From NCBI GenBank assembly GCA_014378705.1, contig JACMND010000133.1:1-32688 (forward strand): a stretch of DNA of 32,688 nt. Reading direction: 5' to 3'. Under the pieces are notes generated by a model, which saw only the letters and a list, made by a program, of their open reading frames with translations, searched no databases and was not told where the DNA came from. This DNA is from Pedobacter sp. Its GTDB lineage: Bacteria; Bacteroidota; Bacteroidia; Sphingobacteriales; Sphingobacteriaceae. Below, one piece after another: positions 1 through 32,688 of this stretch (positions are counted from its first letter, which is position 1; each line of letters opens with the position of its first letter). A program made the position numbers and the translations under genes.

Positions 1-2043
1 ATGGCTTATAATCTCATTGTTAAAAATAACAAATTGTATTCATCCTATTACGGACCAAAAGCGTCACATCCAGAACAGGATTATCCGGAATTTATAGAGC
101 GGTTGGAAGTGCCCGTTAGAGGCGGGGAAGCTAATAAAACACCGCAACTGGAGATAGAATTTAAGGATGGCACACGCGATCTGGATTTGATGTACGAAGG
201 ATGGAGTGAATCCAAAGAAGGAGATTATGTAACATTGAGAATTGATCAGAAAGACACCTATTTCCCACTGGTGATTTCGTCTTTTTACCGTATACTTCCT
301 GAATACGATATAATTGAAAAGTGGCTGGAAATAAAAAATTTAGGTACTGAAGTGATTAAGATTGATAACGCACTCTCTGGATCCTTATGGCTTCCTCCGG
401 CAGAATATGAGCTTTTGCAATATTCAGGGCTTTGGGGGCAAGAATTTCAACCGAAATCCAGCGAGTTAACTCAGGGTCGTAAGATTTTTGAAGTAAGAGA
501 TTTCAAGAGTTATGGTTCTTCGTTATTCTCGGTTGGCCTAAAAAATAATTTAACAGAAGATAAAGCCGCTGTATGGTATGGCCAGTTACATTACAGTGGA
601 AATTGGAAAGTAGAGCTGGATAAACAAGCTGATGGAAGTCTGCAGATTCTTAGTGGAATTAATTTTTGGGATACCGATTGGAATTTGCGCTCTCATGAAG
701 TATTTAAGACCCCAAAATTTTCTTTTGGATATACAGATAATGGTTTAGGTGAAGTTTCCAGAAACTTTTCGGCTTATATCCGAAATGTGCTCTTGCCCAA
801 TAAAGATGGCAAAAATAAAAAAGTTCGTCCGGTTATTTACAATAGCTGGTATGCTACTGAATTTGATGTTAACGAAAAACAGCAACTGGCACTCGCAAAA
901 GTCGCAAAAAAAATTGGAGTTGAAACGTTTGTGATTGATGATGGTTGGTTCAAGGGAAGAGTTGATGATAAAGGAGGGCTGGGTGATTGGACTGTAGACA
1001 AGAATAAATTTCCAAATGGTTTAAATCCCATGATTAAAAAGATTAACGAAATGGGAATGGATTTTGGTATTTGGGTAGAGCCGGAAATGGTAAATCCAAA
1101 CAGTGATCTTTATCGTTCTCATCCCGATTGGGTCATGCATTTCAATAATCGGAATAGAACTACCGGCCGCAATCAATTGATACTTAATTTGGCACGTGAA
1201 GATGTATATCAATACTTATATGACTCCTTGCACAAGCTATTGACTGAAAATAATATTAAGTATTTGAAATGGGATATGAATAAAACGCTTACTGAACCCG
1301 GATGGCCTGACGCGGATCCATTAATGAGAAAGGAAGTAAGAATTCGATATGTTAACAATGTGTACCGCTTGGTTGATTCTTTAAGGAAAGAATTTCCGGA
1401 TGTTTGGTTGGAAAATTGTTCAAGTGGTGGGGGAAGGGTTGACTTAGGGATGTTTTCAAGAATGGACGTAGTATGGGCAAGTGATAATATCGATCCATTG
1501 GATAGGATTTTTATTCAATACGGCTATTTAAGTGCTTTTCCAGCCAATACGATGGTTAGCTGGACAGGCAAAGAAAATTGGCATGACAATAATTATCCAT
1601 TAGATTTTAGGTTTAATGTAGCGATGAGCGGAGTTTTAGGAATAGGCAATGATATTACAAAATGGGGAAATGGAGAAGTGGAAACTGCCTCAAGAAAAAT
1701 TACCGAATATAAATCAATTAGAAACGTAACACAAAATGGAACATTGTATCGTATTGCCTCACCTTTTACAAGTGCACGCTCCTCTCTGCAATATGTTAGT
1801 GATGATAAGTCTGAAACAGTGGTGTTTTGTTATCAATTAGCCGATCAGCTAAAAGGAAGTTCTGCTTTTCCTGTTGTAAGCGAACAATTGAAACTGCAAG
1901 GCTTAAATGCAAAAGCAACATATACTGTTAAAGCCGGGAATGACAAAAAAACATACACCGGCGAAGAACTAATGCAGAATGGAATTACATGGCCTGTAAA
2001 AGGTACCTTTAATTCAATTATTCTAAGTTTTATATCCAATTAA
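1..2043 (+). CDS. GH36 alpha-galactosidase
   Basis: Likely hydrolyses terminal alpha-1,6-galactosyl residues from oligosaccharides such as melibiose or raffinose in the cytoplasm. The 680-residue frame has an N-terminal beta-sandwich followed by a (beta/alpha)8 barrel. Barrel motifs include FVIDDGWFKGR (about 310-320), YLKWDMNK with the expected nucleophile Asp425, and the SSGGGRVDLG...WASDN segment with the expected acid/base Asp495. All key family residues are present. The ATG is the first base of the window, so extra N-terminal residues or a signal peptide upstream cannot be excluded; none is visible. It is convergent with the AraC regulator, and the galM-transporter run lies beyond, fitting galactoside use. 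Family assignment is firm; exact substrate is inferred. Confidence 0.93.
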   Translation: MAYNLIVKNNKLYSSYYGPKASHPEQDYPEFIERLEVPVRGGEANKTPQLEIEFKDGTRDLDLMYEGWSESKEGDYVTLRIDQKDTYFPLVISSFYRILPEYDIIEKWLEIKNLGTEVIKIDNALSGSLWLPPAEYELLQYSGLWGQEFQPKSSELTQGRKIFEVRDFKSYGSSLFSVGLKNNLTEDKAAVWYGQLHYSGNWKVELDKQADGSLQILSGINFWDTDWNLRSHEVFKTPKFSFGYTDNGLGEVSRNFSAYIRNVLLPNKDGKNKKVRPVIYNSWYATEFDVNEKQQLALAKVAKKIGVETFVIDDGWFKGRVDDKGGLGDWTVDKNKFPNGLNPMIKKINEMGMDFGIWVEPEMVNPNSDLYRSHPDWVMHFNNRNRTTGRNQLILNLAREDVYQYLYDSLHKLLTENNIKYLKWDMNKTLTEPGWPDADPLMRKEVRIRYVNNVYRLVDSLRKEFPDVWLENCSSGGGRVDLGMFSRMDVVWASDNIDPLDRIFIQYGYLSAFPANTMVSWTGKENWHDNNYPLDFRFNVAMSGVLGIGNDITKWGNGEVETASRKITEYKSIRNVTQNGTLYRIASPFTSARSSLQYVSDDKSETVVFCYQLADQLKGSSAFPVVSEQLKLQGLNAKATYTVKAGNDKKTYTGEELMQNGITWPVKGTFNSIILSFISN

Positions 2044-2058
2044 TGAATAAATAATTGA

Positions 2059-2090
2059 AACTAATTAGATAAAACGATTAGTTGCTTTTT
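2059..2090 (+). terminator. putative terminator after alpha-galactosidase
   Basis: Inverted repeat AACTAAT (2059-2065) / ATTAGTT (2077-2083) with an 11-base loop, followed by a run of five T at 2086-2090. It lies 16 bases after the stop codon and 28 before the end of the convergent AraC gene. The stem is AT-rich and so weak. Confidence 0.5.
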
Positions 2091-2117
2091 AATCACTATG
2101 TTTTTAAGACTGAGGCG

Positions 2118-3026
2118 CTACTTAGTATGCAGGTTTTTGTATTTTAATGGAGATAAACCGATGATATTCCTGAATAATCTTGAAAAATAGTATTGATCAT
2201 CAAATCCAAGTTCTGTACATATCTCTTTAATACTTCTGTCTGTAAAATACAGGCATTGGCAAGCCTTCTGAATTTTAAGTTGATTAAAATAGTTAATGGG
2301 CGATGAACCTGTTTTTCTTTTAAAAGTCCTGCAATAGTGAGAAACTGAAATATTTTGCTGTTTTGATAGCTCCTCAATACCTAACTTCTCGTTTATGTTT
2401 TTTCTCATAAACAAAATAGAGTTACTTATTGAATCTGTATTATATATTGCAGGATTTGCTTCTTTATAATAGACAAAAGAAGAAACAAAATGTAATAAAT
2501 TAATATTTGCGATTTCTGTTTCCCTTTCATTAAAACTATGCTCAATTGTTGAATAGATCTGTTCAAATAGTTTTATCCTGTTTTCATCGTAGGATATAGG
2601 ATGAACCAAAAGCTGGTTGTTTTGAAGGAAACGTTCGTAAATTTTGGCTGAAATATCTCCTGTAAAGTGAATCCAGTAAATACTCCATGGATTACCTTCA
2701 TTGCTATTATATCTGTGAGGAATATTTTTTGGAATGATGAAATAAGTATTTGGATGTAATTCATATTGTGTTCCGTTGATAAAGATGTATCCTCCTCCAT
2801 CGGTACAATAAATCAGGATATACTGGGCGCTTCCTGTTTTTCTTTCTCTTTCATGATTAGTTGCCTTCGGATAATGCCCTATTGCAGTAAGGTAAAAATT
2901 TCTAATTATGGGATTTACAGCGATTTTACGTTTAATATTCGGCGGAATAATGATCATTTTCTGACCAACAAAACCTTCTTTTATTCTTTTTTTTTGCTCA
3001 TTTACCTGAAGATGCACTCTTGTCAT
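2118..3026 (-). CDS. AraC family transcriptional regulator
   Basis: A DNA-binding regulator that probably senses a sugar. The 302 residues split into an N-terminal cupin-type AraC ligand-binding domain (about 40-180; QYILIYCTDGGGYIFING, then HPNTYFIIPKNIPHRY) and a C-terminal pair of AraC helix-turn-helix motifs (about 205-300; IEELSKQQNISVSHYCRTFK and the signature IKEICTELGFDDQYYFSRLF). The first Met follows a reasonable spacer. Met24 (MIIIPPN) is a possible internal start but would cut the conserved lead-in. It is divergent from galM with a 219-bp shared control region and convergent with the alpha-galactosidase, so these sugar genes are its likely targets; this is inference from position. 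Confidence 0.92.
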   Translation of the reverse strand: MTRVHLQVNEQKKRIKEGFVGQKMIIIPPNIKRKIAVNPIIRNFYLTAIGHYPKATNHERERKTGSAQYILIYCTDGGGYIFINGTQYELHPNTYFIIPKNIPHRYNSNEGNPWSIYWIHFTGDISAKIYERFLQNNQLLVHPISYDENRIKLFEQIYSTIEHSFNERETEIANINLLHFVSSFVYYKEANPAIYNTDSISNSILFMRKNINEKLGIEELSKQQNISVSHYCRTFKRKTGSSPINYFNQLKIQKACQCLYFTDRSIKEICTELGFDDQYYFSRLFRNIIGLSPLKYKNLHTK

Positions 3027-3104
3027 GATTGAATTAATTTATAATCAGAAAACGATATGATCCATTTCCAAATTGCAAAAATTGGTAGCTTAAAAAAGTA
3101 ATAT

Positions 3105-3142
3105 TATCCATTCTTTTTAAAACTTCATCCATTTAAAAATAC
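3105..3142. promoter_or_regulatory. candidate AraC-type direct-repeat operator
   Basis: Two similar sites, TATCCATTCTTTTTAAAA (from 3105) and CATCCATTTAAAAATAC (from 3126), sit 21 bp apart in the divergent araC-galM intergenic region. A further TCCATTT lies at 3061. A two-helical-turn spacing of direct half-sites is typical of AraC-family operators. The region is AT-rich, so chance similarity is possible. No clear TAnnTTTG promoter element was found between the genes. Confidence 0.25.
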
Positions 3143-3245
3143 AGCGTTTCGTAATAAGTTTATAAAAGCATTATTGATAAGGAATTTTTTACATAAAAGA
3201 TCTTGATTATTATTACCAGGTATTCAAATTATCTGATTTATATCC

Positions 3246-4280
3246 ATGAGTAAAATTTCATATCACCTTTGGGGTATTCATAAAACTGAGAAAATTTTTT
3301 TATTTAAGATTGAGAATAATAATGGTTCCTACATTGAACTTACAAATTACGGTGCAACACTGGTTTCGATTCATGTTCCTGACCGGGCAAATGAATTGGG
3401 GAATGTAATACTTGGGTTTCCGGAACTGGAGGGTTACGTGGATGATAACTGCTATATTGGTTCCACCATCGGACGTTTTGCAAACAGGATTGATCAAGCC
3501 AAATTTGTAATTGATGAAACAACCTATAATTTAGAAGATAATGATAATGGCAATACCAATCATGGAGGCAAAAGTGGGTTTAATACTAAAATTTTCAACT
3601 TTAGTATTGAGGGAAATGTACTTGCCTTTACTCTATTAAGTACAGACGGAGAGGGAGGATTTCCCGGAAACCTTAAATTAAAGGTAAGTTATCAATGGAA
3701 TGAGCATAATGAGCTTCTGATTGATTACACAGCAAGCTCAGACAAGAAAACGATAGCCAATTTTACCAATCACGCGTACTTTAATTTAACCGGAGGCAAT
3801 GAAAATATTCTAAATCATAAACTTACCATTTATTCTGACCTGTATTTGGAGTTGAAAGCTAATTATATACCAACCGGATCCATTGTTCCTGCCGCTGATC
3901 TGTCTTTCAATCAAAATAAAATCAAAGAAAGAATTTCCATTATTAACGATCACATTTCGGGATTGAACACCTGTTATTTACTTGATAAAAAAGATAAGGG
4001 ATTTATAGTACCTGCCTGCGTATTAACCGATCAGCAATCTGGCAGAATTTTAGAAGTTTTTACTTCTTATCCGGGTATCTTATTATATACCGGTGATTAT
4101 TTGAATAGCAATCATAGGGGCAATTCATCCAGGCTCTTAGAACCTTTTGACGGCCTGTGCCTGGAATGCCAATATTTACCAGATAGCCCAAATCACCCAA
4201 ATTTCCCGTCAACAATTTTAAATCCAAAAGAGATATATAAACAAAGTATCATTTTTAAATTTAGTACCAGCATTTCATAG
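3246..4280 (+). CDS. galM: aldose 1-epimerase (galactose mutarotase)
   Basis: Interconverts alpha and beta anomers of galactose or glucose, feeding the Leloir pathway. The 344-residue protein matches the usual GalM length. Visible family motifs are GATLVSIHVPDR, IGRFANRI, NHGG with His106, NHAYFNL with His176 (expected acid), and LECQYLPDSPNHP with Glu307 (expected base). There is no signal peptide, so it should be cytoplasmic, unlike the lipoprotein mutarotases common in Bacteroidota. It is the first gene of a co-directional run with an MFS sugar carrier and a DUF5107-TPR protein, and is divergent from the AraC regulator. The neighbouring alpha-galactosidase would release the galactose it acts on. 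Confidence 0.93.
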   Translation: MSKISYHLWGIHKTEKIFLFKIENNNGSYIELTNYGATLVSIHVPDRANELGNVILGFPELEGYVDDNCYIGSTIGRFANRIDQAKFVIDETTYNLEDNDNGNTNHGGKSGFNTKIFNFSIEGNVLAFTLLSTDGEGGFPGNLKLKVSYQWNEHNELLIDYTASSDKKTIANFTNHAYFNLTGGNENILNHKLTIYSDLYLELKANYIPTGSIVPAADLSFNQNKIKERISIINDHISGLNTCYLLDKKDKGFIVPACVLTDQQSGRILEVFTSYPGILLYTGDYLNSNHRGNSSRLLEPFDGLCLECQYLPDSPNHPNFPSTILNPKEIYKQSIIFKFSTSIS

Positions 4281-4432
4281 TAACGCAATTTATCCTGCAG
4301 ATCACCTTACTAAATAACCGAATATTTAATTGAAGATTTATGCCAGAGGTTAATTAGGTAAGTGTTTAAAACGAATGAGCCTACTATGCAAATTTCAATA
4401 AAATTTTAACTTTAAAATAGCCAAGATTTAAA

Positions 4433-5821
4433 ATGCTTAAGTCAACTGAAACCTTCAATAGTAATTATATTATTGGTATCTCCTTTATCTCTGCCTTAGG
4501 CGGGTACCTGTTCGGTTTTGACTTTGCCGTAATATCCGGGGCTTTGCCTTTTTTGCGAACCCAATTTATGCTTGATGCGTGGTGGGAAGGCTTTTTAACA
4601 GGATCTTTAGCATTGGGATGCATTGCAGGAAGCTTAATTGCAGGAAACTTAGCAGATCGCTATGGAAGAAAACCAGGCTTAATGTTAGCTGCGTTTATTT
4701 TTGCCATCTCCTCAATTGGAATCGCGTTTTCGTCAGGGCTACCTTTTTTTATTGTCATGCGTTTTGCCGCCGGAATTGGGGTAGGTATGGCATCCATGCT
4801 TTGTCCAATGTATATCGCTGAAATTTCTCCTGCAAAAGTTAGAGGTCGTAATGTTGCAATTAACCAGCTGACTATCGTTATTGGCATTCTGGTTACTAAT
4901 CTGGTAAATTATTTTCTTGCGGATACAGGCCCTGATGCCTGGAGATGGATGTTTGGGCTGGGCGTGATTCCTTCCGTTATTTTCCTAATTGGAGTAATCT
5001 GGTTGCCGGAAAGTCCAAGATGGCTCTTGAAAGACGGTCAGGAAGGGAAGGCTAAATTAGTATTGGATAAAATTGGATCAGCCTCATTTGTAGATACAAC
5101 CTTTAAAGCTATTCAGAAATCCTTAACAGGAACAAAAAAGCAATCTTATAAAGCCTTATTTGAAAAGAGTGTACGACCAGCAGTAACACTTGGAATTACA
5201 TTGGCTGTATTTCAACAATTCTGCGGAATCAATGTGGTGTTTAATTATACCTCAACAATATTTGAATCCGCAGGTGCTAATTTAAATCGGCAGCTCTTTG
5301 AAACGGTAGCAATTGGTGTAGTTAACCTGGCTTTTACACTTCTGGCCATGTGGCAGGTAGATAAGTTAGGTCGCCGGCCATTGATGCTGATCGGTTCATT
5401 AGGCTTGTCTGTTGTATATATTATATTGGCATTTCTTCTTCAAAACCACTATCCAGTCGCAATGGTTTCTGTTTTTGTATTAGTCGCCATCAGCTTGTAT
5501 GCCATTTCTTTAGCCCCGGTTACATGGGTGCTGATTTCAGAAATTTTCCCAAATAGAATACGGGGTGTCGCTTCATCTGTAGCTATCGTTTCACTATGGG
5601 GAGCCTATTTTATACTCGTATTTACTTTCCCCATTTTAGCAAAGAAACTAGGAACTTACGGTCCATTTTACCTGTATGCAGCTATCTGTTTCCTGGGTTT
5701 TCTATTTATTAAGAAGAAAGTAAAAGAGACAAAAGGGCAAACATTAGAAGAGCTTGAAGATAATCTAATAACTAACAGTCATTCTGATAGTTCTGTTAAT
5801 CGGGCTTTAAAAGAAGAGTAA
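4433..5821 (+). CDS. MFS sugar:H+ symporter (sugar porter family)
   Basis: Inner-membrane carrier of the sugar porter branch of the major facilitator superfamily (XylE/GalP type), 462 residues with about 12 hydrophobic segments. Family signatures are present in order: GGYLFGFDFAVISGALPF in TM1, ADRYGRKPG after TM2, PESPRWLLKDG after TM6, QQFCGINVVFNYTSTIFE in TM7, DKLGRRPLM after TM8, PVTWVLISEIFPNRIRG in TM10, and KETKGQTLEELE at the C-terminus. It follows galM by 152 bp and precedes the DUF5107 gene by 117 bp, all on one strand, which suggests co-expression. Substrate is inferred to be galactose, a galactoside or a related sugar; the sequence alone cannot settle it. Confidence 0.93.
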   Translation: MLKSTETFNSNYIIGISFISALGGYLFGFDFAVISGALPFLRTQFMLDAWWEGFLTGSLALGCIAGSLIAGNLADRYGRKPGLMLAAFIFAISSIGIAFSSGLPFFIVMRFAAGIGVGMASMLCPMYIAEISPAKVRGRNVAINQLTIVIGILVTNLVNYFLADTGPDAWRWMFGLGVIPSVIFLIGVIWLPESPRWLLKDGQEGKAKLVLDKIGSASFVDTTFKAIQKSLTGTKKQSYKALFEKSVRPAVTLGITLAVFQQFCGINVVFNYTSTIFESAGANLNRQLFETVAIGVVNLAFTLLAMWQVDKLGRRPLMLIGSLGLSVVYIILAFLLQNHYPVAMVSVFVLVAISLYAISLAPVTWVLISEIFPNRIRGVASSVAIVSLWGAYFILVFTFPILAKKLGTYGPFYLYAAICFLGFLFIKKKVKETKGQTLEELEDNLITNSHSDSSVNRALKEE

Positions 5822-5938
5822 ATCTAGCAATACTGGCAGAGTTTAGAACCCCATCAACGTTTTGTGAGTACCATTAAAAATGTACAAGTTGTGAATAAAT
5901 AGGGCTTAAAAACTTTCATTGCCACTCAAAAACAAATA

Positions 5939-8900
5939 ATGCTAATGGAAAAATCGTACGTAAAAGTTTGGGAAGAGAAGATTACCATACCTACTTATGG
6001 TATTGGCAAAGCCGATAAGAATCCGATGTTCTTTGAAAAACGGATTTATCAGGGAAGCAGTGGGGTTGTATATCCAAATCCAATTATTGAAAAAATAAAT
6101 GATGAAAAGGAAGATAAAGAGTACATCGGTTTATTCTTAGAGAACGAATATCTTAAAATCATGATCCTGCCAGAACTTGGGGGGAGGATTCAGATGGCTT
6201 ATGATAAAATAAAAGAAAGACATTTTATCTACTACAATCAGGTAATTAAACCAGCTTTAGTAGGATTAACCGGCCCATGGATCTCTGGGGGAATAGAATT
6301 TAACTGGCCTCAACATCATCGCCCAAGTACATTTAGTCCCATCGATTTTAAAATTGAAGAAAATGCAAACGGTAGCAAAACTGTTTGGGTGAATGAGGTA
6401 GAACAAATGTTTCATACCAAAGGAATGACCGGTTTTACATTGTATCCCGACAAGGCATATATTGAAATCAAGACCAAACTTTTTAATAGATCCAGCTTAC
6501 CTCAAACTTTTTTATGGTGGGCTAACCCCGCAGTAAAAGTTAATGATAACTATCAATCGGTTTTTCCACCAGATGTGAATGCCGTTTTTGATCATGGCAA
6601 GCGTGATGTTTCTACTTTTCCTATTGCCACAGGTACGTATTATAAAGTCGATTATTCGCCAGGTACAGATATTTCAATGTATAAAAACATACCTGTTCCA
6701 ACCTCTTATATGGCTATCAATTCTGATTATGATTTTGTTGGTGGCTACGAGCATGATAGCCAGGGAGGACTTCTTCATGTAGCCGATCATCATGTATCTC
6801 CGGGAAAGAAACAATGGACATGGGGCAATAGTGATTTTGGACAGGCCTGGGGTAGGAACCTTACAGATGAAGACGGTCCCTATATTGAGTTAATGACAGG
6901 TATGTTTACAGACAATCAACCGGATTTTTCATGGTTGATGCCTAATGAGGAAAAATCATTTACTCAGTATTTTTTGCCTTACCGGGAACTTGGGGTAGTT
7001 AAAAATGCTACCAAAGATATTCTTTTAGCCATCAATTTAATAGGTGATAAGGCTGTGTTAAAAATATATGTTACCTCAGTTCAAAACAATATAAATGTTA
7101 GCTTAAGCTACAAGGGCCAACCACTTTTTAAGCAACAGGTAAGCATTAATCCAAAAGAAGTTTATAAAAAAGAAATCTCTGTGGTAGCAGAAATGCAAGA
7201 GGATAAACTGTTATTGATTATTAGCGCAGCTTCAGGTAAAGAACTGATTAGATATGAGCCTGCATCAAATAAAAAAAATGATATTCCAGAGCCTGCAAAA
7301 CCAGCCTTGTATCCTGATGAAATTGATAGTAACGAGCAATTGTTTCTTACTGCTCAACATCTGGAACAATACCGCCACGCTACATACAGCCCTGTTCCTT
7401 ACTATGAAAAAGCCTTAGAAAGGGATCCAATAGATATTCGCAATAACAATGCTTTGGGTTTGTGGTACCTGAGAAGAGGGCAGTTTGCAAAAAGTGAAGG
7501 ATATTTTAAAAAAGCTATAGAAACAAGTACGCAGCGTAATCCAAATCCTTACGAAAGTGAGCCTCATTATAACCTGGGCTTATGTTTTAAGTTTCAGGAT
7601 CGGCAAAATGAAGCTTATAAATCATTTTATAAATCTACATGGAGCAATGGTTGGAAAGATAGTGGCTATTTTGCTTTAGCGCAAATTGATCTGGCCAGAG
7701 GCGATTTTGAACTTGCTTTGCAACACATCAATTTATGTATTGACAGCAATGCGAATAACAGTAAAGCCTACGTATTAAAATCTGCTGTATACCGGAATTT
7801 AGAGCAGTTTGAAACTTCAATCTTAATTTCTAAACTTGCTTTAGGTCGGGATCCTTTTAATCTGGGCGCCTTACATGAAACAGTATCTGCTTATCGATCC
7901 TTAGGGCAGCATACCCAAAGTAAAGGTGCATTGCATGAATTATTAAAGCTTTCCAGAGAATATGAGCAGAATTTTATAACTTATGCATTGGATTATGCTG
8001 CCGCCGGGCTATATGCTGAAGCTGCTAACCTATTAAACCACGCCATTAAAGTATCCAAAACAAGTCCATTGGTATATTATTACCTCGGATGGTTTAATCA
8101 TCAGTTAGGAAATAAACAACAAGCATTAACGTGGTTGAAAGAAGGAGCTTCTGCTGATTCCTACCTTTGTTTCCCCAACCGGCTGGAAGAGATTGAGGTT
8201 CTGCAGTTTGCTCTGAAATTAAATCCGTCTGATTCTAAAGCCCCTTATTATCTTGGGAATTTATTTTACGATAAACGACAATATCAGGACGCGATAGCCA
8301 ACTGGGAATTGTCAGTGCAAAGGGACAACAGTTTCCCAACGGCTTTAAGAAACCTGGGCATAGCCTGTTTTAATAAGCTTAATGATCCTGGAAAGGCATT
8401 GATGTATTTTGAAAAGGCATTTTCGCTGGATAAAACGGATGCACGTATTCTGATGGAGCTCAATCAATTGTATAAAAGATTGAATAGAACTCCAGAGGAC
8501 CGAAACCAATTTATGGAAGAAAATATTGATGCTGTTCTTCAAAGAGATGATGTCTATTTAGAACGCATTACTGCTCTTAATTTTATGAACGAGAATGAAA
8601 AAGCTTTGAAATTGATTAAAAACAGGCAATTTCATCCCTGGGAAGGAGGAGAGGGTAAAGTATCCGGACAATACGTTTACACCTTAATTCAATTGGCAAA
8701 AAAATATTTAGTCAAACAACGTTTTGTAGAAGCAATCCAGCTACTTGAGCAAGCACAGAGCTATCCATATAATTTAGGCGAGGGGAAACTTTTTGGAACT
8801 CAGGAAAATGATGTTTTCTATTGGTTAGGATGTGCTTATGAAGGATTGAAAGATGCTGAAACTTCCAAAGTTTATTTCCTTAAAGCAACTGTTGGTCTGG

Positions 8901-9286
8901 ATGAACCATCAGCTGCCATGTTTTATAATGATCAGCAGCCTGATAAAATATTCTACCAGGGCCTGGCCTGGAGAAAATTGGGTGAAAATGAAAAGGCAAC
9001 TCACATCTTTAATAAATTGGTTAAGTACGGTGATCAACATCTGAATGATCAGGTTCAGGTAGATTATTTTGCAGTATCATTGCCAAACATGTTGATTTTT
9101 GAAGATGATCTGAACGTAAGAAATAAAGCGCACTGTTATTTTATACAGGGCTTAGGTTACTTAGGACTTGAAAAAAGTACGGAGGCGAATCAGGCATTTT
9201 CAGAAGTATTATTGCTTGATGCAGAACATTTAGGATCAAAAACGCATCTGACGATGTCTAAACAACTCTCGGCATCGATGCAATAA
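5939..9286 (+). CDS. DUF5107 domain protein with C-terminal TPR array
   Basis: A 1115-residue protein of no proven function. Residues about 1-450 form a beta-rich region of the DUF5107 type, with the markers LPELGGRIQMAYDK, GGIEFNWPQHHRPSTF, LWWANPAVKV and QAWGRNLTDEDGPYIELM. These recall mutarotase-like sugar-binding folds. From about residue 480 to the end it is a long helical tetratricopeptide array (for example PYYEKALERDP, YNLGLCFKFQDRQNEAYKS, APYYLGNLFYDKRQYQDA). There is no signal peptide, so a cytoplasmic role is expected. Start could be 5939 or the second Met at 5945. Position behind galM and a sugar carrier implies a role in sugar processing, perhaps as an enzyme or a scaffold. Domain naming is from memory of the family. 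Confidence 0.85.
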   Translation: MLMEKSYVKVWEEKITIPTYGIGKADKNPMFFEKRIYQGSSGVVYPNPIIEKINDEKEDKEYIGLFLENEYLKIMILPELGGRIQMAYDKIKERHFIYYNQVIKPALVGLTGPWISGGIEFNWPQHHRPSTFSPIDFKIEENANGSKTVWVNEVEQMFHTKGMTGFTLYPDKAYIEIKTKLFNRSSLPQTFLWWANPAVKVNDNYQSVFPPDVNAVFDHGKRDVSTFPIATGTYYKVDYSPGTDISMYKNIPVPTSYMAINSDYDFVGGYEHDSQGGLLHVADHHVSPGKKQWTWGNSDFGQAWGRNLTDEDGPYIELMTGMFTDNQPDFSWLMPNEEKSFTQYFLPYRELGVVKNATKDILLAINLIGDKAVLKIYVTSVQNNINVSLSYKGQPLFKQQVSINPKEVYKKEISVVAEMQEDKLLLIISAASGKELIRYEPASNKKNDIPEPAKPALYPDEIDSNEQLFLTAQHLEQYRHATYSPVPYYEKALERDPIDIRNNNALGLWYLRRGQFAKSEGYFKKAIETSTQRNPNPYESEPHYNLGLCFKFQDRQNEAYKSFYKSTWSNGWKDSGYFALAQIDLARGDFELALQHINLCIDSNANNSKAYVLKSAVYRNLEQFETSILISKLALGRDPFNLGALHETVSAYRSLGQHTQSKGALHELLKLSREYEQNFITYALDYAAAGLYAEAANLLNHAIKVSKTSPLVYYYLGWFNHQLGNKQQALTWLKEGASADSYLCFPNRLEEIEVLQFALKLNPSDSKAPYYLGNLFYDKRQYQDAIANWELSVQRDNSFPTALRNLGIACFNKLNDPGKALMYFEKAFSLDKTDARILMELNQLYKRLNRTPEDRNQFMEENIDAVLQRDDVYLERITALNFMNENEKALKLIKNRQFHPWEGGEGKVSGQYVYTLIQLAKKYLVKQRFVEAIQLLEQAQSYPYNLGEGKLFGTQENDVFYWLGCAYEGLKDAETSKVYFLKATVGLDEPSAAMFYNDQQPDKIFYQGLAWRKLGENEKATHIFNKLVKYGDQHLNDQVQVDYFAVSLPNMLIFEDDLNVRNKAHCYFIQGLGYLGLEKSTEANQAFSEVLLLDAEHLGSKTHLTMSKQLSASMQ

Positions 9287-9420
9287 ATAAAATTTAAAAA
9301 CAGGCTTTAAATAAACAAACTTCGATTATACAGGCGTACTCAATTCTGCCTTTACCTTATCAGATCAAGAAACCTTTAGTAAAGGTAATTTTGGTAATTT
9401 TAAGACCCGCTAAAACCATA

Positions 9421-10899
9421 ATGCAAATGGATAAGTTACTGCTTGCTTGTTTTTTCCTATTGTCACCCATCTTATTGTGTGCGCAAAAAAAGCCGCTTCC
9501 GGGATTGGATCTTATCCGTACAGAAGACCTGAAAAAAGATCTCTTCGAATTTGCCGGTTCAAAATTTAACGGTCGCTCAGCCGGGACATTAGACGAACTG
9601 AAAGCGGCCGTATGGCTGGCTGAAAAGTACAGGAAAATTGGCTTAAAACCAGCCGGCGATGATGGAACCTACTTCCAATATTTCACCCTATGGCGCAATC
9701 AAATTGCTAACAGCTCGTATATAAGGCTAAATAATAGCCCGCTGGAGCTTTGGAAAGACGTAGCCGTTTCGCAAATGGCTAATGTTCAACTGAATGGTGA
9801 GATAGTTTACTTAGGAAATGCCCTTTCTATAGATACTAATTCTGTTGATGTTAAAGGTAAAATTGTAGCACTTGAAGCAGATCCAAAAGGCATAAACCTG
9901 GATGTTTCTTTGCCCACATGGCGTTATAATCGTTACATATTTTTAAAATATGGTATGCCATTGGTCAGAAAAGGAGCTTCGGCAATTTTATTTATTGCAG
10001 ATGAAACTGCGGAAAGAGCCTGGAATGATGCCGTTGAAAATTTTAAAAGGGGCAGTTATGATATTGACGGCGGTCCGAATGTAAATGTAAATACTACTGT
10101 TCCGGTTCTATGGCTACATAGCACCGCAAAAAAAGAAATTGAAAATAAGTCCACAACTTTTTCAACAAATATCGTTGTTAACAAATACCCGTACCCCTCC
10201 GTAAATGTGGTGGGGGTGGTTGATGGAACGGATGCTATTTTAAAGTCTGAATACCTCTTATACAGCGGCCATACCGATGCCCATGGGATAAGAAATAAAA
10301 TTAAAGGCGATAGTATTTACTATGGTGCCGACGATAATGGCAGCGTGAACGTGGCTATGCTTGCAAATGCAAGAGCTTTCGCAAAGAACCCTGCAAAGCG
10401 GTCTGTGCTATTCGTTATACATGGTGCGGAAGAGAGAGGGCTATTGGGCTCAAGGTACTATTCTACACACGCTACAGTTCCAATAGCTAAAGTGGTGGCT
10501 GTTTTGAATGGAGATATGATTGGAAGGAACCATATTGATAGTGCAGCCATACTTGGCAGTGTGCCGCCCCATAGAAATTCTCTTGATTTAGTCACCATGG
10601 CTTTATCTGCAAATGCCGAGGGGCCGAAATTTAAGCTGGATAACACTTGGGACCAACCTGCACATATTGAGGGATGGTATTTCAGGAGCGATCATCTGCC
10701 TTATGCAAGATTAGGGATACCGTCACTGATGTACACCACGCTTTTACATCCCGACTATCATACCCCACAGGATAATGCCCAGAATATCAATTATCTAAAA
10801 TTAAAAAAAATGGCTGATTGGATGTACCGGACCGGTTGGAAGGTAGCCAATACCGATAAGCGCCCCTCAACCGATAAGGATTTTAAGTTAGAGAGATGA
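9421..10899 (+). CDS. M28 family metallopeptidase, exported
   Basis: Zinc-dependent aminopeptidase-like enzyme, probably periplasmic or surface. An in-frame ATG at 9391 exists, but the Met at 9421 (or 9427) directly leads a signal peptide, DKLLLACFFLLSPILLCAQ, and a TAATTTTG box resembling a Bacteroidota -7 element at 9386-9393 overlaps the longer start. No matching -33 element was seen. Counting from 9391, metal-site residues are His294 (SGHTDAHG), Asp314 (YYGADDNGS), Glu347/Glu348 (HGAEERGLLGS), Asp375 (LNGDMIGRN) and His457 (HPDYHTPQD), so the site is complete. A PA-like insert lies between the N-terminal part and the catalytic core. Substrate is unknown. It follows the DUF5107 gene by about 130 bp on the same strand. 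Confidence 0.92.
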   Translation: MQMDKLLLACFFLLSPILLCAQKKPLPGLDLIRTEDLKKDLFEFAGSKFNGRSAGTLDELKAAVWLAEKYRKIGLKPAGDDGTYFQYFTLWRNQIANSSYIRLNNSPLELWKDVAVSQMANVQLNGEIVYLGNALSIDTNSVDVKGKIVALEADPKGINLDVSLPTWRYNRYIFLKYGMPLVRKGASAILFIADETAERAWNDAVENFKRGSYDIDGGPNVNVNTTVPVLWLHSTAKKEIENKSTTFSTNIVVNKYPYPSVNVVGVVDGTDAILKSEYLLYSGHTDAHGIRNKIKGDSIYYGADDNGSVNVAMLANARAFAKNPAKRSVLFVIHGAEERGLLGSRYYSTHATVPIAKVVAVLNGDMIGRNHIDSAAILGSVPPHRNSLDLVTMALSANAEGPKFKLDNTWDQPAHIEGWYFRSDHLPYARLGIPSLMYTTLLHPDYHTPQDNAQNINYLKLKKMADWMYRTGWKVANTDKRPSTDKDFKLER

Positions 10900-10950
10900 C
10901 CTGAGAAATCGACTGAGCCATTGTTGATGTCTTACATTTGCTATATTCCC

Positions 10951-11180
10951 GTCTGTCAGTAGACTTAAGAAGCGCTCTACGGATTCATTAATAAACAAGA
11001 GTCTCCGGCTCATTAGTATCCTGCAAAATCAATTTCTAATAAACCCTTTTGATCTGAATCAGAACCCGTTTTTATGTTGAGGTTTAAAAGTTGCAAACTC
11101 TTTTGTATTTGAAAATCCGTAGTCGCCGGTCCTCAAAGGCCTTGCTTCAGTCTACGGAAAGGTTGGGAGGCTGGAGAAGC
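10951..11180. repeat. ~220-bp intergenic repeat, copy 1
   Basis: This block recurs as copy 2 at 12353-12582 in the same orientation. The right part, from the shared CTGCAAAATCAATTTCTAAT onward, is about 90% identical by eye; the left part is lower with small indels. It contains an imperfect hairpin near its right end (TCCGTAGTC ... GTCTACGGA, one mismatch) and a short GAG...CTC hairpin. It has no open frame of note. The repeat ends just where similarity to mannonate dehydratase begins, which suggests it marks an insertion or recombination point. Confidence 0.8.
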
Positions 11181-11369
11181 ATATTCATTTTGTCGATTTC
11201 CGTAATGTAAAGCGGGAAGCTGATGGCAGCTTTTATGAAGCTGAACACCTTGGTGATAGTACAGATATGTATGCTGATGAAAAACATAATATTGGAACAG
11301 CAAAAGCATACAAAAGCTGGTAGAACTGATATCGCAATACCAATGCGGCCGAATAAGCTTTGGTTTTAA
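11162..11369 (+). pseudogene. uxuA: mannonate dehydratase remnant (frameshifted, truncated)
   Basis: The frame from 11162 reads GRLEKHIHFVDFRNVKRE, then ADGSFYEAEHLGDSTDMYA, which resembles the C-terminal part of D-mannonate dehydratase (hexuronate breakdown). After DMYA the match moves to another frame from 11274: LMKNIILEQQKHTKAG followed by RTDIAIPMRP, again the expected family sequence. The match stops at RP, where the family continues with an Asp-His-Gly segment; here it runs into a stop at 11367. So the fragment lacks the N-terminal bulk, has one frameshift near 11273 and lacks the very end. It directly follows repeat copy 1. Family identification is from recalled motifs. Confidence 0.7.
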
Positions 11370-11446
11370 CTAAATTTTTTTAAGAGGGCTTTAATGTATA
11401 CCTTATAATGTTTATAATACAACGCACAAAATACAAATTAACAGAC

Positions 11447-12298
11447 ATGAGGTTTATATCGATATACATTTTATCCTGCTTTATAACATTGAGCACTTTT
11501 GCCCAAAGCAATATGATCATAAAATTATGGCCTGGAAATGTTCCTGGAGAAACAGAAACAAAACATGCTGCGGAAGTTCATTCCGACAATAGCAAAAACG
11601 TAAAACGGATAACCAATATCACTGATCCTGGTATTACCGTTTACCGGCCGGGCAAAAATGCAAATGGTGCAGGCATTATAATATGCCCGGGCGGTGGTTA
11701 CAATACCCTCGTTATAAACGTGGAGGGCGATGAAGTTGCGGCTTCTTTTGCAGCAAAAGGATACACCGCATTTGTTTTGCAATACAGGGTTCCTCAAAAA
11801 CAAGAAGGGGCTTTGCAGGATGCACAACGTGCTATTCGTATCGTAAGGAACAGGGCAAATGAGTGGAAGCTGGATCCGGAAAAAATTGGCATAATTGGCT
11901 TCTCTGCCGGAGGACACCTTGCGGTACTTGCTGCAACAAACTTCACAAAGAAAACTTATACCTTTATCGATAACATTGACAATGTATCTTCAAGACCGGA
12001 TTTTGCTATCCTTATTTATCCGGCGTATACGGCAACAATTAAAGATAAGAAACAACTATCTCCCCAAATAACAGTTGCGAAAGATACGCCCCCCATATTT
12101 ATATTTATGACCGCAGATGATCATGTTGATATGCCTTTCCCATTGGCTTATGCATTACAGGAACAAAAGCTACCTTACGAGTTGCACATTTATCCAACAG
12201 GAGGACATGGTTATGGACTGAGACCGGGTAATCCTGCAGCTATGGCATGGCCAGGGCTTGCAGAAAAATGGCTTTTTCAAACACTAAACATTAATTAA
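11447..12298 (+). CDS. alpha/beta hydrolase, BD-FAE-like carbohydrate esterase
   Basis: Probable secreted esterase removing acetyl or feruloyl groups from plant polysaccharides. The 283-residue product from ATG 11447 starts with a signal peptide, MRFISIYILSCFITLSTFAQ; the longer frame from 11408 puts 13 residues ahead of it, so 11447 is preferred. Visible features are the oxyanion segment ICPGGGYNTLV, the nucleophile elbow GFSAGGHL with Ser153, an acid-residue region TADDHVDMPF, and the His of GGHGYGL. The dienelactone-hydrolase/acetylxylan-esterase-like layout is known in Bacteroidota glycan loci. It is flanked on both sides by copies of the ~220-bp repeat, so it may sit on a mobilised segment. 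Substrate is inferred. Confidence 0.85.
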   Translation: MRFISIYILSCFITLSTFAQSNMIIKLWPGNVPGETETKHAAEVHSDNSKNVKRITNITDPGITVYRPGKNANGAGIIICPGGGYNTLVINVEGDEVAASFAAKGYTAFVLQYRVPQKQEGALQDAQRAIRIVRNRANEWKLDPEKIGIIGFSAGGHLAVLAATNFTKKTYTFIDNIDNVSSRPDFAILIYPAYTATIKDKKQLSPQITVAKDTPPIFIFMTADDHVDMPFPLAYALQEQKLPYELHIYPTGGHGYGLRPGNPAAMAWPGLAEKWLFQTLNIN

Positions 12299-12352
12299 CA
12301 TTACACGCAGAATAAGTTTTCATTAGAAGGAAAAGTAATAGTTGTAACGCTC

Positions 12353-12582
12353 TCTGTCCTTAGAATTAAGCGCAGCGCTCTACTTATTCACTAATAAATT
12401 AAGAGTCTCCGACTCATTAAATTCCTGCAAAATCAATTTCTAATAAATCCTTCTGATCTAAATCAGAACCTTTTTTATGTTGAAGTTTAAAAGTTGCAAA
12501 CTCTTTTGTATTTGAAAGTCCGTAGTCGCCGGTACTCAAAGGTCTTGCTTCAGACTACGGACAGGTTGGGGCCGGAGATCAT
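12353..12582. repeat. ~220-bp intergenic repeat, copy 2
   Basis: Second copy of the block at 10951-11180, same orientation, 1.4 kb away. Here the right-end hairpin is perfect: GTCCGTAGTC pairs with GACTACGGAC across a 25-base loop. A small hairpin GAGTCTCCGACTC is also present. After the repeat a short open frame (12571-12621, ending at TAA) reads AGDHVTDFEEVKKEKR, which could be the tail of a lost gene; too short to name. Confidence 0.8.
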
Positions 12583-12640
12583 GTAACTGATTTTGAAGAG
12601 GTAAAAAAAGAAAAGAGGTAAAATCAATAGTTTATAAAGG

Positions 12641-12676
12641 AACAGGCAGTCTCATCGGGGCAGCCTGTTTTCTTTT
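12641..12676 (+). terminator. hairpin with T-rich tail
   Basis: AACAGGC (12641-12647) pairs with GCCTGTT (12663-12669) across a 15-base loop and is followed by TTCTTTT. It could end transcripts from the alpha/beta hydrolase side, though it lies about 340 bp from that stop codon, or serve the convergent esterase gene. The stretch from 12677 to 12841 is purine-rich and shows no gene. Confidence 0.45.
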
Positions 12677-12841
12677 AGGAGTAATTGTTTGGAATAGGAT
12701 TAGGAGGATGATAAGATGCATAGGATTTGAAGGTTATATGATTCAAACCGGGCTTTGGAGGGAGACTAAGAGGGAGGATTGGAATTTCAACTGCACTTGC
12801 CATCCTTACTAAAGTTGGATCAGGATCTTTTGTTTCCCCGA

Positions 12842-13708
12842 CTAAAACTGACGAAACGACGCCGAAACAAATTCAAGTACCTTTGGTAATGATTCCCTCC
12901 AGTAAGTCCAGTTATGATCGCCATCCCGGACACGATATTCATGAGGTATTTCCTTTTTCTTCATCGCAATATGTACAAGGGCATTTCCTTCTGACAATCT
13001 ATCACCATCACCGCAATCAATGTACCAGCGGATAGCATTTTTCTGTGTATCGGGCATGGCTTCGACCAATGCCAGGGCACTATGACGGTTGTAGTAGCTT
13101 TCAATCTGTACATCGCTGGCATCGGGGTTGGCATTTTTAAAGCTGACCCTCGCGTCTGGTAATGAAAGCGGACCCACAGAAGCGCTTAAAGGGCAGGCAG
13201 CAGAGAATAGTTCAGGGTGATGTAAGGCATACATGAACGTACCGCCTCCCCCCATGGATAATCCTGAAATAGCCCGGTAACGTTTGTCGGTTTTGATGCG
13301 GTATTTCTTTTCAATAAAAGGCATAAACTCCTCAAAAAAGAAATCTTCATATTTCCATTCCCCTTTAATGTCATTAAAATAACCGCGTTTGCCGGTATTG
13401 GCATCGGGCATTACAATGATCATGGGTGTAGCACTGCCTTCTTTGATCGACTTATCCGCAATATTCAACACCTCACCAAACTGGATCCATCCCGTTTGGT
13501 CATCTCCTGCGCCATGTAAAAGATACAGGACCGGATATTTACGCTGCGATGTTTCATAATCAGGGGGTAGATAAATTGCATATTTGCGTTCCGCTTTCAA
13601 AATCTTACTTTTCATGGATAAGTCGTCCGAGACTTTTCCACTTTGGGCAATTAATAAACAAGGGATTAAAAATATAATTACTGCGAGGATAGCTTTCTTA
13701 ATATGCAT
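12842..13708 (-). CDS. CE1-like secreted esterase (esterase D / feruloyl esterase type)
   Basis: Probable exported serine esterase of the alpha/beta-hydrolase fold (putative esterase/CE1 type), likely acting on ester side groups of plant polysaccharide. The reading frame extends to 13846, but ATG 13708 starts a clean signal peptide (MHIKKAILAVIIFLIPCLLI, then AQ), giving 288 residues. Motifs are LPPDYETSQRKYPVLYLLHG, the nucleophile elbow SGLSMGGGG with Ser151, an acid region YIDCGDGDRLSEG, and DGDHNWTYWRESL with the likely catalytic His. It is convergent with the other esterase at 11447-12298; together they look like complementary de-esterification enzymes. Exact substrate is not determined. 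Confidence 0.9.
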   Translation of the reverse strand: MHIKKAILAVIIFLIPCLLIAQSGKVSDDLSMKSKILKAERKYAIYLPPDYETSQRKYPVLYLLHGAGDDQTGWIQFGEVLNIADKSIKEGSATPMIIVMPDANTGKRGYFNDIKGEWKYEDFFFEEFMPFIEKKYRIKTDKRYRAISGLSMGGGGTFMYALHHPELFSAACPLSASVGPLSLPDARVSFKNANPDASDVQIESYYNRHSALALVEAMPDTQKNAIRWYIDCGDGDRLSEGNALVHIAMKKKEIPHEYRVRDGDHNWTYWRESLPKVLEFVSASFRQF

Positions 13709-13932
13709 CTTATGATTTAAGTACTGACAAATATAAAAATTCATGCGAATCAAGAGTTGAAAATACAGGATTAAATAGTCGAAATAAGAGCTAATTGTAC
13801 GTAAAAATAGTTGTATAAATTTTCCTAAAACCTTGAAGATTGGCAACTTAAAGAATATTACAACATCAAAATTTTAGAATGATCCCCAAGGCAAAAGCCC
13901 TCAAATTAATCGCTATATAGTTGTATGTATGA

Positions 13933-14240
13933 CAGTTACATGACAATGAACTTAAATACCTATCCCAGAGATATAGCAATAATGATGAACCCGAGTTTAC
14001 TGACCAGGAAATTATGACCACTTACATTTATCCAATACAACAGAAACAATAGTTCCGTATTTCACAAATTCATGCCTTTGCCGATGATTATCTGCGTTCC
14101 TGGTTTCCTCCAACTATTCTTCGTTCTCCTAATTTTCGTCATCCTGTGCGACCCCAAAACCTTTTACTTCTTTAGTTAAACACGACGAAATATCGGATTT
14201 ACAAAGTTTTGAGCCAGTTTCATAGATTTCTTTAATTAAA
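13933..14240 (+). pseudogene. N-terminal transposase fossil
   Basis: From 13933 one frame reads KYLSQRYSNNDEPEFTDQEI, an in-frame TAG at 14050, then FRISQIHAFADDYLRSWFP. This has the look of the N-terminus of an IS982-like or related Bacteroidota transposase. The similarity then moves to a different frame near 14109 (SNYSSFS, stop at 14130, later FTSLVKHDEISDLQS). So there are at least two nonsense codons and a frameshift, and the catalytic part is missing. No terminal inverted repeats were seen. Family naming is by recalled resemblance and is less sure than the decay itself. Confidence 0.55.
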
Positions 14241-14334
14241 ACTGGAAACAAAGGAACAGTCAATGACTCTTTATCTCAAAGTTCGTAGAAACTTCTAATA
14301 TCTATTTTGAAATCTTATCAGGACAATATTCCAT

Positions 14335-14772
14335 TTGACCGGGGATATAATTGTTGATCAACCAAGAATAAAGCAGATACTTGCGAAGGATATGGAGTAT
14401 TTGTGTATTTCAGCAGAAAGACATAAAAGTATAGCTAATTTAAAAGTCACTCCGACTCTTGACTCGCTTTTGGAAAATAAAGGCAAACGTTTCGGAATTA
14501 TTGCAGCTGCAGCAGGTTTTACCCGAAAAAAGTGAAACTATGGAGGGCAAATCGTTAAAGGAATACTTACTGAAATATTGACTATGGGAATGTACTCTTA
14601 AACACCTATAAAAGCTAAATCGAAAATCTATATCATGATTGTAGACTCCAAAGATACAGTATTGCATTTTTTGGAAAATCATCTGTCCAGGGATTAAGAC
14701 CCTCTGGAACGAGATGTGATAAACAAGCAAATCAAAAAAAATTTCGATGGCAACTTTTGGATTAAGGAATAA
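14335..14772 (+). pseudogene. conserved-type small protein gene with three in-frame nonsense codons
   Basis: A single frame runs 145 codons from 14335 to a final TAA at 14770, broken only by TGA at 14533, TAA at 14599 and TAA at 14695. Across each stop the translation continues sensibly: GKRFGIIAAAAGFTRKK * NYGGQIVKG..., LTMGMYS * TPIKAKSKIYIM, and NHLSRD * DPLERDVINKQI. Each stop is one base from a sense codon (for example GGA, CAA, AAA). The protein resembles an uncharacterised Bacteroidota family; I do not know its role. The expected N-terminal signal region is missing or out of frame, and a transposase fossil lies just upstream. I treat it as a dead gene, not as a 66-residue protein. Confidence 0.65.
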
Positions 14773-14935
14773 TTGATGCAGCTAATTCAGGCTCTAATAA
14801 AATTGGCTGATAAAGTTTATTATGATATATATGCCTAAATTTAAAGTAGTTTGTGTCCGGCGAAAAGTTGTGCTTTTTATCTGACATCTTTGCAAACTTC
14901 TGCTCTTTATGGGCAATAGTTAAAATCACCCCTTT

Positions 14936-15529
14936 ATGATAAAAATTTTACTTACTTCATTTTTAGTCTCATTTTCTTTTATCCCATTATTTGGACAAGT
15001 CAATTTTGGTTTTAAAGCCGGACTTAATCTTAGTACGCTAACAAATTTTAATTCATCAGATAACAAAACAAAGCTGGGCTTAAATGGAGGAATACTTACT
15101 GAAATAGGACTTAGAAAAAAGTTTATTGTCCGTCCTGAAATTCTTTATTCCGTTAAAGGGTATAAATTTTCTTCACAACTGTATTATGAAAATTTGAGTG
15201 TAAATCTTTATTACATTTCTGTTCCACTTTTAGGTGGCTATCGCCTTAACGACAAGTTTACAATATTGCTAGGTCCTGAATTTAGTTACTTAACAAACGA
15301 TAAGTCGATTTCTGACCGTAGCAATCACGATATATCTATAGCCTTGGATTTAGGTACTACTTACAACATTAAAAACGGTTTAGGCGCAGAACTTCGTTAC
15401 AGTTATGGCTTTCAAGATATAGCTGACATAATTATTACAGACTCTTCTGGCAAAATAATTGGTAAAGACGGAATAAGTAGTAACAGAGTTTTTCAGCTTG
15501 GGTTATTTTATAAATTCTTAAAGAAGTAA
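14936..15529 (+). CDS. PorT-like outer-membrane beta-barrel protein
   Basis: A 197-residue outer-membrane barrel of the small PorT / OMP_b-brl_2 type, with no assigned activity. A signal peptide (MIKILLTSFLVSFSFIPLFG, then Q) leads into alternating beta-strands: VNFGFKAGLNLSTLT, KKFIVRPEILYSVKGYKF, LYYISVPLLGGYRLN, FTILLGPEFSYL, GLGAELRYSYGFQDI, and the terminal strand VFQLGLFYKFLKK. The pattern of strands ending in aromatic residues is typical. The gene is intact although the upstream 1 kb is decayed DNA. After its stop, a 24-codon open stretch in another frame up to 15617 (DLDPTNLNEAKILKKLQPK) looks like a leftover gene tail. Confidence 0.88.
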   Translation: MIKILLTSFLVSFSFIPLFGQVNFGFKAGLNLSTLTNFNSSDNKTKLGLNGGILTEIGLRKKFIVRPEILYSVKGYKFSSQLYYENLSVNLYYISVPLLGGYRLNDKFTILLGPEFSYLTNDKSISDRSNHDISIALDLGTTYNIKNGLGAELRYSYGFQDIADIIITDSSGKIIGKDGISSNRVFQLGLFYKFLKK

Positions 15530-15620
15530 ACAACCAATGCACAGGATTATCTGTGGATTTAGATCCTACAAATCTAAACGAAGCTAAGATTTTAAAGAAG
15601 CTTCAGCCTAAGTAATAGAC

Positions 15621-15747
15621 ACGTCCGTCCTGCCGAGAGAAGCAGTCCACCTCCGCCACCAGAGGACAATAGTATGGGCGGTTAAGCTAAATCAACGTTT
15701 GCCCGGACGCTGTCCTCCGCTGGCGGAGGTGCCAAAGGCGGAGGTGG
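15621..15747. repeat. GC-rich imperfect palindromic repeat, unit A
   Basis: Left arm 15648-15668 and right arm 15711-15731 (TGTCCTCCGCTGGCGGAGGTG) are complementary at 19 of 21 positions with a 42-base spacer. A further copy of the arm core, GGCGGAGGTGG, follows at 15737-15747. The unit is far more GC-rich than its surroundings and shares flanking words with unit B (AGAAGCA-TCCACCTC, GACAATA, GCCCGGAC). It lies between convergent genes, so it may end transcription or be a REP-like dispersed element. Confidence 0.75.
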
Positions 15748-15784
15748 AAATAGAAAAATTTTAAATAAAATAAGCAGGAAGAAA

Positions 15785-15918
15785 CACCTCCGTACTGCTG
15801 ATAGAAGCAATCCACCTCTGCCAGCGAGGGACAATAACCAAATAATAAAGCGTTAGCCCGGACAGACTTAAATACCTTTACTAACATGAATAATTGCTGT
15901 CCTTCGCTGGCGTAGGAT
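15785..15918. repeat. GC-rich imperfect palindromic repeat, unit B
   Basis: A diverged relative of unit A in the same orientation. The left arm (15813-15833) pairs with the right arm (15898-15918) at about 16 of 21 positions, with a 64-base spacer that shares GTT-AGCCCGGAC with unit A. The arms fit the same stem core (GCCAGCG/CGCTGGC). The stretch 15919-15995 holds nothing recognisable. Confidence 0.65.
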
Positions 15919-15995
15919 TTTTAAAATAAAGTAGTTGAAAATATTGAAATCATGAAACTTGTACAGTACAATAAGTCAAAATTGACCCCAACTTC

Positions 15996-18590
15996 CTATC
16001 GCACAACTTCAAAATTAACCATGCCACTGTTATTCACTCCTTGTTTTTTACTGATCGCTTTGATGGTTGTACCTTTATTTACCTTAAAGGGTTTGGAATA
16101 CTCGTTTCCTTTAACAAAAGCCGGTGTACTTCCATCTGTAGTATAGTAAACCATTATACCTGATCCCAATCTTTTTATCGACACCAAATTGTTTTTTATA
16201 CTAATTTCAGGTTTCGCTATCCTGTTCACATATTTTGCAGTACGGGCATCGTTAATCTTTCCTTTCCAGTTCAGACCAAAACCAAAATCGTAAGCATTAT
16301 TAGCAGCATCGGTGTAAGAAATCATATCATTCGGAATATCTTCATGCTGCAATTCAACCGTTTTCATATTGGCCGGAAGTTGAAAAGGGAGTAATCCGGA
16401 AGGTTCTGCCACACCGGTTAAAATATCCAAAATAGCCTGGTTCTGCACTCCAAAACCTATTACAATCGCATCAGATTCTTTTTCAAATTCTGCGGGCACA
16501 AAAGGTTTTGAGGCATCTATTACCACTATAACCGGTTTCCCTTTCATGGCTGCCTTGGTTTCTCTGATCGTTTTAAGATCCTGGAAATTACCGGCCATTA
16601 TGCTTTTGCCTTTGTAAGTTCTGTCCATTATATTTGGTTCTGACGGGTCGCCAGCCGCTATACTTTTTACCCTGGCATCTACGGCAGTGTATGCATCATA
16701 TTGCAAGGTGATCGGCACGTAACCGTTGCCGCCTTTCTTTACGTCTTCCGAATCATAGCCAACTCCACCAGAAGGGCTGCTTACAAAGACTACGGCGTAA
16801 TCCGCTTTCGCGGGATCATCCGTTACTTTAAAATATTTCTGAAGCAATTCTGCACTTACCGCATCCTCAAATTTTTCTTTAGAAGGCGGACCAAAGAAAC
16901 CGCGAGAAGAGGCGGTATATTTTTTGGGCAGGTAAACTGTTTTATCTTTATTGATGGGAAGGATATTTGACTGATTCTTTAATAGAATAACCGACTTTAA
17001 CTGAGCTTCGTAACCAACTTTCATCAACTCCGGATTTCCTACTGTTTTTAGGGAACGTTCAATATCAACGTATGGGTTTTCAAAAAGCCCAACATTAAAA
17101 ATGTTTTTTAACAACCTTACGGCAGACTGTTCAAACCGGGCACGCATAAAAGCTTCACCTCGTTCTTTAATCCCAAGCTGGTAGGCTGCTATTATAGGTT
17201 CGGCAATATTATTTCCGCCAAACTGATCAACTCCTGCCATTAGCACTTTATAATGCCTTTCTGCAATGGTTGCAGATTCCATGCCCCAGGGTTTTCCGGC
17301 AAAAACATCCGGGGTTTTACCTCCATCACCTGTAACACGCCAGTCTGTACAAATTACTCCATCATAATTATATTTTTTACGAAGCAGGTCCGTAATCAGG
17401 TATTTACTATAGCTATTTCCTTCGTTCCCACCATTTTTGTCCATGTTATAAGAAATAGTATAGTACGGCATTACTGCTGATGCCATTTTAGTTTTACCGG
17501 ATAATTTAAACGCACCATCAACAAACGGAATCAGGTGTTCATCAAAATTATTTCCAGGGTAAACAGCGTATTTGCCATAAGCAAAATGCGCATCTCTGCC
17601 GGCTTCGCCAGAACCGCCACCGGGCCAATGCTTAATCATCGCATTGACGCTGGTATAACCCCAGCCATTTTTTATTTCATTAATACCTGTGGACGTTTGA
17701 AAACCATCCACATAAGCCCGGGCCATATCTGCGGATAATTGAGGATCCTCGCCAAATGTATTGTTGATGCGTGACCAGCGTGGATCTGATCCCATATCAA
17801 TTTGAGGTGACAAAGCAGTTGCAATGCCTAAAGCGCGGTACTCGCTTGCGGCGATTGTTCCGAACTGCTGAACAATAGCGGGATTAAAAGTTGCGGCAAG
17901 CCCGAGCTGATCAGGCCATTGAGAAATCTTACCACCTGAACCGGCGGTATATTCAACGCCGCCGTTAGTCCCATGCCGCGGGTCGGAACTATTATTCGCC
18001 GGAATACCAAATCCCACACCTTCAACTATAGCTTGCATGTTATTATTCCACCGAGCAGCCACTTCCGGACTTAAAACAGAAGTTATTAAGACATGACGCA
18101 AATTGTCTTTCACCAAAAATTGTTTCTGCTGATCCGTTACGTCTGATGCTTGTGAAGAAGTCGGACTAAATGCTTTGCCATTGTAAGTAGCCGCATTAAA
18201 ACCAGATGCGTTACCAGGGATTGCCTGATGACCGCTATAAAGCATCAAACCAGCAATTTGATCAATAGATAACTTAGAGGCAAGATCTTTTGCCCGCTCA
18301 TTAACAGGTAAACGCCAGTCTTCATATCTATCCAGCTTCGAATTTTTGTTTAAATCTTTAAAGGCAAGATTATTTATGGTCAGGATCTTCACTCCAGAAA
18401 CGGATGAATATCCTAATCTTGGTCCGTTCTGGTTATTTACATATGCAATAATTGAGGTATCCGTTGCGGGCAAATTTAATTTACTTCTAACCGGGGTTAT
18501 ATGGCCCGCCGTCATGGAAGATAGGAGTAGAATCAAAAATGAGGATCCCAAAAGGCTAGACATTTTTAAATTGTAATATTTTGTCTTCAT
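15996..18590 (-). CDS. GH3 family beta-glycosidase, exported
   Basis: Probable periplasmic beta-glucosidase or beta-xylosidase. ATG 18590 begins a signal peptide (KMSSLLGSSFLILLLSSMTA) and gives 864 residues; the longer frame to 18629 adds an unlikely 13. Near residue 80-90 a calcium-binding-like loop, DLNKNSKLDRYEDWRLP, precedes the GH3 N-terminal barrel, which shows DPRHGTNGGVEY, LSPQIDMGSDPRWSR, MIKHWPGGG and the nucleophile motif YDGVICTDW with Asp416. The GH3 C-terminal domain follows (SVILLKNQSNILPI, VGYDSEDV). The end is a chitobiase-C/Fn3-associated-like module (MVYYTTDGSTPAF, GTTIKAISKK) instead of the more usual FnIII. It lies 187 bp after the receptor-like gene on the same strand, suggesting they work on one glycan. 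Confidence 0.93.
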   Translation of the reverse strand: MKTKYYNLKMSSLLGSSFLILLLSSMTAGHITPVRSKLNLPATDTSIIAYVNNQNGPRLGYSSVSGVKILTINNLAFKDLNKNSKLDRYEDWRLPVNERAKDLASKLSIDQIAGLMLYSGHQAIPGNASGFNAATYNGKAFSPTSSQASDVTDQQKQFLVKDNLRHVLITSVLSPEVAARWNNNMQAIVEGVGFGIPANNSSDPRHGTNGGVEYTAGSGGKISQWPDQLGLAATFNPAIVQQFGTIAASEYRALGIATALSPQIDMGSDPRWSRINNTFGEDPQLSADMARAYVDGFQTSTGINEIKNGWGYTSVNAMIKHWPGGGSGEAGRDAHFAYGKYAVYPGNNFDEHLIPFVDGAFKLSGKTKMASAVMPYYTISYNMDKNGGNEGNSYSKYLITDLLRKKYNYDGVICTDWRVTGDGGKTPDVFAGKPWGMESATIAERHYKVLMAGVDQFGGNNIAEPIIAAYQLGIKERGEAFMRARFEQSAVRLLKNIFNVGLFENPYVDIERSLKTVGNPELMKVGYEAQLKSVILLKNQSNILPINKDKTVYLPKKYTASSRGFFGPPSKEKFEDAVSAELLQKYFKVTDDPAKADYAVVFVSSPSGGVGYDSEDVKKGGNGYVPITLQYDAYTAVDARVKSIAAGDPSEPNIMDRTYKGKSIMAGNFQDLKTIRETKAAMKGKPVIVVIDASKPFVPAEFEKESDAIVIGFGVQNQAILDILTGVAEPSGLLPFQLPANMKTVELQHEDIPNDMISYTDAANNAYDFGFGLNWKGKINDARTAKYVNRIAKPEISIKNNLVSIKRLGSGIMVYYTTDGSTPAFVKGNEYSKPFKVNKGTTIKAISKKQGVNNSGMVNFEVVR

Positions 18591-18665
18591 CAATATAATG
18601 GATTTTAAATGTTTAAAAAAAATTAACAAAAGGAGGATTTTACAAGGTGTTAAAAACCAGCTTTA

Positions 18666-18684
18666 ACGGGCCTTTTGAGCCCGT
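18666..18684 (-). terminator. hairpin between receptor and GH3 genes
   Basis: ACGGGC (18666-18671) and GCCCGT (18679-18684) form a six-base GC-rich stem with a seven-base loop. On the minus strand a TTTTT run follows about ten bases after the stem, so it may be a weak or partial terminator, or an RNA-end stabiliser between the two minus-strand genes. Confidence 0.3.
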
Positions 18685-18777
18685 CTTCGCTAGTTACCAG
18701 CATCAACCAAATGCATTATCTTATGTGTTTTTTTGTATTGGCAGGGTCTCTGAAAAGTATCCTGGCTTATCAAAGTC

Positions 18778-21645
18778 TTAATTTTCTTTTTGAAGCCGGG
18801 CCGGAGGGATCGCTAGTTGTTCCTTTTTTGCAGGCAAAGATGGTACAGGCAACTGTGCCGGAACTGAATCCTGATTTGTACCCTGATTAAGCAAAACCTT
18901 TTCCAGGGATTGTTTGCTAACTGTAATTTGTCTGCCAACTGTATCCTGCCCACCAATTGTATCCTGTACGCTAACTGAATCCTGTCTGCTTACCGAATCC
19001 TGTCTGTCAACTGAATCCTTTGGTGCAGCAGGAGGGATTGTTCCTTGTTTTTTAGTTTGAGTTGAATCTTTTGCAGGGGCTGGTTTTTGTTCCGAGCCTT
19101 TAGGCTTAGCCTGCTGTGCAGGAGCTTGTCTTCCGCCTCCACCACTTTGTTGCGGTGCATTTGTTGCTTCCTGGCCGCCATCTCCGCCACCTTTTAAATC
19201 GTCGTTTGAAACTGATTTTTTTCTCCGTGTAGTTTCCTGCGCATTGCTAATTTTGCCAATGCGATATGTAAAAGCAATCCGAAAACTTAAATTATTCCGA
19301 ACATCCGTACTCGACTGAGATAAAACAGGAGTGTTTAACACATTCCTCACAGTAACGGATCTACCCAAAAAGTTTTCAGCTCCCAGGCCGATGGTACCTC
19401 TTTTTTGATTAATATCTTTACGTAGGTTTAAGTTGTAAGTACCAAAACCTCCCTGTGATCCCTGAAGTTGAACCTGGCCGCCCCTGTAAAATCCGAAACC
19501 TTCAAAACCCCAGCCGTTTCCAATTTTATAACTTCCCGATAGCCTTATGTTATAAACAAAACCTTGATTATTGGCTTTATAAAGCGGATCACTTACATTA
19601 TTGGCCAATACAGAATAGTAACTATCCACACCTCCGTTCAAGCTCAGTTTGTTTGATAAATTCACATTTGTAAAAAGGCTCATGCCGTATGCATTCTCCT
19701 TGCCAATGTTGGCAAAACTGGTTCGGATTGTATCTATTCCAACTAAATCTCTGATCCGTTGAATAGAATTATTGGTGTTTCTGACAAACGTTGTAACGGT
19801 AAAAGAACTGTTTTTAATAAAAGTGCTGTACCCCAGTTCGATATTGTTGGTATACTCCGGATCGAGGTTAGGGTTTCCTATGGTGATATTAAGCGGATTG
19901 GCAGCCTGCACATTCGGATTTAAAAACTGAAGTGATGGACGCTGGATCCGCCTGTTATAGGATAGTTTAAGGGTATTTCCGGATGCCAGTCTTTTAGAAA
20001 TATTTACACTCGGCACTAAAGCACCATAAGATAATTTAAAGGCAGGATTGATTTTGTCAAAAGCAGCATCCACAGTAGTATATTCATATCGCATACCGGT
20101 TTTAAAGCTAAATTTTGATGGGGTTGTAAGGGTGTAAGAAAGATAACCTGATGAAATATTCTGATTGTAATTAAATATATTATCAAAAACAGGTGTATAG
20201 ATATTGGATGCGCCGGCCCTGAATGTTTGATAATCGCTTGTTACTTTACGTAGAATTTGTTTACCGCCAAACTCAAGTATCTGGCTTTTACCTATCGGGT
20301 TTTGATAATCAATTTGAACTGTATTTTCTTCATTAGTACTTTGGTTTAAATTTTTAAAGTAGCTGTCTATAGCGTTTTGATCATTGTTATAAATGGCGTT
20401 TAAAAAATTATTTGTCCGGTTATTTTTGCTTATCAACGCAAGAATACTTATTTCCTGCTGCGGTTTTTTAAATAAGTGGGTATAATTGAAATTCACATCT
20501 ACGGTTCCCGATTGGTCTTTTACTTCGGCATCCCTCAGAGTTGTGTTGAGCAAACTGTTATTCTGAAAGTTTTCAATAAGCAATCTATTCTGGTTGGTAT
20601 TAAAATTTCTTAACCCATATTGTACAGAAGAAGAGATGTAATTATTTGTATCAATATCATAATCCCAACCAAAGGTATATCTTCCAAACAGCGTATTATT
20701 ATCTGTACCGGCCTCCTGATTGGTTACAATTTCTTCGTTCAGGTTATTTTTGGTAACCTGAGTATTCTGGAAACTGCCGGTAGTATTATATCCTGCCCGT
20801 CCGAAACCTCCCAAAGAGAAGCCCATTTTACCGGCCTTATAACTACCGTTTAAACCGAGATTAGATCCCCTCAAACCGGTTGCCGCGTCAATACCTAACG
20901 ATCCTCCTTTTAGCGTATTTTTCTTGAGGATGATGTTAATTATTCCCGCGGAGCCTTCAGCATCGTACCTTGCGGAAGGCGAAGTAATTACTTCAACGGA
21001 TTTAATCAAGTCAGAAGGAATTTGCTTCATGGCATCGGCCACGCTTCCCGCGGTTATGGTTGAAGGACGGTTGTTAATTAAAACCTTTACATTTTGGCTG
21101 CCACGCATGGATACATTTCCGTCCAGATCAACAGAAAGCATAGGCACCTTACGGAGTACATCAGTTGCATCTCCACCTCGATTACTAATATCATTCTCAG
21201 CGTTGTAAACAGTGCGGTCTACTTTCTCTTCAATTAAAGCACGCTGGCTTACAACGGTTACTTCGTTCAATAAATTGGTGCCTGGCACTAATTGTATAAC
21301 CCCAAGTGCAACTTCGGCGTCGTTACTGCCAACTTCAACATTCGAAACAGTTTTGGTATCATACCCCAAAAAAGAAAGCTTTACCTGATACGTTCCTGCA
21401 TTAATATTAGAAATGATAAATTCACCGTTGTTATTTGCTATCGATCCCGCAATAGATTTGCCTGTAGTTGGGTTTACCAGGTTTATAGTTGCGTAAGAAA
21501 CCGGCGTCTTGTCTTTGGCATCCTGAACAGTTCCTGTTACACGGCCGTTGCTTTTTTTGGAAGGAGCGGGAGGGCCGGTTGCTACCTGGGCCTGTACAAA
21601 AGCGAATGAACTTAGCATTGCAAATAGAAATAATAATCTTTTCAT
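18778..21645 (-). CDS. outer-membrane TonB-receptor-like beta-barrel protein with repetitive tail
   Basis: A 955-residue outer-membrane protein of the OMP_b-brl_3 type. ATG 21645 opens a signal peptide (MKRLLFLFAMLSSFAFVQAQ); the longer frame to 21672 would overlap the predicted -7 box. Next come a carboxypeptidase-regulatory-like domain (RVTGTVQDAKDKTPVSYATI ... KLSFLGYDTKTV), a plug (VTVVSQRALIEEKVDRTVY, GDATDVLRKVPMLSVDLDG, MRGSQNVKVLINNRPS, SARYDAEGSAGIINI) and a barrel ending near FRIAFTYRIGKIS. After the barrel, about 145 residues of Gly/Gln/Pro/Lys-rich sequence follow, including six imperfect hexapeptides such as VDRQDS and VSVQDT. No SusD partner is present. It may import a glycan or peptide product; role inferred. 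Confidence 0.9.
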   Translation of the reverse strand: MKRLLFLFAMLSSFAFVQAQVATGPPAPSKKSNGRVTGTVQDAKDKTPVSYATINLVNPTTGKSIAGSIANNNGEFIISNINAGTYQVKLSFLGYDTKTVSNVEVGSNDAEVALGVIQLVPGTNLLNEVTVVSQRALIEEKVDRTVYNAENDISNRGGDATDVLRKVPMLSVDLDGNVSMRGSQNVKVLINNRPSTITAGSVADAMKQIPSDLIKSVEVITSPSARYDAEGSAGIINIILKKNTLKGGSLGIDAATGLRGSNLGLNGSYKAGKMGFSLGGFGRAGYNTTGSFQNTQVTKNNLNEEIVTNQEAGTDNNTLFGRYTFGWDYDIDTNNYISSSVQYGLRNFNTNQNRLLIENFQNNSLLNTTLRDAEVKDQSGTVDVNFNYTHLFKKPQQEISILALISKNNRTNNFLNAIYNNDQNAIDSYFKNLNQSTNEENTVQIDYQNPIGKSQILEFGGKQILRKVTSDYQTFRAGASNIYTPVFDNIFNYNQNISSGYLSYTLTTPSKFSFKTGMRYEYTTVDAAFDKINPAFKLSYGALVPSVNISKRLASGNTLKLSYNRRIQRPSLQFLNPNVQAANPLNITIGNPNLDPEYTNNIELGYSTFIKNSSFTVTTFVRNTNNSIQRIRDLVGIDTIRTSFANIGKENAYGMSLFTNVNLSNKLSLNGGVDSYYSVLANNVSDPLYKANNQGFVYNIRLSGSYKIGNGWGFEGFGFYRGGQVQLQGSQGGFGTYNLNLRKDINQKRGTIGLGAENFLGRSVTVRNVLNTPVLSQSSTDVRNNLSFRIAFTYRIGKISNAQETTRRKKSVSNDDLKGGGDGGQEATNAPQQSGGGGRQAPAQQAKPKGSEQKPAPAKDSTQTKKQGTIPPAAPKDSVDRQDSVSRQDSVSVQDTIGGQDTVGRQITVSKQSLEKVLLNQGTNQDSVPAQLPVPSLPAKKEQLAIPPARLQKEN
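18911..19018. repeat. six 18-bp tandem repeats within the receptor tail
   Basis: Six consecutive 18-bp units (consensus near TGTCTGCTAACTGAATCC on the plus strand) fill 18911-19018 exactly. On the coding strand each encodes a hexapeptide of the form (V/I)-x-x-Q-(D/S)-(S/T). Being in multiples of three, copy changes would keep the frame, as expected for a length-variable surface or periplasmic linker. Confidence 0.85.
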
Positions 21646-21669
21646 TGATTTATAACTTAATATCCAAAG

Positions 21670-21703
21670 CAAAACTATTCTTTTGTGTTTTCCCCTATCT
21701 AAA
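21670..21703 (-). promoter_or_regulatory. Bacteroidota-type promoter for the receptor gene
   Basis: On the minus strand TAGTTTTG (21677 down to 21670) matches the -7 consensus TAnnTTTG exactly. TTTA (21703-21700), one base from the -33 consensus TTTG, lies 22 bases upstream, near the usual 19-21 spacing. The predicted transcription start falls shortly before ATG 21645. Confidence 0.45.
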
Positions 21704-21853
21704 TTGATACCATTGGTTTAAATCTTGCGGCTAACCATGTAAATTTTGCGACCTGATAATTTGATCCATTTGAGTTAATACTGATTATTCTGTTTTTTAT
21801 TTATGTAAGGTGCTTTGGAGATAAACCTTAAGCTGATATTTTAATTATTTTTT

Positions 21854-22176
21854 GGGCGTGCCCCTGCGGGTCGGGTTTTACGCTTTAATCTTTTGCTCGT
21901 GCCTCACAAAAGGATTTCCGCTGCAACCCCTCACGCACATTGAAGAGGACTTGGAGCTTTGCATTATTTTAATTGGAAGGAGTAAATACGCTATGTTTTA
22001 CGCTTTAATCTTTTGCTCCTGCCTCACAAAAGGATTCCCTCTGCAACCCCTCACGCACATTGAAGAGGACATGGAGCTTTGCGTTATTTTAATTGGAAGG
22101 AGTAAATATGCTATATTTTATGCTTTAATCTTTTGCTCGTGCCTCACCGAAGGCTTAACGCTACTATCCCTCACGC
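21854..22176. repeat. 120-bp tandem structured repeat (two full units plus a third partial)
   Basis: A head GGGCGTGCCCCTGCGGGTCG (21854-21873) is followed by units at 21875-21994, 21995-22114 and a partial one from 22115. The first two differ at only about six positions. Each unit holds a potential hairpin (AATCTTTTG ... CAAAAGGATT around the central GCTCGTGCCTCA) and ends its GC-rich part with CCCCTCACGC, complementary in part to the GGGCGTG head. The open frame across it is only a result of the 120-bp period. The block resembles intergenic repeats I recall from Bacteroidota genomes. It lies between the 3' end of the LytTR gene and the receptor promoter. Confidence 0.85.
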
Positions 22177-22193
22177 AACCGGCTAATTTTTAA

Positions 22194-22901
22194 TTAGTTT
22201 ATCAACTTGTTAATCACATCGGGGTAGGTATCCCCAATTGAAAATTCAATATCCCCAATAAAAACGCTGTTTTTACGGATAGCGGTAACAGCCGCTTTTG
22301 AAACAATTACAGACTTATGTATCCGAATGAATTTTGAAGGAGGCAACAATTTTTCTATTCCGCTTACCGTGCTGCGGGGAACGATTGTTTTATCTGAGTT
22401 TATTAGTTTGATCTTCACATAATCCTTTAACCCCTGTATGTAAGCAATATCCCGGTAATGAATTTTGACAAGGCTGTAATCTACATTTATAAAGAAAAAG
22501 TCAGGCTCTTCGACAAGTGCTTTTTTGGTTTCTTTGTTTAGTTGATCTAATTGCAAAGCCCGGTCACAGGCCTTCAAAAACCTTTCCATAGGTACAGGTT
22601 TTAGCAGGTAATCAACCACCTCTAAGGTGAACCCTTCTACCGCAAACTCCCTGTACGCTGTTACAAAAATAACCATCGGCCTTTTTGATAAACTTTCAAT
22701 AAGCTGCATACCTGTTAGGCCGGGCATCCTGATATCAATAAAAATGAGATCAACCTCATTTTCCTGTAACGCCCTGATTGCTTCAAAGGCATTTCTGCAA
22801 GTTGCCACCAAATTCAAATAAGGAACTTTACTAATATTATCCGCCAGTAAGCTTAAGGCCAAAGCTTCATCATCAACGGCTATACAGTTAAGCATATTCA
22901 A
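22194..22901 (-). CDS. LytTR-family response regulator
   Basis: A 235-residue two-component response regulator. The N-terminal receiver domain shows CIAVDDEALAL with the acidic pair, LIFIDIRMPG with phospho-acceptor Asp56, VIFVTAYREFAVEGF and LLKPVPMERF. The C-terminal LytTR DNA-binding domain (about 135-230) shows FFINVDYSLVKIHYRDIAYI, KDYVKIKL, STVSGIEKLLPPSKFIRIHK and a short final strand. The start overlaps the end of the kinase gene by 14 bp, which implies translational coupling and a matched pair. Target genes are unknown; the nearest downstream on the same strand are the receptor-like gene and the GH3 gene. Confidence 0.95.
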   Translation of the reverse strand: MNMLNCIAVDDEALALSLLADNISKVPYLNLVATCRNAFEAIRALQENEVDLIFIDIRMPGLTGMQLIESLSKRPMVIFVTAYREFAVEGFTLEVVDYLLKPVPMERFLKACDRALQLDQLNKETKKALVEEPDFFFINVDYSLVKIHYRDIAYIQGLKDYVKIKLINSDKTIVPRSTVSGIEKLLPPSKFIRIHKSVIVSKAAVTAIRKNSVFIGDIEFSIGDTYPDVINKLIN

Positions 22902-23913
22902 GTTCTAATTCTAACGCAACATAAAAATAACCATCGATTTTATTGATCACTAAATTGTGTTTACCGGGGTAAAGCAAAGACAAGCGCCTGCGAACATTGG
23001 CCAAACCTATTCCCGAAGTTTTGTCTTTTTGTTCATTGTCTTCTTTATTGTATTGGTTGTGCACATTGAAGTAAAGCTTATGACCATGGCAATGCAAGTC
23101 GATATGAATAACCGGATCCTCAATCAGGCCCACGCCATGCTTAAAGGCATTTTCCACAAACGGAATCAATAGCATTGGTTCGATAATAAACGGAGTAGGC
23201 GGGGTTTCTAAAGTTGACGTAATATTAATAAAATCGCCAAACCGCTGTTTTTGCAGATCAATAAAATCCTGTAAATATTTAATTTCTTCACTAAGGAACA
23301 CTTTTCTGTCAGTTTCATAAAGCATGTATTGCATCAGCGTAGACAGCTTCATTACGGTAGGTTCCAATTCTTCACTTTTCAATCTTACCAAAGCAACAAT
23401 GTTGTTTAACACGTTAAAAATAAAATGCGGGCTAATTTGTGAACGTAAAAATGACACCTCGCTTTTTAAATTTTCTTTTTGCTTTTCATTGATCTTATCA
23501 TCTTCTTTAGACTTATCGCTAACCGTTTTATACGCAGTGCTGGCAGAGATTGTGATCAAAAAAGCAAGCAGGTTATGAGCAGATGAACGATAAAAGTTAA
23601 AGTTTCTATCAACCAGGAGCGGAAAAAGAGTGCCATGGAAAAGCATCATGATCAAGAATAAGGCAAGCAAAGAAAAAAAATAGATCATATACTTTTTCCG
23701 ATAGATTAGCATCGGAACAAGCAGCTCCGCGTTCAGATAAAAGATACCGGCCCTGAAAATATTTGTGGCTACGTTCAATGTCCGATAAGGGTTATCCTTG
23801 TCGTTGCCATCATCAAATATATAATTAGAAAGGATGATGACCGTCCAGATGCTAATATGAATAGCGACTTTACCCCATTTTTTACTTCGCCATTGCGGGT
23901 TAGATACGGTCAT
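22888..23913 (-). CDS. LytS-type sensor histidine kinase
   Basis: A 341-residue inner-membrane sensor kinase. Hydrophobic segments within the first 125 or so residues form the membrane part (for example VAIHISIWTVIILSNYIF and MIYFFSLLALFLIMMLFHG), followed by a short coiled-coil. The His_kinase domain has LRSQISPHFIFNVLNNIVAL with phospho-acceptor His163. The HATPase region has LIPFVENAFKHG (N box) and SGIGLANVRRRLSLLYPG (G box). No separate extracellular sensor domain is visible, so it may sense membrane-state or small molecules. It is the first gene of a two-gene unit with the LytTR regulator. Confidence 0.95.
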   Translation of the reverse strand: MTVSNPQWRSKKWGKVAIHISIWTVIILSNYIFDDGNDKDNPYRTLNVATNIFRAGIFYLNAELLVPMLIYRKKYMIYFFSLLALFLIMMLFHGTLFPLLVDRNFNFYRSSAHNLLAFLITISASTAYKTVSDKSKEDDKINEKQKENLKSEVSFLRSQISPHFIFNVLNNIVALVRLKSEELEPTVMKLSTLMQYMLYETDRKVFLSEEIKYLQDFIDLQKQRFGDFINITSTLETPPTPFIIEPMLLIPFVENAFKHGVGLIEDPVIHIDLHCHGHKLYFNVHNQYNKEDNEQKDKTSGIGLANVRRRLSLLYPGKHNLVINKIDGYFYVALELELEYA

Positions 23914-24237
23914 TTCAAAGAATTAGGTTTAAAAAAATGATTTGTATTGTGGTTTGTAAACAAATCGTTAAGCCGATATTAAACGATACAGCAACTAAAT
24001 TACAACTATTTATAACCAGACTTTACTAACTGATACGATTGGGTAAAGTACCGCGACCAACTAAGTGAATATTGAGACTAATTGGAGAGAAGCAGTTTTA
24101 AAATGATTAAAGCCATTCCTGAGAGAATTTATTCTACATGGTAAAGAAATATAGTAACATTGGAATTCTCCCACCGTAGAAGTGAATTGTTAAAAAACCT
24201 CAACTCCTAATTAATTTTTAAATTATTATATTCGTTT
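23914..24237. other. intergenic control region with no gene
   Basis: 324 bp between the divergent kinase gene and the haloperoxidase-like gene. An inverted repeat GATTTG ... CAAATC lies at about 23939-23995 near the kinase start and could be regulatory. No open frame, RNA gene or clear TAnnTTTG element was recognised. Confidence 0.4.
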
Positions 24238-25629
24238 ATGAGAAAATGTTTACCAAAATTCTTGTTGTCGGCTAAAAACATTGTTTTATTAGTATTATTC
24301 TTAGTCCTCATTCTCCCCGTAGGTTGTAGAAAAGATAAGGAACCTTTAAATATTCCTACTAGTAAACCTGCATCTGCTTACGAGTCCGCATTTATTAGAA
24401 GTTACTTCGACTTAACATGTAAAATTGTAAAGAATACTTCCGGATTTTTTCCACCTCAGGCCTCCAGGGCTTACGGTTATATTTCCCTGGCATTGTATGA
24501 ATCTACTGTACCAGGAATTGATGAAACTGCTTCTTTAACAGGCCAACTAAGTGATTTAAAGTCGGCTACATTCCCTAAACCGGATAAGGACTCGGAGTAT
24601 AACTGGGCCATTTCTGCCAACGCTGCAACAGCAGAAATGATTCGAAAGATGTTTGAGATAAAAATTTCTGCAGAGCACCTTACCGCTATTGATGAGCAGG
24701 AAAAGAAAAACAAAATGTCTTTATCTTCAGGTATATCTGGGGATGTTGTACTTCGCTCGGAAGCATTTGGAAAATCGGTTACTGCGGCATTGTATGAATT
24801 CTCTAAAAGTGACGGGGGGCATCAATCTTTTCTAAATCCATTCCAGCTTCCATATATCTTACCTTTAGGGGATGATCAGTGGGTGCCTACCGGGGCGGCA
24901 CAATCTCCGGTAGCTCCAAAATGGGGCACTAACAGGGCTTTTTTGTTTTCAAATGTTTCGCAAACCGAACCACCTGCCCCGTACAATTTTTCTACAGATC
25001 CAAAATCTCCTATTTACGAGGATGCCATAAAAGTATATAACCAGGTTAAATCAAATACCCCCGAGCAGGTTTTAATTACAAAATATTGGGCTGATGATCC
25101 TTTTAGTACCTGTACTCCTACAGGTCATACAATTAATATTTTAACGCAGTTGTTAGAAGAAAATAAATCTTCGCTGGCCAAAGCAGCTTTAGCATACGCT
25201 CAAATGGGTGTTGCCGAACACGATGCATTTATAGCTTGCTGGAAGTGTAAATATAAAACGAACAGGTTACGACCGGTTACTTACATTAAAAAGTATATTG
25301 ACCCGTCATTTAATACTGTCATTGGTACACCTCCTTTTCCGGCATATGACTCCGGGCATTCCGCAGAAATAGGGGCCGGCTCCGTAATTTTTACACACTT
25401 GTTTACAAATGGTGATGGAAAATATACGTTAACAGACCGGTCGCAAATTCAATATGGGTTCTCACCCCGTACCTGGAATAGTTTTAATGAGATGGCGCAG
25501 GAATGTGCAGACTCACGGTTTTTTGGTGGGATCCATTTTCTGGAGGATAATACCATCGGACTTACGCAGGGGAAAAAGGTAGGTCAGAACGTAATTTCGA
25601 TGATAAAATGGCCTAAAGGTGTTAAATAA
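24238..25629 (+). CDS. vanadium-dependent haloperoxidase / PAP2-type lipoprotein
   Basis: A 463-residue secreted lipoprotein of the vanadium haloperoxidase-PAP2 phosphatase superfamily. The leader ends in LILPVGC with lipidation Cys30. The bipartite oxyanion-binding motifs are present with family spacing: Lys338-X6-Arg345-Pro346 (KYKTNRLRPV), Ser372-Gly373-His374 in AYDSGHSAEIG (family PSGH), and Ser426-Arg427-X5-His433 in ADSRFFGGIHFLED. It could be a haloperoxidase or a phosphatase; the sequence does not decide. Many Bacteroidota homologues are only annotated by fold. It overlaps the next small gene by 11 bp, so the two are probably co-translated. Confidence 0.88.
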   Translation: MRKCLPKFLLSAKNIVLLVLFLVLILPVGCRKDKEPLNIPTSKPASAYESAFIRSYFDLTCKIVKNTSGFFPPQASRAYGYISLALYESTVPGIDETASLTGQLSDLKSATFPKPDKDSEYNWAISANAATAEMIRKMFEIKISAEHLTAIDEQEKKNKMSLSSGISGDVVLRSEAFGKSVTAALYEFSKSDGGHQSFLNPFQLPYILPLGDDQWVPTGAAQSPVAPKWGTNRAFLFSNVSQTEPPAPYNFSTDPKSPIYEDAIKVYNQVKSNTPEQVLITKYWADDPFSTCTPTGHTINILTQLLEENKSSLAKAALAYAQMGVAEHDAFIACWKCKYKTNRLRPVTYIKKYIDPSFNTVIGTPPFPAYDSGHSAEIGAGSVIFTHLFTNGDGKYTLTDRSQIQYGFSPRTWNSFNEMAQECADSRFFGGIHFLEDNTIGLTQGKKVGQNVISMIKWPKGVK

Positions 25630-26038
25630 GACCACGTTTAATGCTTCCCTAATTTTCATTTTTCTAATTCCTTTTCTAACCCACTGTTCAAACAATAAAT
25701 ATGGCAGGATGGAAGAAGATGCAAAAAAAATTGCGTTCATGCAATGTCAATCCCGTCAATATACCAAAGAGAAATTTTTCCTGGCTGATCAATATAACAG
25801 TCTTGACAATCAATTAATAAATAAAGAGGTTGATAAGAAAAGTGCGGACAGCACCAGGTTGAGATATGATTCTAAAAAGAAAAAACTGTTGCAGGAAGCT
25901 CAGCTAAAATCAGATTCTTTATTAAATTTTCTGCGAAAAGTGTGGAATGATGATTATACAACCAAAGCAGATAAAAAAGCTCTGGATTCATTAACTAAAA
26001 TTGAATTGACAAAAATCTGTGATGAAAATCCGATTTAG
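25619..26038 (+). CDS. small exported or lipid-anchored coiled-coil protein (GTG start)
   Basis: A 139-residue protein of unknown function. The only start giving an N-terminal hydrophobic leader is GTG at 25619 (leader FNASLIFIFLIPFLTHCSNN); the first in-frame ATG at 25708 would lose it. LTHC resembles a lipobox with an unusual His before the Cys. The rest is charged and helical, for example KEVDKKSADSTRLRYDSKKK, suggesting a coiled coil. The 11-bp overlap with the haloperoxidase-like gene points to translational coupling and a shared process. No domain recognised. Confidence 0.75.
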   Translation: MLNKTTFNASLIFIFLIPFLTHCSNNKYGRMEEDAKKIAFMQCQSRQYTKEKFFLADQYNSLDNQLINKEVDKKSADSTRLRYDSKKKKLLQEAQLKSDSLLNFLRKVWNDDYTTKADKKALDSLTKIELTKICDENPI

Positions 26039-26123
26039 ACATTCAAATGCAAGGAGCGTAACAATTTAATTTTTGGCTTGCTGGGGTTTTTTAAAAAGAA
26101 TCGTACGTTAAAATTTTTGTTAC

Positions 26124-27200
26124 TTATCTTTTACTTTTAATCATCCTTATCCCTACGCCCTCATTTGTAATTTTAACCGGTTTAATTAAGTCGTTTTTCT
26201 CAAAGTACATCCGTTCTATGCAGGTTTCCCGGTGATGTCCGTTCGTGGTGGTTAATGGCCGGCGGTGGTAAAATATGTACCACTCATCTGTCCCTGGGAT
26301 ACAAATTACAGAATGATGGCCCGCCCCAGTGGCGATTGCTGGATCTTGCTCCAGTATTTTTCCAATCCGTTTAAATGGTCCTAAAGGTGAATCAGCCATC
26401 GCGTAGGCCACACTATAATCCGGACCAGTCCAGTTTCCTTCCGACCACATCAGGTAGTATTTCGCGTTACGTAAGATCATAAAGGCACCTTCCACATATT
26501 TATCCGGCGTGATTGCTTTAAAAATTGAGCCGTCTTCAAAGGGCATAAAGCCGGTAAAATCATTGTTTAACTTGCCAATGTTGCAATGTTGCCATCCGCC
26601 GTAAATTAAATAATATTGCCCGTCTATGTCTTTAAACACAAACTGATCTATAGGTTGCGCATTGTTGTAAAATTTATCAATAAGCGGTTTGCCGATATGG
26701 TCTTTAAACGGGCCGCCCGGGTTATCTGATACAGCCACACCAATTCCTCCGGTTTCTTTGTCATTCTGAATATCATTAGCCCCGAAGAAAAGATAATATT
26801 TGCCATCCTTTTTTGTGATAGAGGGCGCCCACATTGAATACGCAGCCCACTTTACATCTTTAATATCCAATACATGAGCATGTTTTTTCCAGGTAACGAG
26901 GTCCGTTGATGAAAAGGCATCCAAAAAAGTCTGTTTCAGGTATTGCGGGTTAATCGTATTTTTCTGAAGCCTCTTCTGTTCTTCAGAAATAACAGACGAT
27001 CGATCTGGCTTATCATAATCGTCAGAATACGTTGGAAAAACCCAATAAACCTGATCAAAAATCCGGGCTTCCGGGTCAGCATACCAGCCTGGAAAAATTG
27101 GATTACCTGAACTTTTTTCTATCTTTTTTTGCTGCGGATAAGATGTAGTTGCGAGCAGTAACATGCAGGCTATTGAAGTGATGTATTTAATAATTTTCAT
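26124..27200 (-). CDS. GH43 family glycosidase, exported
   Basis: Likely an arabinofuranosidase or xylosidase (five-bladed propeller, inverting). ATG 27200 gives 358 residues with a signal peptide (MKIIKYITSIACMLLLATTS); the frame to 27299 would add 33 unlikely residues. The catalytic set is visible: general base Asp42 in NPIFPGWYADPEARIF, the pKa-tuning Asp in NNAQPIDQFVFKD, and the general acid Glu in DKYVEGAFMI. Further family segments are AAYSMWAPSITKKDGKYYLF and ATGAGHHSVICIPGTDEW. Only the catalytic domain is present, without a C-terminal beta-sandwich. It is divergent from the PhoD-like gene with a 224-bp shared upstream region. Substrate is inferred. Confidence 0.92.
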   Translation of the reverse strand: MKIIKYITSIACMLLLATTSYPQQKKIEKSSGNPIFPGWYADPEARIFDQVYWVFPTYSDDYDKPDRSSVISEEQKRLQKNTINPQYLKQTFLDAFSSTDLVTWKKHAHVLDIKDVKWAAYSMWAPSITKKDGKYYLFFGANDIQNDKETGGIGVAVSDNPGGPFKDHIGKPLIDKFYNNAQPIDQFVFKDIDGQYYLIYGGWQHCNIGKLNNDFTGFMPFEDGSIFKAITPDKYVEGAFMILRNAKYYLMWSEGNWTGPDYSVAYAMADSPLGPFKRIGKILEQDPAIATGAGHHSVICIPGTDEWYIFYHRRPLTTTNGHHRETCIERMYFEKNDLIKPVKITNEGVGIRMIKSKR

Positions 27201-27424
27201 TTTTAGGGACTTAGGCGTAAATATTTTTAATAACGTGCCGAAAGCCAGATTTCGAACGCAGGTAAACAAAATATGAAAAGATTGGTAAAAAAAATTCATG
27301 ACCGAATTTAGAAATACTGATTATTTAAAAGTTAGAATGATGGTATGCTTAATAGAAAGTTAACGTAAACCTAATTCACATTTTTCATTTTTGCATTTCA
27401 AAAATTAAATTTAAAACTTATCCC

Positions 27425-28432
27425 ATGCGTTATTCTGTAAATCTAATCTTATCCGTTTTAATAATTTCCCTGTGTGCAACAACTGTCCGTTCGCAAACAA
27501 AACAAAGTATGCGTATTGCATTTGGTTCATGCAACAGGCAGAATCTATCTCAACCTATGTGGAATTATATCGCTTCTGACCAACCTGATCTTTGGGTTTG
27601 GCTCGGTGATAATATTTATGGCGATACCGATGATATGAAGGTTTTAAAAGAGAAATATGAAATCCAGAAAAACCAGGAGGAGTATAAAAAATTTATTTCT
27701 AAAGTGCCTTTTATAGGTACCTGGGATGATCATGATTATGGCCGCAATGACGCCGGTAAGCAGTATCCTCATAAAAAGGAAAGTCAGCAACTGGCGCTTG
27801 ACTTTTTAAACGAGTCAAAGGAAAGCGTTCGTCGGAAACAGGAAGGCATTTACGCGTCTAATACTTACCAGGTTGGTTCTAAATCCATCAAATTTATTCT
27901 TCTGGATACCCGTTACCACCGTGATACGTTGATGAAAGACACCAGTAAAAAGTATATTGTTAATACAACAGGAGATATTTTAGGCGAGGAACAATGGAAA
28001 TGGCTGGAATTAGAATTGTCGGATAAGGCAGATGCTTATATCATTGCTTCCGGAACCCAATTTCTATCAGAAGAACATCCTTATGAAAAATGGGCTAATT
28101 TCCCAACAGCGAAAAAAAGGTTTATGGATCTTTTAGTAAAAGCAAATACCAAGGGAGTGGTGCTATTAAGCGGCGACCGGCACATTGGCGAATTTTCTAA
28201 AACTCAAATCAGCGGTTTAAATTATCCTTTGTACGATATCACATCCAGCGGTTTAACACATTCTGCAACAAATAACACAAGCGAAGCCAATAAATACCGC
28301 GTAGGACCACTTGTAAATCAAAAACATTATGGTTTAATGGAATTTACAGAAGACGGAAAAAAGTTAAAAATAAAAATTCAACTAAAAGGCATTGAAACTT
28401 CGGTATTTCATACAGAAGAGCTTTGGTTTTAA
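27425..28432 (+). CDS. PhoD-like alkaline phosphatase/phosphodiesterase, exported
   Basis: A 335-residue secreted metallophosphoesterase of the PhoD-like group, releasing phosphate from mono- or diesters. A signal peptide (MRYSVNLILSVLIISLCATT, then VRSQ) precedes the core motifs: IAFGSCNRQ with Cys36, LWVWLGDNIYGDTDD, GTWDDHDYGRNDAG, FILLDTRYHRD, SGTQFLSEE, and LLSGDRHIGEFSK. Metal-binding Asp, Asn and His residues are all present. It lacks the N-terminal beta domain of Bacillus PhoD, as in short Bacteroidota relatives. A strong terminator follows 19 bp after the stop, so it is probably a single-gene transcript. Confidence 0.93.
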   Translation: MRYSVNLILSVLIISLCATTVRSQTKQSMRIAFGSCNRQNLSQPMWNYIASDQPDLWVWLGDNIYGDTDDMKVLKEKYEIQKNQEEYKKFISKVPFIGTWDDHDYGRNDAGKQYPHKKESQQLALDFLNESKESVRRKQEGIYASNTYQVGSKSIKFILLDTRYHRDTLMKDTSKKYIVNTTGDILGEEQWKWLELELSDKADAYIIASGTQFLSEEHPYEKWANFPTAKKRFMDLLVKANTKGVVLLSGDRHIGEFSKTQISGLNYPLYDITSSGLTHSATNNTSEANKYRVGPLVNQKHYGLMEFTEDGKKLKIKIQLKGIETSVFHTEELWF

Positions 28433-28450
28433 ACCTGCTAATACTAATCA

Positions 28451-28481
28451 AAAAGCCAGTCAGATTTTCTTTCTGGCTTTT
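28451..28481 (+). terminator. rho-independent terminator after PhoD-like gene
   Basis: AAAAGCCAG (28451-28459) pairs perfectly with CTGGCTTTT (28473-28481) across a 13-base loop, with the T tract included in the 3' arm. It lies 19 bp after the stop codon and could act in both directions. Confidence 0.85.
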
Positions 28482-28603
28482 AATTTTATGTTATCAAATT
28501 ACTCCACGGTAGTTTAATCTAACATTTTAATAGTATAACGATGCTTTCTTCTTAACAAACGCTTAACAGTCACACTTCATTTTTGCGGATCAAAACACAT
28601 GAT

Positions 28604-31600
28604 ATGAAGAAAGATCAATTTAGATTCCTGATACTGCTTACCTGCATCTTCAGTTTTACCCGGCTCAATGCCCAATCAACGGATGCTTCCATATCAGGCA
28701 GCGTGCTTGACCCTAATGGTGAGCAGTTACCCGGGGTTGTAGTCTCCATCCGGAACGAGTCGACAGGTTTTCAATCGTCTACTACGACCAACATGGAAGG
28801 AAGTTATTATTTTAAACAGTTGCCTCTCGGGAAACCATACACCGTCAAAGCATCATTTATCGGCTTTGCGGTTCAGGTGAAAAATAACCTCTCCCTTAAT
28901 CTCGGGGATCAGTTGGTCGTTAATTTTAAACTCACAGAAGCTTCTACAGATTTAAGCGAAGTTGTGATAACCGGCAATGCGATCAACAGCCGGATTGACC
29001 GTTTGGGAAGTAGTACTGCTATTACGGCACAAAACATTCAGCAAATACCAGCACAAAACAGAAGCTTTACCAACCTTTCTTCTCTGGCCCCAACTACCAA
29101 TGGCGGGAATATTGGCGGACAGCGCTTTTCTTCAACTAACTATCTTATTGACGGTGTAAGTGCCCGGAATAACCTCACTTCAGGTGAGATTGGCAGAGGC
29201 CCTTTCACACTTTCAATAGAAGCTATCAGGGAATTTGAAGTAATCACCAATGTTTATGACGTTTCTCAGGGCCGCCAGGGAGGAGGTGCGATCAGTGCCG
29301 TTACGAAATCAGGAACTAATAATTTTACGGCAACTGCTTTTGATTATTTCCGTTCTGATTTCCTGGCAAGCCCATTTGATATACGCGGTAATAAAAGGGA
29401 GCAGCAATTTACAACCAACCAGTATGGGTTTAGTGCAGGCGGTGCCATCGTTAAAGATAAACTTCATTTTTTTACAGCATTAGATCGTCAGGATCAGGCC
29501 CAGCCTTTATTTATTGCTGATATCCAGTCAGATGCTGATGCCAATGCCTTGCGTATCAGCCGTGGTGCGCTAGACAGTGTGCTTCAAATCGGCAGACAGA
29601 AATACGGTTTAGGGAACGGCCAGCAAGTTGGGGAATTCGGTTTAAAAACCTTAGCCAATACTTTTTTTGCACGCTTAGACTGGCAGATTAATGATAAGAA
29701 CCGCTTAACCGTTCGAAACAACTACACTGATTGGGTTGATCCGTCAAGCGTGAACGATAATTCACAAATAAACTTGTTTGAAGTTTACGGAGATTTTAAA
29801 TCAAGCGAAAACAGCACTCTGGCATCCTTAAGAACCCAGTTGAGACCAAACTTACTGAATGAACTTAAAGTCCAGTATCAGCATGCCACCCGAAACTTTG
29901 TTCCAAACAGTCAGTTGCCTGCAGCGAATATACCAAGGGCCATTGTAACCGTTCGTTCAACTCTTCCAAACGGCACACTGGGTAACACACAGGTGCAATT
30001 TGGCGGACAGCGATTTAATCCGGAAGACAACCTCGAAAACCAAGTGCAATTAGTTAATACTACCTTTTATACGAAAGGAAAATACAATTACACCTTTGGT
30101 ACAGACAATACCCTCACTTATCTGGATACCTACATTTCTAATGAGCAAAACGGGCGGTTTATTTTCAACAGCCTAAGCGATTTTGATAATTTAAACCCTT
30201 CAAGATATGCCCGTGAAGTTCCGCTTAAAGGAGTTCCTTCCGTTCAGCAATATGTGCTTAATGCTTCTTTGTTTGGTCAGGTTCAATTTGCACCATTAAA
30301 AAATCTGGATGCTTCCTTTGGTTTACGGTACGATGTAACCAGTTACCTGACTGCTGCAAACTATAACCCGGTGGTTGAACGAACTCTTGGTTTAAGAACA
30401 GACCAGAATACTACCGACTGGAACAATATTCAGCCCCGTATGCAATTGACCTGGGATATTAAAGGCCAACAAAAAAATATTGTACGCTTTGGCGCCGGCG
30501 TTTTCTCTGCTAATCCCATCACCTATGCGCAGGTAAACAATATTCAGAATAGTGGAACTAATGTAGCGGCTATTGATGTTACCCGTCCGGCAAACGGAGG
30601 CGTAAACCTGGTGCCTGTTCCTAATTTCCCGGCCTACCGGAACGACCCTTCCACAGCTCCCGGCTTGATATCCGGTGTGCCAACCGTTTCTACCATCAAC
30701 CTGAATGATAAAAATTTACAAGTGCCCACTATTTATAAAACCAATCTGAGCTACAATCGCGTGGTTGGCGACTGGCTCAGAGTAGGTGTCAACCTGATGT
30801 ATTCCAATACCCGTAATAACTACGTTTACCTTGATAAAAACCTGGTTGATGATCCTTTTTTTAGATTGAGTAATGAAAACAACCGTGGGGTTTTTGTGCC
30901 GGCCGCCTCTATCGGTGCCAACGGGATTACCAATAACGTTTTAGGACGCAAGACCCGGGAAGTAGGACGGACGCTTGAGTTTACAAACGGAGCCAGGCTG
31001 GAGCAGGCAGCGGTTATTCTGGATGCAGATGTGAGATATTATAAAGACGGCTATCTCAATTTTAGTTATACATTGAACGATGCCCGTGACAATACGTCGT
31101 ACAACGGAAACGTAGCCAATACCTCTACCTTCAGGCCTGTAAAATCAGACCCGCGTGACCTTTCTGAAATTAATTATTCTGATAATCAGTTCAGGAATAA
31201 AGTGGTATTTTTTGGTGCCGCACCCAGTGTTAAAGGTTTTGTATTTAGCGGACGCTTTACAGGTATTGGTGGTTCAAGATATTCTTTAACCGTAGATGCG
31301 GATTTAAACGGTGATTTCGTCGGCGGTCCTGGTGCCGATAATGATTTAGCTTTTGTTTTTGATCCAAACAATCCCAACACGCCTGCAACAGTAAAAGCAT
31401 CCATGGATAAGATCTTAAATAACCCGGAAAACAGGGCACGTGAATACATCAAATCTGCGTTAGGTACAATTGCCGACCGTAACGGTGGAAGTAACCCATT
31501 TTCAGGCATCTTCGATCTGCGGATGGCAAAAACCCTTAAAACCTACCGCAAGCAAGCATTTACCTTAAGTGTTGATGTGTTTAATTTTGCAAACTTGCTA

Positions 31601-31771
31601 AAAAAAGATTGGGGAGTAAACTACAACCTTGGAAACCAGAGCCTGTTATTTGTTTCAGGATTTGATCAGACTTCAAAGCAATATACGTATCGTGTAAACG
31701 AAAATGTTGGGGTTGTACAACAAAATGGTACGCCTTATCAAATTCAGTTAGGCGGGCGTTATTCATTTTAA
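28604..31771 (+). CDS. Oar-like TonB-dependent receptor
   Basis: A 1055-residue outer-membrane TonB-dependent transporter. ATG 28604 leads a signal peptide (DQFRFLILLTCIFSFTRLNA); the frame upstream to a TTG at 28583 is not needed. After it come a carboxypeptidase-regulatory-like beta-sandwich (ISGSVLDPNGEQLPGVVVSI), a TonB-box-like LSEVVITGNA, a plug (NRSFTNLSSLAPTTNGGNIG, TNYLIDGVSARNN, FEVITNVYDVSQGRQGGGAI) and a long barrel ending in IQLGGRYSF, with the usual terminal aromatic. Oar-like receptors lack a SusD partner, and none is seen here. Cargo is unknown; export-linked or peptide cargo is possible for Oar. A terminator 112 bp downstream closes the transcript. Confidence 0.94.
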   Translation: MKKDQFRFLILLTCIFSFTRLNAQSTDASISGSVLDPNGEQLPGVVVSIRNESTGFQSSTTTNMEGSYYFKQLPLGKPYTVKASFIGFAVQVKNNLSLNLGDQLVVNFKLTEASTDLSEVVITGNAINSRIDRLGSSTAITAQNIQQIPAQNRSFTNLSSLAPTTNGGNIGGQRFSSTNYLIDGVSARNNLTSGEIGRGPFTLSIEAIREFEVITNVYDVSQGRQGGGAISAVTKSGTNNFTATAFDYFRSDFLASPFDIRGNKREQQFTTNQYGFSAGGAIVKDKLHFFTALDRQDQAQPLFIADIQSDADANALRISRGALDSVLQIGRQKYGLGNGQQVGEFGLKTLANTFFARLDWQINDKNRLTVRNNYTDWVDPSSVNDNSQINLFEVYGDFKSSENSTLASLRTQLRPNLLNELKVQYQHATRNFVPNSQLPAANIPRAIVTVRSTLPNGTLGNTQVQFGGQRFNPEDNLENQVQLVNTTFYTKGKYNYTFGTDNTLTYLDTYISNEQNGRFIFNSLSDFDNLNPSRYAREVPLKGVPSVQQYVLNASLFGQVQFAPLKNLDASFGLRYDVTSYLTAANYNPVVERTLGLRTDQNTTDWNNIQPRMQLTWDIKGQQKNIVRFGAGVFSANPITYAQVNNIQNSGTNVAAIDVTRPANGGVNLVPVPNFPAYRNDPSTAPGLISGVPTVSTINLNDKNLQVPTIYKTNLSYNRVVGDWLRVGVNLMYSNTRNNYVYLDKNLVDDPFFRLSNENNRGVFVPAASIGANGITNNVLGRKTREVGRTLEFTNGARLEQAAVILDADVRYYKDGYLNFSYTLNDARDNTSYNGNVANTSTFRPVKSDPRDLSEINYSDNQFRNKVVFFGAAPSVKGFVFSGRFTGIGGSRYSLTVDADLNGDFVGGPGADNDLAFVFDPNNPNTPATVKASMDKILNNPENRAREYIKSALGTIADRNGGSNPFSGIFDLRMAKTLKTYRKQAFTLSVDVFNFANLLKKDWGVNYNLGNQSLLFVSGFDQTSKQYTYRVNENVGVVQQNGTPYQIQLGGRYSF

Positions 31772-31882
31772 AAATTTATTGAAGAAAGTATCTTGTAGAT
31801 ATTCTTCATGCTACTGATGAATGAAAGAAATCCCATTTAGAAAGGGAAAAATTACATAAAGTACGCTTTACTTATCCGAATT

Positions 31883-31922
31883 ACAATCTACCGGCAAATT
31901 AAACTTGCCGGTAGATTGTTTT
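31883..31922 (+). terminator. rho-independent terminator after Oar-like receptor
   Basis: A perfect 15-bp stem, ACAATCTACCGGCAA (31883-31897) with TTGCCGGTAGATTGT (31905-31919), has a seven-base loop and is followed by TTTT. The strongest terminator in the window. Confidence 0.9.
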
Positions 31923-31960
31923 AAAATGTAGTTACCACGCTTCATCTAAACTCTTATAAT

Positions 31961-32176
31961 TCATCTACCGGTATTCGTCATTTCACGGGGCATTAAATGA
32001 ATTTCCTTTTGCCGTTTGCTGATATATCTGCATCCATTCTGATCAAAATATCCATCTTCTTCCAACATAATGCGTACGCTTTTTTTCCATTCCGGAAATT
32101 GCTCTGACTCTTTCGATTTGCAAAAGTCTGTAAGCGTATTTGTGGCAATTCCCTTTCCCCGGAATTTTCTGTTTAT
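31961..32176 (-). pseudogene. start-less reading-frame remnant, possibly GNAT-like
   Basis: On the minus strand a 71-codon open run, closed by a stop at 32177 and ended by TGA at 31961, reads INRKFRGKGIATNTLTDF, then EWKKSVRIMLEEDGYFDQNG, then CRYISKRQKEIHLMPR. Composition is protein-like. FRGKGIAT resembles the acetyl-CoA loop of GNAT acetyltransferases, but the rest does not settle it. There is no start codon near its head, so it is probably the tail of a decayed gene. The same frame upstream of the stop (32180-32374) has no convincing protein. Confidence 0.35.
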
Positions 32177-32179
32177 TCA

Positions 32180-32688
32180 GGGTGATGTTAACAGATCAAA
32201 GGCTTTAATTAACTGGTATACAACGCAACGCTGAACGATAGAAATAGAGGATAAAATAATTGAATCCTTAATTTTTGTTACAGGCATAAGTATTCTTACG
32301 CTTCTATCAAGGCTGAATAGTAAAAGGCATGTATATGAAATATTTAGGTGACTGAATCCAAACAAAAAAGCCATTTCCGCATTATTTGATAATCACTGCG
32401 GATATAACCACATGCTGACAGAGAACTACATTACTCTGATATTCAAGTTGAAAATTTCATTTTGTGCTTATTACCGGGAATGTGCATATGGCGTAAATAG
32501 CATCTGATAGCGTTATCGGCTTATCAAAACTTTACAGGATTGTTTAATATTATTCGCATATTCCGTAGGTGCAGAAATGATTAACTATTCTTACAGCCAA
32601 CAAATTGAAGTTAGTTTTGGAAACGGGTGATAATTGTTGTGGTAATTGATCCTGGGCATCAGGGCGTATTTTAAGGGTAAATAAAAGA
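32180..32688. other. no recognisable gene
   Basis: About 500 bp of AT-rich DNA to the window end. The only open frame (32177-32374, minus) has no family features and looks like chance or decayed sequence. No RNA gene, repeat or terminator was recognised. Confidence 0.5.

Follow-up and report, generated by a model that had tools for sequence, protein, structure and literature searches.

The window, by which we mean the whole 32,688-nucleotide stretch of Pedobacter sp. DNA that was analysed, carries an array of Flavo-1 elements (Rfam RF01705) flanked by two minus-strand genes, one for a LytTR response regulator and one for an outer-membrane receptor; it is here that the original prediction had placed a 120-bp tandem repeat. 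The features of the locus are the following.

18778..21672, minus strand: neighbouring outer-membrane beta-barrel/TonB-type receptor, from the ORF, with PF14905, PF00593 and PF13620 on 18778-21645; start at 21645 or 21672
21842..21945, minus strand: unit 1, complete A-type Flavo-1 (Rfam RF01705 and our model R1), made up of an outer stem (GTGCG../..ACGCCC), a stem with two 3x3 purine-rich internal loops, and an apical loop
21854..21874, minus strand: GC-rich head, the 3' terminal part of unit 1 (sequence, fold, paralog comparison)
21939..21994, no strand: spacer of units 1/2, duplicated within the 120-bp unit (sequence, Tandem Repeats Finder)
21964..22065, minus strand: unit 2, 3'-truncated Flavo-1 that enters the spacer after ..GCGTAAAAC (R1 match coordinates, spacer included)
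22059..22114, no strand: spacer of units 2/3, second copy (sequence, Tandem Repeats Finder)
22084..22185, minus strand: unit 3, diverged and 3'-truncated Flavo-1 with no 5'-side spacer (R1 match coordinates, spacer included)
22194-22901, minus strand: neighbouring LytTR response regulator (Pfam PF00072 and PF04397)
22888-23913, minus strand: histidine kinase

The 120-bp repeat is real and far beyond chance: for 21875-22177 Tandem Repeats Finder reports a period of 120, 2.5 copies, 90% matches and a score of 494. Units 1 (21875-21994) and 2 (21995-22114) differ at 6 of 120 bases, and the third unit (22115-22177, 63 bases) differs from them at 10/63 and 12/63 positions, respectively. The hairpin AATCTTTTG/CAAAAGGATT, predicted for every unit, is present in units 1 and 2; unit 3 has retained the left arm, and its right arm reads CCGAAGGCTT. 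Similarly, the predicted complementarity of GGGCGTG and CCCTCACGC is found in unit 1 only, where it forms the outer stem of the minus-strand element, and sequence comparison of the three units reveals no GC-rich head in units 2 and 3. The head was correctly noticed in front of the units, but it is not a separate feature, being the 3' end of unit 1. On the minus strand it reads CCGACCCGCAGGGGCACGCCC, and its end pairs with the 5' GCGTG of the element. Since the paralog reported as nearest to unit 1 (C138:3686-3770, 91% identical) likewise ends in ..CAGGGGCACGCCCAAA, the head is best understood as the 3' end of a complete element; ends like it are found at C138:3700 and C196:45566. Units 2 and 3 are truncated at one point, after ..GCGTAAAAC or ..GCATAAAAT, from which the sequence continues into the spacer. 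The array is three Flavo-1 copies side by side, one complete and two shortened. That the element lies on the minus strand, that the head is the element's own end and that the array is one copy among many had been overlooked. No other genomic copy of the window spacer was reported with 20600-23900 as the query, with 15 of 38 candidates scored.

Unit 1 matches RF01705 at 21865-21955 on the minus strand with 42.2 bits (E 5.8e-6), clearing the gathering threshold of 42 bits by just 0.2 bit. It is the sole Rfam 15 match in the whole window and aligns to covariance model positions 1-76. In a permissive Rfam scan unit 2 scored 24.4 bits, which is under the cut-off, and unit 3 gave no match. Our own model R1, built from 22 genome copies with unit 1 among them, scores unit 1 at 77.4 bits (a training row), unit 2 at 34.2 bits (E 3.6e-6) and unit 3 at 17.5 bits (E 0.15). 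Judging by these scores, units 2 and 3 count as Flavo-1 members only via their homology to unit 1. The Flavo-1 RNA was named in 2010 by Weinberg et al., whose table, in the part available to us, gives it a 'y' in the first column and an 'n' in the next two (PMC2864571). Its Rfam type is 'Gene; sRNA'. We take the first-column entry of the 2010 table to stand for RNA and the next two for cis-regulation. The accessible portions of the literature on Flavo-1/RF01705, including PMC12306157, contain no description of it as a DNA repeat that we could find.

In its own genome (G000; 3.3 Mb, 209 contigs) Flavo-1 has at least 57 matches at E<=1e-3 and at least 27 over the cut-off, both numbers being lower bounds with 150 of 726 candidates scored. 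Fifty-two of the 57 lie outside ORF calls, and five overlap one, including the array's own spurious ORF. By eye, the copies fall into three subfamilies that have internal loops in common: A (GCGTTAGGGATTG..AGCCCG..ACGCCCAA), B (GCGTTAACGATGG..GTGTTAAAACGCCC) and C (AAACCCGATAG..TAGCGGGACTA). Close inverted pairs are found at C33:12652/12793 and C7:5339/5486, both in one subfamily. At five places (C196:45566, C49:9702, C24:3950, C202:447 and C183:14013) the apical loop holds extra sequence, mostly TCCTGAGC(N)..GAAG, that has the look of one repeat lying inside another. Elsewhere in the genome, two Flavo-1 on opposite strands lie between ilvB-, ilvH- and ilvC-like genes, as named from their ORFs (L014:2001-2890, corresponding to C196:44775-45664).

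The original prediction had called for a census of whether copies lie at gene 3' ends. By a rough ORF call, the 57 own-genome copies comprise 26 sense, 11 antisense (co-directional), 8 convergent, 5 divergent and 7 unclassed; the 121 elements from named genomes, taken from 100 of the 120 stretches of one pattern scan, comprise 22 sense, 28 antisense, 12 convergent, 16 divergent, 6 ORF-overlapping and 37 edge elements that were set aside. The sense:antisense ratio is 26:11 in the own genome (p 0.02) and 22:28 in the named genomes (p 0.48); the own-genome bias is therefore not general, and the orientation to genes is inconsistent. Random placement, which had been named as an outcome against a functional reading, largely holds, but within intergenic DNA.

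A survey of 121 genomes of the family, the own genome included, in which the filters were stricter and 35 candidates were scored for each genome, found Flavo-1 in 70 of them, with up to 35 of 35 scored candidates matching in one genome and with copy numbers that differ between genomes of one genus. A pattern scan of genome contigs returned at least 120 stretches. The 80 rows shown with names include eight Spirochaetia/Spirochaetales MAGs, one Leptospirales MAG, one Thermodesulfovibrionia MAG and one unclassified bacterium, and for these non-Bacteroidota rows MAG contamination is possible; the names of the remainder were taken as Bacteroidota. Unit 1 had no blastn match in the plasmid and phage collections. 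Among viral contigs, the left-arm pattern had two matches, the right-arm pattern one, and the B-type and C-type patterns none.

Compensatory changes in other copies, the lack of which would have spoken against a structured element, were found by RNAalifold in two alignments: both sides change in 12 of 21 pairs of A1 (22 A/B copies) and in 7 of 10 pairs of A2 (35 C copies), although the copies were detected with structure-containing models, which inflates pairing and would be expected to favour G-U over A-C. The covariation scores of 0.418 (A1) and 0.454 (A2) are higher than those of all 500 shuffles and all slid controls, in support of the predicted structured element. Counts of further pair types do not exceed those of the shuffles, of which 397 of 500 are as high for A1 and 38 of 500 for A2. 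Folding energy is unremarkable, with a z of -0.71 for one element as DNA and +0.62 for the full array as RNA. It is covariation, and not energy, that supports the structure. Conservation at several loop positions equals that at stem positions, and the A1 alignment has conserved ends (GCGT..ACGCCCAAA) that are weaker in A4.

An RNA selected on one strand would tolerate G-U and not A-C, yet the two are nearly equal: three alignments, the third of which was sampled with a pattern fixing the left arm, contain 9, 9 and 38 G-U against 7, 9 and 29 A-C (56:45 in total), with 12, 18 and 32 other mismatches. To us this gives no hint of selection on an RNA strand and agrees with a DNA hairpin, or with drift on either strand. 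A tRNA control (20 tRNAs found by ARAGORN; 43 G-U, 0 A-C) is a weak one, since ARAGORN itself limits the mismatches that it accepts and the wobble count is biased.

To compare the locus between genomes, 20 genomes of the genus were searched with 20600-23900, a query with which more diverged loci could be missed. Only one genome, G124 (68% complete), gave matches to both flanks, lytS-lytT and receptor, at a single place. The intergenic region there contains one A-type Flavo-1 (R1 77.6 bits), whose orientation is opposite to that in the window through either an independent insertion or an inversion, and no 120-bp array. This lone copy speaks against a function bound to lytS-lytT or to the receptor. 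A test for intrinsic terminators (GC-rich stem plus T run) found 0 sites in 21600-22300 against 0.6 expected, and nothing above expectation around the array points to a promoter or terminator role. The original prediction had proposed, as one option, a structured RNA that acts where the lytS-lytT transcript ends or before the receptor. That the array would be a locus-specific RNA or terminator for either is suggested by its position between both genes, but with the opposite orientation and missing array in the G124 ortholog, 56 other matches in the genome and no terminator-like site, we consider it very improbable.

Three further observations concern the surroundings. The receptor start and its upstream region (21628-21752) are 83% identical to an intergenic stretch of the own genome, C73:17585-17709, that is flanked by efflux-adaptor-like and peptidase-like genes, as named from ORF reading; a scan of the 21628-21752 region for short direct repeats found none. 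Within it, TTGCGGCTAACC..TTTTGCGAC (about 21723-21753) is conserved in G124 too and is a candidate shared binding site for the adjacent LytTR regulator. The receptor gene itself contains, at 18911-19019, an 18-bp repeat with about 6 copies and 73% matches.

Arrays are not restricted to the window. Genome G081 has two loci with arrays of a 232-bp unit consisting of a B-type element plus spacer, with 3.9 copies at one and about five elements at the other. For the gene next to one array, 10 relatives have matches, and the stretches fetched around these gave no R1 match. Part of the spacer of the G081 arrays (L158, L159) is itself a repeat dispersed in G081 and its relatives.

The 30 matches in four related genomes sort into 12 groups: five present in all four species, one in three, one in two, and five singletons. 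As 25 of the 30 matches fall in the seven groups common to two to four species, recent movement looks rare in this clade, as far as these sequences go. For the seven groups we counted invariant columns in the element and in the 50 bases upstream and downstream, flanks that mix coding and non-coding DNA. In the order element, upstream, downstream, the counts are 65/87, 21/50 and 32/50 for group 1; 91/97, 39/50 and 49/50 for group 2; 77/82, 44/50 and 46/50 for group 3; 85/92, 49/50 and 50/50 for group 4; 72/76, 50/50 and 50/50 for group 5; 63/69, 22/50 and 38/50 for group 6; and 71/76, 26/50 and 46/50 for group 7. The element is more conserved than the upstream flank in five of the seven groups and than the downstream flank in four, and in two groups it is less conserved than both. 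This comparison supports constraint on, or conversion of, some copies, and could mean a host function.

Comparison of sites with and without an element at L105 (G084/G113), L330 and L335 gave no clean gap, target duplication or exact boundary; synteny breaks close to the element, and the singletons L330 and L335 lie in variable DNA. At one singleton (L321:12033-12191, G084) the break in synteny with G113 comes about 45 bases past Flavo-1, and two other singletons also lie near breaks.

The search for a mobilising gene centred on RAYTs, using PF01797, NF047646 and an alignment of 18 RAYTs. RAYTs (NF047646) are present in 48 of the 70 genomes with Flavo-1 and in 9 of the 51 without (Fisher p 2e-8, kinship ignored). 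The own genome has no Y1_Tnp or NF047646 match; it holds a RAYT-like relic of 30 residues from the C-terminal part (E 0.01, L369:134-214, on C127). Eight of 40 RAYT loci have a Flavo-1 at E<=0.01 within about 4 kb (two models), three of which (L106, L121, L132) are one orthologous locus, and only L127 of the 40 has one within 300 bp. Weaker Flavo-1 signals (E 0.2 to 0.8) lie near the RAYTs of L123, L126 and L129. Inspection by eye of the flanks at about 20 of the 40 loci showed these RAYTs to be bordered, on one side or both, by repeats of other types. Because such repeats flank them, the RAYTs inspected were rejected as direct cognates of Flavo-1. At L126, L120, L105, L101, L114, L119, L130, L106 and L122, RAYTs are bordered by at least five hairpin repeat types, often in tandem, none of them Flavo-1. 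The available part of PMC6006769 describes atypical, copied secondary structures beside the genes of Bacteroidetes subclass 2.6 RAYTs (TnpA_REP); the repeats beside the inspected RAYTs fit this description, yet they are not Flavo-1. Among 30 IS200-like Y1 loci scanned there was one convincing adjoining Flavo-1, at L082, and no partner gene family stood out among 1003 ORFs at 178 Flavo-1 loci, the largest cluster having 9 members. The RAYT, Y1 and neighbourhood searches found no mobilising gene for Flavo-1.

One of the viral matches is a 5676-base microvirus contig (L366) with genes for a major capsid protein, a replication initiator and a pilot protein, and the second (L367) is a 26-kb contig. 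At 3584-3687 of L366, just after the initiator stop codon, lies one complete Flavo-1 (57.8 bits). R1 finds no copy in six related contigs or records (L372-L377), one of which has a weak R2 match at another place (E 0.012). The simplest reading would be that one lineage of single-stranded DNA phage gained the element, with relatives too distant to fix the exact junction; the copy may also come from misassembly.

We conclude, with a probability of about 0.7, that the feature is a short minus-strand tandem array of Flavo-1, that the family is a REP/BIME-like dispersed DNA hairpin, and that the array has grown by local duplication. What carries this reading is the identity of unit 1, the copy number, the covariation, the inconsistent orientation, the arrays elsewhere and the absence of the array from one ortholog. 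Flavo-1 would have spread genome-wide as a non-autonomous unit at the DNA level, probably driven by an enzyme that acts in trans on the single-stranded hairpin, and would now be mostly vertically inherited in the one clade examined. The truncation pattern of units 2 and 3 suggests how the array may have formed: the complete unit 1 and a direct copy truncated at its 3' end, today's unit 3, could have been the starting pair, separated by about 56 bases, and slippage or unequal recombination between them would then have doubled 'spacer + hairpin' to yield the middle unit. Duplication of the whole unit by slippage had been proposed from the start, and slippage or recombination indeed fits the array best. 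Arrays of this kind are ordinary for such repeats. A wider claim, which we hold tentatively and at a little under even odds, is that Flavo-1 represents a REP-like class of mobile DNA hairpins across Bacteroidota as well as Spirochaetota/Thermodesulfovibrionia MAGs, moved in trans by a single-strand nuclease and able to enter single-stranded DNA phage.

The catalogued view is that Flavo-1 are small non-coding RNAs or transcript elements, the array being a multi-copy sRNA locus. The Rfam type, the strong covariation with conserved internal loops and the excess over the upstream flank in five of seven ortholog groups agree with it, the own-genome orientation bias would do so if it were general, and in F. 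psychrophilum Flavo-1 matches coincide with several 5' regions that are transcribed (PMC9723704). In the accessible part of that same study, matches are found in sense or antisense alike and many lie outside transcribed regions (PMC9723704); together with near-equal G-U and A-C, dozens of genomic copies in inconsistent orientation and the 'y', 'n', 'n' of the 2010 table (PMC2864571), this makes the sRNA view unlikely, and there is some evidence that the Rfam label is wrong. We find it just as doubtful that Flavo-1 is the REP of a subclass 2.6 RAYT: co-occurrence across genomes and the own-genome relic point in this direction, but the own genome lacks a Y1_Tnp or NF047646 match, Flavo-1 is seldom near a RAYT, and other repeat types occupy the flanks.

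Retention of Flavo-1 for host use, as DNA or transcript hairpins at gene ends that would stabilise mRNA or bind the nucleoid or gyrase, roles suggested for REPs/BIMEs, is possible, although we lean against it. Orthologous elements that are little altered where the adjacent intergenic DNA has diverged (the groups of L325, L344 and L348) speak for such use, as do the own-genome copies between the ilvB-, ilvH- and ilvC-like genes (named by eye). The patchy presence of the family (51 of 121 genomes without a match), its variable copy number within one genus and two of seven groups with no excess conservation speak against it.

An unexplained repeat is now tied to a catalogued family, with computational grounds to doubt its sRNA label. 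PMC9029176 names Flavo-1 in its section on the most abundant sRNAs, the part available to us; should Flavo-1 be a DNA hairpin repeat, sRNA counts that rely on Rfam are too high in Bacteroidota. If true, our reading would define a new group of REP-like elements with a searchable mobiliser, and the microvirus copy of L366 points to movement into single-stranded DNA as a testable step.

Several known systems resemble Flavo-1 in part. MITE-type elements are non-autonomous, high in copy number and intergenic. So is Flavo-1, which differs in that its inverted arms are broken by conserved unpaired loops and in that no target duplication was found. IS200/IS605-type ends are imperfect hairpins with conserved unpaired ends, suited to single-stranded DNA recognition. 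Flavo-1 shares this architecture but has no transposase inside. With REP/BIME elements, as described in the accessible parts of PMC6006769 and PMC3733652, it has in common a bulged palindrome, tens of mostly intergenic copies and several subfamilies, along with inverted pairs and tandem arrays with repeated linkers. It is longer than the 20-40 bp given for REPs in the part of PMC3733652 available, lacks by inspection the GT[AG]G foot (GCGT in A/B types, AAACCC in C type), which according to the accessible part of PMC6006769 the subclass 2.6 structures also lack, and brackets no RAYT among the 40 loci. Because of the differing foot and the lack of a cognate RAYT, we do not file it as a REP/BIME proper. 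Closest is Flavo-1 as catalogued in RF01705, to which unit 1 belongs by a score above gathering and by its stem with two internal loops. What the window adds is a tandem array with two 3'-truncated copies, an A1 element that is longer than the Rfam model and has conserved ends, and evidence that favours a DNA repeat over an sRNA gene.
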